Source of the DNA: Ferrimonas futtsuensis DSM 18154
GTDB lineage: Bacteria > Pseudomonadota > Gammaproteobacteria > Enterobacterales > Shewanellaceae
NCBI RefSeq assembly: GCF_000422645.1
Contig: NZ_KE383896.1
Coordinates: 67,461-131,460, forward strand
Length of the DNA stretch: 64,000 nt
Direction of reading: 5' to 3'
Program-made: the position numbers and the translations under genes
Notes under the pieces: generated by a model
Told to the model about the DNA's origin: nothing
The model's database searches: none
What the model saw: the letters and a program-made list of their open reading frames with translations, nothing else
Shown here: positions 1 through 64,000 of the stretch, one piece after another
How positions within the stretch are numbered: the stretch's first letter is position 1
How the letters are laid out: every line of letters starts with the position of its first letter

Positions 1-1
1 G

Positions 2-1390
2 GCCTCCGCCTTCGGCAACGACACCCTGCTGCTGGAGCGTTACCTGTCGGCCCCCCGCCATGTGGAGGTGCAGGTGTTCGCCGACACCCTGGGCCACTGC
101 GTCTACCTGTCAGACCGGGACTGCTCCATCCAGCGACGCCACCAGAAGGTGGTGGAGGAGGCGCCGGCCCCTGGCCTAAGCGATGCCCTGCGCCAGGAGA
201 TGGGGGAGGCCGCCTGCCGGGCCGCCCTGGCCATCGATTATGTGGGCGCCGGTACCGTGGAGTTCCTGCTGGATGAGCAGGGGCGCTTCTACTTTATGGA
301 GATGAACACCCGTCTGCAGGTGGAACATCCGGTCACCGAGATGGTCACCGGCCAGGATCTGGTGGAGTGGCAGCTGCGGGTGGCCGCCGGCGAGCCCCTG
401 CCTCTGGGGCAGTCTCAGATCCGGGTCTCAGGCCACAGCCTGGAGGTGCGCCTCTACGCCGAGGACCCCCAGCGGGAGTTTCTGCCCGCCACCGGCACCC
501 TGACCCGTTTCGAGGTGCCTGGCAGCATCCGCCTGGACAGCGGCGTGATCGCCGGCGACAGCATCAGCGCCCACTACGATCCGATGATCGCCAAGCTGAT
601 CAGCTATGGGGACAACCGCAACCAGGCCATTGCCCAGATGATCCGCGGCCTGCGCCAGACCCAACTGGCCGGCGTCACCAGCAACCTGGCGTTCCTGGCT
701 CGTATCGTCGCTCACGATGACTTCAGAAATGCGGTGCTGGACACCGGTTTCATCGCACGTCACTACCCGGCCCTCACCCGGGCCGACGACCTGCGTCAAC
801 GAGCCGCCATTGCCGCGGCTCTGGTGGCCAGTCGCCCCGAAGATGAGCACTCTCCGTGGCACAGCGCCGTCGGCTTTCGCCTCAATCAGCGCGCCCAGCT
901 GGGGCACCAGCTGGAGGATGAACATGGCGAACGATACACCCTCAACCTCAAGGGAGAGTGGCCCGCCTTTACCCTGACGCTGGATGACCAGGAGCATAGT
1001 GTGGTGGCCGCCCTGGATGCACAGCAGGTCCGTATGGAGCTGGATGGTCACCTGTGCCACTGGTCCTATGAGCAGTGCCACGAAGCGATCACCCTGTTTC
1101 TGCCCGACGGTCCGCTGCGCTTCACCCAGGTCCGTCATGGCACCCAGGCCGACGATGAGGGGGGCGAAGACTCCCTGAAGGCACCGATGAACGGCACCAT
1201 AGTGGCGCTGCTGTGCGATCTGGAGCAGCAGGTGGAGGCGGGACAGTCCCTGCTGGTGATGGAGGCGATGAAGATGGAGTACACCATCACCGCCCCCTAT
1301 GCCGGCAAGATCACCGCCCTGCCCTTCTCCCCAGGCCAGCAGGTCAGCGACGGCGTCTCGCTGGTGGCCCTGGAAGCGGTGGAGGAGTGA
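2..1390 (+). CDS. liuD: Methylcrotonyl-CoA carboxylase, biotin-carrying alpha subunit (3' part)
   Basis: The gene enters from the left edge in frame; 462 codons are present and roughly 200 N-terminal residues are missing. Seen: the end of the ATP-grasp biotin carboxylase domain, including PRHVEVQVFAD and MNTRLQVEHPVTE, then the biotin carboxylase C-terminal domain, a linker, and a C-terminal biotinyl domain with EAMKM. The biotinylated lysine codon is at 1271. Known: such subunits carboxylate biotin with ATP and bicarbonate for 3-methylcrotonyl-CoA, geranyl-CoA, propionyl-CoA or acyl-CoA carboxylases. Inferred: the stop overlaps the start of an HMG-CoA lyase gene by one base, so this is the leucine-pathway enzyme. 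The substrate rests on context, not on residues. Confidence 0.9.
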   Translation, partial: ASAFGNDTLLLERYLSAPRHVEVQVFADTLGHCVYLSDRDCSIQRRHQKVVEEAPAPGLSDALRQEMGEAACRAALAIDYVGAGTVEFLLDEQGRFYFMEMNTRLQVEHPVTEMVTGQDLVEWQLRVAAGEPLPLGQSQIRVSGHSLEVRLYAEDPQREFLPATGTLTRFEVPGSIRLDSGVIAGDSISAHYDPMIAKLISYGDNRNQAIAQMIRGLRQTQLAGVTSNLAFLARIVAHDDFRNAVLDTGFIARHYPALTRADDLRQRAAIAAALVASRPEDEHSPWHSAVGFRLNQRAQLGHQLEDEHGERYTLNLKGEWPAFTLTLDDQEHSVVAALDAQQVRMELDGHLCHWSYEQCHEAITLFLPDGPLRFTQVRHGTQADDEGGEDSLKAPMNGTIVALLCDLEQQVEAGQSLLVMEAMKMEYTITAPYAGKITALPFSPGQQVSDGVSLVALEAVEE

Positions 1391-2295
1391 TGAGCCAAGC
1401 ACGTATCGTTGAAGTGGGGCCCAGAGACGGCCTGCAAAACGAAGCGGGGGTCACCCTGGCGCAGCGCATTGCCCTGGTGGATGCCCTGAGCCAGACCGGG
1501 CTCAAGGAGATCGAGGCGGGCAGCTTCGTCTCCCCCAAGTGGGTGCCTCAGATGGCGGACGCCGATCAGCTGTTCAGCCGCATCCATCGGCAACAGGGGG
1601 TGCGTTACAGCGCCCTCACCCCCAACCTCCGAGGCCTGGAATCGGCTCTGAGTGTAGGGGTGGACGGTGTGGCGGTGTTTGGCGCGGCGTCGGAGAGCTT
1701 CAGCCAGCGCAACATCAACTGCTCGGTGGCCGAATCCCTGGAACGCTTCCAGCCGGTGATGGCCGCCGCCCGGGAAGCCAATCTGCCGGTGCGCGGCTAT
1801 GTTTCCTGTGTACTGGGCTGTCCCTATGAGGGCGACATTCCGGTGTCCAAGGTGGTGGAGGTGGCACAGACCCTCTATCAGATGGGGTGTTATGAGATCT
1901 CTCTGGGAGACACCATTGGGGTAGGCACCCCGGCCAAAGCCAACGCCATGGTGGCGGCGGTGGCGCAGCAGATACCCGCTTCGGCCCTGGCCCTGCACTT
2001 CCACGACACCTATGGCCAGGCCCTGGCCAATGTGCTGGCCTGCCTGGAGCTGGGGATCACCACCTTCGACAGTGCCGTCGCCGGTCTGGGCGGTTGCCCC
2101 TATGCCGCCGGCGCCTCCGGCAACCTGGCCACCGAGGATCTGGTCTATATGTTGGAGGGGATGGGGATGGACACCGGCGTCGACCTGGACGCCCTGGTTC
2201 TGGCGGGAGATCAGATCTGCCGCAGTCTCAACAAGTCCCCCACCAGTCGGGTAGCCCAGGCCTGGCTGGCCAAACGCAAGGAGAAGCAGGGATGA
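1390..2295 (+). CDS. liuE: Hydroxymethylglutaryl-CoA lyase
   Basis: 301 residues. Cleaves 3-hydroxy-3-methylglutaryl-CoA to acetyl-CoA and acetoacetate, the last step of leucine breakdown. Seen: an N-terminal VEVGPRDGLQNE motif of the DRE-TIM metallolyase family, the metal-binding LHFHDTYG segment, and the GLGGCPYAAGASGN loop carrying the catalytic cysteine. The ATG overlaps the upstream stop by one base (TGATG) and the 3' end overlaps the next gene in an ATGA, so the three genes are translationally coupled. The family name mvaB is also used. Confidence 0.93.
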   Translation: MSQARIVEVGPRDGLQNEAGVTLAQRIALVDALSQTGLKEIEAGSFVSPKWVPQMADADQLFSRIHRQQGVRYSALTPNLRGLESALSVGVDGVAVFGAASESFSQRNINCSVAESLERFQPVMAAAREANLPVRGYVSCVLGCPYEGDIPVSKVVEVAQTLYQMGCYEISLGDTIGVGTPAKANAMVAAVAQQIPASALALHFHDTYGQALANVLACLELGITTFDSAVAGLGGCPYAAGASGNLATEDLVYMLEGMGMDTGVDLDALVLAGDQICRSLNKSPTSRVAQAWLAKRKEKQG

Positions 2296-4238
2296 GCAAC
2301 AGTGCATTGTGGCAGCCTTCACCGGTGCGACGCAGCGCCACTCAGATGGAGCAGTTCCGGCAGGATCTCAACCGGGATCTCGGGCTGAATCTGACCGACT
2401 ACGACCAGCTGCATCGCTGGAGCGTCGACAATCCCGGCCCCTTCTGGCGGGAGATCTGGCTGCGCTTTGGTGTCCAGGGCGAGATGGGGGAGATCCCGCT
2501 TGCCGATGCCGACAAGATGCCGGGGGCACGCTTCTTTCCCCAGGCCCGGCTCAACTTCGCCGAAAACCTGCTGCGTTTCCGGGATGACCGCATCGCCCTG
2601 GTCTATCGGGATGAGGCCGCCAACCGTGTCGCCCTCTCCTACAACGAACTCTACCACGAGGTGGCCAAGCTGACGGCCCACCTTCGCAAACTGGGGATAG
2701 AGCCTGGCGACAGAGTGGCCGCCTTTATGCCCAACCGCATCGAGACCGTGGTCACCATGCTGGCCGCAGCCAGCCTGGGCGCCACCTTCAGCTCCTGTTC
2801 TCCGGACTTTGGCTTTAACGGCGTGCTGGACCGATTTGGTCAGATTCGTCCCAAGGTCCTCATCGGCGCCAGCGGCTACCGCTACAACGGCAAGGTGATC
2901 GATTGCAGCGACAAACTGACCCAGATAGCCGACGCCATCGACTCCCTGGAACAGTTGATCGTGGTGCCCGCCTTCGACAGTACCGGCGAGGTGGACTCGC
3001 CCCTGGCCCTGCCCTGGAGCCAGGCCCTGGCCAACGATGCCCGCACCCTGTCGTTCGAAGCTCTGCCCTTCGACCATCCCCTGTATGTGCTCTACTCCTC
3101 CGGGACCACAGGCAAACCCAAGTGCATCGTTCATGGCGCAGGCGGCACCCTGCTTCAGCACCTCAAGGAGCATCGGCTGCACACCGATCTTCGCCGGGAG
3201 GATGTGCTGTTCTACTTCACCACCTGTGGCTGGATGATGTGGAACTGGCTGGTCAGCGGCCTGGCGGTGGGGGCAACCCTGGTGCTGTACGACGGCAGCC
3301 CCTTCGCGCCGGGTCCGGAAGTGCTGTGGCAACTCACCGAACAGGAGGAGGTGAGCATCTTCGGCACCAGCGCCAAGTACATAGCCGCTCTGGAGAAGGC
3401 GGAATACTTCCCCGCCCGTCACCACAGGCTGGACAACCTCAAGGCCCTGCTGTCGACCGGCTCTCCCCTGGCCCACGAAGGCTTCGACTTTGTCTACAAA
3501 GAGATAAAGCAGGAGCTGTGCCTCAGCTCCATCTCGGGTGGCACCGACATCGTCTCCTGCTTCGCCCTGGGCAACCCGGCCAAGGCGGTCTATCGGGGAC
3601 AGCTTCAGTGCCTGGGGCTGGGAATGAAAGTCCAGGTGTTTGACGAGCAGGGGCAGGCGCTCCTGGGTGAGAAGGGCGAACTGGTGTGCACCGCTCCGTT
3701 CCCCTCCATGCCTGTGGGCTTCTGGGGAGACGAGGATGGCACTCGCTACCATGACGCCTACTTCGCCCGCTTCGACAACGTCTGGGCCCATGGCGACTAC
3801 GCCGAGACCACCCCACAAGGTGGCCTCATCATCCATGGCCGCAGCGATGCGGTGCTCAATCCCGGAGGCGTGCGCATCGGCACCGCGGAGATCTACCGCC
3901 AGGTGGAAAAGGTGGAGCAGGTGCAGGAGAGTCTGGCCATTGGTCAACAGTGGCAGGATGACGTTCGCGTGGTGTTATTCGTGGTGCTTAAGAGTGGATT
4001 ACAGTTGGACGATGGCCTGAAGCACACTATCTGCCGCACCATTCGCGCCAACACCACCCCTCGTCATGTGCCGGCAAAGATCATCCAGGTGTCAGAACTG
4101 CCCAAGACTTTATCGGGAAAACTGGTGGAGCTGGCAGTCCGAAAAGTGGTGCACGGCGAAGCGGTCAACAACACCGATGCCCTTGCCAACCCGGACTCAC
4201 TGAAACAGTTCATCAACATCCCAGATCTGACCAGTTAA
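2292..4238 (+). CDS. aacS: Acetoacetyl-CoA synthetase
   Basis: 648 residues, the usual length for the family. Activates acetoacetate, the product of the preceding lyase, to acetoacetyl-CoA with ATP and CoA, so that thiolase can finish leucine carbon recovery. Seen: an N-terminal ACS-type cap, the AMP-binding P-loop YSSGTTGKPKC, the GDYAETTPQGG and RSDAVLNPGGVRIG motifs, and the C-terminal catalytic-lysine segment LPKTLSGKLVELAVRK. The start ATG overlaps the upstream stop as ATGA. A clear terminator follows, so this is the last gene of the operon. Acetyl-CoA synthetase is less likely given the sequence style and neighbours. Confidence 0.9.
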   Translation: MSNSALWQPSPVRRSATQMEQFRQDLNRDLGLNLTDYDQLHRWSVDNPGPFWREIWLRFGVQGEMGEIPLADADKMPGARFFPQARLNFAENLLRFRDDRIALVYRDEAANRVALSYNELYHEVAKLTAHLRKLGIEPGDRVAAFMPNRIETVVTMLAAASLGATFSSCSPDFGFNGVLDRFGQIRPKVLIGASGYRYNGKVIDCSDKLTQIADAIDSLEQLIVVPAFDSTGEVDSPLALPWSQALANDARTLSFEALPFDHPLYVLYSSGTTGKPKCIVHGAGGTLLQHLKEHRLHTDLRREDVLFYFTTCGWMMWNWLVSGLAVGATLVLYDGSPFAPGPEVLWQLTEQEEVSIFGTSAKYIAALEKAEYFPARHHRLDNLKALLSTGSPLAHEGFDFVYKEIKQELCLSSISGGTDIVSCFALGNPAKAVYRGQLQCLGLGMKVQVFDEQGQALLGEKGELVCTAPFPSMPVGFWGDEDGTRYHDAYFARFDNVWAHGDYAETTPQGGLIIHGRSDAVLNPGGVRIGTAEIYRQVEKVEQVQESLAIGQQWQDDVRVVLFVVLKSGLQLDDGLKHTICRTIRANTTPRHVPAKIIQVSELPKTLSGKLVELAVRKVVHGEAVNNTDALANPDSLKQFINIPDLTS

Positions 4239-4248
4239 CAGCAAAAAC

Positions 4249-4288
4249 GCGGCCATTACCTGCACTTAACAGGGGTGGCCGCACTTTT
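4249..4288 (+). terminator. Terminator of the liu operon
   Basis: Stem GCGGCCA at 4249-4255 pairs with TGGCCGC at 4276-4282, with an inner CCTG/CAGG pairing, followed by ACTTTTCC. It begins 10 bp after the aacS stop. The U-run is short, so efficiency is uncertain. Confidence 0.7.
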
Positions 4289-4570
4289 CCCATTCCCATC
4301 AAAAACTTACACACTAAGTTAAGCTCAAAATGAGTAAAATTAGTGGGTAAAGCAATCATAACTTAAAATGCTTTTTTAATAAAAACATGTGATAAAGCCC
4401 CTCTTAAATCAACCGCTTAAAGTTGCAAATGAAAAGTGTGAACTGCCACCTAAGCGGATCTATTGCGCATATTCGTTACCGCATGTTAGATTCCGCGCCC
4501 AGATAGTTATCAAAATTTGACTAAGATTCACTAACAAGACGAAATTAGTTTTTTTAACTCGGAAGGTGCC
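4289..4570. other. AT-rich promoter region of the LysR gene
   Basis: No gene. The stretch is far more AT-rich than its surroundings. It contains a nested inverted repeat (CACTAA 4312-4317 with TTAGTG 4340-4345, and CTCA/TGAG inside), further ACTAA or TTAGT copies near 4520, 4530 and 4545, and a T7 run just before the ribosome site GGAAGG at 4561. It should hold the promoter and any autoregulatory site of the downstream regulator; I cannot place a -35/-10 pair with confidence. Confidence 0.5.
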
Positions 4571-5500
4571 ATGCCAGTTTTAATGCGGGACTTTGATTCC
4601 ATCGATATACGGCTGCTGATCGTCTTCCGCGCCGTGGTGTTTACCGGGAGCCTGAGCAAGGCCGCTCGCAAGCTCTCTGTGACTCCAAGCGCCGTCAGCC
4701 AGTCTCTGTCCAAGCTGAGTAAGTACTTTAGCCACCCCCTGTTCACCCGTACCAGCAATGGTCTGGAGCCCACCGACTTCGCCATGGAACTCTATGGTTA
4801 CGTCAACTCCGCCCTGGACCTGCTGCAAGACGGCGTGGAAAGCCTGAGCGATTTCGACGCCGCCAACAGCAAGCGCCGCTTTCGTATCGCCGCCAACCAC
4901 ATTCTGGACCTTATCGTGCTGCACCCGCTGGCACGCCGGGTGGAGTCCTTTAACAATCAGTTGAAGATCACCGTCAACAACCTGGTTGAAGAGGAATCAA
5001 AAATCATCGACAGCCTGCAGATCGACAACAACGATCTCTGCCTGGTGGCCCTGAAAGTGGACATGAAGTCCATCATTCAGGAGAAGCTGCTGGAGGAGGA
5101 GATGGTGGTTCTGGGCTGCAGAAACAATCCGCTCACCAAAGAGGTGGTCGACATGGACACCTATCTGTCCCAGCGTCACGTCCGTTACGCCGTGGGCCAG
5201 ATTGGCTACAAGATGGGTAACGCCCTCAACCTGGGCTATGTGGACGAGCGTGAGGTGTTCCTGGACACCAATAACCCGTTCAATGCCATGATGATGGCTC
5301 AGGAAACCGATTCGTTGGTCACCGTGTCTCGCTGGCTGTGGGAGAAGTATGGCCGTCAGTTCGACCTGGCCGAGGTAAAGACCTCCTTCGACATTCCCAA
5401 GGTGCCTCTCTACCTGACCTACCTGAAGAAGATGGAAGACAGCAAAGCCAACCGCTGGCTGCGTGATCAGGTCAAAGAGACCCTCAGTAAAATTCGCTAA
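4571..5500 (+). CDS. LysR-family transcriptional regulator
   Basis: 309 residues. Seen: an N-terminal winged helix-turn-helix (about residues 10-70) with SLSKAARKLSVTPSAVSQSL, followed by a periplasmic-binding-protein-like effector domain. The start is the ATG at 4571, set 4 bp after GGAAGG; an in-frame ATG lies at 4583. It stands alone with a long AT-rich upstream region. The divergent or adjacent target expected for a LysR protein is not obvious: upstream is the end of the liu operon and downstream is the convergent tdk gene. The effector and regulon cannot be named. Confidence 0.88.
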   Translation: MPVLMRDFDSIDIRLLIVFRAVVFTGSLSKAARKLSVTPSAVSQSLSKLSKYFSHPLFTRTSNGLEPTDFAMELYGYVNSALDLLQDGVESLSDFDAANSKRRFRIAANHILDLIVLHPLARRVESFNNQLKITVNNLVEEESKIIDSLQIDNNDLCLVALKVDMKSIIQEKLLEEEMVVLGCRNNPLTKEVVDMDTYLSQRHVRYAVGQIGYKMGNALNLGYVDEREVFLDTNNPFNAMMMAQETDSLVTVSRWLWEKYGRQFDLAEVKTSFDIPKVPLYLTYLKKMEDSKANRWLRDQVKETLSKIR

Positions 5501-5625
5501 TCTCTCCGCAGGAAAGGACTCCTGCCCTCCCCTCCCGACGCCGCTCTCTCCCGCACCTTCACTCTGACAAGCAGCAGAAAAAGAAACAGCAGCCGAAGCT
5601 GCCGTATCTCATGCCATTCCCGGGA

Positions 5626-6204
5626 TCAGTCCCAGGCCAGTTCCCTGTAATGGGTGCGGCACATGGAGACATAACTGTCATTGCCGCCGATATGCACCTG
5701 ATCGCCACTGCGTACCGGGTTGCCCTCACCATCCATGCGAACCACCATGTTGGCTTTACGACCACAATGACAGATGGTTTTCAGCTCCACCAGCTTGTCG
5801 GCCCAGGCCAGCAGGTAGTGAGAACCTTCAAACAGTTCCCCCTGGAAATCGGTGCGCAGACCGTAGCAAAGCACCGGGATATCCATCTTATCGACCAGAT
5901 AGGTCAGTTGGCGCACCTGCTCCTTGGTCAGGAACTGACACTCATCCACCAACAGGCAGTTGACCGGCTGCTGCTCATTGCGCTCCAGTACCCTGGCCAG
6001 CAGATCATCCTCACGGCGATAGATCAGCGCATCCGAAGAGAGGCCGATGCGGGAGGTGACTTTGCCAACGCCATAGCGGTCATCCAGACCAGCGGTCATC
6101 ACCAGCACCTCCATGCCCCGCTCACGGTAGTTGTAGGCCGATTGCAGCAATGAGGTGGATTTACCGGCGTTCATCGCCGAATAGTAGAAGTAGAGTTGAG
6201 CCAA
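5626..6204 (-). CDS. tdk: Thymidine kinase
   Basis: 192 residues. Phosphorylates thymidine to dTMP in the salvage pathway. Seen: P-loop AMNAGKST near the N-terminus, the LLVDECQFL lasso and Walker B region, and CHCGRKA plus a later MCRTHY cysteine of the structural zinc site. The family begins [15 protein letters not shown]. Here that start is a TTG at 6204 with a GGGGGAAG ribosome site 7-8 bp upstream. A longer reading from 6306 would add 34 residues unlike the family. Single gene, with terminator-bounded flank upstream. Confidence 0.93.
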
Positions 6205-6305
6205 AATTCTTCCCCCTGAAAAATTCTGGCACAGTCTAACCAAAAGAGCGGATCTGAACCAGAGTGGACTGCCGGAAACTGTGCGCCGGCTCGTTGCTCT
6301 CATCA

Positions 6306-6332
6306 TAAAGAAAGCCCCGCTAAGCGGGGCTC
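6306..6332 (-). terminator. Terminator of the NhaC-family gene
   Basis: On the minus strand AGCCCCGC-TTA-GCGGGGCT is followed by TTCTTT. The 8-bp perfect stem with a 3-nt loop lies 27 bp after the transporter stop codon. Confidence 0.85.
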
Positions 6333-6358
6333 ACTAACGGGTCAGGATGCAGCGTCAC

Positions 6359-7942
6359 TCACCGGGTGACCGCAGGCGCACCGTTGGGCGCGCACACACG
6401 CCGCAGCACCAGCACCACCAGCAACAAACCCAGGGTGGCCGTACCAAAGCCCAGGGCGACAGACCCTGTAATGCCCAACACCAGGTAGCCAGCCAGGGAG
6501 ATCACCGCCGTCAGCAACGCATAGGGCAGCTGAGTGGTGACGTGATCGATGTGATGACACCCCGCTCCGGTGGAGGAGAGAATGGTGGTATCAGAGATGG
6601 GCGAGCAGTGATCCCCAAATACCGCACCGGCCAGCACCGAGGAGAGCATGGGCAGCATCAAGGCCAGATCCACCGCTTCCGCCATATTGGCCGCAATGGG
6701 CAACATAATGGCGAAGGTTCCCCAACTGGTGCCGGTGGCAAAGGCGGCAAAACCACTCAGGATAAACAGCAGTGCCGGCAGGGACCAGGCTGGCAGGTTA
6801 CCCTGGGCCAGGGACGCCATATACTCACCGGTGTTGAGATCGCTGATGATGCCGGCAATGGTCCAGGCAAACAGCAGGATGTAGATGGCGGGCAGCATCG
6901 ACTTGGTGCCACTGATCACCGCCTTCACCATATACCCCACGGGCACGCCCTGCATCAGACTGAACACCAGCGTGAAGCCCACCCCTGCCAGGCCGGAGTA
7001 GAACAGAGACCAGGCCACGTCGGTATTCTCGAACGCGCCGATCAGGCTGAAGGCTTTGCCGTCGGCAACCAGAGCCTGGTTGCCTGAATAGAGCATCAGG
7101 GCGACGGTGATGGCGATCAGAAAGCCGATGGGGGCCACCAGGCCGGCCACCCGGCCATTGTCCGCTTCAGGCAGATCCAGCTCCTCCCCCGGGGGCACAC
7201 CACGGGACTCCTCCCAAAGCTGGCCGGCGCGGGCACGCTGTTCGGCCCGGGCCAGAGCACCAAAATCCAGGCCGAAATAGACTACCGCCAGCAGCAACAG
7301 GAAGGCGAAGATGGCGTAGAAGTTCATCGGCACCATCTGGATAAAGGCACTCAGGTAACCGATCTCGGTCATGCCGTGGGTGGTCAGCAGACCGCCGATC
7401 AGCGCGATGATGTACGCCCCCCATGAAGAGATGGGAGAGATCACGCAAATGGGCGCCGAGGTGGAGTCGATGCAGTAAGCCAGTTTCTCCCGGGACACTT
7501 TGTAGTGATCGGTTACCGGCCGGGCGACCGAGCCCACCACCAGGGTATTGAAGTAATCGTCGATGAAGATCACCACACCCAAGGCCATGGTCATCAGCTT
7601 GGCATCCCGGCCGGAGCGGATCCGCTTGCGGGCCCAGGCGGCAAAGGCCCGGGTAGCACCGGAGACGGAGATCAGGGCGGTCATGATCCCCAGCAGCACC
7701 AGGAACCCGAGGGTATAGAGGTTCCAGGCGGCGGGAGCGCCATCGTCCCACACCAGGGTCAGGGCCCGGCCAGAGAGTTCAGACAGCGCCGCCATGGGAG
7801 CGAACTCCACCAGCATCAGGGTTCCCAGCAGGATACCCAGCCCGAGAGAGAGCAAAACCTTGCGGGTCATAATCGCCATCCCAATAGCAACCAGGGGAGG
7901 CAGAAGAGAGAGTGCCGAATCGGCGTAACTAATTAAGGCCAT
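6359..7942 (-). CDS. NhaC-family transporter, probable lysine transporter
   Basis: 527 residues, almost wholly hydrophobic, with about 11-13 predicted membrane segments. Seen: NhaC/COG1757 features such as VIFIDDYFNTLVVGSVARP and a repeated GDHCSPISDTT motif near the C-terminus, typical of the two inverted halves of the fold. By sequence alone it would be called a Na+/H+ antiporter. The lysine riboswitch directly upstream makes lysine uptake the better prediction; comparative studies of lysine riboswitches (Rodionov and co-workers) described such an NhaC-type protein as LysW. The ATG at 7942 is preferred over a TTG at 7978. Confidence 0.85.
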   Translation of the reverse strand: MALISYADSALSLLPPLVAIGMAIMTRKVLLSLGLGILLGTLMLVEFAPMAALSELSGRALTLVWDDGAPAAWNLYTLGFLVLLGIMTALISVSGATRAFAAWARKRIRSGRDAKLMTMALGVVIFIDDYFNTLVVGSVARPVTDHYKVSREKLAYCIDSTSAPICVISPISSWGAYIIALIGGLLTTHGMTEIGYLSAFIQMVPMNFYAIFAFLLLLAVVYFGLDFGALARAEQRARAGQLWEESRGVPPGEELDLPEADNGRVAGLVAPIGFLIAITVALMLYSGNQALVADGKAFSLIGAFENTDVAWSLFYSGLAGVGFTLVFSLMQGVPVGYMVKAVISGTKSMLPAIYILLFAWTIAGIISDLNTGEYMASLAQGNLPAWSLPALLFILSGFAAFATGTSWGTFAIMLPIAANMAEAVDLALMLPMLSSVLAGAVFGDHCSPISDTTILSSTGAGCHHIDHVTTQLPYALLTAVISLAGYLVLGITGSVALGFGTATLGLLLVVLVLRRVCAPNGAPAVTR

Positions 7943-8033
7943 CGTTATCTTATCGTTGTGGATTAGCGATGGAGGCAACTGACACGACTGTGCGTCGAGG
8001 GAGGGATATGCAAAGAATAGAAACCCACCGTCC

Positions 8034-8227
8034 TTTCAGTAGCGCTCCATAGTAAACAAGCATCCGAGCTCCTCTCGGAATTTACTATGGCAGTGCTGCT
8101 CCTGTTAAAAGCAGCCCCAGCGACCAGGGATGATGCCCAGCCCACTTCGGCATCGACTCCTTTCCACCGGCGTCGTCGGGTATCAACCTCGACCGGCGTA
8201 CTGATAGGCGATGCGCCTCTACCTAAA
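8034..8227 (-). ncRNA. Lysine riboswitch (L-box)
   Basis: On the minus strand the leader has the L-box layout. P1 is TTTAGGTAG (8227-8219) with CTACTGAAA (8042-8034). After it come AGAGGCGCATCGCC, AGTA, GGAAAGG-GTCGATGCCGAAG, GGGCTGG, and TGGTCGCTGGGGCTGC. P4 is closed by GCAGC-ACTGCCA. P5 is a perfect 10-bp helix (8090-8081 with 8056-8047), capped by CCGAG/CTCGG, and GGAGCGCTACTG returns to P1. The order and the GGAGC-x-CU segment before P1 match the E. coli lysC element as I recall it. The expression platform (8033-7943) has no obvious U-tailed terminator, so translational control is possible. Confidence 0.88.
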
Positions 8228-8255
8228 TCGGTACTCGCAAAAATGCGAAGGCGGC

Positions 8256-8285
8256 ATTCTAACCGCAAGTGTCCCTCACTTGTCC
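8256..8285 (-). promoter_or_regulatory. Predicted promoter of the riboswitch-controlled transporter
   Basis: A -10-like TAGAAT (8261-8256, minus strand) and a weak -35 GGACAA (8285-8280) with 18 bp spacing predict a start near 8249, about 20 nt ahead of riboswitch P1. This places the CRP site centre at about -61.5, the classic class I position. Confidence 0.5.
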
Positions 8286-8302
8286 GACAGATGCCGCCAT
8301 AA

Positions 8303-8318
8303 TGTGAGCCAAGTCACA
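8303..8318. promoter_or_regulatory. CRP binding site
   Basis: TGTGA-GCCAAG-TCACA matches the CRP consensus TGTGA-N6-TCACA at all ten fixed positions, with flanking AA and TT also symmetric. It abuts the etfA stop codon and precedes the predicted transporter promoter, so it most likely activates the transporter under carbon limitation. Confidence 0.8.
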
Positions 8319-8319
8319 T

Positions 8320-9246
8320 TTATAACAGTTCCGTGAGCTTAGGAACAGCCTCGAACAGGTCTGCCTCCAGGCCATAATCGGCAATCTGGAATATAGGCGC
8401 GTCCGGATCCTTGTTGATCGCCACAATCACCTTGGACTCCTTCATCCCCGCCAGGTGCTGAATGGCGCCGGAGATCCCCACGGCAATATAGAGATCTGGG
8501 GCGACGATCTTGCCCGTCTGACCCACCTGCAGATCGTTGGCCACGAAGCCCGCATCCACGGCGGCTCTGGAGGCGCCGATGGCCGCGCCCAGCTTGTCCG
8601 CCAGCTGTTCAATCAGGGCAAAATTCTCACCGCTGCCCAGACCCCGACCACCGGAGATCACCACACGTGCCGCGCCCAGTTCGGGACGCTCGGACTCCAC
8701 CAGCTCCTCGCCAACAAACTGAGTCCGTTCGCTTGCCTTAACACTGTCCAGGGCATGAATTTCTGCCGGTGCCTGCTCGGCCACTGCATCGAAGGCACTG
8801 GTACGAATGGTCAGTACCTTTTTGTCATCCAGGCTCTGCACCGTTGCCAGGGCATTGCCCGCGTAGATGGGCCGGACGAAGGTGTCTTCAGAGTCGATGG
8901 CAATGACATCGGAGTGCTGAGCCACATCCAGCAGAGCCGCAACCCGGGGCAGCATATCCTTACCCTTGGCGCTGGCGGCAGCTAGGATGTGGCTGTACTC
9001 ACCAGCCAGCTCCACCACCAGGTCGGCTACGGGTTCTGCCATCTGATGGGCGTAGGCCGCGTTGTCCGCAACCAGCACCTTGGTGATGCCGGCGAGTTTG
9101 GCGCCCTGCTCCGCTGCTGCCATAGCATGGTCGCTGGCCACCAGCAGATGAAGGTCCTGACCCAGAGTCGATGCGGCGCCAACCACCTTGGCACATTCGG
9201 CACTCAGGCCCTGCTTGTCTACTTCTGCAATAATGAGGATCGCCAT
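8320..9246 (-). CDS. etfA: Electron transfer flavoprotein, alpha subunit
   Basis: 308 residues. With EtfB it carries electrons from acyl-CoA dehydrogenases (fatty acid and branched-chain amino acid oxidation) to ETF-ubiquinone oxidoreductase. Seen: an N-terminal ETF alpha/beta domain and a C-terminal FAD-binding domain with [12 protein letters not shown] and [20 protein letters not shown]. Its ATG overlaps the last base of the etfB stop (TAATG), so the subunits are coupled. It serves the same catabolism as the liu genes at the left of the window. Confidence 0.95.
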
Positions 9247-9995
9247 TACACCACCTTCGCTTCATTCTTCAGCTTGTCCACCAGCTCTTCCACTGAGCCC
9301 ACCATAATGCCGCCGCTGCGCTCAGCGGGTGCAGTCACCTTCAGGGTCTTCTGATGAGACCCGAGCTGCAACTCAAAATCCGCCACAGACACTGTCTCCA
9401 GAGGCTTACGCTTGGCTTTCATGATGTTGGGCAGAGAGGCATACCTGGGTTCATTGAGGCGCAAATCCGCAGACACCACCGCGGGCAGTGTCACCTTCAG
9501 AGTCTGAATGCCGCCGTCTATCTCTCGGGCTACCTTAATCTGGTCCCCCTCCACCTCCACACTGGAAGCAAAGGTCGCCTGCCCCATGCCAGCCAGTGCA
9601 GCGGTCATTTGTGCGGTCTGATTGTTGTCGCCATCAATAGACTGTTTACCAAAGAGCACCAGAGAGGGCTGCTCCTTATCAATCACCGCCTTGAGCACCT
9701 TGGCCACAGAGAGAGGCTCCAGAGCATCATCATGCTCAACCAGAATCCCTCTATCGGCACCCAGCGCCATGGCGGTCCGCAGTTGTTCCTGTGCCACCTT
9801 GGGGCCAATGGACACTGCAATAATCTCATCCGCGTGGCCTTTCTCCTTCAGCCTTACCGCTTCCTCTACCGCGATTTCGCAGAAGGGGTTGATCGCCATC
9901 TTTAGATTGGCCAACTCGACATCAGTCTCGTCTGCCTTAACCCTTACTTTTACATAGGGGTCGACCACCCGCTTAATGGGAACCAGAATCTTCAT
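9246..9995 (-). CDS. etfB: Electron transfer flavoprotein, beta subunit
   Basis: 249 residues, the standard length. Seen: start [17 protein letters not shown], the family signature [20 protein letters not shown] (the recognition region contacting dehydrogenases lies close by), and an AMP-binding segment near [10 protein letters not shown]. First gene of etfBA, transcribed away from the H-NS gene. A perfect palindrome at 10059-10076 lies 64 bp upstream of the start and is the likely operator. Confidence 0.95.
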
Positions 9996-10058
9996 AGTAC
10001 GTCCTTTGTTGAGCGCCGGAATCGACTTTGCCTAACACTGCCCACCACTCTAATTACT

Positions 10059-10076
10059 GTTGACGTTAACGTCAAC
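10059..10076. promoter_or_regulatory. 18-bp perfect palindrome, candidate operator of etfBA
   Basis: GTTGACGTTAACGTCAAC reads the same on both strands. It sits 64 bp upstream of etfB and 230 bp from the divergent hns start. ACGT-rich palindromes of this kind are, from memory, reported for LiuR, the MerR-type repressor of branched-chain amino acid catabolism, which also controls etfBA in related bacteria. The assignment to LiuR is inference; the palindrome is plain. Confidence 0.6.
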
Positions 10077-10306
10077 CTGAACCAAGGTCGCACGGCACCA
10101 CCCATGCGGCGAATCCGACTCAGGAGAGGTTTCAATGACTTTTTAATAGGACGATGAACTTTAACAAAAGTAAAATGTCATGATTTGAGAATGCGAAATT
10201 CTATTTAATCGCCAAATTATTCGGAATATTTTGCAGACAAGTAATATTTTGCATGCTAGTCTAAACACTAATCTATTTGCACACTCATATTTAGGTTGAT
10301 TCAACG
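10077..10306. other. AT-rich upstream region of the H-NS gene
   Basis: No gene. From about 10130 the sequence becomes strongly AT-rich, with A/T tracts and TTGCATGCTAG-type promoter-like stretches before the hns start. Curved AT-rich DNA here would suit H-NS autoregulation. No terminator or structured RNA seen. Confidence 0.4.
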
Positions 10307-10705
10307 ATGGCTGATTTCCTCGAAATTTTGACTCACGGTCGCCGCTTGAAGGCTCAAGTTAAAGAGCTAGAGCTGGATGAACTGAAAGACGTAATTGCTA
10401 AACTTCAAAAGATTGCTGATGAGCGCGAAGCTGAAGCTGAAGCTGAAGAAGCCGCTCAAGCCGAGCGTCTGGAGAAAATTGAAGCAATTCGTAAGCAGCT
10501 GGCCGAAGATGGTATTAGTGTTGACGAGCTGAATGCTCTGGAAGGCACTGCCCCTCGTCGCAAACGCGCTCCTCGCCCTGCCAAATACCAAATTGAAGTA
10601 GATGGCGAGATGATTACCTGGACCGGCCAAGGTCGTACTCCTAAGGCAATCAAGGAAAAGCTGGATCAAGGTCACTCTCTGGAAGAGTTCCTGATCGAGC
10701 AATAA
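10307..10705 (+). CDS. hns: H-NS family nucleoid-associated protein
   Basis: 132 residues, close to enterobacterial H-NS (137). Seen: an N-terminal dimerisation helix region (about 1-65) with heptad-like charged and leucine residues and an EAEAEAEEAAQAE run, a basic linker PRRKRAPRP, and the C-terminal DNA-binding motif TWTGQGRTP at 104-112 containing the QGR minor-groove hook. Known: binds and silences AT-rich DNA and bridges filaments. It is monocistronic, with an AT-rich promoter and a strong terminator. H-NS and StpA paralogues cannot be told apart here. Confidence 0.93.
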   Translation: MADFLEILTHGRRLKAQVKELELDELKDVIAKLQKIADEREAEAEAEEAAQAERLEKIEAIRKQLAEDGISVDELNALEGTAPRRKRAPRPAKYQIEVDGEMITWTGQGRTPKAIKEKLDQGHSLEEFLIEQ

Positions 10706-10719
10706 ATTAGAGTTTCCTG

Positions 10720-10751
10720 AAAAAGCGGTCGCCGATGGCGGCCGCTTTTTT
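10720..10751 (+). terminator. Terminator of hns
   Basis: A 14-bp stem (one G-T pair), AAAAAGCGGTCGCC with its partner, a GAT loop and a six-T tail, 14 bp after the hns stop. Strong intrinsic terminator; the A-run makes it partly bidirectional. Confidence 0.92.
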
Positions 10752-11013
10752 ATGTCTGCCGAAAATAGAGGAAACGATATTACTCAGTGATATATAGTAT
10801 TCCTTCAGGGCATAGGCGCCCCCCAGACAACGCTCTGACAACTTGATAAAACCTTTTAAAATCATGCAGTAATGCCATGTGACCCACCACTTCTCCCTGC
10901 CCATGGCGCAAGCCTAATTGTATCACCTCAGGCTCGATGCCCCCTTAAGGCACAGCCCTCACATGCAAAATATGTGACATTTCAATTACCCAGATTGGAC
11001 CGGGATAAAAACG

Positions 11014-11035
11014 AAGCTGAATATAAGCTGAATAT
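11014..11035 (+). repeat. Tandem 11-bp direct repeat
   Basis: AAGCTGAATAT occurs twice head to tail with no spacer. No function is evident. Confidence 0.8.
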
Positions 11036-11114
11036 AAAAATGCCCCGGCTCCGATATCGAGGAATAGAAACCTTTGATAACCTGATGTCACCACTTAGCC
11101 GTCACTTATTGAGC

Positions 11115-11141
11115 TCGACAAGGTCAGAATGACCCTGTCGA
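11115..11141. repeat. 27-bp inverted repeat
   Basis: TCGACA-A-GGTCA and TGACC-C-TGTCGA are separated by GAA. This gives an 11-bp stem with a single A/C mismatch and a 3-nt loop. No T-run follows on either strand, so it is not a standard terminator; it could be a protein-binding dyad or part of an RNA. Confidence 0.75.
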
Positions 11142-11541
11142 ATCATCGCAGCTGTAATCCAATGTTAAGCATGCCCGACACCAACAGCTCCTACTGAGGT
11201 CATACCATAGGTATTTCTACACTCTTTTAAGGACAGCGCGATTTCGAAGTAACCAAACGTTAACGGCCCGGCCCTATAAGAGGAGCTATATGCTCCAAGT
11301 CCATAAACCTCTCCTTTAACTGACAGGATGAAGCTTGCCACCCCGGAGTTCTTTGTTTGTCATGATACCGAGTCAACTTAGTACAACAAGCTGTTCAAAT
11401 TTACACCAGCACCGAGATCATTCCGACCGGAAACCAGTTATAAGCCGGCATTATATTTGCCACCGGAGTGGCCTGTTACTTTCTCAGGCCACATATACGT
11501 TGTGTTACACTAAGTCGATAAAAGCGCCAAAGAGATCCCCA

Positions 11542-11907
11542 ATGAGACACTCCATCATCGCCACACTCCTGTTACTCGGTGGCTGCAGTGCCAACTTCGA
11601 GTTCAACAGCAACTTGGACTCCGAGACTACCCGGGACTATTTCAAAGCCGGTCAGGTTGCTCTGTTTCAGGGTGATACGCCTCCCTCAGGTAAAGATCTC
11701 GGCTGGCTGGAAGCCACCAGCTGCCAGCAGCGACAGGCTGACCCCGCCGCCAGCCCAGCTCAGGCCAGAACCGAGCTGCGCCGCAAAACAGCGGAACTGG
11801 GGGGCAATGCCTTGTGGGTAAGCCGGTGTGTATCACTGCCTGCAGATGACCACTGCCTCTCCGCCATCACCTGTTACGGCCAGGCATTGCAACGCCATGA
11901 AGATTGA
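11542..11907 (+). CDS. rcsF: RcsF-like outer-membrane lipoprotein
   Basis: 121 residues. Seen: a short lipoprotein signal with lipobox LGGC (lipidated Cys15), a short linker, then a domain with cysteines 61, 96, 105 and 111. Their spacing (35, 9, 6) equals that of E. coli RcsF, where they form two disulfides. Known: RcsF senses envelope stress and signals to IgaA and the Rcs phosphorelay. The linker is shorter than in E. coli. The start is the ATG at 11542; earlier in-frame codons would bury the signal peptide. It overlaps trmO by 11 bp, and rcsF-trmO followed by proS matches E. coli. Whether a complete Rcs system exists cannot be seen. Confidence 0.85.
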   Translation: MRHSIIATLLLLGGCSANFEFNSNLDSETTRDYFKAGQVALFQGDTPPSGKDLGWLEATSCQQRQADPAASPAQARTELRRKTAELGGNALWVSRCVSLPADDHCLSAITCYGQALQRHED

Positions 11908-12604
11908 GATTGAGCCTGTCGCCATCTGCCGCTCCCCCTATAAGCAGAAATTCGCCATTCCCCGCCAGCCGCGGCTGGTGCCTGCCGCCGTCGGTCGGCT
12001 GGAGCTGCAAGGAGAGTGCAACAATCCGGATCTGCTCAGAGGGCTGGAGCAGTTCGATGCCCTTTGGCTGATCTTCGCCTTCCACGAAAATTTGGCTCAG
12101 GGGTGGAAGCCGACGGTTCGTCCTCCCAGGCTGGGGGGGAACACCAGGGTAGGCGTGTTCGCCACCCGGGCCACCTTCAGACCCAATGGCCTGGGGTTGT
12201 CGGCGGTTAAGCTGAAAGGGGTGGGTCAGCACAAAGGGCAACACTACATTGAGGTTGAAGGAATTGATCTGCTGGATGGTACCCCCATCTACGACATCAA
12301 GCCCTATATCCCCTACTCCGATGCCCTGCCTGATGCATCAGGGGGGTTCGCTCAGGAGCCTCCCCCGGCCATGACGATGGAGGTCAGCCCCCAAGGACGC
12401 GAAGCCCTGGCACGGGCTGAGGCTCTCTGTCCCGGCTTTATCGAACTGGCCTCTCAGGTGCTGGCCCAGGACCCCCGTCCCGGATACAAGAGGGAGGAGG
12501 GGGAGCGCGTCTATGGCGTCCAGCTGCATCAGTTTGATCTGCGCTGGCAGGTTAAAGAGGGACGCAACCTGGTGGTGGATGTGGTGGCTGTGGAGAGTTC
12601 ATGA
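11897..12604 (+). CDS. trmO: tRNA (adenine(37)-N6)-methyltransferase TrmO
   Basis: 235 residues. Methylates N6 of t6A at position 37 in threonine tRNA using S-adenosylmethionine. Seen: the TsaA/YaeB-type beta-barrel domain with ATRATFRPNGLGLSAVKL and the EGIDLLDGTPIYDIKPYIPYSDA segment, then a shorter C-terminal domain. It starts inside the end of rcsF and its stop overlaps the next gene as ATGA, giving a three-gene coupled unit. Confidence 0.92.
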   Translation: MKIEIEPVAICRSPYKQKFAIPRQPRLVPAAVGRLELQGECNNPDLLRGLEQFDALWLIFAFHENLAQGWKPTVRPPRLGGNTRVGVFATRATFRPNGLGLSAVKLKGVGQHKGQHYIEVEGIDLLDGTPIYDIKPYIPYSDALPDASGGFAQEPPPAMTMEVSPQGREALARAEALCPGFIELASQVLAQDPRPGYKREEGERVYGVQLHQFDLRWQVKEGRNLVVDVVAVESS

Positions 12605-13209
12605 GCGAGCGTTACCGGGAGCAACACAAACGGCGCCTGAACTGGATGCCCTGGCTCTATTACCGTCTCAAGCCCAAACACCTGGAGTGGGCCCGCCCCT
12701 GGCAAGAGACGCTGCAACGGGAGCTGGAATCGATGGAGAGCGTCACCTTTGGCCTGAACTGTTTCCTGGCTGAGGGGTGCGCCATCTTCGCGGAACCCGG
12801 AAGAGAGGTAACGATGGGAGACCGCTGCATGCTGGCCACCGGCAGCTTCCTCCATGGCCCCATTACCCTGGGTAACGAGGTCAGCATTAATCACGGCTGC
12901 AGCCTGGATGGGGGCCGGGCCGGCCTGATCATCGGCGACCAAAGCCGTCTGGCCAACAATGTCAGCATCTATGCCTTTAACCACGGCATGGAACTGGACC
13001 GCCCTCTCTACCAACAGGGAGTCAGCTCCAAAGGAGTCATCATCGGCAAAGATGTGTGGATTGGCGCCCGAGCCAGCATCGTCGATGGCGTCACCATAGG
13101 CGATCACGCCGTGGTCGGCATGGGGGCCGTGGTCACCCGGGATGTGCCCCCGTTTGCCAAGGTAGCGGGCAACCCGGCGCGAATCATCGGCGATCGCCGG
13201 GAGCCCTAG
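12601..13209 (+). CDS. Left-handed beta-helix acyltransferase
   Basis: 202 residues. Seen: repeated hexapeptides ([LIV]-G-x4), a NHG catalytic-histidine type motif (YAFNHGMELD) and the closing VIIGKDVWIGARASIVDGV rung, as in maltose O-acetyltransferase and WbbJ-like enzymes. About 60 N-terminal residues form a separate, charged helical part. The acceptor is unknown; sugars or lipopolysaccharide components are common for the class. Coupled to trmO by a 4-bp overlap; the two products have no evident common pathway. Confidence 0.8.
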   Translation: MSERYREQHKRRLNWMPWLYYRLKPKHLEWARPWQETLQRELESMESVTFGLNCFLAEGCAIFAEPGREVTMGDRCMLATGSFLHGPITLGNEVSINHGCSLDGGRAGLIIGDQSRLANNVSIYAFNHGMELDRPLYQQGVSSKGVIIGKDVWIGARASIVDGVTIGDHAVVGMGAVVTRDVPPFAKVAGNPARIIGDRREP

Positions 13210-13232
13210 CGACAATTGAGAATGATCGCCAA

Positions 13233-14810
13233 TTAACCCAGACTCAGGTCTCCACGCTCCTGGTTGTGATAAGCCACCTGATTGCGCCCCTGGCTCTTCG
13301 CCTTATACAGCGCCTTGTCCGCCAGCTCGAAAAACTGTTCCGGTGTCTGGTCCACCTCAGGCACCACGGTGGCCACCCCGATACTGATGGTGACATAGCC
13401 GCAGATGTCCGAACCTTCATGGGGAATCCCCAGGGCTTCCACCATGGCTCTCAGGCTGTCGGCAAACTTCACCGCCTTGCGCCCGGTTTCAGGCAGAACC
13501 GCGGCAAACTCCTCGCCGCCATAGCGGGCCAGCAGGTCCCGAGGCCGGTTGAGTTGACTGGCGAGCATGCGGGCAATCTTCTTCAGAACCCGGTCTCCGG
13601 CCAGATGACCGTAACGGTCGTTGTAGTTCTTGAACAGATCGACGTCGATGACAAACAGGGTCACCGGCTTGCCGGTACGGCGGGCGCTCTCCCACTCCTG
13701 GCTAAGCCAGGTATCAAACTGGCGGCGATTGGCGACCTGGGTCAGACCGTCGGTGAGACTCTGGCGGGTCAGTTGCTGATTTACCCGGTTAAGCTCCTCG
13801 GTGCGGGCACGTACCAGGGCTTCCACTTCATGGTTTCTGCGGCGCATCTGCCACAGCATTCCGCCCACCGCCAGCATCGCCATGGAACCTCCCAACCCCA
13901 CCACATAGGGGGCCAGGCTGCGCTTGGCCGCGAAGAACTCGCCGTTGGCCATGGCCACCAGCTCCCATCGGCGCCCCGCCAGTCCCTCGAAAACAAAACT
14001 CTGAGTCCGGTCTCCCAGTGATCCGGGATGGGGGGGCGCCCCCATCAACTGACGGCGAGTGTCGCCTGTGGTGTCCCAGATCTGAAACTGGATATTGGCG
14101 CGCTCCCCATCCAGCACCAGGTCATGCAACAGCTCCTCCAGCTGAAACACCCCGAGCAGGTAGCCCTTAAGCAGTTTGCTGCGGCTGACATCGGTCAGGG
14201 GAAGGCTGTGATAGATGGGCACCACCGCCATCACCACCTTGCCATAAGACTCATCCATGGCCATGGGGGAAAGCAGCAACTCACCGGCCCCCATTGCCTG
14301 TGTCAGTATCCCCATCAGTTGAGGGTCCTGACTGAGGTCCATGCCCAGGCGCGACTCATTGCCGCTGAAGGGGCGAAGGTAGTAGACCGGGAAGTATTCG
14401 CTGCGGCCCTCGGCCACCACCCGCTGCCCCATGGAAGATTCAGTAAAGCTGAAATCGGGAAAGCGGTCACGCATCGCCCGCTCCAGTTGCTCACGCTCCT
14501 GATGCTGGACCCGCGGCACCCACTCCAGGGCCTTGACCTCCCGCTGGCGGGCCAGGATGCCATCGGCCACCAATTCGAACTCCTCGGCAGTCACATTGGC
14601 ACTGCCCTGATACAGGGTAGAAAGGTAATTGAGCACCGACAGTGAGGAATCGATGCGCCACTTAATCTGTCTGGCCTGATTACTGGCGTAGTGATCGAAC
14701 TCCGTCTCCAGGGTGTACTGCTCCGTCTGGTAGAGGCGAATCGCCAACCAGGTCATCGACAGTACCCCTACCAGCACCAGGCTGGTGATACCCCACCGTT
14801 CACTCTTCAT
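13233..14810 (-). CDS. CHASE-domain diguanylate cyclase
   Basis: 525 residues. Seen: an N-terminal membrane helix, a periplasmic CHASE sensor domain (about 40-270, with the SEYFPVYYLRPFSGNE segment typical of CHASE), a second membrane helix near 305-325, a short coiled linker, and a GGDEF domain with YGGEEF. RPRD lies five residues before GGEEF, which is the allosteric I-site. Known: makes cyclic di-GMP from two GTP, with product inhibition through the I-site. Inferred: active enzyme controlled by a small external ligand. The ATG at 14810 has a GGAGTG ribosome site. It is inserted, in reverse, between the rcsF-trmO block and proS. Confidence 0.9.
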   Translation of the reverse strand: MKSERWGITSLVLVGVLSMTWLAIRLYQTEQYTLETEFDHYASNQARQIKWRIDSSLSVLNYLSTLYQGSANVTAEEFELVADGILARQREVKALEWVPRVQHQEREQLERAMRDRFPDFSFTESSMGQRVVAEGRSEYFPVYYLRPFSGNESRLGMDLSQDPQLMGILTQAMGAGELLLSPMAMDESYGKVVMAVVPIYHSLPLTDVSRSKLLKGYLLGVFQLEELLHDLVLDGERANIQFQIWDTTGDTRRQLMGAPPHPGSLGDRTQSFVFEGLAGRRWELVAMANGEFFAAKRSLAPYVVGLGGSMAMLAVGGMLWQMRRRNHEVEALVRARTEELNRVNQQLTRQSLTDGLTQVANRRQFDTWLSQEWESARRTGKPVTLFVIDVDLFKNYNDRYGHLAGDRVLKKIARMLASQLNRPRDLLARYGGEEFAAVLPETGRKAVKFADSLRAMVEALGIPHEGSDICGYVTISIGVATVVPEVDQTPEQFFELADKALYKAKSQGRNQVAYHNQERGDLSLG

Positions 14811-15003
14811 TGCCACTCCGTCGGGCCTGAGATCCGTTAACAATTATTCCATACGAAACAACCAACAATCATCAATATATTACATCAGCCTGATGATCCG
14901 GCAGTTTAAGTATCCCAGAGTTGCCCTCAAAGCGCAGCCCGAGTGACACCCGGGGCTCAGGACTGATAGACTATCGGCCTCTTTATTTTTACGGACATTA
15001 TCG

Positions 15004-16719
15004 ATGAGAACCAGTCGTTACCTGGTCTCCACCCTGAGAGAGACCCCCTCTGATGCTGAAGTGATCAGCCATCAGCTGATGTTGCGCGCCGGCATGATCC
15101 GCAAACTGGCTTCCGGGCTCTACACCTGGTTGCCTACTGGCCTGAAAGTGCTAAAAAAAGTTGAAAATATCGTGCGTGAGGAGATGAATCGCGCCGGTGC
15201 CGTGGAAACTCTGATGCCCATGGTTCAACCCGCGGACCTTTGGCAGGAGACCGGCCGCTGGGACGACATGGGTCCCGAGCTGCTGCGCATCAAGGACCGC
15301 CATCAGCGCGATTTCGTACTGGGTCCCACTCACGAAGAGGTGATCACCGATATCGTTCGCGATGCCGTGAAGTCCTACAAGCAGCTGCCGCTGAACCTCT
15401 ACCAGATTCAGACCAAGTTCCGTGACGAAGTCCGTCCACGCTTCGGTGTGATGCGCTCCCGTGAGTTCCTGATGAAGGATGCCTACTCCTTCCATCTGGA
15501 CCAGGAGACCATGGACGAGACCTACCAGGCGATGTACCAAGCTTACTGCCGCATTCTGGAGCGTATGGGACTGGAGTTCCGTCCGGTACTGGCGGACACC
15601 GGAGCCATCGGTGGCAGCCACAGCCACGAATTCCAGGTTCTGGCCCAGAGTGGCGAGGATGCCGTGGTCTTCTCCACCGAGAGTGACTACGCCGCCAACA
15701 TAGAGAAGGCGGAAGCCCTGCCCCTGGGTGAACGTGGCGAACCGGGCCAGGAGATGACCCTGGTGGACACCCCTGATGCCAAAACCATCGAACAGCTGGT
15801 GGCACAGTTCGGTCTCGCCATCGACAAGACCGTCAAGACCCTGATCGTTCGCGCCAGCGACGAGTGCGATGCCGAACTGGTGGCGCTGATGGTTCGAGGC
15901 GATCATGAGCTGAACGAAGTCAAGGCGGAGAAGCTGCCTGAAGTGGCCACTCCACTGCAGTTTGCCACCGAAGAGGAGATTCGCGACGCCATCGGTGCCG
16001 GCCCCGGCTCCCTGGGTCCCGTTGACCTGAAGCTGCCGCTGATCATCGATGGCTCCGTGGCCACCCTGAACGACTTCGGTGCCGGTGCCAACATCGACGG
16101 AAAGCACCACTTCGGCATCAACTGGGAGCGCGACGTCGCCCTGCCCCGTGTCGAGGACCTGCGTAACGTGGTCGAAGGTGACCAGAGCCCCTGCGGCCAG
16201 GGCACCCTGAAGATTGCCCGCGGCATCGAAGTGGGTCACATCTTCCAGCTGGGCACCAAGTACTCTGAGTCCATGAAAGCCACCGTGCTGGATGAACAGG
16301 GCAAGGCCCGTCCGCTGATCATGGGCTGCTATGGCGTGGGTGTTTCCCGCATCGTCGCCGCAGCCATTGAGCAGAACCACGACGACAGAGGCATCATCTG
16401 GCCTGCGGCCATCGCCCCCTTCCAGGTGGTGATCGTGCCGATGAACATGCACAAATCCCACCGGGTTCAGGAAGCCGCCGAGAAGCTCTACGACGAGCTG
16501 ACCGCTGCAGGCATCGATGTACTGTTCGATGACCGCAAGGAACGTCCGGGCGTGATGTTCGCCGACGCCGAACTGATGGGCATCCCCTACTCAGTGGTGA
16601 TCGGTGAGCGCGGCATCGACGCCGGCAACCTGGAGCTGAAAAACCGGGCCGACGGCAGCAAAGAGGATGTGGCGATGGACGCCGTCCTCGCAGCGGTTCA
16701 GGCCAAGCTTCAGGGCTAA
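15004..16719 (+). CDS. proS: Prolyl-tRNA synthetase
   Basis: 571 residues, as in E. coli (572). Charges tRNA-Pro with proline. Seen: class II core with motif 2 around [21 protein letters not shown], an inserted editing domain (about 225-400) that clears Ala-tRNA-Pro, motif 3 [11 protein letters not shown], and a C-terminal anticodon-binding domain. Single gene, with a bidirectional terminator after it. ProS follows rcsF-trmO in E. coli; here an acyltransferase and a GGDEF gene intervene. Confidence 0.97.
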
Positions 16720-16733
16720 CCGTCTCAAGCATG

Positions 16734-16767
16734 AAAAAGGGTTGGCATTGCCAACCCTTTTTTTATC
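16734..16767. terminator. Bidirectional terminator between proS and the TetR gene
   Basis: AAAAAGGGTTGGC-ATT-GCCAACCCTTTTTTT: a 13-bp perfect stem with A-run and T-run flanks. It serves proS on the plus strand and the convergent regulator on the minus strand, whose stop lies at its edge. Confidence 0.93.
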
Positions 16768-16769
16768 TC

Positions 16770-17396
16770 TTATTTCAAACGCTCCGGAGCACTGACCGCC
16801 CGCTCCACCCCTTGAATCAGCTCGCGAAAGATCTTCTCCTTGTCCAGCTCCACGGTACACTTGCGCACGCCGCACACCAGTTGCACCATGCCTCCGTGGA
16901 GGGTGTGGAACAGGGTAAAGGCGGTCTCGACGGACATCTCCGGATGCAATGATCCCTGCTCGGAGGCCATCTTCAACGCCTGATACATATGGGAGTCCTC
17001 CTGGCAGTGCATCTCATCGAGCTTCTCCGCCAGCTCCGGCACCTGCTCCGCCTGACGGTAGAGCATCATCACCTGCTTAAGCGTGGACTCTGAATTCATC
17101 TCCAACCAGAAGCCATGGCTGGCTCTAAGCAGACAGTCCAGGGGATCGGCCCCCTCGTTGGTCATGGAGTGCCACAACCGCTCCGCTTCAGGGGTAATGG
17201 AGCGCTCAAACAGGGCATGGAGCAGATCGGCCTTATCTTCGAAATGCCAATAGATCGCCCCTCGGGTCATCTCGGCATCGGCGGCAATCTGCGCCAGGGT
17301 GGTCTTGGCCACCCCCTTTTCACTGAACAGCTTCATCGCTGAATCCAGCAGCTGTTGGCGGGTCTTCTCCGCTTCTGCCTTGGTTTTTCGCGCCAT
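16770..17396 (-). CDS. TetR/AcrR-family transcriptional repressor
   Basis: 208 residues. Seen: an N-terminal helix-turn-helix (about 10-57) with TTLAQIAADAEMTRGAIYWHFEDKADLL, nearly identical in style to AcrR and TtgR, and an all-helical ligand domain. Known: such repressors of RND efflux pumps bind hydrophobic toxicants. No pump is next to it; the divergent neighbour is a patatin-like lipase. Two ACTTAAGT palindromes between the genes are the likely operator. The regulon is therefore unknown. Confidence 0.88.
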   Translation of the reverse strand: MARKTKAEAEKTRQQLLDSAMKLFSEKGVAKTTLAQIAADAEMTRGAIYWHFEDKADLLHALFERSITPEAERLWHSMTNEGADPLDCLLRASHGFWLEMNSESTLKQVMMLYRQAEQVPELAEKLDEMHCQEDSHMYQALKMASEQGSLHPEMSVETAFTLFHTLHGGMVQLVCGVRKCTVELDKEKIFRELIQGVERAVSAPERLK

Positions 17397-17486
17397 GTTT
17401 CAGGCCTCCTCTGGGTCTGCAGCCCCCTCATCCGGCGACACCCGTCTGTCCGGCGGAGGGTAAAGAATGGCGCAAATTATACCTAC

Positions 17487-17532
17487 ACTTAAGTTTGTAT
17501 CAATGCGGTTATACCGTGAACTATACTTAAGT
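17487..17532. promoter_or_regulatory. Candidate TetR-type operator
   Basis: ACTTAAGT, an 8-bp palindrome, occurs at 17487-17494 and again at 17525-17532, 38 bp apart. The first lies in the imperfect dyad TACACTTAAGTTTGTA. The region separates the tetR-type gene from the divergent lipase gene and carries TATAC-type promoter-like hexamers. Confidence 0.5.
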
Positions 17533-17607
17533 CACTGCACCATAATGTAAATCAATGATTCTCTGTGGATTATCACACTCCACCACCTTAAGGGAGGCCA
17601 AGGCTCC

Positions 17608-18822
17608 ATGAGGCCGTCGCAACAGACACAGAATCGGGCCCTGCAACTCAGCGGAGGAGGCAGCCGGGCCGCCTATCAGGTGGGGGTCCTCAAGGCGATC
17701 GCCAGCTTCTACCCGAGAAACCACGGCCTGCCTTTTCCCATTCTTTGCGGCACCTCGGCGGGGGCCATCAATGCGGCGACTCTGGGATGCCATGCGGGAT
17801 CCTTTCACAAGGGGGTCAGAAAGCTTGAGTGGATCTGGCGAAACTTCCGCAGTCAGCAGGTGTACCATGCGGATCTCTGGCCCGCCTCCAGGCACCTTTT
17901 GCGTCAGGTGTGGCGCCGCAAGGATCCGAAGCTGCCCCCCAGCCTGCTGAACAACCAGCCCCTGCGGGTCCTGCTTGACCGGGTCCTGCCTCTGGAGAAA
18001 CTGCAACGCCACATCGACACCGGCCACCTCAAAGCCCTGACCGTGGCCGCTTCGAGTTACGCCCACCCCTGCTGCATCAATTTCTATCAGGGGCAACAGA
18101 ACCTGGCCCCCTGGCAGAGGTTTCGCCGTCGTGGCCAGGTGGCTCAACTGACCCTGGACCACCTGATGGCCTCCTCGGCCATCCCCCTGGTGTTCCCTTC
18201 GGTGGCCATCGACGGTGACCACTTCGGTGACGGTGCCATTCACCAGCTCTCCCCCCTGAGTGCCCCCATTCACCTGGGTGCGGAGCGGATCTTCATCATT
18301 AACCTGGAGAGCCCCACGGACACACATCCGGTGCCCCATCCGCCCAACAGCGGCCGCATCACCGGTCACCTGCTGGACGCCGTGTTCTCCGATGCCCTGA
18401 GTTCGGATCTGGAGCGGGTGGCACGCATCAATGCCTCCCTGGCGCTGATCCCTCCGGAACGCCGGGTGATGCAGCCGCTGCGCACCGTAGAGACCATGAC
18501 CATCAAGCCGTCGGAGAATCTGGATGCCATCGCCCTGAAGCACTATCGTCGCCTGCCCAGAGGCGCGCGCACCCTGCTCAAGCTGATGGGGGTGGATGAG
18601 AACCGGGAATCGAGCCTGTTGAGTTACCTGATGTTTGAGTCTGAGTACTGTCAGGAGTTGATTGAGCTGGGTTACCGGGACGCCAGCGCCCAGCAACAGC
18701 AGTTGAAGATCTTCTTTGAACTGGAGGAGCTCAAGGCCCCTCCAGCAGCGCCCGCTCCGCCAGTTCAACCTGGTGAGGCGTCCCCATCAGCAGCAGCACA
18801 TCACCCCGCTGCAGGCGGGTAG
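17608..18822 (+). CDS. Patatin-like phospholipase
   Basis: 404 residues. Seen: the oxyanion loop LSGGGSRAAYQVG at 14-26, nucleophile motif GTSAG with Ser50, and the catalytic-aspartate motif FGDGA, all in order, so the Ser-Asp dyad is complete. Known: family members hydrolyse phospholipids or other acyl esters in the cytoplasm or at membranes. The last 30 residues are Ala- and Pro-rich and lie entirely within the antisense of the next gene, so they may be an extension gained by read-through. Ribosome site GGGAGG sits about 11 bp before the ATG. Confidence 0.88.
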   Translation: MRPSQQTQNRALQLSGGGSRAAYQVGVLKAIASFYPRNHGLPFPILCGTSAGAINAATLGCHAGSFHKGVRKLEWIWRNFRSQQVYHADLWPASRHLLRQVWRRKDPKLPPSLLNNQPLRVLLDRVLPLEKLQRHIDTGHLKALTVAASSYAHPCCINFYQGQQNLAPWQRFRRRGQVAQLTLDHLMASSAIPLVFPSVAIDGDHFGDGAIHQLSPLSAPIHLGAERIFIINLESPTDTHPVPHPPNSGRITGHLLDAVFSDALSSDLERVARINASLALIPPERRVMQPLRTVETMTIKPSENLDAIALKHYRRLPRGARTLLKLMGVDENRESSLLSYLMFESEYCQELIELGYRDASAQQQQLKIFFELEELKAPPAAPAPPVQPGEASPSAAAHHPAAGG

Positions 18823-20680
18823 TGGGAACAAACTCCAGCGCCTCCCCCTCCCGCTTAAGGCCGTCCAGCTGCACTCGCCAGTGGTTCAGCGGCAACTCCA
18901 CCACGAAGTGGCCCACCGCCCAGGCGTTGTCTGACAGGGTGACCGCATGCAACAGCTCCCGCCCCTGCACGGGGTCGGTGCCACCGAAGAAGCCGTGGAG
19001 CATGCGATAGCGGTCGCGTCGCTCGCGCTCGATGCGCAGCAGAATTCGGGGCAGGGGGACCCCGAGTTGGTAAAGCACCTGGGACACCAGCATCAGACTG
19101 CCTTCCAGGCTCTCGGGGATCACCTGATCGGCCCCGGCCAGCTCCAGGGCCTCGAGGGTGGCATCATCCCGGGTACGCACCAGGGTTCGGATATGGGGCG
19201 CCATCAGCTTGATGCAATCCAGCAGGTTAAAGATGTCGCGGCGATTGTCGAAGGTCACCACCACCAACCTGGCCCGGTGCAGCCCCACCTCCTTGAGGAT
19301 GTCCTGGCGCCGGCCGTCGCCGAACACCACAGGCTCACCGGCGGTCCTGGACTCCCGCACCCGGATCGGATCGAGATCCACCGCCACGAAGGGCATCTTC
19401 TCCCGCTTGAGGAAGCGGGCGATGGTCTGCCCCACCCGGCCATAACCCAGCAGCACCACATGATCCTGGGTGACCAGTTCCGGAGCTTCCGGCTCCTCGC
19501 CGAACAGCTGCTCCCGCTGCCCCAGCACTCGCTTGGCCAGCACCAGGCAGTTGTCCACCATGAAAGGCGTCAGTGCCATGGAGATCACTCCGGTGGCCAC
19601 CAGCAGGTTAGCCAGCCCCTGCTCCAACACCTGCCACTTCATCGCCAGGGCAATCAGTACGAAGCTGAACTCCCCCACCTGAGCCAGGCAGATACCCGTG
19701 GCCAGGGCGTCCTTGGTCTTCTCACCGGTGAGGGTGGCCAGCATCCAGATGATCATCGCCTTGGCCAGCATCACCAGGGTCAGCAAACCCAGCAGCAGGG
19801 GCAGTTGAGCCCAGAGCAGAGACAGATCCAACAACATCCCCACCGAGACAAAGAACAGCCCCATCAGCAGATCACGAAAGGGGCGAATGTCCGCTTCCAG
19901 CTGCTGGCGATATTGGCTCTCGCCCAGCAGCATCCCTGCCAGGAAAGCCCCCAAGGTCATGGAGAGTCCCAGAGACAGGGTGACAAAACCCGTAGCCAGG
20001 GCCACCGCCAGGGTGGTCAGCAGGAACAGCTCATCGGAGCGGGAGCGGGCCACCTCATCGAAGATCTTCGGCAGAAGATATCCCCCCAGACCCAGCAGCA
20101 ATACGAAGGCGATGGTGCCTTTGAGCAGAGCCCAGGAAAGCTCCATGGCCAGGGCCACACCGCCGCTGTCCGAGCCCAGCAGGGGGATGATGATCAGCAG
20201 GGGGATCACCGCCAGATCCTGGAACAGCAACACACTGACGGAGAGCTCGCCGTGACGACGGTTGATCCAGCCCTGCTCATCCAGCTGTTTGAGTACAATG
20301 GCGGTTGAGGAGAGGGCGATGGCACCGCCGCAGACGAAGGCGGCCCGAGGATCCAGCCCCATCCCCCAGGCGAGGACGAAGGTGCACCCCAGGGTCACCG
20401 CCACCTGGGCGCTGCCCAGACCGAACACCCTGGCGCGCATGGCCCACAGACGGGGCAGGGAGAACTCCAGCCCCAGGGAGAACATCAGGAACACCACGCC
20501 GATCTCGGCCACCAGGGCGATCTGATCGCTCTGAAGCCAGTTGAACCCCTGACTGCCCGCCAGGCCACCGGTGATCAGCCAGGCCAGGATCACCGGCAGC
20601 TTCAGCCGCCGGGTGATCACCAGGCCGGCAATGGCCACCAGTGCCAATAGTAAGATGGGGGTCAGACCGCCGTGATCCAT
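18731..20680 (-). CDS. CPA2-family monovalent cation/proton antiporter with RCK domain
   Basis: 649 residues. Seen: a hydrophobic Na/H exchanger domain (about 1-385, some 12-13 helices), an RCK/TrkA-N Rossmann domain beginning LLGYGRVGQTIARFL (GxGxxG, about 415-530), and a TrkA-C domain at the end. This is the KefB/KefC/YbaL architecture: potassium efflux or K+/H+ exchange gated by nucleotides or thiols. It follows tilS by 51 bp in the same direction and may be read with it. Its 3' end overlaps the lipase gene by 92 bp tail to tail. Confidence 0.9.
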   Translation of the reverse strand: MDHGGLTPILLLALVAIAGLVITRRLKLPVILAWLITGGLAGSQGFNWLQSDQIALVAEIGVVFLMFSLGLEFSLPRLWAMRARVFGLGSAQVAVTLGCTFVLAWGMGLDPRAAFVCGGAIALSSTAIVLKQLDEQGWINRRHGELSVSVLLFQDLAVIPLLIIIPLLGSDSGGVALAMELSWALLKGTIAFVLLLGLGGYLLPKIFDEVARSRSDELFLLTTLAVALATGFVTLSLGLSMTLGAFLAGMLLGESQYRQQLEADIRPFRDLLMGLFFVSVGMLLDLSLLWAQLPLLLGLLTLVMLAKAMIIWMLATLTGEKTKDALATGICLAQVGEFSFVLIALAMKWQVLEQGLANLLVATGVISMALTPFMVDNCLVLAKRVLGQREQLFGEEPEAPELVTQDHVVLLGYGRVGQTIARFLKREKMPFVAVDLDPIRVRESRTAGEPVVFGDGRRQDILKEVGLHRARLVVVTFDNRRDIFNLLDCIKLMAPHIRTLVRTRDDATLEALELAGADQVIPESLEGSLMLVSQVLYQLGVPLPRILLRIERERRDRYRMLHGFFGGTDPVQGRELLHAVTLSDNAWAVGHFVVELPLNHWRVQLDGLKREGEALEFVPTTRLQRGDVLLLMGTPHQVELAERALLEGP

Positions 20681-20731
20681 GGGTATCGCCTCTCCTCCTG
20701 AAAGTCTGCTTGGCGGAGAGGCGGTTGCGGC

Positions 20732-22057
20732 CTACTCCTGACGAATGGGAACCAGTCCAGGTCCCAGGGTCTCCAGTGCCTCCTGCTCCAGCCAGTAGCC
20801 CAGGGCGGCCACCAGCTTGTCGCCGAAGAACAGCATGGGGATCTGGCCTCTCAGCCAGGGGGGCACCCCAAGCTCCTGCCACACCTTCTTCAATGGCCTT
20901 GAGCCATTGCGGTTGGCGGGGCGAACCCGTCGCGTCCCCAGAAGATCATAGCGCACCAACACCGATTCTCCGGCTCGGGGCAACCTGAGCCGCTCCCCTT
21001 CGACACGCTCCTCCAGGCACCAGTGCTCGCCGTTGGCCATCTGCTGACGCACCTTGGGGATCATCATCTCCAGCTCCGCATCCAGCGAGGGTTCCTCCCC
21101 GACCAGATACAGGGCATCACGAAAACGGCGCAGCTGGCACTCACCCAACTTCAGGGAGGGCTGGGCATCCTCCCTGGCCAGCCAGAACTGCTGCAGGTGT
21201 TGCAGCTGAACCTGGGACGGCATCAATTGATTATGCTTTCTTAACCAGTACCTTACCAGATTATTTCTTCGTGGCGCACTGAGGGCGGCCAGACCACTGA
21301 TCGCCAGGCCACCGCTGGCCACCTGATGCAGCCGGAGATCCTCCTTCGCCAGTTCATCGCACAGGCTCTGCTGCTCACCACACAGCTGGGCACTGCGATG
21401 CACCGCGTGATGAAAGCCCGGCCAGCGATCTTTCATCAGTGGCAGCACCTTATGGCGCAGGAAGTTACGGTCGAATCTGAGATCGGTGTTACTGTCATCT
21501 TCGATGTGCGCCAGCCCCAATTCTGCGGCAGCCCGCTCCACCTCGCCACGAGAGTGCCCCAGCAGAGGCCGCAGCATGGTGGCACCGGCAAAGGGCTGAG
21601 AAGCGAGCATGCCCGCCAGCCCCAGGGGGCCACTGCCCCGCTTCAGGGCCAGCAGCAGGGTTTCCGCCTGATCATCCTTATGCTGGGCGGTCAGCAACAG
21701 ATCCCCAGGCAACAGCAGCTGATTCAGGGCCGCATAGCGAGCCTCACGGGCGGCGGCTTCCAGACTGATCCTCGGCCCCTGCTCCACCGCCACCTTGGTC
21801 ACCGTCAGAGGCAAGCCATAGAGTTCGGCACGACGGCGGCAATGGGAAACCCAACTCTCGGCATTGTCTGACAAGCCGTGGTTCACATGGATAAGCAGAA
21901 AAGGGCGGGAGGGAAATTCGGGACGGAGGCGGCCAAGGATGCTGGCCAGCAGCTCCGAATCGATACCGCCGCTGTAAGCCAGGACCACGCGGCGGGCATT
22001 GTCCAGATGGGCCGCCAGGGCGGCCCGAACGCTGGACTCAAGCTGGGTTAACGACAA
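20732..22057 (-). CDS. tilS: tRNA(Ile)-lysidine synthase
   Basis: 441 residues. Converts cytidine 34 of tRNA-Ile(CAU) to lysidine with ATP and lysine, so that it reads AUA. Seen: PP-loop SGGIDS at 29-34, the N-terminal ATPase domain, the TilS substrate-binding domain and a C-terminal domain. The best start is a TTG at 22057, overlapping the accA stop by 10 bp; no ATG fits the family N-terminus. Last member of the rpsB-to-tilS run, as in E. coli. Confidence 0.93.
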
Positions 22058-23007
22058 TAACCGTACTCCATCAATCGGTCGTAACGTTGTTCCAGCAGGG
22101 TATCCAGATCCAGCTTGTTCAACAAGCCCAGATCGCTCAAAATTTGATCTTTCAGGGAGGCAGCCATCACCTCCATGTCCCTGTGAGCACCGCCGCGGGG
22201 CTCAGAGATCACCGTGTCCACCAGCTTGAGCTCATGAAGACGCTCTGCGGTGATGCCCATGGCCTCAGCCGCCTTTGGCGCTTCCGCCGCGTCCTTCCAC
22301 AGGATGGAGGCACACCCTTCGGGAGAGATCACCGAATAGGTGGAGTATTGCAGCATGTTGACCCGGTCCCCTACGCCAATGGCCAGGGCGCCACCGGAAC
22401 CACCTTCACCGATCACGGTGCAGATCACCGGCACCTTGAGGCCAGCCATCACCTTCAGGTTACGGGCGATGGCCTCACTCTGACCGCGCTCCTCAGCGCC
22501 GACGCCAGGGTAGGCACCCGGTGTGTCGATAAAGGTGATGATGGGCATCTTGAAGCGCTCGGCCATCTCCATCAGACGCAGGGCCTTGCGATACCCCTCG
22601 GGACGAGGCATGCCGAAGTTACGACGCACCTTCTCTTTGGTGTCACGGCCCTTCTGATGGCCAATGACCATCACAGGCACACCATCGAGGCGAGCGGTGC
22701 CGCCGATGATGGCGGGATCGTCTGCATAGGCACGGTCGCCACAGAGCTCATCAAACTCGGTAAAGATCCGATCGATGTAATCCTGGGTGTAGGGGCGCTG
22801 AGGGTGGCGGGCCATCTGGGCCACCTGCCAGGCGCCGAGATCGTTAAACACCTTGGTGATCAGCTCCTCGCGCTTCTCCTCAAGCTGTTTGATCTCATCC
22901 TGCAGATCCATATCCAGGTTGCTGTTGCGGCTGACGTTCTTCAACTCGTCAATCTTTGCCTGCAGTTCGGCAATGGGCTGTTCAAAATCCAAAAAATCCA
23001 GGCTCAT
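22048..23007 (-). CDS. accA: Acetyl-CoA carboxylase carboxyltransferase, alpha subunit
   Basis: 319 residues, exactly the E. coli length. With AccD it moves carboxyl from carboxybiotin to acetyl-CoA to give malonyl-CoA. Seen: start [20 protein letters not shown] with a coiled N-terminus, then the crotonase-like core with [19 protein letters not shown] and [15 protein letters not shown]. Lies between dnaE (34 bp upstream) and tilS. Confidence 0.97.
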
Positions 23008-23041
23008 ACTCTGATCACCTAAAGGTGTCTGTCGACACTCG

Positions 23042-26518
<3,477 letters not shown>

Positions 26519-26521
26519 GGG

Positions 26522-27097
26522 TTACTCCAGGCCCAGTGCGCGGCGCACGGGTTTAAAGCTGGTCCTGTGGTGAGGGGTCGCCCCCTGGGTGGCCAGGGCC
26601 TCGAGGTGGGCCGCAGTCGGGTACCCCTTGTGGCCGGCAAAGCCGTACTCCGGGTAGAGTTTGTCCAGCTCCTTCATCTCCCGGTCCCGAACCACCTTGG
26701 CCAGAATGGAGGCGGCACTGATGGCCGGCTCCTTGTCGTCCCCCTTCACCAGGGCCTCGGCCGCCAGACCGCCGAAATCGGGGCAACGGTTGCCATCCAC
26801 CCGCACCAGAGTGGGAGTGAGATCCAGGCCGGCCACCGCGCGCTGCATCGCCAGCATGGTGGCGTGGAGGATATTCAGGCGGTCGATCTCCTCGACGCTG
26901 GCCCGGCCCACGTGCCAGGCCAGGGCCTTCTGCTGAATCTCGACATAGAGCGCTTCGCGGCGCTTCTCCGACAACTTCTTGGAGTCACGCAAACCTTCAA
27001 TGGGATTGGCGGGATCCAGAATCACCGCGGCAGTGACCACATCCCCCACCAGGGGACCGCGGCCCACTTCATCGACACCGGCAATCAGCTCACTCAT
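26522..27097 (-). CDS. rnhB: Ribonuclease HII
   Basis: 191 residues. Nicks 5' of ribonucleotides embedded in DNA. Seen: [14 protein letters not shown] with the DE catalytic pair, [11 protein letters not shown], and a third acidic residue in the KVVRDREM region. The ATG at 27097 has GGAG 7 bp upstream and overlaps the lpxB stop by 8 bp; a TTG 12 bp earlier is less likely. Confidence 0.96.
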
Positions 27098-28235
27098 TAT
27101 CGGCTCCAATCAGCTTTAGCACCGCCTTGGCGGCCTGTTCCGACGCATCCAGGCGCAGCTCTTGGTGCATCTGGGTGAAGGTGGCCAACAGCTCGCTGTT
27201 GTCCCCGTCAAGGTATCCGCTGACCTGCTGGGCCAGGGCTTCGGCGGTACAGGCGTCCTGAATCAGTTCAGGCACCAGGTCCTTGCCTGCCAGCAGGTTG
27301 GGCAGGCTGTATCTGTCGATGCTCATCATCCGTTTGGCGATGCGGTAGGTCATCGGGGCCAGCTTGTAGGCCACCACCATGGGACGCTTAACCAGCATCG
27401 CTTCCAGAGTGGCGGTGCCGGACGCCAGCAGAATGACATCGGAAGCGGCCATCACGGTGCGGGAGTGGCCATCCACCAGCACCAGCTCGAGCTCAGGCGC
27501 CAGTTCTGCCTTCAGGGCGTCAAACTGACTGCGCCGTGCCTCGTTGGCCAAGGGCACCACTATGGTGAGCCCGGGGTGGCGCGCTTTGAGCTGGGTGGCC
27601 GCCTCCAGGAAAGTGGGGCTCAGCCGCTTCATCTCACCACCGCGGCTGCCGGGCAGCAGCGCCAGTACCTGCCCCTCCCGGGGCAGATTCAGGGCCTCTC
27701 TGGCCTCGCCCTGGTCACTGACCAGGGGGATCTCATCCGCCAGGGTGTGTCCGACGAAGGTGCAGGGTACCCGATATTGGTCGTAAAACGCCTTCTCGAA
27801 GGGCAGCAGAGACAGCACCAGGTTGGTGGCCTTCTCAATCTTGAAGATCCGCTTCGGTCGCCAGGCCCACACCGACGGGCTCACATAGTGCACAGTAGGG
27901 ATGCCTGCGGCCTTCAGCGGCGCTTCGATGCGCAGATTGAAATCCGGGGCATCCACACCGATGTAGAGGTCCGGCTGGCGCGCCATCAGGGTGCCGATCA
28001 GCTGTTTCTTGATCTTCAGCAGACGGGGAAGGCTGCCCAGCACTTCCACCAGTCCCATCACCGCCAGGGCTTCCATATCCGCCAGGTTCTCCATCCCCAC
28101 TTCCTGCATGCGGGGACCGCCGATGCCGATAAACCGGGCGTCGGGATGACGTTTACGAAGGGCCTTCATCAGGCCGGCACCTAAAATATCGCCGGAGAGT
28201 TCCCCGGCGACGATGGCTATGGTCAACTGGCTCAA
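27090..28235 (-). CDS. lpxB: Lipid-A-disaccharide synthase
   Basis: 381 residues (E. coli 382). Glycosyltransferase joining UDP-diacylglucosamine and lipid X into the lipid A disaccharide at the inner membrane. Seen: N-terminal [18 protein letters not shown], the [13 protein letters not shown] segment and [10 protein letters not shown]. It follows lpxA by 10 bp in the lpxD-fabZ-lpxA-lpxB order of E. coli. Confidence 0.97.
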
Positions 28236-28245
28236 GCCAAGCTCC

Positions 28246-29016
28246 TCAACGTACGATACCGCGGCTGGACTGCTCGACGAAGTCCGCCAGCATCCCCACC
28301 TCTGGGTGTTCGTCGGCCAATGCCCTCAGCTGAGGCATCGCCTCTGCCGTTGTCAGGCTGGAACGGTAGAGGATCTTGTACGCTTTACGGATGGCGGAGA
28401 TCCCCTCCTTGGAAAAGCCGCGGCGCTTGAGGCCTTCGTTGTTGATGCCCCGGGGCACCGCGCTCTGACCGGAGGCCATCACGTAGGGAGGCACATCCTG
28501 CAGCACCAGGGAGCAGCCTGCGGTAAAGGCGTGGGCACCAATCTTCACAAACTGATGCACACCGGTCATGCCGCCGAGGATGGCATGATCCCCCACGTGC
28601 ACATGGCCCGCGATGGAGGCGTTGTTGGCCATGATCACATGGTCACCGACCATGCAGTCGTGGGCCACGTGGGTGTAAGCCATAAACAGGTTATTGGAGC
28701 CGATCCTGGTCAAGCCCTGATCCTGTACCGTGCCACGATGGACGGTACAGCACTCACGAAATACGTTGTTGTCACCAATCTCCAGGCGGGTAGGCTCGCC
28801 GGCGTACTTCTTGTCCTGACACTCCTCACCGATGGAGGCAAACTGGAAAAACTTGTTGCCCTTGCCGATGGTGGTGGGCCCCTTGATCACCACATTGGAG
28901 CTGATCCAGGTGTCATCACCTATGACGACGCCGGCACCAATGTAGCTGAATGGACCTATGGTGACGTTGTCGCCAATCTTGGCATCGGGGTGGATTACCG
29001 CCTGGGTATGGATCAC
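28246..29016 (-). CDS. lpxA: UDP-N-acetylglucosamine acyltransferase
   Basis: 256 residues (E. coli 262). First step of lipid A synthesis: transfers 3-hydroxyacyl from ACP to UDP-GlcNAc. Seen: left-handed beta-helix hexapeptides from the start, the catalytic-histidine segment [14 protein letters not shown], and a helical C-terminus. Family proteins begin just before the first IHPTA-type rung, which selects a GTG at 29016, 8 bp after AGAGG. An upstream GTG at 29040 would overlap fabZ. It competes with FabZ for the same acyl-ACP pool. Confidence 0.95.
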
Positions 29017-29020
29017 GGGA

Positions 29021-29470
29021 TCAAGCCTCTCTCTTGGCACACATCAGATCTGCAGAGCAGACAACCTTACCGTCAACCTTGGCTTCGGCCGCATAGAAGC
29101 CGATGCCACGCTTGGCTTTCTGGAAGTAAACGTGCAGATCCAGGGTATCGCCCGGAGTCACCTGACGCTTAAAGCGCACATTGTCGATACCGGCGAACAG
29201 ATACAGCTCGTTTTCACCCTTGCCATAGGTCTTGAACGCCAGAATGGCGGAGGCCTGGGCCAGGGCTTCCAGGATCAGCACGCCGGGCATAATGGGGGCA
29301 GCCGGGAAGTGTCCTGGGAAGAAGGGCTCATTGTAGGTCACGTTCTTGCGGGCGTGCAGAGACTCGCCCGGAACGAAATCGAGGACCCGGTCCACCAGCA
29401 TAAAGGGGTGACGGTGTGGCAGAAACTGGAGGATCTCATTGACCTCCATGGTGTTCATTTGTTCAGACAA
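29021..29470 (-). CDS. fabZ: 3-hydroxyacyl-ACP dehydratase FabZ
   Basis: 149 residues (E. coli 151). Dehydrates 3-hydroxyacyl-ACP in fatty acid elongation. Seen: hot-dog fold with [16 protein letters not shown] (catalytic His) and [20 protein letters not shown] (catalytic Glu). The start is not certain: a TTG at 29470 has GGAG at 6 bp spacing and yields [14 protein letters not shown], which resembles Shewanella FabZ N-termini as I recall them. ATGs at 29458 and 29449 lack ribosome sites. Confidence 0.94.
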
Positions 29471-29484
29471 GGTGGACTCCAAAC

Positions 29485-30522
29485 TTATTCGCTGTCTTGC
29501 TCTGGCTCAGCCAACTGCTTCTCGAGCTGGCGCAAGCGCTGATACATATCTTCCAACTGGCGCGAGCGCACCGAGTTGCGACGCCAGGACTTGTTGTCCT
29601 GAATGGGAGACCCGGATGAGTAGACCCCGGGCTTGTTCAGCCCTTTGGTCACCCGAGACATCCCGGTAACATGAACGCCGTCGGCCAGCTCTATGTGGCC
29701 GGCGATGCCGCTGTTGCCGCCAATGATGCAGTGACGGCCAATCTTGGTGCTGCCCGCAACCACGGTGCACCCCGCCAGGGCGCTGTGAGCACCGATGACG
29801 TCGTTATGGGCGATCTGACACAGGTTGTCGATGATCACCCCCTCCTCGATGATGGTGTCATCGATGGCCCCCCGGTCGATGGAGGTGTTGGATCCTATCT
29901 CGACCCGGTCACCGATGATCACGGTGCCGACCTGAGGAATCTTGATCCACTGGCCACGCTCGTTGGCGTAACCAAAACCGTCCGAGCCGATCACCGCACC
30001 GGAGTGGATGATGCACTCCTCACCCACGACCACGCCGTGGTACAGGGTGACATTGGCCCAGAGGCGAGTGGCGCGGCCCACACGGGCACCACGGCCAACC
30101 ACGGTTCCGGCACCGATCTGGGCGCCATCACCGATCACCGCATCCGCTTCGACGACGGCATTGGCACCGATGCAGACCCCCTCCCCCAGTTGCGCACTGG
30201 GCTCGATCACCGCCGAAGGGTGGATGGCGTCTGCGGCCGCAGGGGTGGTATCCAGGATCTGGGCGATGCGGGCGAAGCAGACGTAGGGGTTGGCGGCCAC
30301 CAGGGCATCGCCCTGATAGTGTTCCGCATCCTGCGCAGACAAAATCACCGCTCCAGCGGCGGTGTTGTCTAACTGCTTACGATATTTGCTGTTTGCCAGA
30401 AAGCTAATCTGGTCAGGGCCAGCATTTTCAAGGGTGGCCACCCGGGCCACCACTTTACTGCCGTCCCCCTGGACTGTGGCGCCGACCAGCTCGGCCAGCT
30501 CCACCAGGGTTTTGCTTGCCAT
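29485..30522 (-). CDS. lpxD: UDP-3-O-(3-hydroxyacyl)glucosamine N-acyltransferase
   Basis: 345 residues (E. coli 341). Third step of lipid A synthesis, N-acylating the deacetylated sugar. Seen: an N-terminal uridine-binding domain (about 1-100), a long beta-helix of hexapeptides, the [19 protein letters not shown] segment with the catalytic histidine, and a C-terminal helix with charged repeats near [18 protein letters not shown]. Starts 5 bp after the skp stop. Confidence 0.97.
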
Positions 30523-30527
30523 AGTGC

Positions 30528-31025
30528 TTAGTTGCCTTTACCTACAGCTTGAACCACTTTCTCGGAGATGTCCGCCGCGCTGTTGACGTACACTGCAGCG
30601 CCACGCTGCAGGATCACATCGAACTTCTCCTGCTCAGCCAGGCTGTTGATCGCCAGCTGTACCTGCTTCAGCAGTTTCTGCTGCTCTTCCTGCTGACGCT
30701 TCTGCATATCTTCCTGCAGGTTGCGGCCCTTGCGGTTGAAGTCGGCGTTCAGGCTCTCCATCTGACGGCTCAGTTCAGTTTTCTGAACGTCGGTCATCAG
30801 CAGGGCGTCCTTCTGCTGCTTATCGGACAGAGCTTTCAGCTCCTCCTGCAGCTTGCGTACGGCCGCCACACGCTCGGCAAACTCGGTTTCCAGGTTCTGC
30901 ATCATGGATTCGGCCTGAGGCAGTTTGCTCATTACCAGGCGCATGTCCACAACACCGATCTTCTGGGCCCAGGCGGAGGGAGCAACGGCAACCAACATCA
31001 GGGCAAGGGTCATTAACTTCTTCAA
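30528..31025 (-). CDS. skp: Periplasmic chaperone Skp (OmpH)
   Basis: 165 residues. Trimeric jellyfish-shaped chaperone that keeps outer-membrane proteins soluble on the way to BamA. Seen: a Sec signal peptide (MKKLMTLALMLVAVAPSAWA), a short beta segment QKIGVVDMR, then a long coiled tentacle rich in K, E, Q and L. Two in-frame TTG codons compete; the second (31025) is chosen because AGAGGA lies 8 bp before it and only 2 bp before the first (31031). Directly downstream of bamA. Confidence 0.93.
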   Translation of the reverse strand: MKKLMTLALMLVAVAPSAWAQKIGVVDMRLVMSKLPQAESMMQNLETEFAERVAAVRKLQEELKALSDKQQKDALLMTDVQKTELSRQMESLNADFNRKGRNLQEDMQKRQQEEQQKLLKQVQLAINSLAEQEKFDVILQRGAAVYVNSAADISEKVVQAVGKGN

Positions 31026-31074
31026 ACTCAAATTCCTCTGTCTTTATTAGGCGGCGACCGACGTCGCCGTTTCT

Positions 31075-33564
31075 TTAGAAAGTACGTCCAATATTGAAGG
31101 AGAACACTTCACTGTCATCCCCTTCGTACTCTTTGATCGGCTTCGCCAGACTGAACACCATGGGGCCCATGGGGGACAGCCACTGCACTGACAAACCCGC
31201 CGAAGCGCGGATTCGGCTAGGATCGGAGTAGTCCTGAATCTTTTCAAACTCGGACTGAGGCAGCGATCGGTAGCTCTCATAATCGAACTCAGTATCCCAT
31301 ACGTTACCGGCATCGACAAAGAAGCTGGTACGGACAGAGTTCTTATAGGACTCGTCCAGGAAAGGCGTCGGAATGATCAGCTCGGCACTCAGGGTCGCGA
31401 TGGCGTTACCACCGATGGAACGCCCGCTGTTCACCGCTACGGTATCAGGATCCCCGGGCAAACTACAGCCGCCAAAGTTTCCGCCTGGCAGTGGGATACA
31501 GGGCGTACCGTCACCGGTCAGGTAGAAGGCGCGCGGGCCCACGGAGTTGGTCTTGAAGCCCCGCAGCACGGTGGAACCACCGGCATAGAAGTTCTCCCAG
31601 AACGGCAGGATGTTGTCCTGATCCTGGTACTGGCCGTAGCCGTTACCATAACCCAGCTTACCCCGGGTCAGGAACACCCAGTCGTGAGTGCGGTTCAGCG
31701 GGAAGTAGAAGCTGGTGTCGAAGCTGACCTTGAAGTACTGAACGTCGGAGCCCGGAATGGTCATCTTACCAAACAGCTTCTGGTTGTTACCGGAAGTGGG
31801 GAAGGTGCCACGGTTCAGGGTGCTGCGGGTCCAGTTGGCGTTCAATTCATAGTTATCGAACGCCAGGGTGCTGCTGGAATCGGTGGGATCACCATAGATC
31901 TGGTAGAACTTCAGCACCTGCTGGTAAGGGGACACCTCAGACAGCTCGTTGTGACGGTAGAACAGGCCCAGCCCCAGGCGGTTGTACTCATTCACAGGCC
32001 AGGAGAGGTCGGCACCGATACCATAGGAGTTGTTCTTATAGGACTCCAGGTAGTACTCGTCGGCGTCAAACTCGGACCAGTAGACGTTGATGCCGGCGCT
32101 CACCCCATCCTTGGTGAAGTAGGGATCGCGGTAGGTGGCATTCACACTCTTCTGATAGGAGTTGTTGTTCAGGTTGATGGCAACGTTGTTACCTGTGCCC
32201 AGGAAGTTGCTCTGAGACACACCCAACTGCAGGCTCAGCTTACTCTCGGTGCCGTAACCCACACCGAAGTTGAAGGACCCGGATGGCTGCTCCTTCACCT
32301 TGTAGCTGACATCCACCAGGTCTTCGCTGCCGGGAACCGGGGTGGTTTCCACCTCGACGGTCTCAAAGAAGCCCAGACGGTTCAAACGCTCCTTGGACAG
32401 CTCCACGGAACGGCTGTTGAGCCAGGCGCCCTCAAGCTGACGCATCTCACGGCGAAGCACCTCATCCTTGGTCACCGTGTTGCCGGAGAAGCCCACGGAG
32501 CGTACGTAGATGCGTTTGCCGGGGTCGACATTGATGTTGAGGGAAACCTCTTTGGTTTCCTCGTCCACCTCAGGGTAGGTGGTCACCTTGGGATAGGCGT
32601 AGCCATAGCGCCCCAGGAACTTACCAATCAGCTCCTCGGTAAAGGTCACCTCTCCGCCATTGTACATTTCGCCGGATTCGATGGGCACCAGCGCCTTCAT
32701 CAGCGCCTCCTTGCCCAACAGCTCACCGGTGAGGTTAATCTCCTTGACGGTGTACTGCTCGCCCTCATCGACGTTCACGGTCACATAGAGGCCGGTCTTG
32801 TCCGGTGTCATCGCCACCTGAGTGGAGTCCACCTTGAATTTGAGGTAGCCGCGATCGTTGTAGTAGGAAGTCAGGGTTTCCAGATCCCCCTCCAGGCGCT
32901 GCTTCTGATAGCGGCGGTCGCCGAAGAAGTCCCACCAGGCCACGTAGTCGGTCAGCTCAAACAGGCCAATCAGCTCCTCGTCAGGGAACACGCTGTTGCC
33001 CACGATGTTGATCTGGTGAATGTCGGCGGCATCGCCCTCGGTAAACTTCAGCTTCAGCTCCACCCGGTTTCGAGGCAGGGTGATCACCTGCGCCTTCACC
33101 TTGGCGTTGTATTTACCGACGCTATAGTAGAAATCCTGCAGACTGCCCTCAATCTCGGTGAGGATGGTGCGGTCCAGGGGTTCGCCGGTTTTGATGCCGG
33201 ACCCGTCCAGACTCTCCTGCAGCTGCTCATCCTTGATATCTTTGTTGCCGTCGAACACGATGTCGGCAATGGTCGGCCGTTCGCGAACCAACACCACCAG
33301 GGTGTTGCCATCGCGAGCAACGGCGATGTCTTCAAAGTTATCGGAAGCGTAGAGGGAGCGAATCGCCCGCTGCAGGGCCAGGGTGTCCACCTGATCCCCC
33401 ACCTTCACAGGCAGATTCAGCAACGCAGCGCCAAGAGCAACCCGCTGTAACCCCTCAACCTTAATATCGTCAACCACAAAGGCGTCAAAGCCTGCAGCCT
33501 GCCCCTGTGCCGAAATGGCCGCACCGATGAAGACCATCGATGCCATAATTTTATTCAGTCTCAT
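31075..33564 (-). CDS. bamA: Outer-membrane protein assembly factor BamA
   Basis: 829 residues. Central subunit of the BAM complex. Seen: signal peptide ending near SAQGQAA, five POTRA domains (about 25-440; the first begins [16 protein letters not shown]), and a 16-strand barrel with the conserved L6 motif ([21 protein letters not shown] in E. coli, here LRGF) and a C-terminal aromatic residue (GRTF). An extracellular insert around [20 protein letters not shown] carries two cysteines. Between rseP and skp, as in E. coli. Confidence 0.98.
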
Positions 33565-33593
33565 AGACGAAGATTCTTATTATTTCCTTGGGC

Positions 33594-34943
33594 TTACAGT
33601 CGTGCTACGTCATTGACGATAGCGATAATCATCAACATCAGAACCAATGCGGATCCGATGCGATACCCCACATCCTGAATCCGTTCAGGAACCGGCTTAC
33701 CGGTTACCAGCTCCACGGCGAAGTAGAGCAGGTGGCCCCCATCCAGTACCGGCAGAGGCAGTAAATTGATGATCCCCAGGTTGACGCTGATCAGCGCCAG
33801 GAACCCCAGGAAGTAGACCAGACCGAATCCTGCGGTGCTGCCTGCCCCCTGAGCAATGGAGATGGGACCACTTAGGTTACTCACCGCAAGGTCCCCAGTA
33901 AACAATTTACCTATTGTTTTTAACGTCAGCTCAACCAGCTGCCAGGTGCGATCCAGCGAGGGACCCACGGCAGACAGCAATCCGTAGCTGAGATCCACCT
34001 GATACTCCTTGGGCCAGGGTTCCATGGTTGGGGAGATCCCCACCTTGCCCACCAGCCTGCCCTCCTCCGAGGTCACCTCATCGGGCACCACAGTCAGGGT
34101 CATGCTGTTGAAATCACGCTGTATGGTGAAGCTCATCGCTTTGCCCGGGTGGGCCTCCACCTCGGCAACCAGCAGCTCCCAGTCGTGGTAGGGCTCACCG
34201 TTGACCGCCATCAGCTTGTCCCCGACCCGGATGCCGGCCTCATAGGCGGCCCCCTCTTCGGTTACCAGGCCCAGGACGTTGCTGACCTGAGGTCGCCAGG
34301 GCATCACCCCCAGGCTGACGAACAGAGGCTCTTTATCCGGCTGCACCTTCCAGTCAGAGATGTTCAGGTTGACGGTTCTGGGCCGGCCATCCTCCTCCAG
34401 GGTCAGAGTCATCTGCTCGTTGCCAATGTACTCCACCATGGCCAGGTTGACCGCCTCCCAATCCACCGTCTCCCGCTGACCGACCCGGGTAATGATCGAT
34501 TTGGGGGAGATGGCCGCCTCGGCGGCGATGGTGCTGGGTGCCACCTCTCCCACCACGGGACGCACTGTGGGCACGCCCATCAGGAACATCACATAGAAGG
34601 CGAAGATGGCAAAGGCAAAGTTGGCCAAAGGTCCGGCGGCAACAATGGCGATCCGCTGCCAAACCGTTTTGGCGTCGAAGGCCTGCGCCTTGAGATGATC
34701 GGGAACCTCCTCGACGCGGCTGTCCAGCATCTTGACGTAACCACCCAGAGGGATGGCAGACAGGCTGTACTCAGTGCCGTCCTTACCGATTCGACGAAGC
34801 AGCACCTTGCCGAAGCCGATGGAGAATCGCTCCACCTTGACTCCGCAACGGCGAGCCACCCAAAAGTGGCCATATTCGTGAACGGCAATCAGGATTCCCA
34901 GGGCAACCAGAAAGGCGCCGAGACTCCAAAAAAACTGAAACAT
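33594..34943 (-). CDS. rseP: Site-2 intramembrane protease RseP
   Basis: 449 residues (E. coli 450). Cuts the anti-sigma factor RseA after DegS, releasing sigma E, and clears signal peptides. Seen: zinc motif HEYGH in the first membrane helix, two tandem PDZ domains (about 110-310), and the third-ligand motif NLLPLPVLDGGHLL near the C-terminus. Its ATG overlaps the dxr stop by one base. Confidence 0.97.
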   Translation of the reverse strand: MFQFFWSLGAFLVALGILIAVHEYGHFWVARRCGVKVERFSIGFGKVLLRRIGKDGTEYSLSAIPLGGYVKMLDSRVEEVPDHLKAQAFDAKTVWQRIAIVAAGPLANFAFAIFAFYVMFLMGVPTVRPVVGEVAPSTIAAEAAISPKSIITRVGQRETVDWEAVNLAMVEYIGNEQMTLTLEEDGRPRTVNLNISDWKVQPDKEPLFVSLGVMPWRPQVSNVLGLVTEEGAAYEAGIRVGDKLMAVNGEPYHDWELLVAEVEAHPGKAMSFTIQRDFNSMTLTVVPDEVTSEEGRLVGKVGISPTMEPWPKEYQVDLSYGLLSAVGPSLDRTWQLVELTLKTIGKLFTGDLAVSNLSGPISIAQGAGSTAGFGLVYFLGFLALISVNLGIINLLPLPVLDGGHLLYFAVELVTGKPVPERIQDVGYRIGSALVLMLMIIAIVNDVARL

Positions 34944-36133
34944 TAAGCTCCTCTGGCGATCCAGCTGTCGGCCAACACTCTGGCCTCCCTGTCCAACTCA
35001 CCGAGGGCGGACAAGGTCATCAAGGGGCTCAGGTCCGCCCGTTCCAGACAGTGGGCGTTGACCCGGGCAATGTCGGTAAACCTGATCTGTCCTTTCAGAA
35101 ACGCCGCCACCGCCTGTTCGTTGGCAGCATTGAGTACCGTGGTTGCCTCCTGGCCACTGTTGCAGGCGTCCATCGCCAGCTTCAGGCAGGGGTAACGCTG
35201 GAAATCCGGCGCTTCGAAGGTTAATTGTCCGACCTTGAAGAAATCCAAAGGTTCCACGCCGCTGTGGATTCGAGTCGGATGGGAAAGACTGTGGGCAATG
35301 GGTGTACGCATGTCAGGCTGACCCATCTGGGCCAGCACCGAGCCATCCTGGTACTGCACCATGGAGTGGATGACACTCTGAGGATGGATCACCACCTGAA
35401 CCTGTTCTGGGGTGGCGTTAAACAACCAGCGTGCTTCGATGTACTCCAGCCCCTTGTTCATCATGGAGGCGGAGTCGACGGAGATCTTCTGCCCCATGCT
35501 CCAGTTGGGGTGGGCGCAGGCCTCGGCCGGAGTAATGAGATCAAAGCTGTCCAGGGCTCGGGTGCGGAAAGGGCCGCCAGAGCCGGTCAGCAGCAGGTGG
35601 GAGATGCCGTTGCCGGCCAGGTCACAGTGACCCAGGGTGTCCTGAACCTGTGTGGGCAGGCTCTGGAAGATGGCGTTGTGCTCGCTGTCCACCGGCAACA
35701 GGGTGGCGCCATGTTCGCGCACCGCGTCCATAAACAGCCGCCCGGACACCACCAGGGCCTCCTTGTTGGCCAGCAGAATCCGCTTGCCCTTGCGCACCGC
35801 TGCCAGGGTGGAATTGAGACCCGCGGCACCGACGATGGCGGCCATCACCACATCCACACTATCCAGTTCGGCCACCTCGGCCAGGGCCTGCTCACCGGCC
35901 AGCACCTGGGTATCCACCTTGCCGCTCAGCGCCTTCTCCAGGGCCTGGGCCGCATCGGCGTCCACCATCACCGCGTAGGCTGGGCGAAACTCCTCGCACA
36001 GGGCCACCATCGCCTGCCAGTTGCCATTGGCGGTCAATACCTCGACCCCATACTGCTCTGGATGACGGCGCACTACGTCCAGGGTGCTGCTACCAATGGA
36101 GCCTGTGGCCCCAAACAGCGCGAGTCTTTGCAT
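34943..36133 (-). CDS. dxr: 1-deoxy-D-xylulose-5-phosphate reductoisomerase
   Basis: 396 residues (E. coli 398). Second step of the MEP isoprenoid route, NADPH-dependent. Seen: [14 protein letters not shown] nucleotide-binding start, [12 protein letters not shown] metal and substrate loop, [10 protein letters not shown] and [18 protein letters not shown]. The ATG at 36133 gives the family-like [12 protein letters not shown] and lies 2 bp after the cdsA stop; a GTG at 36145 is an alternative. The product feeds UppS nearby. Confidence 0.97.
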
Positions 36134-36135
36134 GG

Positions 36136-36993
36136 TCAAATCCACCAGTAAAGGTACAGCAGGGCAAACACCGGCATCGCGGCGGTGATGCTGTCAATTC
36201 GATCAAGGATACCACCATGACCGGGCAACAGGCGACCACTGTCCTTGATGTTGGCACTGCGCTTGAACATGCTTTCAGACAGGTCCCCCAGAGCGGAGGA
36301 GAGTGCGGTCAGCAATACTGCCGCCAGCACTGGAATAAAACCGTTATTGGGCAAATAGTTCCAGGCAGCTGCCGCCAGCAGGGCACACACCAGCAGACCA
36401 CCGGCCAGACCTTCGATGGTTTTCCCCGGGCTCACGTGGCGGGCCAGTTTGTGCTTGCCGAAGGCGCGACCGAAGAAGTAGGCGCCGGTGTCCGCGCCCC
36501 AGACAATCAGCAGCACTGCCAGCACCAGGTAGGCACCATAGTGAGGATCCTGCATCTGAGGGGCGCTGTGCAGCACCAGCATGGCCACAAAGGCCGGCAA
36601 CAGCGTCAGCTGACCAAACACCGCCTTGAGCACCATGGAGTGGTGCCAGACGCGAACCGAGCGCACATAGGTCACCACCAGCCCCAGGGCGATCAGCCAC
36701 CAGAGGCCGCCCACCTGGAGCAGTCCCTCGGCCAGGGGGTGCAGCTTGTCGCCCAGCCAGAGCAGATCACTGGGCACCATGAAGTAGAAGGCACCCATGA
36801 GCACGGCCATGGAGAGGGTAAAACTGGCTTGAATCAGGCGATCACCTGGTTGAATGAAACTGCCCCACTCTTTGGAGGCCAACAGGATCACCAGGGCGAT
36901 GGCCAGGGCGAAGCCGTCCGCAGACAACAGGAAGATGGCGGCCAGTGCTGCCGGCAGCAGCAGCACGGCGGTTAAAACTCGTTGCTTAAGCAA
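36136..36993 (-). CDS. cdsA: Phosphatidate cytidylyltransferase
   Basis: 285 residues, as in E. coli. Makes CDP-diacylglycerol from phosphatidate and CTP in the inner membrane. Seen: about eight hydrophobic helices and the C-terminal signature with [20 protein letters not shown] and DRIDS. The start is a TTG at 36993 ([14 protein letters not shown]), 6-7 bp after AGAGG; it matches the E. coli N-terminus MLKYR in position. Confidence 0.95.
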
Positions 36994-37020
36994 AAAAAAC
37001 CTCTTTGGGTTGAATTCTTG

Positions 37021-37779
37021 TTATGGGGCCGAGACCTGGGCGCTGGTCTGGCCGAAGCGACGCTGTCGTCCGCAATACTCGTCGAGGCAACTCTCCAGCG
37101 CCCGCTCGTCAAAGTCGGGCCACAACACCGGGCTGAACACCAGCTCGGCGTACGCCGCCTGCCACAGGATAAAGTTGCTGATTCTGTGCTCGCCGCCGGT
37201 ACGCACCAGCAGATCCACCTCGGGCAGATCCGCCATGGTCAGGTAACGGCTGATGGTGTCTTCACAGATCTGCTCCATATCCAGGTGGCCCTGCTTCACC
37301 TCTTCGGCCACACGGCGGGCCGCCTGCATCATGTCCCAACGGCCACCGTAGTTGGCGGCCACATTGAGCACCAGGCCCTGGCAGTCGGCGGTCATCGCCT
37401 CCGCCTTGCGGATACGTTGCTGCAAGTCATCGCTGAAGGCAGAGACATCCCCCACCACCTTCAAGCGAACATCGTTGCTCTTGAGCAACTTTACCTCACG
37501 GGACAACACCGTCATAAACAGCCGCATCAATAATGCGACCTCACGCTCCGGACGCCGCCAGTTTTCACTGGAAAACGCGAACAAGGTCAACGCCTTGATT
37601 CCGTGTTTGCGACAAACGCGAACCGCTTCGCGAACCGCCTTAACCCCGGCACGGTGACCGGCAAACCTGGGGCGCCCCTTGGACTCGGCCCAACGGCCAT
37701 TGCCATCCATGATGACGGCAATGTGTCTCGGCAGAGACTCGGCAGATGCCGCTGGTGAGGAATCACGACTACTGAGCAT
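37021..37779 (-). CDS. uppS: Undecaprenyl diphosphate synthase (cis-prenyltransferase)
   Basis: 252 residues (E. coli 253). Adds eight isoprene units to farnesyl diphosphate, giving the lipid carrier for peptidoglycan and O-antigen. Seen: HIAVIMDGNGRWAESKG with catalytic Asp, GHRAGVKAVRE, TLFAFSSENWRRP, and LLVRTGGEHRISNFILWQ. The ATG at 37779 gives the family length. A reading from 37854 would add a hydrophobic stretch, but it is unlike other UppS proteins. Confidence 0.95.
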   Translation of the reverse strand: MLSSRDSSPAASAESLPRHIAVIMDGNGRWAESKGRPRFAGHRAGVKAVREAVRVCRKHGIKALTLFAFSSENWRRPEREVALLMRLFMTVLSREVKLLKSNDVRLKVVGDVSAFSDDLQQRIRKAEAMTADCQGLVLNVAANYGGRWDMMQAARRVAEEVKQGHLDMEQICEDTISRYLTMADLPEVDLLVRTGGEHRISNFILWQAAYAELVFSPVLWPDFDERALESCLDEYCGRQRRFGQTSAQVSAP

Positions 37780-37868
37780 GAAGGTGTTAATCCCGGCAAA
37801 TAAAAACAGAAACGCCGCGTAGTATATCCAAACGCGGCGTCGATTCGCTAGCAAACGGGGACGTTTGC

Positions 37869-38426
37869 TTAGATCTCCATCAGCTCGGCTTCTTTCTCAG
37901 CCAGAACCACGTCGACCGCTTTCACGAACTTGTCGGTCAGCTTCTGGATGTCATCCTCAGCGCGACGGGCATCGTCCTCACTGATCTCCTTCTCTTTTTC
38001 CAGCTCCTTAATGTGGGAGTTGGCGTCACGACGGATGTTACGGATGGCCACTTTGCCGTTTTCAGCTTCGGCACGAACCACTTTAACCAGATCCTTACGG
38101 CGCTCTTCAGTCAGAGGAGGCAGCGGGATGCGGATGGTGGTCCCGGCGGAATTGGGGTTCAGACCCAGGTCAGACGCCATGATCGCCTTTTCAACCGCCT
38201 GAATCATGCTGCGGTCAAACACGGTCACAGCCAGGGTACGGCTGTCTTCGGTGGAGATGTTGGCCACCTGCTTCAGGGGAGTATCGGCGCCGTAGTAGGA
38301 GACTACGATGGTGTCCAGCAGGCTGGGGTGAGCCCGGCCGGTACGTACCTTGGCCATCTGAGTGCGGCAGGCTTCCACACTTTTATCCATGCGCGCTTCG
38401 GCGTCTTGCTTAATGTCGTTAATCAC
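37869..38426 (-). CDS. frr: Ribosome recycling factor
   Basis: 185 residues, as in E. coli. Splits post-termination ribosomes with EF-G. Seen: all-helical domain I with [15 protein letters not shown] and [14 protein letters not shown], and [18 protein letters not shown] start at 38426 with AAGGAAG upstream. 38 bp after pyrH. Confidence 0.97.
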
Positions 38427-38464
38427 GGTGAACTTCCTTACGGTGTCAACTCGATTCGTAAAAA

Positions 38465-39190
38465 TTAGTTGGTGATCAGGGTGCCGTTGGCTTCGCCCAT
38501 CACTGCCCGGCGCAGGGCGCCCGGCTCGTTCATGTTAAAGACCAGCAGAGGCAGGTTATGGTCCCTGGCCAGAGTAAAAGCAGACAAGTCCATGACTTTC
38601 AGCTCTTTCTCCAGAACCTCTTTGTAGGTGATTTTATCATACTTCACGGCGTCCGGATTGGTAACCGGGTCATCTGAGTAAACTCCGTCCACCTTGGTGC
38701 CCTTTAACACCACATCCGCTTCGATCTCGATGCCGCGCAGACAGCAGGCAGAATCCGTGGTGAAGAAGGGGTTACCGGTGCCGGCAGAGAAGATCACCAC
38801 CCGGCCCTGTTTCAGCAGGCTGATCGCTTCGGCCCAGCTGTAGTTGTCACAAACGCCGTTGAGGGGGATGGCCGACATCAGTCGGGCATTCACATAGGCA
38901 CGGTGCAGTGCGTCACGCATCGCCAGGCCGTTCATCACGGTGGCCAGCATGCCCATGTGATCACCCACCACCCGGTTCATGCCGGCTTTCGCCAGACCTT
39001 CACCGCGGAATAGGTTGCCACCGCCAATCACCAAACCTACCTGCACACCCAGCTCAACCAGCTCCTTGATCTCCTGCGCCATACGGTCAAGAACCTTGGC
39101 GTCGATGCCGAAGCCCTCGTCGCCCTGGAGTGCTTCACCACTGAGTTTTAACAAGATGCGTCGAAATGCGGGTTTTGGATTGGTGCTCAT
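38465..39190 (-). CDS. pyrH: UMP kinase
   Basis: 241 residues, as in E. coli. Phosphorylates UMP to UDP; hexameric, regulated by GTP and UTP. Seen: [40 protein letters not shown], and [15 protein letters not shown]. The ATG at 39190 ([13 protein letters not shown]) fits the family; an upstream in-frame ATG at 39247 would add an unrelated 19 residues. Confidence 0.97.
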
Positions 39191-39260
39191 CTTTTTCTCT
39201 ATCCTGAATAATAAAAGACCGCGACAGGAGGCCGCGGTCTGCATCAACTAAGCGTTGGCC

Positions 39261-40136
39261 TTAGGCCTTCTTGGCAGCTTCGATTTGAGCCGCTACTTCA
39301 GCAGCGAAATCTTCTTCAGCTTTCTCGATACCTTCACCCACTTCCAGACGTACGAAGTTGGTTACATCGGCACCCTTGTCAGCCAGCAGCTTGCCACAGG
39401 AGATGGAAGGATCCTTAACGAAAGGCTGACCGGTCAGAGAGATCTCACCGGTGAACTTCTTCATGCGGCCTTCAACCATCTTCTCGGCGATCTCCTGAGG
39501 CTTGCCGGAGTTAACGGCAATCTCAACCTGGATAGCGCGCTCTTTGGCAACCACTTCGGCATCCACATCTTCAGGCTTCACGAACTGAGGGTTAGAAGCT
39601 GCAACGTGCATGGCGATGTCTTTGGCCAGTTCGGCGTCGCCGCCGTTCAGGGCAGCTACAACACCGATCTTGCCGCCGTGGATGTAAGCACCCAGGTTGG
39701 CGCCTTCAACCAGAACTACGCGGCGAACGTTCATGTTCTCACCGATCTTGGCAACCAGGTTGGCACGAGTTTCTTCAACGGTGATGCCGTCCAGCTCAGC
39801 AGCGTTCAGGGCTTCAACGGAGTCGATCTTACCAGCCAGGGCTACGTCAGCAACCTTGTTGGCGAACGCCAGGAAGCTCTCGTCGCGGGCAACGAAGTCG
39901 GTTTCACAGTTTACTTCAACCATTGCGGCCAGACCGTCGTTGCTCTTAACGATGATCACACCTTCAGCAGCGATACGACCAGCTTTCTTGGCAGCTTTGG
40001 CCTGACCGGACTTACGCATGTTCTCAATGGCCAGCTCGATGTCACCGTTGGTCTCAACCAGGGCTTTTTTGCAGTCCATCATGCCAGCGCCGGTGCGCTC
40101 GCGCAGCTCTTTTACCAGGGCAGCGGTAATTGCCAT
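39261..40136 (-). CDS. tsf: Elongation factor Ts
   Basis: 291 residues (E. coli 283). Nucleotide exchange factor for EF-Tu. Seen: N-terminal UBA-like domain with [16 protein letters not shown], the [13 protein letters not shown] signature, and the coiled-coil and subdomain C region. Separated from rpsB by 121 bp containing an attenuator-type hairpin. pyrH follows 70 bp later. Confidence 0.97.
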
Positions 40137-40173
40137 GTCCAATTCCTCTATGACTTGCGTCTTTTGAATACTT

Positions 40174-40203
40174 AAAAAAACAGGGGCCACGATGGGCCCC
40201 TGT
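40174..40203 (-). terminator. Attenuator between rpsB and tsf
   Basis: On the minus strand ACAGGGGCC and GGCCCCTGT form a 9-bp stem, followed by a run of seven T. It lies within the rpsB-tsf operon, so it probably reduces rather than ends transcription, matching the higher need for S2 than for EF-Ts. A second dyad (TTAACCAA/TTTGGTTAA, 40203-40226) lies just upstream in the transcript. Confidence 0.85.
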
Positions 40204-40257
40204 TAACCAATAACCTTTTGGTTAATAAGGGGCGAGTAAACTCACGCCTTATTATGC

Positions 40258-40986
40258 TTATTCAGCTTCTACGAAACCGTCTTGCTCAGCCTGAACAGCC
40301 AGGTCCTGGTTGCGACCTTCGGTTACAGCTTCAGCAACAGCGCCGGTGTACAGCTGGATAGCACGGATTGCATCGTCGTTACCGGGGATAACGTAATCGA
40401 TGCCGTCTGGGTTGGAGTTGGTATCAACTACGGCAACTACTGGGATACCCAGGTTGTTGGCTTCCTTGATGGCAATGTGCTCGTGCTCGGCGTCGATCAC
40501 GAAGATAGCATCAGGCAGGCCGCCCATGTTTTTGATACCGCCCAGAGACTTCTCCAGCTTAACCATTTCACGAGTACGCATCAGCGCCTCTTTCTTGGTC
40601 AGCTTCTCGAAGGTGCCGTCTTGGCTCTGAGCTTCCAGGTCCTTCAGACGCTTGATGGACTGACGAACGGTCTTCCAGTTGGTCAGCATGCCGCCCAACC
40701 AACGGTGGTCAACGTAGAACTGGTCACATTTCAGAGCAGATTCTTTGATGCTCTGACCAGCAGCGCGCTTGGTACCAACAAACAGGATTTTACCCTTCTT
40801 GGATGCAACGTTGCCCAGGAAAGCCAGAGCGTCGTTCATCATAGGAACGGTGGATTCCAGGTTGATGATGTGAACACGGTTACGTGCGCCGAAGATGAAA
40901 GGCTTCATCTTAGGGTTCCAGTAACGGGTTTGGTGACCGAAGTGCACACCGGCCTTCAGCATGTCGCGCATAGATACAGTTGCCAT
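40258..40986 (-). CDS. rpsB: 30S ribosomal protein S2
   Basis: 242 residues (E. coli 241). Seen: [27 protein letters not shown]-type N-terminus, the [16 protein letters not shown] segment, [14 protein letters not shown], and [15 protein letters not shown]. The ATG at 40986 is chosen from family N-termini; an upstream in-frame start adds four residues. Head of the long minus-strand run, divergent from map. Confidence 0.98.
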
Positions 40987-40991
40987 GAGAT

Positions 40992-41090
40992 TCCTCAATA
41001 ATATATGGGGTTAAGCCTCCACGTATCCCATGACCCGACCCCTGAGGGCACCCCGGACCATGTGCCGATACGTGTGTGGTTTAATAACAA
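40992..41090 (-). promoter_or_regulatory. rpsB leader, candidate S2 autoregulatory element
   Basis: The transcribed leader contains CCGGGGTGCC, GGGTCGGGTCATGGGATACG and GTGGAGGCTTAACCCC just before the start region. This closely follows the E. coli rpsB 5' region as I recall it (GGGAUACGUGGAGGCAUAACCCC). Known: S2 represses its own mRNA through the leader in gammaproteobacteria. An AT-rich promoter stretch lies upstream at about 41085-41105. Confidence 0.65.
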
Positions 41091-41254
41091 TTTAACGATA
41101 TAATGGCGCCATTGTTCGCTTGGGAACCCAAACCTGATGGTCAGGGGTCCGTTCAAGACTCAACAGAACCGGCGCGCTTTATACCATACTGGGGCGTAAA
41201 GCTCAACCTGGCCCGGTTTCCCAGAGCCCGAAATTCGATAGAAAGAGTAGACTA

Positions 41255-42043
41255 ATGAGCATCGTTATCAAAACCCCAGAGCAGATCGAAAAGATGCGCG
41301 TGGCCGGCCGCCTGGCTGCCGAGGTGCTGGAGATGATCGCACCCCACGTGAAGAAAGGGGTAACCACGGAAGAGTTGAATACGCTCTGTCATAACTACAT
41401 TGTTGATGTACAACAGGCGATTCCAGCCCCGCTGGATTACCACGGCTTCCCCAAGTCCACCTGCATCTCCATCAATGAAGTGGTGTGTCACGGCATCCCC
41501 TCTCACAAGAAGCTGAAAGAGGGTGACCTCGTCAACATCGATATTACGGTGATCAAGGATGGCTTCCACGGTGACACCTCAAGGATGTTCATTGTCGGCC
41601 AGACCCCGCCTCGCAACAAGAAACTGGTGCAGGTGGCCCAGGACTCCCTCTACGCCGCCATCCGCCAGATTCGCCCCGGACTGTGCATGAGCGAGATCGG
41701 TGCCATCATTCAGCCCATCGCCGAACGCGAAGGTTTCTCCGTGGTGCGGGACTACTGCGGTCACGGCATCGGTGAGAAGTTTCACGAGGAGCCGCAGATC
41801 CTCCACTACCGCAACCGCGCCAAGCTGACTCTGCAGGCGGGCATGTGTTTCACCATCGAGCCCATGGTCAATGCCGGCGACTACCGCTGTAAGCTGAACA
41901 AGAAAGATGGCTGGACTGTCACCACCAAGGACGGCCAGCCCTCTGCCCAGTGGGAGCACACCCTGCTGGTGACCGAAGATGGCGTCGAAGTGCTGACTTT
42001 GCGGAGCGATGAAACCCTGGAAAGGGTGATCTCCCACTCCTGA
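41255..42043 (+). CDS. map: Methionine aminopeptidase, type I
   Basis: 262 residues (E. coli 264). Removes the initiator methionine. Seen: pita-bread fold with metal ligands in VNIDITVIKDGFHGDTS (two Asp), CGHGIGEKFHEEP (His), FTIEPMVNAG (Glu) and the final Glu in QWEHTLLVTEDG. Divergent from rpsB and followed by glnD and dapD, as in E. coli. Confidence 0.97.
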   Translation: MSIVIKTPEQIEKMRVAGRLAAEVLEMIAPHVKKGVTTEELNTLCHNYIVDVQQAIPAPLDYHGFPKSTCISINEVVCHGIPSHKKLKEGDLVNIDITVIKDGFHGDTSRMFIVGQTPPRNKKLVQVAQDSLYAAIRQIRPGLCMSEIGAIIQPIAEREGFSVVRDYCGHGIGEKFHEEPQILHYRNRAKLTLQAGMCFTIEPMVNAGDYRCKLNKKDGWTVTTKDGQPSAQWEHTLLVTEDGVEVLTLRSDETLERVISHS

Positions 42044-42098
42044 CCTCTCACCGACCCGCCGCCGGTGCGGCGGGTCCCCCACAAGGACCCTCGCCGGC

Positions 42099-44678
42099 AT
42101 GAATGCCCTGACACTGACCCCGCCCCTGCTGAAACACCAGCTCGAACAACACCGCCAGCACCAACAACAGAAGTTCGCCGAAGGCGAGGCCATCGGCATC
42201 CTCCTGGCGGAGCGCGCCGCGTTCATCGATGGGTTGCTGGTGCAGCTCTGGCAAGAGCTGGAGCTGGGCGGCTGTCCGGTAGCCCTGGTGGCCGTGGGCG
42301 GCTATGGCCGGGGGGAGTTGCACCCCCAGTCAGACATCGACCTGCTGGTGCTCACCAGCGAGTGCTGCACCTCCACCATGGAAGAGGCGATCGGCACCCT
42401 GCTCACCACTTTGTGGGACGCCAAGCTGGACGTGGGCCACTCGGTGCGTACCGTGGAGGAGACCTTCCACCAGGCCCAGGGGGACATCACCATCGCCACC
42501 AACCTGCTGGAATCCCGGCTGCTCTGCGGCGACAGTCAGCTTTTTCAGCAACTGCATGCCAGGCTGGAGGATGAGCTCTTCTGGCCAGTAGACCAGTTCT
42601 ATCTGGCCAAGCGGGAGGAGCAGCGAGGTCGCCACAACCGCTTCTCCGCCTTCGATCTGGAACCCAACATCAAATCCTGTCCCGGCGGCTTGCGGGACAT
42701 TCAGACCATCACCTGGGTGGCGATTCGCCACTTCAGCGCCGGCTGCCTCGCCGAACTGGTGTCCCATGGTTTCCTGGCCAGGGAGGAGCTGGAGGAGCTG
42801 AACACCTGCCGGGATTTCCTGTGGCGCCTGCGGTTCGCCCTGCACCTGGCTGCTGGCCGGGCCGAAGACAAGCTGCTGTTTGATCACCAGCCCAAGGTGG
42901 CCGAGCTGCTGGGGTACACTCAGGGCACCCAGTTGCCGGTGGAGCAGATGATGAAACGCTACTACCGCACCATTCGGGCGGTGAGGGAGCTGAATCAGAT
43001 GCTGCTGCAGCTGTTCAAGCGGGAGGTCCTGCCCCAGCTGGCGTTCAGCCAGCCCCTGCAGCCCCTGGACGAGGATTTCAGCCTGATGGGCCACTACATC
43101 ACCGTCCGCCACGAAGGGGTATTCGAAGAACCACACAAGATCCTGACCCTGTTCCACCATGCCGCCATCCAGGAGGAGGTGGAAACGGTGGCGGCCCCCA
43201 CCCTGAGGTTGCTGCGAAATGCCCGCCGTCGGCTGAAGCTGCCCCTGAGTGACCTGCCCCAGTGCCGGGAGCAGTTTGTGGCAATTTTACGCCACCCGAG
43301 GGGGATCAAGGCGATCTCACTGATGCACCGTCATGGCATCCTCTCCAGCTACATCCGAGCCTGGCAACAGATCGTTGGTCAGATGCAGTTTGACCTGTTT
43401 CATGCCTACACCGTGGATGAACACACCCATCGATTGCTTCTGTTTATCGAACGATTCTCCGATCCGGCCCATAAGGAGATCTTCCCCCTGGGTTCTCTGC
43501 TGATCGACCAGTTGCCCAAGAAGGGGCTGCTGGTGCTGGCCGCCATCTTCCATGATATCGCCAAGGGACGGGGCGGAGACCACAGTGAGCTGGGTTCCGA
43601 CGACGCCCTGAAATTCTGCCAGCTGCACAACCTCAACGACCACGACGGTCGACTGGTGGCCTGGTTGGTACGCAACCACCTGCTGATGTCGGTGACCGCT
43701 CAGCGCCGTGACATCAACGACCCGGAGGTAGTGCGGGAGTTTGCCGAAAACGTCAGTGACCTGACCCGGCTGAGCTACCTCTACTGCCTGACCGTTGCCG
43801 ACATCTGTGCCACCAACGACAACCTGTGGAACAGCTGGAAAGGCTCCCTGCTCAGTCAGTTGTACCACAGCACCCGCGCCATGCTGCTGGGGGGGCTGGA
43901 GAAGCCGGTAGACACCCGGGGCAAGATCCGGGAAAGCCAGAACAAGGTATTGCACCAACTGGGGAAAATGGGACTGGAAGAGGCGGACGTCAGCCCATTG
44001 TGGCAGCGTTTCAGCGCCGACTATTTCCTGCGGTTTACTCCGGCCCAGGTGTTCCATCACACTCAGGCACTGCTCGCCCGCCAGGATGACCAGCCCCTGG
44101 TGGAGATGGTGGAGCACGAAGCCAGCGGCGGCACCGAACTCTTCGTCTACTGCCGGGACAGGGCAGGGCTGTTTGCCACCCTGATGGCGGTGTTCGACGG
44201 CAAGAACATTACGGTGCACGACGCTCAGATCTTCACCTCCAGGGATGGCTTCGCCCTGGACAGTTTCATCATCCTCGAGCAGGACGGCAGCGCCATCAGC
44301 CACCCATCACGAATCAACAGTCTGCGCAATGCCATCGTCCGCGCCCTGCTGGCCCCCATGCCGGCAAAAGTACGACAACGACCATTGCCAAGGCGGATGC
44401 GACAGTTTAAGGTTCGTACAGAGGTGAACTTCCTTCCGGCCAAGCGCAAGCAGGGTTCGATGGTGGAGATCATCTCCTTGGATTCTCCCGGCCTGCTGGC
44501 CCGAATCGGTCAGGTTGTGGATCAGTGTGGCCTCATTGTGCACTCCGCTAAGATCACCACCGTGGGTGAAAAAGCTGAAGACCTCTTCATGCTGGCTAAC
44601 CCGGACGGTGCCGGCCTGACCCCGGAACAGCAAGGTCACTTCCGGGAATCCCTAACCCAAGCATTAACCACCGAATAG
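42099..44678 (+). CDS. glnD: Bifunctional uridylyltransferase/uridylyl-removing enzyme GlnD
   Basis: 859 residues. Senses glutamine and adds or removes UMP on PII proteins. Seen: nucleotidyltransferase domain with VAVGGYGRGELHPQSDIDLL, a helical middle, an HD domain with the metal motif AAIFHDIAKGRGGDHSELG, and two C-terminal ACT domains (CRDRAGLFATLMAVFDGKNI and SLDSPGLLARIGQVVDQCG). The 55-bp gap after map contains a perfect 10-bp hairpin. The next gene starts 15 bp downstream. Confidence 0.97.
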   Translation: MNALTLTPPLLKHQLEQHRQHQQQKFAEGEAIGILLAERAAFIDGLLVQLWQELELGGCPVALVAVGGYGRGELHPQSDIDLLVLTSECCTSTMEEAIGTLLTTLWDAKLDVGHSVRTVEETFHQAQGDITIATNLLESRLLCGDSQLFQQLHARLEDELFWPVDQFYLAKREEQRGRHNRFSAFDLEPNIKSCPGGLRDIQTITWVAIRHFSAGCLAELVSHGFLAREELEELNTCRDFLWRLRFALHLAAGRAEDKLLFDHQPKVAELLGYTQGTQLPVEQMMKRYYRTIRAVRELNQMLLQLFKREVLPQLAFSQPLQPLDEDFSLMGHYITVRHEGVFEEPHKILTLFHHAAIQEEVETVAAPTLRLLRNARRRLKLPLSDLPQCREQFVAILRHPRGIKAISLMHRHGILSSYIRAWQQIVGQMQFDLFHAYTVDEHTHRLLLFIERFSDPAHKEIFPLGSLLIDQLPKKGLLVLAAIFHDIAKGRGGDHSELGSDDALKFCQLHNLNDHDGRLVAWLVRNHLLMSVTAQRRDINDPEVVREFAENVSDLTRLSYLYCLTVADICATNDNLWNSWKGSLLSQLYHSTRAMLLGGLEKPVDTRGKIRESQNKVLHQLGKMGLEEADVSPLWQRFSADYFLRFTPAQVFHHTQALLARQDDQPLVEMVEHEASGGTELFVYCRDRAGLFATLMAVFDGKNITVHDAQIFTSRDGFALDSFIILEQDGSAISHPSRINSLRNAIVRALLAPMPAKVRQRPLPRRMRQFKVRTEVNFLPAKRKQGSMVEIISLDSPGLLARIGQVVDQCGLIVHSAKITTVGEKAEDLFMLANPDGAGLTPEQQGHFRESLTQALTTE

Positions 44679-44693
44679 CAGAGGATTAATTCG

Positions 44694-45518
44694 ATGACCG
44701 AACTGCAACAACGCATTGAAGCCGCTTTTGAACGGCGCGCCGACATCACCCCAGCCAATGCCGACGCCGCCCTGGTTCAGGACGTGAAACACGCACTGGA
44801 TCTGCTGGATAAAGGCCAGGCCCGCGTTGCAGAGAAACAGAACGGTCAGTGGGTGGTGAATGAGTGGCTGAAGAAAGCGGTCCTGCTCTCCTTCCGCCTG
44901 TTCGACAATCAGGTGATGGAGGGCGGTGAGACCCGCTACTTCGACAAGGTCCCCATGAAATTTGCCGACTACGACGATGCCCGCTTCCGTCAGGAGAGCA
45001 TCCGGGTGGTCCCACCCGCCACCGTGCGTCAGGGCGCCTTTGTCGGTCGTAACACCGTACTGATGCCCTCCTACGTCAACATCGGCGCCTACGTCGATGA
45101 GGGCACCATGGTGGACACCTGGGCCACCGTAGGTTCCTGCGCTCAGATTGGTAAAAACGTGCACCTCTCCGGCGGTGTGGGCATCGGCGGCGTACTGGAA
45201 CCCCTGCAGGCCAGCCCCACCATCATCGAGGACAACTGCTTCATCGGTGCCCGTTCCGAAGTGGTGGAAGGCGTCATCGTGGAAGAGGGATCGGTGATCT
45301 CCATGGGCGTATACCTGGGCCAGAGCACCCGCATCTACGACCGTGAAACCGGTGAAGTCCACTACGGCCGTGTGCCTGCCGGCTCTGTCGTGGTCTCCGG
45401 CACCCTGCCCTCCTCCGACGGCTCCTGCAACCTGTACGCAGCCATCATCGTGAAGAAGGTGGACGCCAAGACCCGTTCCAAGGTTGGCATCAACGAGTTG
45501 CTGCGCAGCGCCGAGTAA
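44694..45518 (+). CDS. dapD: Tetrahydrodipicolinate N-succinyltransferase
   Basis: 274 residues, as in E. coli. Transfers succinyl from succinyl-CoA to tetrahydrodipicolinate in lysine and diaminopimelate synthesis. Seen: a helical N-terminal domain, then a beta-helix with [20 protein letters not shown] and [20 protein letters not shown], and [18 protein letters not shown] at the C-terminus. Lysine pathway gene, while the lysine riboswitch of this window lies far away at 8 kb. Confidence 0.97.
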
Positions 45519-45573
45519 GCCAAATCTCTCCAGAATCGACGCCACCGGGGCCCAATCGGCCCCATCCCTGGCC

Positions 45574-45602
45574 AAAAGCCCGCTCAAGCGGGCTTTTTTT
45601 GT
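45574..45602 (+). terminator. Terminator of the map-glnD-dapD unit
   Basis: AAAGCCCGCT-CA-AGCGGGCTTT with a seven-T tail, 56 bp after dapD. Confidence 0.92.
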
Positions 45603-45790
45603 TTCAGTACAGACACACTTTCCCCAGGGTTTTCTTATCCAAATGAACCACCTCCCTCTCCCCTGGCTTCCAGCCCCGGCTCGGGACACACCCTTTTACC
45701 CTTTGTAACCACCTGTACATACCTGAGCCACCATGCTTAGTGGGACACAATCACCCTGAAGCATCTTTGGGATATACCAAGGAGAAAGGA

Positions 45791-46132
45791 ATGAAAGCAC
45801 TGACTCTTACCGCCGCCGCCTTGGGCATGGCCCTCGCACTGCCAGCACAGGCTGCCATGACTTCCGCCATGGAGCAGTCGCTGATCGCCACCTGCAAAGC
45901 CTCACTCTCCAACAGCCGCCTCACCTTCCACAACACCATGAAAGTGTACCGGGTTAACCCCTACCGGGTTCTGGACAAACTGGTGTGCAATGGCGATGAC
46001 GTGGCCACCTTTGCCGAAGTGAATGGGGCAGACAAAGTGGCGAACCTGATCAGAGACCGCTACTACGAAGGTCAGGTAACCATCCAGGATATTGCGTTCA
46101 ACGGCCAACGACTGGAGGTTTGGTTCGATTAG
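45791..46132 (+). CDS. Small exported DUF3718-type protein
   Basis: 113 residues. Seen: a Sec signal peptide ending LPAQAA (about residue 22), then a compact domain with two cysteines (ATCKASLSNSRL and KLVCNGDDV). I recognise the layout of the DUF3718 family common in Shewanella and relatives; its function is not known. The two cysteines probably form a disulfide in the periplasm. Strong ribosome site AAGGAGAAAGGA. Monocistronic, with its own terminator. Confidence 0.8.
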   Translation: MKALTLTAAALGMALALPAQAAMTSAMEQSLIATCKASLSNSRLTFHNTMKVYRVNPYRVLDKLVCNGDDVATFAEVNGADKVANLIRDRYYEGQVTIQDIAFNGQRLEVWFD

Positions 46133-46151
46133 ATTGTCTGAGCGATAGGGT

Positions 46152-46177
46152 AAAAGAGCCGCCTCAGGGCGGCTTTT
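46152..46177 (+). terminator. Terminator of the DUF3718 gene
   Basis: AGCCGCC-TCAG-GGCGGCT with an AAAAG lead and TTTT tail. It ends 10 bp before the convergent PTS gene stop and may work for both. Confidence 0.82.
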
Positions 46178-46186
46178 GCGTGGCGG

Positions 46187-47602
46187 CTAAGCGCGCAACA
46201 GCAGCTCCTGCATCTCGCCGCGAAGCTTCTCTGCCTGAGGGCCAAACACCACCTGGACACCGTCTCCAATCACCACCACCCCCTTGGCGCCCAACTGCTT
46301 GAGCTGAGGCTCCTTGACCCGGGCGGGCTGATGCACACTAACCCTGAGCCGGGTCAGGCAGGCATCCAGATCGCGGATGTTGTCGCCGCCTCCCAGGGCA
46401 CTGAGTACCTCCTCGGCACTGATCTCCTCTTTGGCCTCGTGGGGGGTCCGCCCCGGTGTGGGCAGGTTGAAGCGAGTGATCACAAAGCGGAACAGGAAGT
46501 AATAGGCCACCCCGTAGAGGATGCCCAGCACCCAGAACCAGATGTCATTGCGGGAGAGGTGATAGAACAGGCTGAAATCCAGCAGCCCCTGGGAAAACAC
46601 CAGTCCATGGTGAAAGTCCACGGCGATGGCCAGCACATAGGCCAGGCCGGTCAGCAGCGCATGCACCAGATACAGCAGAGGCGCCACAAACAGGAACACA
46701 AACTCCACAGGCTCGGTGACGCCGGTAATGGCGCAGGTCAGCCCGGCGGAGAACATCACACCGGCGGTCCGGGTTCGCTGTTCGGCATCGGCGCAGCGCC
46801 AAATCGCCAGGGCTGCCGCCGGCAACCCCCACACCTTCACCAGATAGCCCCCCGCCAGGTGGCCCGCATTGGGATCTCCGGCCAGGAAACGGCCTACCTC
46901 GCCCTGAATCAGATAGCCGGCCGGGGTGGAGAAACTGCCCACCTCGTAATAGAAGGGAAGGTTCCAGATATGGTGCAGTCCCAGGGGAATCAACAGTCGC
47001 TCCACCAGGCCATAGACCCCCCAGGCCAGCATCGGCTGCTGATACACCACCCAGTGTGAGACCTTGTCCAGCAACAGGGTCATCCAGGGCCAGAGGCTCG
47101 CCATCAGCAGGCCCAGCAGGATCGCCGCCGGAACGTTGGCCAGGGGCACCAGCCGACGACCGGCAAAGAACCCCAGAAACTCAGGCAGCTCGACCCGATA
47201 GCATCGCCTGTAGACCATAGAGGTGACCGCCCCGCTGAGGACGCCCCCCAGGGCACCGGTATTGAGCGTCGACATCCCCAGTACCGTGCTGGTCTCCCAG
47301 CCATACACCTGGGCCAGCACCGACATGGTGGCCAGCATCACCCCATAGCCGATGACCGCCGATACAGAGGCGGAGCCGTCCTGATGACAGAAGGAGAGGG
47401 CGATGGCCATGGCAAACAGCAGGGGCAACAGGCTGAAGATCACCGAGCCGGTTTGCAGCAGCAGGCTCTGCACCACTTCGGGGAAGATGCCCAGGGGGCT
47501 GGTTCCCAACCCCAATAGGAGACCCGCTGCCGGCAGCACCGCCACCGGCACCATCAGGGCCTTACCAACCCTTTGCAGACTGCGGAACCAGCTTTTGGTC
47601 AT
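46187..47602 (-). CDS. PTS glucose/N-acetylglucosamine-type EIICB permease
   Basis: 471 residues (E. coli PtsG 477). Seen: an EIIC membrane domain (about 1-365) starting SLQRVGKALMVPVAVLPAAG, with the sugar-site segment GITEPVEFVFLFVAPLLY type motif, then a cytoplasmic EIIB domain with the phosphorylated cysteine in NIRDLDACLTRLRVSV. No EIIA domain, so it needs a separate EIIA(Glc) (Crr). Glucose (PtsG) or GlcNAc (NagE) specificity cannot be settled. It starts 10 bp after yqcA, the third gene in a tRNA-modification operon. The ATG at 47602 matches the family start. Confidence 0.88.
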   Translation of the reverse strand: MTKSWFRSLQRVGKALMVPVAVLPAAGLLLGLGTSPLGIFPEVVQSLLLQTGSVIFSLLPLLFAMAIALSFCHQDGSASVSAVIGYGVMLATMSVLAQVYGWETSTVLGMSTLNTGALGGVLSGAVTSMVYRRCYRVELPEFLGFFAGRRLVPLANVPAAILLGLLMASLWPWMTLLLDKVSHWVVYQQPMLAWGVYGLVERLLIPLGLHHIWNLPFYYEVGSFSTPAGYLIQGEVGRFLAGDPNAGHLAGGYLVKVWGLPAAALAIWRCADAEQRTRTAGVMFSAGLTCAITGVTEPVEFVFLFVAPLLYLVHALLTGLAYVLAIAVDFHHGLVFSQGLLDFSLFYHLSRNDIWFWVLGILYGVAYYFLFRFVITRFNLPTPGRTPHEAKEEISAEEVLSALGGGDNIRDLDACLTRLRVSVHQPARVKEPQLKQLGAKGVVVIGDGVQVVFGPQAEKLRGEMQELLLRA

Positions 47603-47612
47603 AACCCCTCGA

Positions 47613-48083
47613 CTACGCCTCGACCAGCGCCTCGCAGAGTTGCCTCTGCCAGGACTCCACCCAGGGCAGAGCCAGCTGCTCGGGTTCCATGGTCTCACAG
47701 GCATCGATCTGCAGACGCTCACCGATGCGCACCGCGGTCAGCTCGGCGAGCAACTCATCAAACTGGCGGCCTGCGCCGCAGAAGGTGTCACCATAACTGG
47801 AGTCACCCAGGGCAACCACGCCGTAGCGCAACTTGGGCACCAGGGGAAACTGATCTCTAAGAGAAAGGAACAGGGGAAGCAGGTTGTCGGGCAGATCGCC
47901 GCTGCCGGTGGTGGAGGTCACCACCAGCCAGGCGTCACTGCCCTCCGCCAGCAGTTGATCCGCTGACTGGGCATCACTGATGGCAGCCTGATGGCCTTGT
48001 AGCTGCAGAGCCTGACACACCTGCTCCGCGGTGAACTCGGCGCCACCATACACCGACCCCACTAACACACTGATCCTGGCCAT
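47613..48083 (-). CDS. yqcA: Flavodoxin-like protein YqcA
   Basis: 156 residues. Short-chain flavodoxin of the MioC/YqcA type, binding FMN. Seen: ISVLVGSVYGGAEFTAEQV phosphate loop, VTSTTGSGDLPDNL and VVALGDSSYGDTFCGAGRQFD, the three FMN contact loops. MioC and YqcA are similar; truC and yqcC next door, as in E. coli yqcC-truC-yqcA, favour YqcA. The electron partner is unknown. Confidence 0.88.
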   Translation of the reverse strand: MARISVLVGSVYGGAEFTAEQVCQALQLQGHQAAISDAQSADQLLAEGSDAWLVVTSTTGSGDLPDNLLPLFLSLRDQFPLVPKLRYGVVALGDSSYGDTFCGAGRQFDELLAELTAVRIGERLQIDACETMEPEQLALPWVESWQRQLCEALVEA

Positions 48084-48291
48084 CGAACGACATCCTGTTA
48101 ATGACTTGATAAATTCCCAATTCCACCTTACTGTAAGGACCGAAAAGGCGCAACAACCGCGCCAACGGAGGCAGGATGCAGTTCCGTCAGAGAGTACGCC
48201 GTATTCATCACAGGATTCACATCAAGCGGCAACGTATCCGCCGCCTGACCTATTTCACCCAAACCCATCAGGAAAGTTTGGGCTCCCTGCC

Positions 48292-49050
48292 TCAGTCCGC
48301 CCCCAGTGGCTCCAAAAGACGATAAGCCTGCTGCTCTGTTGACCAGCCAAACGCCTCGAACAGACGCAGCCACTCCTCCTCCAGCCGGGTTTCCAGCTCG
48401 ATGCGCTCTCCGGTCACCGGATGATCGAAGCACAAAGCCTTGGCCAACAGCCACAGACGCTGCACCCCGAAGTGATCCCGGTAGAACTTGTTATGGCGTC
48501 CGTCGCCATGGCTGGTGTCGCCGATAATCGGATGACGCAGGTGCGCCATGTGGCGGCGCAGCTGATGCTTGCGTCCGGTCAGTGGCTTCATCGCCACCAG
48601 GGTGTAACGGCAACTGTCGTAACGCCCCACCGGATAGGGCAGCTCTGCCTGATGCAGGGGACGGTAACAGGTGATCGCTTCCTGTGGCTCCTTCTCCTGG
48701 TCCGCCTGGGCATCGGCGATCTTATCCAGCTCCTCCTTGAGCGGGTAATCCAGCTCACCGGCCTCACTCAGGTAACCGCGGACCAGCGCCAGATACTCCT
48801 TGTGAATACCCCGCTCGGCAAACTGAGGCTGCATGATTCGGGCGACCTCGGCGGATTTACCGAACAGCAGGATCCCCGACGTGGGCCTGTCCAGCCGGTG
48901 CAACGGGTACACATGACAGCCCACCTGATCCCGGACCATCTGCATGGCAAACTCGGTCTCCCGCTTGGCCAGCCAGCTGCGATGAACCAACAGGCCACTG
49001 GGCTTATGCACCGCCACCAGATGCTCATCTTCAAACAGGGTCTCAAGCAT
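48292..49050 (-). CDS. truC: tRNA pseudouridine(65) synthase TruC
   Basis: 252 residues (E. coli 260). Makes pseudouridine at position 65 of tRNA-Ile and tRNA-Asp. Seen: VHKPSGLLVHRSWL, the catalytic-aspartate motif HRLDRPTSGILLFGKS, and KTGRKHQLRRHMAHL-type C-terminal motif. The ATG at 49050 gives MLETLFEDEHLVAVHKPSG, matching E. coli, with GAGG 6 bp upstream inside the overlapping yqcC gene. A 208-bp spacer separates it from yqcA. Confidence 0.95.
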   Translation of the reverse strand: MLETLFEDEHLVAVHKPSGLLVHRSWLAKRETEFAMQMVRDQVGCHVYPLHRLDRPTSGILLFGKSAEVARIMQPQFAERGIHKEYLALVRGYLSEAGELDYPLKEELDKIADAQADQEKEPQEAITCYRPLHQAELPYPVGRYDSCRYTLVAMKPLTGRKHQLRRHMAHLRHPIIGDTSHGDGRHNKFYRDHFGVQRLWLLAKALCFDHPVTGERIELETRLEEEWLRLFEAFGWSTEQQAYRLLEPLGAD

Positions 49051-49363
49051 CGTCAGCCTCACTCATGAGGGAGTCGAGCTTGGACAACAGGGCAATCACC
49101 TCGCCATGGCCAGCCAGGCTCTCTTGGGCCATGGGCGCCACCGCCACCTTGGTGGGCAGGGCAGCACCGGCGTCCAGCAGGGCGAACAGCCTGGGCAGAT
49201 AGATAAACTGAAGCCACTGCTCAAATCTCAGGGTGTCCACGGCAAAGGGCTGAGTACTGGCCAGCGCCTGGGCCGGCACCGGCTCAGACTGCCACAACTC
49301 ATCTTGAATCAATTGCGCCTGCAACCGCTCAAGTTCGCGGCGTACCGCCATCTTCAGGGTCAT
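49043..49363 (-). CDS. yqcC: YqcC family protein (DUF446)
   Basis: 106 residues. Helical protein with QPFAVDTLRFEQWLQFIYLPRL, the diagnostic family segment. Function unknown. It is coupled to truC by an 8-bp overlap, as in E. coli, which suggests a link with tRNA modification or translation. Ribosome site GGGAGTGAG before the ATG. Confidence 0.88.
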   Translation of the reverse strand: MTLKMAVRRELERLQAQLIQDELWQSEPVPAQALASTQPFAVDTLRFEQWLQFIYLPRLFALLDAGAALPTKVAVAPMAQESLAGHGEVIALLSKLDSLMSEADDA

Positions 49364-49473
49364 CTCTCACTCCCGGGGATCAAATGGTGCGGAATCATAC
49401 CATCCCAATCTGCTTGCCCCTATAATAGCGCGCTCAATTGCTTTACAGCCGTGCCAGAAACCAGAGAACGCTC

Positions 49474-50490
49474 ATGGAAAACATCACCACCTTGCATCAG
49501 TTCCTCCAGGCCGCAGGCGTCCAGTATCAGGTGTTTGACCTGGGGCGCCGGGTGGTTCCCCTGGATCCCATCGAGTTTGCCCAGGTGGAGGCCACCACAA
49601 GCCCCTACCCTTACCCGCGCAGCGGTCATGCCTGGCTCGGGGTGCTGTTCTGGAACCCCACCCTGTCTCAGGATCACTACATCTGGTTCATCAAGTTGCC
49701 TTTGGATGAACAAGGACTGTTGAATCCCGCCGCCCGCAGCCAGTTTCTGCAGACTGTGGTGGATGCCCTGGGCCGGGATCCCACCGCCCCCATGACTCAG
49801 GAGCAACAAGAGCAGCTCAAGAGCAACCCCTTTATCTTCCAGCCCAGTCAGGACAAGCTGGCGGTATTCCATGCCCGCATCAACACCCAACTGGCCCGCC
49901 CCGCCTCCATCTATTACGAGCACTGCCAAAGCTACCTGAAAGGGCAGCTGGGCTGGGACAACTGGCAGCAGCTGGGCCTGCAGGGACTGGCGGACAACCT
50001 GGCCCGAGTCAGCCAGGCACAGCGGGATGAGGAGTTGCCTGTGGCCATCGGCCAGATGCCTCCCGAGCCCCTGGCCGCCTTTGCCTCTGTGGCAGAACAT
50101 TTCCCCTGCTCGCCTAAGATGGCCGAGGCCTGGCTGACCCTGATGGGAGAGGGCGACCATGACGCCATCAACCAGATGGCCCTACGCGGGTTGGCTGGTC
50201 ACAACGAGTCCCTGGTCAAGGCGATCGAGTTGGCCCTGCCCCAGGCCAGTGCCGACACCCTGGTGGTGATTGCCGCCCGCTGCTGGAGCGCTCTAACCCA
50301 CGAGCCGCTGCTCAAGGCCTACCTGACCCGGCTGGCAAAACTGGATAAAACCCTGTTCGTAGGTCTTTACTCTGATCTGGTTTCCATGCCAACGTTACGA
50401 CAACAGGTGTTGAGCGTCCTGAGGGACCCGGAACGGGATCCGGCGCTGGCACAAGCCATTGGCCATCTCATGCAAAGTGTTAAGGCGTAA
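49474..50490 (+). CDS. DUF3549 family protein
   Basis: 338 residues, cytoplasmic, no signal or membrane segment. Seen: an N-terminal domain with YQVFDLGRRVVPLDP and SGHAWLGVLFWNP, followed by a helical C-terminal half of HEAT-like character (repeated short helices, LPQASADTLVVIAARCW). I recognise the DUF3549 layout of Shewanella and Vibrio; no function is known. Divergent from yqcC (110 bp) and 3 bp ahead of the DUF3301 gene, with which it is probably co-expressed. Confidence 0.8.
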   Translation: MENITTLHQFLQAAGVQYQVFDLGRRVVPLDPIEFAQVEATTSPYPYPRSGHAWLGVLFWNPTLSQDHYIWFIKLPLDEQGLLNPAARSQFLQTVVDALGRDPTAPMTQEQQEQLKSNPFIFQPSQDKLAVFHARINTQLARPASIYYEHCQSYLKGQLGWDNWQQLGLQGLADNLARVSQAQRDEELPVAIGQMPPEPLAAFASVAEHFPCSPKMAEAWLTLMGEGDHDAINQMALRGLAGHNESLVKAIELALPQASADTLVVIAARCWSALTHEPLLKAYLTRLAKLDKTLFVGLYSDLVSMPTLRQQVLSVLRDPERDPALAQAIGHLMQSVKA

Positions 50491-50493
50491 GAA

Positions 50494-50910
50494 ATGTTGA
50501 ATCTCACCGATCTTATTCTGGGACTGGTGGTGTGCGGAATCGCCGCCATCTTCTGGCAATTGAGGCAGATCTCCGAGATCGCCGAGTTTCATGCCAAACG
50601 GGTATGTCAAAAGCGTCGCCTGCAGTGGGTCAGTACCGCCAGAGTGCGCGCCCGCCTCGGCTTCATTGCCGGACAGGGGTTGGGGTGGAACACCCGCTAC
50701 CAGTGTGAGTTCTCCACGGACGGCATGAATCGGCTGCACGCCATTGTGGTGATGAGCGGCAAGAAGCTCAAGGATGTGGAGATGCCCTTCTATCCTGAGC
50801 CTGAATGGCAAGAGGTGCCCCTAAGCAAGGGGCGCATCGGTGGCTGTGGCGGTGGCAGTGCCCCCGCCTCCAACTGCTCCAGCGGCAGCTGTTCCAGCGG
50901 CTGCAAATGA
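50494..50910 (+). CDS. DUF3301 membrane-anchored protein with cysteine-rich tail
   Basis: 138 residues. Seen: one N-terminal membrane helix (about 5-24), a basic cytoplasmic region (HAKRVCQKRRLQW, RVRARLGF), a small beta domain with WNTRYQCEFSTDG, and a tail rich in Gly, Ser and Cys (GGCGGGS ... SGSCSSGCK) with four cysteines in the last 22 residues. The body matches DUF3301; function unknown. The tail could bind metal. Followed by a strong terminator. Confidence 0.8.
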   Translation: MLNLTDLILGLVVCGIAAIFWQLRQISEIAEFHAKRVCQKRRLQWVSTARVRARLGFIAGQGLGWNTRYQCEFSTDGMNRLHAIVVMSGKKLKDVEMPFYPEPEWQEVPLSKGRIGGCGGGSAPASNCSSGSCSSGCK

Positions 50911-50914
50911 CCAT

Positions 50915-50947
50915 AAAAAAGCCTGACGTCCGTCAGGCTTTTTTTTG
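50915..50947 (+). terminator. Terminator of the DUF3549-DUF3301 pair
   Basis: AAAAAAGCCTGAC and GTCAGGCTTTTTTTT around a GTCC loop. Strong, and symmetrical enough to act on both strands. Confidence 0.93.
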
Positions 50948-51013
50948 TGGCCTCCCCTGGTCAACCTCGGGGGAAGGTGGGTCGCCATCGGGGTGCGTCA
51001 TTTTTGAGCGCCA

Positions 51014-51345
51014 CAAATAGAACGGGGCGCACAGAGTGCGCCCCTAGATATTACACGCTAAGCAATCCCGCTATAATTCGTGCTCCCTGCATCATCCTTG
51101 CGTACCACTCGCTTCCTGCGATCTTCCCTGTGCTGATCCTTCAGCATCCCTGTACATTGCTGTACTGTTCTCCTTAACACGATAACATCCTGTTATCGAA
51201 CGCTTCTCCGTCCTGGAGGTGTCCTGTACCTTCCTTGGGATTCTGCAATCCTGGCAGAGTGGCTCCCCGTTCAAGTCTCACCATCCTAGTGATGTCTGTC
51301 CGGTTTGCCCAAACCGTCTGTTCAATGGCGACTCCCTGTCACGCA
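51014..51345 (-). ncRNA. csrB: CsrB-family regulatory RNA (CsrA sponge)
   Basis: Minus-strand RNA of about 330 nt (E. coli CsrB 369). It holds about 17 GGA motifs. Several are in hairpin loops: GCTGA-AGGA-TCAGC, CGATAACA-GGA-TGTTATCG, TCTGC-CAGGATT-GCAGA and GGT-ACAGGAC-ACC. Stretches match E. coli CsrB as I recall it: GACAGGGAGTC at the 5' end, GGACACCTCCAGGACGGAGA in the middle, AAGGATGATGCAGGGAGCA near the 3' end. A 9-bp GC-rich hairpin (51044-51024, loop TCT) followed by GTTCTATTT ends it. Known: such RNAs titrate CsrA. The 5' end is uncertain by about 10 nt. No protein frame here is credible. Confidence 0.92.
51015..51044 (-). terminator. Terminator of csrB
   Basis: Minus strand GGGGCGCAC-TCT-GTGCGCCCC, perfect 9-bp stem, followed by GTTCTATTTG. 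The U-tail is interrupted but the stem is very stable. Confidence 0.82.
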
Positions 51346-51555
51346 TCTCCGAGCCGATTTAGAAGCCCGTTCCCTTGGCACACTTCAAAGTCTACTCAGA
51401 TCACAGAAACAAACAAGATAGGGGACCAAATCAATGGATGGTCAATTATCGCTCACCCCAAGGGTTAAAAATGGCCTTTAACCATTGGAATCAGTGATTT
51501 GCATTTTGATAACGAGATTGAACCTGCCAAAAGACCCACCATTTTCCTACAGGCT

Positions 51556-51573
51556 TGTAAGAGATCTCGCACA
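51556..51573. promoter_or_regulatory. UvrY/GacA/VarA-type response regulator box upstream of csrB
   Basis: TGTAAGAGATCTCGCACA fits the 18-bp dyad known for BarA-UvrY and GacS-GacA targets (TGTAAG-N6-CTTACA), with a perfect AGATCT core. It is centred about 220 bp upstream of the csrB 5' end, comparable to the distant UvrY site of E. coli csrB. Confidence 0.8.
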
Positions 51574-51580
51574 AAATACA

Positions 51581-52225
51581 TCAGACCGATTGAGCCACTC
51601 CATCCCGATCGGCGGCATCGAAGTACATTAATTGACCGGTCACGTCGCCCAGGGTCACCTTTTCCATGGACTTGAATCCCTTTCGGGCAAACAACTGCTC
51701 ATGCTGCGGTTGGGACACAAACACCGCCAGCCCCTGGGCATCACTCTCAGACAACAGCTGCAGCAGTGACGCCAGAACCTGACCACCGATCCCCTGATTC
51801 TGCTGCTGGGGATGGACGGCAATCAGTTGCAACAGCCAGTAATTATCACCCGGCAACATCCCTTTGAGCTCATCTTCCCGCTCCATCCAATGCCGGGTCG
51901 GGCTCCAGCCGGTGCCCAACGCCATCTTCAGCCGCCAGTACCAGTAGCGACTTTCCCCTTGCGGGTACTCCTTATCGACGATACAGGCGACCGCCACCAG
52001 GACATCCTCCTGGTAGAAGCCCACCAGCTTCTGTTTATGCTGCCAAAGCTCGGCCAGCTCCTCACGCAACGCAGCCCGGAGCTTCTGACCATAGCCTTGT
52101 CGACCGAAGGCCTGCTGAAAAAACAGGTCATCGTGGTAGGCGTTGTAGAGTAACGAAGCCGCAACCCTCAGCTCTTCAGCCGTCAGGTAGCTGGCCTTGA
52201 TCTCAGCGCTCTGCCCTTGGCCCAT
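51581..52225 (-). CDS. GNAT-family N-acetyltransferase
   Basis: 214 residues. Seen: a GNAT fold with the acetyl-CoA binding motif A segment VHPQQQNQGIGGQVLASLL and preceding beta strand YWLLQLIAV, and a C-terminal FARKGFKSMEKV. The acceptor substrate is unknown. The ATG at 52225 has AGGAGA upstream; longer readings to 52345 lack support. Its stop lies 8 bp from the UvrY box, so the csrB control region begins right after it. Confidence 0.82.
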   Translation of the reverse strand: MGQGQSAEIKASYLTAEELRVAASLLYNAYHDDLFFQQAFGRQGYGQKLRAALREELAELWQHKQKLVGFYQEDVLVAVACIVDKEYPQGESRYWYWRLKMALGTGWSPTRHWMEREDELKGMLPGDNYWLLQLIAVHPQQQNQGIGGQVLASLLQLLSESDAQGLAVFVSQPQHEQLFARKGFKSMEKVTLGDVTGQLMYFDAADRDGVAQSV

Positions 52226-52374
52226 ACTCTCTCTCCTGCGTTCAACTCTCTCTACACACACCTTGATAACACAAGATCTTTTTCCAGTGTACCCCGACCA
52301 TTGGTTTAAGCCCCCACCAAGGCTCAGCTTTGAGACTACACTCAAGGTGTTTCTTCATTGGAAAGGATGCAGTT

Positions 52375-52608
52375 ATGGACACCACCAAAGCCAATCTGAA
52401 CAACCTGTTCGACCAGCTGGGCATGGCCAGTGATCCGGTTTCCGTCTCTCACTTTATTCAGGGCTATCACCTCGACGCCGATACCCCCATCGAAGCCGCC
52501 GGTTTCTGGACCCAGGCTCAGGCTGATTTTCTCAAAGAGGGGCGCAGCAGTGATGGGGAGTGGAGTGAAGTGATCGATCAGCTGGACACCCTGCTGCACA
52601 AGAACTAG
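52375..52608 (+). CDS. DUF2789 family protein
   Basis: 77 residues. Seen: MDTTKANLNNLFDQLG start, SHFIQGYHL, AAGFWTQAQADFLKEG and WSEVIDQLDTLLH, the standard DUF2789 pattern. Small acidic helical cytoplasmic protein of unknown function. Ribosome site GGAAAGGA before the ATG. Confidence 0.88.
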   Translation: MDTTKANLNNLFDQLGMASDPVSVSHFIQGYHLDADTPIEAAGFWTQAQADFLKEGRSSDGEWSEVIDQLDTLLHKN

Positions 52609-52611
52609 ATG

Positions 52612-52639
52612 AAAAAAACGCCGGCTATGCCGGCGTTTC
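52612..52639. terminator. Bidirectional terminator
   Basis: AACGCCGGC-TAT-GCCGGCGTT. The T-run is better on the minus strand (seven T), so it chiefly ends the DUF3192 lipoprotein gene and also serves the DUF2789 gene. Confidence 0.88.
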
Positions 52640-52661
52640 CTCTTGACTGTGCTCTGCCACC

Positions 52662-53048
52662 CTAGATGGAGGTACTGTAGGCCTTGTTGCCCCAGCCGAC
52701 GACCTTGCCCCCTTCAAACACCACCGGAGTGCACTCATCTTTGGAGGTCTTACCATCCCCCTTGGTACGGTGAGTTCGGTAGAACAACACCTGAACCTCT
52801 TTGCTCTCTTCACGATAGAACTCATTGAACTCGGCAGTGCCCATCAGCGCCACCACCTGATCCACACTCATACCCGGGCTCAGCTGGGACAACCTCTCCC
52901 GGTTGCGCTTCTCCACCTCCTCCCAGGAGCTGTGGCTGTCTCCATCCCAGGCGTCACCCTCCCAGCCGTCGCCACCCACGGCAATAACACATCCGGACAG
53001 GCTCAGGGTCAGGGCAATGGCGGCAGGCAGCATCAGTTGGTTCTTCAT
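52662..53048 (-). CDS. DUF3192 lipoprotein
   Basis: 128 residues. Seen: lipoprotein signal with lipobox LSGC (Cys20), an acidic Gly/Asp/Trp linker (GGDGWEGDAWDGDSHSSW), then a small domain with LSPGMSVDQVVALMGTAEF. That phrase resembles the BamE/SmpA fold (two helices packed on a sheet), and DUF3192 belongs to this style. Probably outer-membrane attached; function unknown. Divergent from the next small gene across 156 bp of AT-rich DNA. Confidence 0.82.
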   Translation of the reverse strand: MKNQLMLPAAIALTLSLSGCVIAVGGDGWEGDAWDGDSHSSWEEVEKRNRERLSQLSPGMSVDQVVALMGTAEFNEFYREESKEVQVLFYRTHRTKGDGKTSKDECTPVVFEGGKVVGWGNKAYSTSI

Positions 53049-53204
53049 TCTTAATTCTCCTTGTCAAATTCGATAACGATTAAGGAGTAGCAAGAGGTTT
53101 GCCAAAATTTAAAAACACTAAATTTCAATAAATTACATATATTCCTTGTCTCGTTTTTAGGAATTGCGCCACACTGTTGGTAAATCTCACTACTTTTTAT
53201 CAAC

Positions 53205-53489
53205 ATGAACCAAGACATTCTTCTGGCTTTGGCCAAGCTGCACCGACAGGGGCAGGAGGTCACCCTGGCCAAGCTGAAGGCGGCCGCCATCGGCCGCCAT
53301 CCCATGCCGGCACTGATCCAGGCCATCAAGGCCTATCAGGCAGATTCCGAAGGGATACTGGCCCAACTCCCCGAGTCGCCACAACCAACGCCCCCCGAGG
53401 AGGACCGACTCAGCCAGCTGGAGCGCCAGGTACAGGAGCTGACCGCCCGCCTGGCCGCTGTTGAGGCCAAGCTTAGCCGAACCTCATAG
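53205..53489 (+). CDS. Small protein with C-terminal coiled coil
   Basis: 94 residues. Seen: an N-terminal helical part (LALAKLHRQGQEVTLAKLKAAA), resembling a small winged-helix or KfrA-like DNA-binding start, a Pro-rich hinge near 58-65, and a C-terminal heptad coil (LSQLERQVQELTARLAAVEAKL). I do not recognise a named family. The coil suggests a dimer. Codon use is like its neighbours. Ribosome site weak. Confidence 0.65.
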   Translation: MNQDILLALAKLHRQGQEVTLAKLKAAAIGRHPMPALIQAIKAYQADSEGILAQLPESPQPTPPEEDRLSQLERQVQELTARLAAVEAKLSRTS

Positions 53490-53558
53490 GGTTGATATCT
53501 CCTTGCTCCCATTGGCCCGGCCGTTATAATTGCCCGCCTGACGATATTGGAGCCCCCT

Positions 53559-54335
53559 ATGTACCTGGTCGAACTTCGCTTTGAGTGCTTTGCCGACACC
53601 ACCCTCTCTCAGGTGGAGTACGCCATCAATCAACTGGTGGAAGCGTGGCGGGCCAATGGTCAGATTCTGGGGAAAGAGTTCCCTGTGATGCAGCACGATG
53701 CCGAATTCAGGCTGCGAGCCCTCTGCCCTGAAGAGGAGAGCCTGCACCCCAGGTTTCATTCCGCCTGGGCTCAGAGGCGCATCGACCTGCTGGCAGACGC
53801 CAAGCTGACCCGCCCCCGCCTCAAGGTGTTGGGGCGGGACATCAACAGCGAGGCCAGCTCTCCGGTACTGCCCACCAACTGGCAGCTGCTCTACGCCACC
53901 TATGTGCACACCTGCTCACCGCTGCGAGACGGCGAAACCATGATGCCCGTGCCCCTGTACCGGTTGCCTGCCACCTTTAACGGTGACCACAAGGCGCTGA
54001 TCAAATGGCAGAGTGAATGGCAGGCCTGTGATGAACTGCAGATGGCCGGCAGTGGCGCGGTGGAGTTTGCCGCCCTGGACGAGATCACCAACATCAACAG
54101 CGCCCTGTTTCGCCGGGGCTGGGATCTGCGCGGTCGCATCGAGTACCTGACCAAGGTCCCCACCTATTACTACCTGTACCGGGTTGGCGGAGGGTCTCTG
54201 GATGAGGAGAAAGCCCGGCCCTGCCCCCGCTGCGGCAACCCCGACTGGTATCTGGGTGAGACCATCCACGATCTGTTCCACTTCGTCTGCCACGACTGCC
54301 GCCTGGTCTCAAACCTCTCCTGGGATCTGATCTAA
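53559..54335 (+). CDS. DUF2310 family zinc-ribbon protein
   Basis: 258 residues. Seen: an alpha/beta N-terminal part, a hydrophilic middle with [19 protein letters not shown], and a C-terminal zinc ribbon CPRCGNPDW ... FVCHDC (two CxxC pairs). Matches the DUF2310 pattern; function unknown. Start at 53559 with TTGGAG 6 bp upstream. Stands 69 bp after the small coiled-coil gene, possibly one transcript. Confidence 0.83.
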
Positions 54336-54531
54336 GCTCCTCCGTCAGCATCAACCGCCGCGCCCTACGACTAAAGTCTATGGGAAAGACCGGCTATCCC
54401 CGGCATACTCAAACATCGGCTCTTCACTGAGCCGCCATCCCCAGAGCGTTCGGCACCGCCGAAGCCCAGGTCGTATCAGGGCAGGTCGTCTCCGCCGTGC
54501 CGGAGCTCGCAAACCGCGAAGGAGACGCACC

Positions 54532-56049
54532 ATGATCTATCAGAAGCCCGGCACCCCAGGTGCCCTGTTCAGCTTTAAGCCCCGCTATCAGAACTTCATC
54601 GGCGGCCAGTGGGTTGAACCGGTGCAGGGTCGCTACTTCCCCAACACCACGCCGGTGGACGGTTCCACCATCTGCGAGATCCCCCGCTCCAGTGCCGAAG
54701 ATATGGAGCTGGCCCTGGATGCCGCCCACAAGGCCCAACCCATCTGGGGCAATGCCCCCGCAGCAGAACGTGCCAACCTGCTGCTGAAGATTGCCGATCG
54801 CATCGAGGCCAACAGCGAGGTCCTGGCCCTGGTGGAGACCTGGGACAACGGTAAGCCGATTCGCGAAACCCTGGCGGCGGACCTGCCGCTGTGCGTGGAC
54901 CACTTCCGCTACTTCGCCGGCGCCCTGCGCGCCCAGGAGGGCAGCATCGGTCAGTTGGATGCCCACACCAACGCCTATCACTTCCACGAACCCATCGGGG
55001 TAGTGGGACAGATTATCCCCTGGAACTTCCCGCTGCTGATGGCCGCCTGGAAGCTGGCTCCTGCCCTGGCCGCCGGCTGCTGCGTGGTGCTCAAACCTGC
55101 CGAGCAGACCCCGGCAAGCATCCTGGTGCTGATGGAAACCATCGGTGACCTGCTGCCTGAAGGGGTGGTCAATGTGGTCAACGGCTTTGGCGAGGAGGCG
55201 GGACAGGCTCTGGCCAGTTCCAAGCGCATCCGCAAGCTGGCCTTCACCGGCTCCACCCAGGTGGGACGCCACATCATGCACCAGGGAGCGGATAACCTGA
55301 TCCCGGTGACGCTGGAGCTGGGGGGCAAATCCCCCAACATCTACTTCGAAGACATCATGGAGCAGGATGACGCCTATATCGACAAGTGCGTCGAAGGGCT
55401 GTTGCTGGGCTTCTTCAATCAGGGTGAGGTGTGTACCTGCCCGTCCAGGGCGCTGGTGCAGGAGTCGATCTACGACCGCTTCATTGAGCGGGTGCTGGTG
55501 CGGGCCAGTGCGATAAAGCAGGGCAATCCCCTGGATACCGATACCCAGGTGGGCGCCCAGGCGTCGCAGGAACAGTTCGATAAGATCATGAGCTACATGA
55601 AAGTGGCCCGCGAGGAGGGCGCCGAGTTTCTCCTGGGCGGCGAGGCCTTTACCCCGGCCGACGGCAGCGGCGGCTTCTATGTGCAGCCGACCCTGCTCAA
55701 GGGGACCAACGACATGAGGGTGTTCCAGGAGGAGATCTTCGGCCCCACCCTGGGAATCACCACCTTCAAGGATGAGGCGGAGGCGATCGCCATCGCCAAC
55801 GACACCGACTACGGACTGGGTGCAGGGGTGTGGACCATGGACCAGAACCGGGCCATGCGCCTGGGGCGGGCTATCGAGGCCGGCAGGATCTGGGTCAACT
55901 GCTATCACCTCTACCCGGCCCACGCCACCTTCGGCGGCTACAAGCAGTCCGGCATCGGGCGGGAAACCCACAAGATGGCGCTGTCCAACTATCAGCAGAC
56001 CAAGAACCTGCTGGTGAGCTACGACCCCAACCCTCTGGGTTTCTTCTAG
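54532..56049 (+). CDS. NAD(P)-dependent aldehyde dehydrogenase (AldB/ExaC type)
   Basis: 505 residues, the length of AldB and ExaC. Oxidises acetaldehyde or similar aldehydes to acids. Seen: [31 protein letters not shown] cofactor loop, catalytic glutamate in [12 protein letters not shown], catalytic cysteine in [14 protein letters not shown], and the C-terminal [15 protein letters not shown]. Ribosome site AAGGAGA. The 196-bp leader region holds a direct repeat CAGGTCGT (54467-54474, 54482-54489), possibly an activator site. No alcohol dehydrogenase is adjacent, so the physiological substrate stays open. Confidence 0.92.
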
Positions 56050-56059
56050 CCCCATAAAC

Positions 56060-56085
56060 AAACGGCCTCAATTGAGGCCGTTTTT
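56060..56085 (+). terminator. Terminator of the aldehyde dehydrogenase gene
   Basis: AAACGGCCTCAA-TTGAGGCCGTTTTT: 12-bp self-complementary stem with five T. Confidence 0.9.
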
Positions 56086-56117
56086 ACTTCACCCGGAAGT
56101 GCCGGGCTTCACTGCGC

Positions 56118-58289
56118 TTAAGGGGAAACATTCATGGATGTGGAAATGAAGAGACCGTCAGGTAATTCCACTTCGACAGACAGTGTTCCTCCACCTGGCC
56201 CAACTCTTAGGCTGCTTCCATACCTGCCCGTGCCGCAAGTACTTCTATTATCGGCACGAACAACACCATCCTCATCAACATGATGTATCGGCACGTTAGT
56301 ACTTCGTTGAACAAAGCTCGTTTGGCCGACAGCTTCCACATCTCCATCCGTTACAAACGTCACTGTAGTTCCATACGGGACAGGGTTGAACGTACCAAAC
56401 GGTGCATTAGGAAACTGACCATTGTCTGCCACATCCAACACACATACAGCTACCTTGCCATCAACCGGCGCCGTTGCCAGCCAAGGCTCATCTGTTTGGT
56501 CATTCCAACAGTCAAACCACCCCTCTAATTGATCGCCATCTGCATCAACACCCAAAGCGTCGAAATGACAGAAATACACTTCTGGTCTGGCTCCGGACAT
56601 CACAATAACGCCTGAAACGCCTAGGTCTACCAGTTCTCTGCTGCAGTCACCGCTGGTCAACGGCTCGCCCTGGCACAGCAGGCCGTTATACTGGCCGTCT
56701 CCGGTATCCCAGTCGGTGCTGTGGTTACGATCGATAAAGGGCTCAATGGTAGAAACGCCTGTACCGTCGTCGTAGGTGCCACTTTCGTTATGATCGAAGA
56801 ACACCTCATGCTCATCATCACCATCCCATTCGCCCAGGTCGTAGAAACCATTGCCATTAACATCGTCAAAGGATTCCTCTCCTTCGATAAAGGCCGTTAC
56901 GGTTACCCGACCATCGTCAGGACGAGGATCCTGAGAAACCCATTCAACATTACAGATGCCGTTTTCGGTCAGGCAATTGGCTCCGACCGACCCACCCTCG
57001 GTTACCACAGAGATGGCGGTGCCATCTGGCACCGGATTATTAAAGTGATCGGCCGCGTAAACATTGATGCCTACCCGTACACCGTTATAGCGCCAGGCCT
57101 GCGGATTCAGCACCGAGAAGCTGATGTCAAAGCTGTTCTTATCCGGCAGGCCAGTACCCACTCTCAGTTCCTGAGAGACCGCCACTATCAGGGGATCGCT
57201 GTCCACCACCTCGGCCTTCACCCGGAAGGGCCCGGGCAGGTTCTTGGAGGTCAGGGCCACCGAGACCATCCCCTGGTTGTCACTCCTGGCCAGTTGGGTG
57301 GTCAAGGAGAAACGCTCCTCGCCACTGGCCGCAGAAAGGGCCACATCCACCCCCTGCTTGGGCTGGCCATTTTCATCCAGGACCTGGAACAGCAAGGTGG
57401 TGGTTCGCACGCCGCCTGTGCCCTCAAGCTGCAGGTAGTCGGGTGTTGCCGACACAAACTGAATGCTGGCAATGGGCACCGAGGCCAGGGGAATGATCAG
57501 GCTGTCGGTGGCGGTGCTGCCCCCCAGGGCCAGGGTCGCGGTCACCTGGTCCTGCTGCTCACAGCCGGTCGAGCGATAGGTGGCCACCGCCTCGCCCCCC
57601 TGGGATAGGACCTGTTCATCGATCTCCGCCTTGTCGCTCAGGGCACAGGTGGAGGAGAAGCTGACCGACAGGGGCTCCATGTAGGGCTGACCGTTCACGG
57701 TCAGCGACGCCGTCACCGCCATGGTGGAGCCATCGGAGAGCACCTGACCATCGGCCAGGCTGGTGGAGAGAGTCAGGCCCACCTGAATGGCGTTGATCTG
57801 GGCATACATCTGACTGGTGGCATCGGCATAGCTGGCACTGATGGCTACCACCCCTTCATCGTCATCGGCCTGGATGCGAATCAGGGCGCTGCCATCCTCA
57901 CCGGTCAACACCCGGCCATCCGCGGGGATCAGACTGCCTTTGTCACTGAACACATTAACCAATTCGCCCGAAGAGTCCGAACCGTCACGCCGGGCGTGCA
58001 CTCGCAACACCGCCGCTTTCTGAGCATCGAAGCTGGTGCTCTGGGCACAGGAGTCGAGGGTATCAGCATAGGGATCGGGACAATCCCACATGCTCATCTC
58101 AAGAGTGTGAGCGGCGGCCGTGCTGTCCCCACTTCCGGTGCTACCGTCATCGTTATCACCCCCTGGACGCCAGGTCTCAGGCCGCTCTGTAGGGTCTTGC
58201 TGATCCAGGCTTCCATCGCCTCCACAGCCCACCATCACTCCTAAGGCGCAAAAAAGAACAAGAAATTCCCTTATTCCTGCAAGTTTCAT
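56118..58289 (-). CDS. Large secreted lipoprotein with Ig-like repeats
   Basis: 723 residues. Seen: lipoprotein signal with lipidated Cys22 (MVGCGGDG), a low-complexity Asp/Gly/Ser linker, several beta-rich Ig-like/invasin-type modules (about 90-460; phrases such as QVLDENGQPKQGVDVALS and GTAISVVTEGGSV recur in bacterial Ig domains), then a segment with EF-hand or dockerin-like Asp repeats (DDVNGNGFYDLGEWDGDD, DRNHSTDWDTGDG), and a last domain of about 170 residues. Probably outer-membrane attached, surface or periplasmic, calcium-binding; function unknown. The DNA for the last 170 residues is lower in GC with different codon choice. ATG at 58289 preferred over TTG at 58301. Confidence 0.78.
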   Translation of the reverse strand: MKLAGIREFLVLFCALGVMVGCGGDGSLDQQDPTERPETWRPGGDNDDGSTGSGDSTAAAHTLEMSMWDCPDPYADTLDSCAQSTSFDAQKAAVLRVHARRDGSDSSGELVNVFSDKGSLIPADGRVLTGEDGSALIRIQADDDEGVVAISASYADATSQMYAQINAIQVGLTLSTSLADGQVLSDGSTMAVTASLTVNGQPYMEPLSVSFSSTCALSDKAEIDEQVLSQGGEAVATYRSTGCEQQDQVTATLALGGSTATDSLIIPLASVPIASIQFVSATPDYLQLEGTGGVRTTTLLFQVLDENGQPKQGVDVALSAASGEERFSLTTQLARSDNQGMVSVALTSKNLPGPFRVKAEVVDSDPLIVAVSQELRVGTGLPDKNSFDISFSVLNPQAWRYNGVRVGINVYAADHFNNPVPDGTAISVVTEGGSVGANCLTENGICNVEWVSQDPRPDDGRVTVTAFIEGEESFDDVNGNGFYDLGEWDGDDEHEVFFDHNESGTYDDGTGVSTIEPFIDRNHSTDWDTGDGQYNGLLCQGEPLTSGDCSRELVDLGVSGVIVMSGARPEVYFCHFDALGVDADGDQLEGWFDCWNDQTDEPWLATAPVDGKVAVCVLDVADNGQFPNAPFGTFNPVPYGTTVTFVTDGDVEAVGQTSFVQRSTNVPIHHVDEDGVVRADNRSTCGTGRYGSSLRVGPGGGTLSVEVELPDGLFISTSMNVSP

Positions 58290-58611
58290 TAGATTCACCA
58301 ACCCTGTGCATTAATGGTGCTTTTTCTATAGTCCAGGGTTTAAGAATTATCAAACTCTAGTCAATTCAATATCTTGAGCTTGACACTCTGTTGCCTCAAA
58401 TTGCGCGAACTCAAAACAAAACATCTAACTTTTGAATGTTAATGACAAGGTTTAGCTTAAGTGACGAAAATTAAGCATCAACCCGCTTCACCTCGCGCCC
58501 TCCAGACCATCAGCACTTCACGGCAAGTCAGTTAACATTAAATATCGGAGATGCACAGGCGGAAGAGGGGGTAATAATCATCACGCTAACCTGCTTCAAG
58601 GTGCCAAACAC
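58290..58611. other. AT-rich upstream region of the lipoprotein gene
   Basis: No gene seen. AT-rich with A and T tracts, a plausible H-NS-bound promoter region for the lipoprotein gene. GC rises after about 58480. I see no structured RNA. Confidence 0.4.
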
Positions 58612-58639
58612 AAAAAAGGAACGTCCAAAAAAACGTTCC
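58612..58639 (-). terminator. Terminator of syd
   Basis: Minus strand GGAACGT-TTTTTTGG-ACGTTCC followed by TTTTTT, 35 bp after the syd stop. Confidence 0.85.
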
Positions 58640-58674
58640 CCATCATGAACTTCATTTAAACCAGCCTGCTGGTA

Positions 58675-59295
58675 TTAACGTCGGCCGGTCAGATGACCCA
58701 GCATGGTTTTCACTCTGGTCCAGAAGCCGGGTCGCTCAGGTTCCATCGCCATCGGCTCTGGCAATACCACCCGGGGGGAGAGGCCATCAAACAGTGCCGC
58801 CAGGGAGTCCGCCACCCGGGTTTGCGGCTCCTGGCCAGGCAATTCCAGCCAGACGGAGCCGTCGCTGTTGTCCAGCACCAGCATCAGATCCGAGTCCGCC
58901 ATCACGCCGATAAACCAGGTGGGCGGCTGCTTCAGCTTCTGCTTCATCAGGGCATGGCCAATCAGGTTCTCCTGCAGGAACTCGAAATCCTCCTCGTTCC
59001 AGGGCTGCAGCAGTTCACCGGCACCGAAGGGGGCATCGAAGCCGGGATTGCCTGCGTAGAATTGGCCGTAGAAATCAGCCAGGGCCGGATGCAACTCCAG
59101 CTCCAGAGCCTGGGCCAGGTTGGCAAAGTCCGCCGTGGCACGGGCTGCAGGCTGCCACAGCTGACCCAGATCATGCTCCCCGGCACTGGCGGGACCGGAT
59201 TCGGGACGGTCGGTCACGGGCAGGTGGCCATGAGTCTGGGTCCAGGCAGAGGCATGACGGTCGAAAAACTGGCCAAGAGGCGAGCGATGGTTCAT
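58675..59295 (-). CDS. syd: SecY-interacting protein Syd
   Basis: 206 residues (E. coli 181). Known: Syd binds SecY at the inner membrane and probes translocon integrity. Seen: WNEEDFEFLQENLIGHALM and KLKQPPTWFIGVM, the core family motifs, and the acidic binding groove region. It carries about 25 extra C-terminal residues ending FWTRVKTMLGHLTGRR, basic and possibly amphipathic. Divergent from queF across 57 bp, the pairing found in E. coli and Shewanella. Confidence 0.9.
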   Translation of the reverse strand: MNHRSPLGQFFDRHASAWTQTHGHLPVTDRPESGPASAGEHDLGQLWQPAARATADFANLAQALELELHPALADFYGQFYAGNPGFDAPFGAGELLQPWNEEDFEFLQENLIGHALMKQKLKQPPTWFIGVMADSDLMLVLDNSDGSVWLELPGQEPQTRVADSLAALFDGLSPRVVLPEPMAMEPERPGFWTRVKTMLGHLTGRR

Positions 59296-59352
59296 GGGGT
59301 TGGCATCTCTGGGTTAGAATAGCGGGATATTGTGCCACGTTTCGGAATCACT

Positions 59353-60207
59353 ATGACAGATCACCATGATCCCTATCAGGGCGCCGAAGCCCTCGAGGGG
59401 CTGACCCTGGGCCATCAGACCCAGTACCAGGACCACTACGCGCCCGAGCTGCTGCAGGGCGTGCCGCGCCAGCTGAACCGGGATGCCATCGGCCTGGGCG
59501 AGACGCTGCCGTTCGACGGCGCCGATGTCTGGACCGGCTTCGAACTCTCCTGGCTGAATGGCAAGGGGAAACCGATGGTGGCCATTGCCCATTTCGCCCT
59601 GCCGGTCACCTCCAGCAATCTGGTGGAGTCCAAGTCATTCAAGCTCTACCTCAACAGCTTCAACCAGACCAGATTCGACAGTGTCGAGGCGGTGCAGCAG
59701 GCCCTGACCAAGGACCTGTCCGAGTGTGCCCAGGGCGAAGTGAGCGTTCGCATACTGTTGCCCTCTGAGTTTGAAGCAGAGCAGGTCACCGAGTTTGAGG
59801 GTGAGCTGATTGATGAGCTGGATATCGCCATCGACGACTACGAGTTCAATCCGGACTACCTGGAAGGCGCCGCCACCGGCGAACCGGTGGAGGAGACCCT
59901 GCGCTCGGACCTGCTCAAGTCCAACTGCCTGATCACCTCTCAGCCCGACTGGGGCAGCGTGCTGATCCGCTACCAGGGGCGTGCCATCGACCGGGAAAAG
60001 CTGCTGCGCTACCTCATCAGCTTCCGTCGCCACAACGAGTTCCACGAACAGTGTGTGGAACGGATCTTCATGGATCTCAAGCGGTACTGCGGCTGTGACA
60101 AACTGACCGTCTACGCGCGCTACACCCGCCGCGGCGGCCTGGACATCAACCCCTATCGCAGCGACTTCGAGCCGGTGCCGGCCAATGTCCGCCTGGCAAG
60201 ACAGTAA
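59353..60207 (+). CDS. queF: NADPH-dependent 7-cyano-7-deazaguanine reductase
   Basis: 284 residues (E. coli 282), the long two-domain form. Reduces preQ0 to preQ1 in queuosine synthesis. Seen: the QueF motif [15 protein letters not shown], the thioimide-forming cysteine in [14 protein letters not shown], and [13 protein letters not shown] near the C-terminus. The ATG at 59353 fits the family. Upstream gene trmO, truC, tilS and downstream trhP also modify tRNA. Confidence 0.96.
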
Positions 60208-60235
60208 TAGCCACACAAATTTAGTGGCTACTTTA
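60208..60235 (+). terminator. Weak terminator after queF
   Basis: TAGCCAC-ACAAATTTA-GTGGCTA followed by CTTTAT. The stem begins at the queF stop; its tail overlaps a perfect TATAAT (60234-60239) that may be the trhP promoter. Confidence 0.5.
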
Positions 60236-60307
60236 TAATCAAAATTTGCATCCGGAGGCGGCCATTCTGTAGAATGCCCGCCGCCTTGAGGAGCTTATAG
60301 GAACACC

Positions 60308-61681
60308 ATGTTTAAGCCAGAACTGCTGTCCCCCGCCGGGACTTTGAAAAATATGCGCTACGCCTTCGCCTACGGTGCCGATGCGGTCTACGCCGGTCAG
60401 CCCCGTTACAGCCTGCGTGTGCGCAACAATGACTTCAACCTGGACAACCTGGCTACGGGCATCGAAGAGGCTCACCAGTTGGGCAAGAAGCTGTATGTGG
60501 TGTCCAACATCGCTCCTCATAACTCCAAGCTGAAGACCTACCTGCGCGACATCGAGCCGGTAATTCAGATGAAGCCGGATGCGCTGATCATGTCCGATCC
60601 CGGCCTGATAATGATGGTCAAAGACGCCTTCCCCGAGCAGAGCATCCATCTGTCGGTGCAGGCCAACGCCATCAACTGGGCCAGCGTCAAATTCTGGGAG
60701 CGCCAGGGCATCGACCGGGTGATCCTTTCCCGGGAGCTCTCCCTGGATGAGATCGAGGAGATCCGCCAGCAGTGCCCAGAGATGGAGCTGGAGGTGTTTG
60801 TTCACGGCGCCCTGTGCATGGCCTACTCCGGCCGCTGCCTGCTTTCCGGCTACATCAACAAACGGGATCCCAACCAGGGCACCTGCACCAACGCCTGCCG
60901 CTGGAACTACAACGTCCACGACGCCAAGGAGAACGACTCCGGCGACGTGGTGGCGGTGAACCCCGCCGACAGCGGCGTGCAGAGGGTGGAGCCTACCCTG
61001 GGCCAGGGCCCTACCAGCGACCAGGTGGTGTTGCTGCAGGAAGCCAACCGTCCCGGCGAATACATGCCCGCCTTCGAGGATGAGCACGGCACCTACATCA
61101 TGAACTCCAAGGATCTGCGCGCCATCCAGCACGTGGAGCGCCTGGCCAAGATGGGGGTCCACTCCCTGAAGATCGAGGGCCGCACCAAGAGCTTTTACTA
61201 TGTGGCCCGCACCGCCCAACTCTACCGCAAGGCCATCGACGATGCCGCCGCCGGTCGTCCGTTCGACCCCAACCTGATGCTCTCCCTGGAGTCCCTGGCC
61301 CACCGCGGCTACACCGAAGGCTTCCTGCGCCGCCACACCCACGACGAGTATCAGAACTACGACTATGGCTACTCGGTCTCCGAGAAACAGCAGTTTGTCG
61401 GCGAGCTGACCGGCGAACGCAACGCCCAGGGCCTGGCCGAAGTGCTGGTGAAGAACCGCTTCGAAGCGGGCAACAGCGTTGAACTGATGACCCCGGCGGG
61501 CAATCTCAACTTCAATCTGGAACACATCGAGAACCGCAAGGGCGAGCAGGTGGACGTCGCCCCGGGCAATGGCCACACCGTCTATCTGCCTCTGCCACAA
61601 GAGCTGGATCTGGGCCATGCCATCCTGATGCGCAACCTGGACGAAGGGCAGACCACCCGCAACCCGGTCAAGCCGGCTTAA
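60308..61681 (+). CDS. trhP: tRNA 5-hydroxyuridine synthase TrhP (U32 family, YegQ)
   Basis: 457 residues. Known: TrhP hydroxylates U34 of tRNAs without oxygen, using prephenate and an Fe-S cluster, leading to cmo5U. Seen: PELLSPAGTLKNMRYAFAYGADAVYAG start, HLSVQANAINWASVKFW, and the U32 signature with cysteines in HGALCMAYSGRCLLSGYIN and GTCTNACRW, the likely cluster ligands. The 100-bp leader has TATAAT (60234-60239) and a GGCGG-ATTCT/AGAAT-CCGCC hairpin (60256-60284). Confidence 0.94.
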   Translation: MFKPELLSPAGTLKNMRYAFAYGADAVYAGQPRYSLRVRNNDFNLDNLATGIEEAHQLGKKLYVVSNIAPHNSKLKTYLRDIEPVIQMKPDALIMSDPGLIMMVKDAFPEQSIHLSVQANAINWASVKFWERQGIDRVILSRELSLDEIEEIRQQCPEMELEVFVHGALCMAYSGRCLLSGYINKRDPNQGTCTNACRWNYNVHDAKENDSGDVVAVNPADSGVQRVEPTLGQGPTSDQVVLLQEANRPGEYMPAFEDEHGTYIMNSKDLRAIQHVERLAKMGVHSLKIEGRTKSFYYVARTAQLYRKAIDDAAAGRPFDPNLMLSLESLAHRGYTEGFLRRHTHDEYQNYDYGYSVSEKQQFVGELTGERNAQGLAEVLVKNRFEAGNSVELMTPAGNLNFNLEHIENRKGEQVDVAPGNGHTVYLPLPQELDLGHAILMRNLDEGQTTRNPVKPA

Positions 61682-61697
61682 CCGGTGTTTGCCCACA

Positions 61698-61725
61698 GAA
61701 AAGGCGCCTGACGGCGCCTTTTTTC
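61698..61725 (+). terminator. Terminator of trhP
   Basis: AAAAGGCGCC-TGAC-GGCGCCTTTTTT, 16 bp after the stop; the A-run side also suits the convergent small gene. Confidence 0.92.
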
Positions 61726-61746
61726 GGTTCTATATACGCGCTTCGT

Positions 61747-62025
61747 TTACAGATCAGACAGGTACCACTGCACCGAGGAGCCGGAGGGCATGATCACCGG
61801 ACCGTGGGTGCCGCCCAGGGAGACCCCGCCGGTGGCGGTGTTCATGTCCACATGCCAGTACTTGCCCTTGGGCGGGGTCAGGGTGCTGATGCCACCCTGG
61901 ATCTCAGTTTCAAAGGCGTTGGCACCGCCCAGCTTCAGGGACACTTGCGGGCCGTTGTTGCTCAGCTTCAGCACACGGGCATCGGCGCCGCAGGCATGGG
62001 TATCAAACTCGTAGGTAATCGCCAT
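61747..62025 (-). CDS. Unrecognised 92-residue protein
   Basis: 92 residues, no signal peptide or membrane helix, two-thirds polar, rich in Gly, Thr and Ser, likely all-beta (VSLKLGGANAFETEIQ, GVSLGGTHGPVIMPSG). One cysteine (Cys12). The ATG has a good GGAAGAG ribosome site; frames extending upstream are unlike protein. I know no family for it. It sits between trhP (convergent) and yfhL (divergent), and its leader is long and GC-rich. Codon use resembles the neighbours, so it is a real gene rather than noise. Confidence 0.7.
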   Translation of the reverse strand: MAITYEFDTHACGADARVLKLSNNGPQVSLKLGGANAFETEIQGGISTLTPPKGKYWHVDMNTATGGVSLGGTHGPVIMPSGSSVQWYLSDL

Positions 62026-62485
62026 TGTCTCTTCCTTGTTAAATGGGGTTTGCAGGCAGCCGACACCGTGCCGGTTGCCCAACAAGTAAAGACGACAAAT
62101 CGACAAGCGGAACAGCAGGGTTGCCAGGCAGACTCGCCCTGGCTGCCGGTTGAGGCTCAAACGGCATACCGGCCTCCCACCCCTTCCTCCCGCTTGGGAC
62201 CATGACAATAAAAAGATTAAAAACAGTAGTTTATTCTGATAAAAGTGATGAATCGCATGGATAACCAGAGATGACGCCGAACATGACGGGCTGTTAACGT
62301 GACCGGGAACGTCCGCAAGGACCACAGGCCCCGTTCTCGTTGGCAGGCAAATCGGAGGGACAGCGGCTCACACCGGCGTTAGAGAGTAACTGCGGCCTTA
62401 ACTCGGCCAAGAGCGGCGCGCTTTTGTTGCCCGGCTAAACTTATGGTAAAGTCGCCGCCCTTAGCGATAACTGACCGACGTAGAC
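62026..62485. other. 460-bp divergent intergenic region
   Basis: No gene. The first 180 bp are GC-rich and would be the leader of the 92-residue gene. They include the dyad GCCAGG/CCTGGC near 62130-62150 and repeated AACCGGCA. An AT-rich patch at 62205-62245 could be its promoter. The right-hand part should hold the yfhL promoter. No known riboswitch class is matched. Confidence 0.45.
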
Positions 62486-62737
62486 ATGGCCCTAATCATT
62501 CTCGACAGCTGCATCAACTGCGACATGTGCGAACCTGAATGTCCCAACCAGGCGATCACCATGGGTGAGGAGATCTATGAGATCGATCCTGACCGCTGCA
62601 CCGAGTGCGTTGGCCACTACGACAAACCGACCTGCGTCAGTGTCTGCCCCATCGACTGCATCGATCCGGATCCCAAGCACCCGGAAGATGACGCCACTCT
62701 GATGGCTAAATACCTGATCCTGACAGGAAAGGCATAG
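62486..62737 (+). CDS. yfhL: 4Fe-4S dicluster ferredoxin YfhL
   Basis: 83 residues. Seen: two cluster motifs, CINCDMCEPECP and CTECVGHYDKPTCVSVCPIDC; the longer spacing in the second motif and a C-terminal helix mark the Allochromatium-type ferredoxins such as E. coli YfhL. Low-potential electron carrier. It ends inside ubiT (32-bp convergent overlap) and is flanked by trhP and ubiU, both oxygen-independent hydroxylases with Fe-S clusters. Confidence 0.93.
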   Translation: MALIILDSCINCDMCEPECPNQAITMGEEIYEIDPDRCTECVGHYDKPTCVSVCPIDCIDPDPKHPEDDATLMAKYLILTGKA

Positions 62738-63146
62738 TCTTAAGCTTGGCCAGGGCAGCCATAATCGGCTGTGGCACCGGTGGCAACAGGCTCACCCGCC
62801 CCAACAAGGCCTTGAGCTCCATCGCCAGCTCAGTCTCACCACGCATCTCCAGCTCCCGCTGAAAGAACAGGCCATCGGCATCTCCCTCACCACAGGCCAG
62901 GATGGCAAACGCCTTCAGGCTCCCCTGAAGCTGAGCCGGTTCATCCCCCTGGGCCCACTCCACCTGCCACTGTCCCTGCTCCAGACCCAGAGCCAGGGCC
63001 AAGGGCACGCCATTGAGTGCGATGGCGATGCGCCGTCCCTCGAGAAACGTCAGCTCTCCCTGGCGAACCAATTCACCGAATCGATGAGTCAGCAGTGGCG
63101 TCAGGGCCAGAGCGACGGGTGTAACCGGGGGGTTAGGCAGATTCAT
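62706..63146 (-). CDS. ubiT: Ubiquinone biosynthesis accessory factor UbiT
   Basis: 146 residues. SCP2 sterol-carrier-like lipid-binding protein (YhbT). Known: with UbiU and UbiV it makes ubiquinone without oxygen. Seen: an N-terminal helix region, SCP2 strands around GELTFLEGRRIAIALNG, and RELEMRGETELAMELKALL, typical for the family. Divergent from ubiU as in E. coli. ATG at 63146 chosen; a GTG 21 bp upstream is possible. Confidence 0.88.
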   Translation of the reverse strand: MNLPNPPVTPVALALTPLLTHRFGELVRQGELTFLEGRRIAIALNGVPLALALGLEQGQWQVEWAQGDEPAQLQGSLKAFAILACGEGDADGLFFQRELEMRGETELAMELKALLGRVSLLPPVPQPIMAALAKLKTMPFLSGSGI

Positions 63147-63209
63147 AGCAGTCTGAAATCCATTCACAGATCAAAAAACACATTGTAAACAGGGCATTCA
63201 TCACAATCA

Positions 63210-63223
63210 GTGTTCAGGATCAA
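63210..63223. promoter_or_regulatory. Possible FNR site in the ubiT-ubiU spacer
   Basis: GTGTT-CAGG-ATCAA agrees with TTGAT-N4-ATCAA at 8 of 10 positions. It lies 70 bp before ubiU. The ubiUVT genes of E. coli are reported to respond to Fnr, which makes the site plausible but not certain. Confidence 0.35.
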
Positions 63224-63285
63224 AGTCTGGTTTGTTGGTTTGGGTAGAGTGGCACGACGCAACACTGGAACCTGGAACAAGGACA

Positions 63286-64000
63286 ATGGAACTGCTTGCT
63301 CCTGTGGCCAACCTGGCCGCCTTGGACAACGCCCTGGATGCGGGCGCCGACGCCGTCTATGTCGGATTAAAGAACGACACCAATGCCCGCCGCTTTGCCG
63401 GCATCAACTTCACACCACAGGAGTTGCAGGAGGCCGCCCGCCGCTGCCGGAGCCGGCAGAAAGCCCTGATGGTGGCCATCAACACCTTCCCTCAGCCCGG
63501 CCAGGAGTCCCGTTGGCAGGACGCAGTCGCCGTGGCCGCCGAAGCCGGAGTACAGGCACTGATCATGGCCGATCCCGGCCTGCTCGCCTTCGCCCAGAAA
63601 CACTATCCGGGCGTCGAACGCCATCTGTCGGTCCAGGCCAGTGCCGCCAATCTGCCCACCCTGAAACTGTTCCACCAGGAGTTTGGCATCACCCGGGCGG
63701 TACTGCCCAGGGTGCTGGACATCGATACCGTGGAAGCGATCTGTGCCGAGAGCCCGGTGGAGATCGAAGTGTTTGCCGGCGGCAGCCTGTGCGTCATGGC
63801 CGAGGGACGCTGTCAGCTCTCCCACTATGTCAGCGGCCACTCGCCCAACTCAGGCGGCGCCTGTTCTCCGGGCAGTCTGGTCAGCTGGGAGGAGCACCAG
63901 GGTGAGCGCGAAGTTCGCCTGGACGGTCACCTGCTGGACAAGGTGCAGCCCGGAGAGGCCGGCGGCTACCCGACAGTGTGCAAGGGCCAGTATCTGGTGG
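63286..64000 (+). CDS. ubiU: Ubiquinone biosynthesis protein UbiU (5' part)
   Basis: 238 codons before the right edge; no stop. U32-family protein (YhbU). With UbiV it hydroxylates the ubiquinone ring without oxygen, using prephenate. Seen: MELLAPVANLAALDNALDAG start, DAVYVGLKNDTNARRFAG, RHLSVQASAANLPTLKLF, and cysteines in GSLCVMAEGRCQLS and GGACSPGS that fit the 4Fe-4S ligands, then CKGQYLV at the edge. AAGGA lies just before the ATG. ubiV is expected next. Confidence 0.93.
   Translation, partial: MELLAPVANLAALDNALDAGADAVYVGLKNDTNARRFAGINFTPQELQEAARRCRSRQKALMVAINTFPQPGQESRWQDAVAVAAEAGVQALIMADPGLLAFAQKHYPGVERHLSVQASAANLPTLKLFHQEFGITRAVLPRVLDIDTVEAICAESPVEIEVFAGGSLCVMAEGRCQLSHYVSGHSPNSGGACSPGSLVSWEEHQGEREVRLDGHLLDKVQPGEAGGYPTVCKGQYLV

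Follow-up and report, generated by a model that had tools for sequence, protein, structure and literature searches.

The closest described systems are CsrB of Escherichia coli and the two CsrB RNAs of Shewanella oneidensis. E. coli CsrB (b4408) is 369 nt long. It has 22 GGA motifs, and its decay requires cleavage by RNase E just before the terminator, from which CsrA shields it at two adjacent GGA sites (as described in PMC5027483). The E. coli csrB gene has a palindrome, TGTGAGAGATCTCTTACA, with TGTAGGAGA 5 bp downstream of it (as given in PMC4682653). In S. oneidensis, CsrB1 and CsrB2 are described as RNAs of 420-421 nt, rich in AGGA/ARGGA, preceded by a UvrY box and dependent on BarA/UvrY, their expression dropping by a factor of more than 100 when barA or uvrY is mutated (PMC3171408). 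In the literature that we searched, Ferrimonas and CsrB were not named together, and the single paper with both Ferrimonas and CsrA mentions each of them once.

In the window (the whole 64-kb stretch of Ferrimonas DNA that was analysed), we are highly confident that the gap contains, at 51015-51382, a gene whose product is a regulatory RNA of the CsrB type, an ordinary member of a well-known family. The locus and its surroundings are made up as follows.
51581..52225, minus strand: GNAT-fold acetyltransferase (PF13508, PF00583), the upstream neighbour, on the same strand as csrB.
51556..51573, minus strand: UvrY/GacA-type palindrome TGTGCGAGATCTCTTACA, 17 of 18 bases the same as in the E. coli csrB site.
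51389..51416, minus strand: promoter-like block, with TTGTTT at 51416-51411, a 16-nt spacer and TAGACT at 51394-51389 (counted by hand).
51015..51382, minus strand: csrB RNA gene, about 368 nt with 20 GGA, a conserved block in six Ferrimonas genomes; the 5' end is a preferred placement, the alternative being about 51345.
51013..51311, minus strand: part matched by RF00018, at 86.4 bits against a cut-off of 71.
51024..51044, minus strand: terminator hairpin of 9 pairs, 8 being G-C, with a loop of 3 and an imperfect U tail.
50494..50910, plus strand: DUF3301 protein (PF11743), the downstream convergent neighbour.
47613..49363, minus strand: yqcC, truC and a yqcA-like flavodoxin gene (PF04287, PF00849, PF00258).

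A search with the Rfam CsrB/RsmB covariance model (RF00018) had been set beforehand as the check on the CsrB identity, and its match, above the curated cut-off, runs from 51311 to 51013 and spans model positions 1-356 of 356, which is the full length. The palindrome, the synteny and the trans-acting partners all agree with this match, so that the identity proposed in the earlier note is upheld. E. coli CsrB scores far higher against the same model (380.4 bits), and overall identity between the two RNAs is low outside shared blocks; several stretches do align, the longest being AGGACACCTCCAGGA, in agreement with the resemblance that had been claimed. Two other matches, to Thr_leader (50855-50947, 25.8 bits against a cut-off of 55) and to ar15 (22.2 bits against 40), were taken as chance. 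Elsewhere in the window, the minus strand carries a lysine riboswitch (RF00168, 8032-8229, 117.5 bits) just upstream of a 539-residue ORF (6359-7978, minus) that by eye is membrane antiporter-like, and a t44 RNA (RF00127, 41010-41096, 88.4 bits) immediately before an ORF (40258-40998, minus) that by eye encodes ribosomal protein S2.

About 17 GGA motifs had been reported along one strand of 51014-51345, and counting gave 18 on the minus strand (10 of them AGGA) against 2 on the plus strand. Dinucleotide shuffles of these 332 nt contained 10.7 GGA on average and reached 18 in 4 of 2,000 cases, while the 19 A(N)GGA observed, a tally of start positions in which a single GGA may count twice, were reached in none of 2,000. 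The densest 332-nt GGA stretch on either strand of the window runs from 51397 down, with 20 GGA, and the runner-up has 15.

The predicted UvrY/GacA box upstream of csrB differs by one base from the E. coli site and is followed by the same TGTAGG, the E. coli TGTAGGAGA reading TGTAGGAAA in the window (compared with the sites given in PMC4682653). The genome of the window contains two occurrences of a loose form of the palindrome pattern and three of its backward control; since the control is the commoner, the loose pattern alone is not significant. The other loose site (G000:C1:252851), with 15 GGA in 700 nt on one side and 17 on the other, was rejected as background. The strict form turns up in 13 of the 14 genomes of the genus, 20 times in all, and its backward control 3 times; by position half of these occurrences (10/20) lie just upstream of csrB matches, in nine of the 14 genomes; the other five have no strict-form palindrome beside csrB.

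Six Ferrimonas genomes picked for their strong csrB copies (that of the window, L031, L010, L033, L032 and L017) were aligned, leaving out the more diverged copies of the other eight genomes of the genus. Three conserved blocks stand out: the palindrome with the TGTAGGA after it, the promoter-like block, which closes with GAGTAGACTT, and the RNA itself, running from GTGCC to CGCCCCGTTCTATTT; the stretch separating the first two is variable. Within the promoter-like block TAGACT is kept in all six genomes and TTGTTT is less conserved. The block is a poor sigma-70 match that falls below the threshold of a consensus promoter scan, which returned two weak matches, neither of them at this block.

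The ends of the RNA were placed from the same comparison. The earlier note had set the interval at 51014-51345, and these coordinates proved slightly off: the Rfam match begins only at 51311, and conservation with the five other Ferrimonas genomes carries the RNA about 37 nt further 5' than the 51345 of the note. The centre of the E. coli palindrome lies at -182, and the same 182 nt counted from the centre of the palindrome in the window lead to about 51382, which falls 7 nt after the TAGACT box. Because of this spacing and the conservation we favour a 5' end near 51382 over about 51345, where an alignment anchored on the E. coli RNA start would put it. The window RNA would then have about 37 extra 5' nucleotides relative to E. 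coli CsrB; the two are similar in overall length. At the 3' end, the GC-rich hairpin that had been described is present at 51044-51024, where shuffles of the same stretch give an expected mean of 0.7; its tail, GTTCTATTTG, has no clean U run. Between csrB and the DUF3301 gene there is also a perfect hairpin, readable on both strands (50921-50938, GCCTGAC-GGAC-GTCAGGC, flanked by A and T runs), which is probably a two-way terminator between these convergent genes.

A GGA-rich RNA could also arise chiefly as the 3' portion of the GNAT transcript and be released by processing, with no promoter of its own, which we regard as improbable. The GNAT gene is on the same strand and ends at 51581, about 200 bases upstream of the RNA, the promoter of csrB itself is weak by consensus, and a terminator scan found nothing between the two; the silence of that scan means little, since it also passed over the obvious hairpin at 50938-50921. 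Set against this, the palindrome and the promoter-like block both lie between the GNAT gene and the RNA and both are conserved, whereas the stretch separating them is not, and the S. oneidensis csrB1 and csrB2 RNAs fall steeply without UvrY or BarA, as noted above (PMC3171408).

A csrB gene with its own promoter is the favoured reading. The 373-nt piece starting just after the promoter box holds 20 GGA, and the corresponding pieces of the other five Ferrimonas hold 20, 20, 20, 20 and 19. Fifteen of the 20 GGA are identical across the six genomes; of the other triplets 167 of 343 are, so that the excess is modest (p 0.036, with the caveat that adjacent triplets are not independent). With base pairs limited to 30 nt, 8 of the 20 GGA lie in hairpin loops; the same fold gives 6-9 in the other five Ferrimonas and, for E. 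coli CsrB, 12 of 22, while among controls (103 half-overlapping window segments, each having 10 GGA or more) 11% of GGA are in hairpin loops and the largest count is 5. An unrestricted fold of 51014-51345 has 6 of 18 in hairpin loops and several in stems, so that the display of at least four GGA in loops holds in either fold. Of 100 shuffles none folds as well as the RNA itself (z -3.74). Covariation is thin, the six aligned sequences being so alike: 7 of 95 predicted pairs show a two-sided change, and the covariation term contributes -1.68 of -91.05 kcal/mol. That the gap encodes a small protein is highly unlikely: both strands have open frames of 60 to 77 aa that overlap the RNA, but one-base indels separate close species, the open stretches shift in length and frame across Ferrimonas, which led us to reject a protein-coding reading, and the RF00018 match is full length.

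The trans-acting partners of a CsrB RNA were sought in the whole genome (4.30 Mb in 39 contigs, the window lying within contig 3). CsrA gave a single match (89.6 bits), in a 70-residue open frame. UvrY is 70% identical to that of E. coli and is adjoined by uvrC; its match counts one internal TGA, although the frame is uninterrupted across the protein as far as its own end. BarA is 43-45% identical over its length, and rlmD adjoins it as in E. coli. For CsrD, the top match covers most of the protein at 26% identity and scores 198.9 bits, well above the 74.7 of the next GGDEF-EAL protein; it is called only CsrD-like because a look at the 1.5 kb adjoining its gene did not find mreB; CsrD orthologues appear to be limited to the Enterobacteriaceae, Shewanellaceae and Vibrionaceae, according to a review (PMC7652899).

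Three Csr/Rsm models (RF00018, RF00084 and RF00166) were run against this genome. With RF00018, csrB is the sole match genome-wide at E up to 0.001, and BLAST of the 372-nt region against the genome revealed no second copy. CsrC (RF00084) gave four matches of at most 17.2 bits against a cut-off of 61, none at the csrB locus. RsmZ (RF00166) gave 15, none passing its cut-off of 44: the best reaches 29.3 bits, the second-best (27.9 bits) falls inside csrB itself, matches overlap on opposite strands at four places, and 8 of 14 control genomes also match at the same threshold. As no second Csr/Rsm RNA passed these cut-offs or was found by BLAST, it is reasonable to regard CsrB as the probable main CsrA antagonist of this organism, as the earlier note had suggested. 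A decayed, non-working csrB whose job is done by another RNA or protein is highly implausible: csrB copy number does change, other members of the genus having two, but the GGA count is held at 19-20 in six genomes despite sequence variation, with 15 of 20 identical, the promoter block and palindrome are kept, and none of the three models has another match above cut-off in the genome.

The csrB gene sits in a neighbourhood that is partly shared with E. coli, where yqcA-truC-yqcC also neighbour csrB; TruC and flavodoxin equivalogs score above cut-off in the corresponding region of the window. In the window two DUF genes separate csrB from yqcC, unlike in E. coli, and the gene directly upstream is that of the GNAT protein rather than syd. 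The YqcC and TruC genes overlap in the window, unlike in three named Ferrimonas, where about 1.6 kb lies between them (8130-9710 of L031; also L032 and L033); the interval in L031 contains a 311-residue minus-strand ORF.

Among named relatives, the GNAT protein is nearest to those of F. sediminicola (best segment 90% identical), F. kyonanensis (72%) and F. sediminum (72%), followed mostly by Shewanella, and 55 relative loci were fetched through it. A GGA-dense stretch (14 or more A(R)GGA within 370 nt) lies downstream of the GNAT gene on the same strand in 54 of them, and on the other strand in none; the sole locus without one is from Alteromonas (L083). Two or more such stretches occur in 40 of the 55 loci, where neighbouring stretches may belong to one RNA. 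All 48 loci that include a DUF3301 gene have their dense stretches between it and the GNAT gene, related Shewanella loci among them, as for csrB in Ferrimonas. A relative of E. coli Syd is found upstream in 50 of the 55 loci and is absent from the three Ferrimonas loci. When 13 loci were run against Rfam, E. coli and three named Ferrimonas passed the cut-off and nine fell below it (seven Shewanella, one Bowmanella and one Alteromonas). Homology in Shewanella consequently rests on synteny and GGA density, on sub-cut-off RF00018 matches in genomes of the same family, and on the published S. oneidensis CsrB1 and CsrB2. Across 60 genomes, including that of the window, RF00018 matched 42 at E up to 0.001 and passed its cut-off in 14, showing that the Rfam cut-off misses relatives.

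Within the genus, BLAST found csrB homologues in all 14 genomes, the window's own included, at E 1.1e-7 or better. RF00018 and BLAST combined gave two matches close together in six of them (G003, G004, G006, G007, G009 and G013); G006 has no RF00018 match under stricter filters, but two BLAST matches. The two copies are 71-79% identical to the window copy over parts and have the same flanking genes where the short loci reach them. Second, far-off RF00018 matches of only 22-27 bits in G002, G008 and G011 were not counted as copies. The tandem copies (for example in L114 and L116) are more diverged from the window copy, and csrB copy number thus changes within the genus. S. oneidensis likewise has two csrB copies (PMC3171408), compared with the one found in the genome of the window. 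The odds are about even that the Csr system of this Ferrimonas lineage depends entirely on one CsrB RNA, extended at its 5' end.

In E. coli and Shewanella the BarA-UvrY pair turns on csrB, whose RNA sequesters many CsrA and releases their mRNAs. In the window's organism BarA would phosphorylate UvrY, which probably binds the palindrome at 51556-51573 and so probably switches on the weak promoter at about 51416-51389. The resulting RNA of about 368 nt would display some 20 GGA, many in small hairpin loops, bind many CsrA dimers and pull CsrA off its target mRNAs; most likely it soaks up CsrA like its E. coli and Shewanella relatives. Transcription, UvrY control, CsrA binding, turnover and the metabolic and lifestyle effects are all things that we infer from E. 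coli and Shewanella. Two GGA (51086 and 51068) and a stretch identical in the six Ferrimonas genomes precede the terminator, which makes a decay route like that of E. coli CsrB plausible.

Through csrB, the output RNA of the BarA-UvrY-Csr pathway can be located in Ferrimonas; in other respects the gene is what one expects to find in a gammaproteobacterial genome. If the lineage does run on one CsrB RNA, such a one-RNA system would be a simpler model of Csr signalling.
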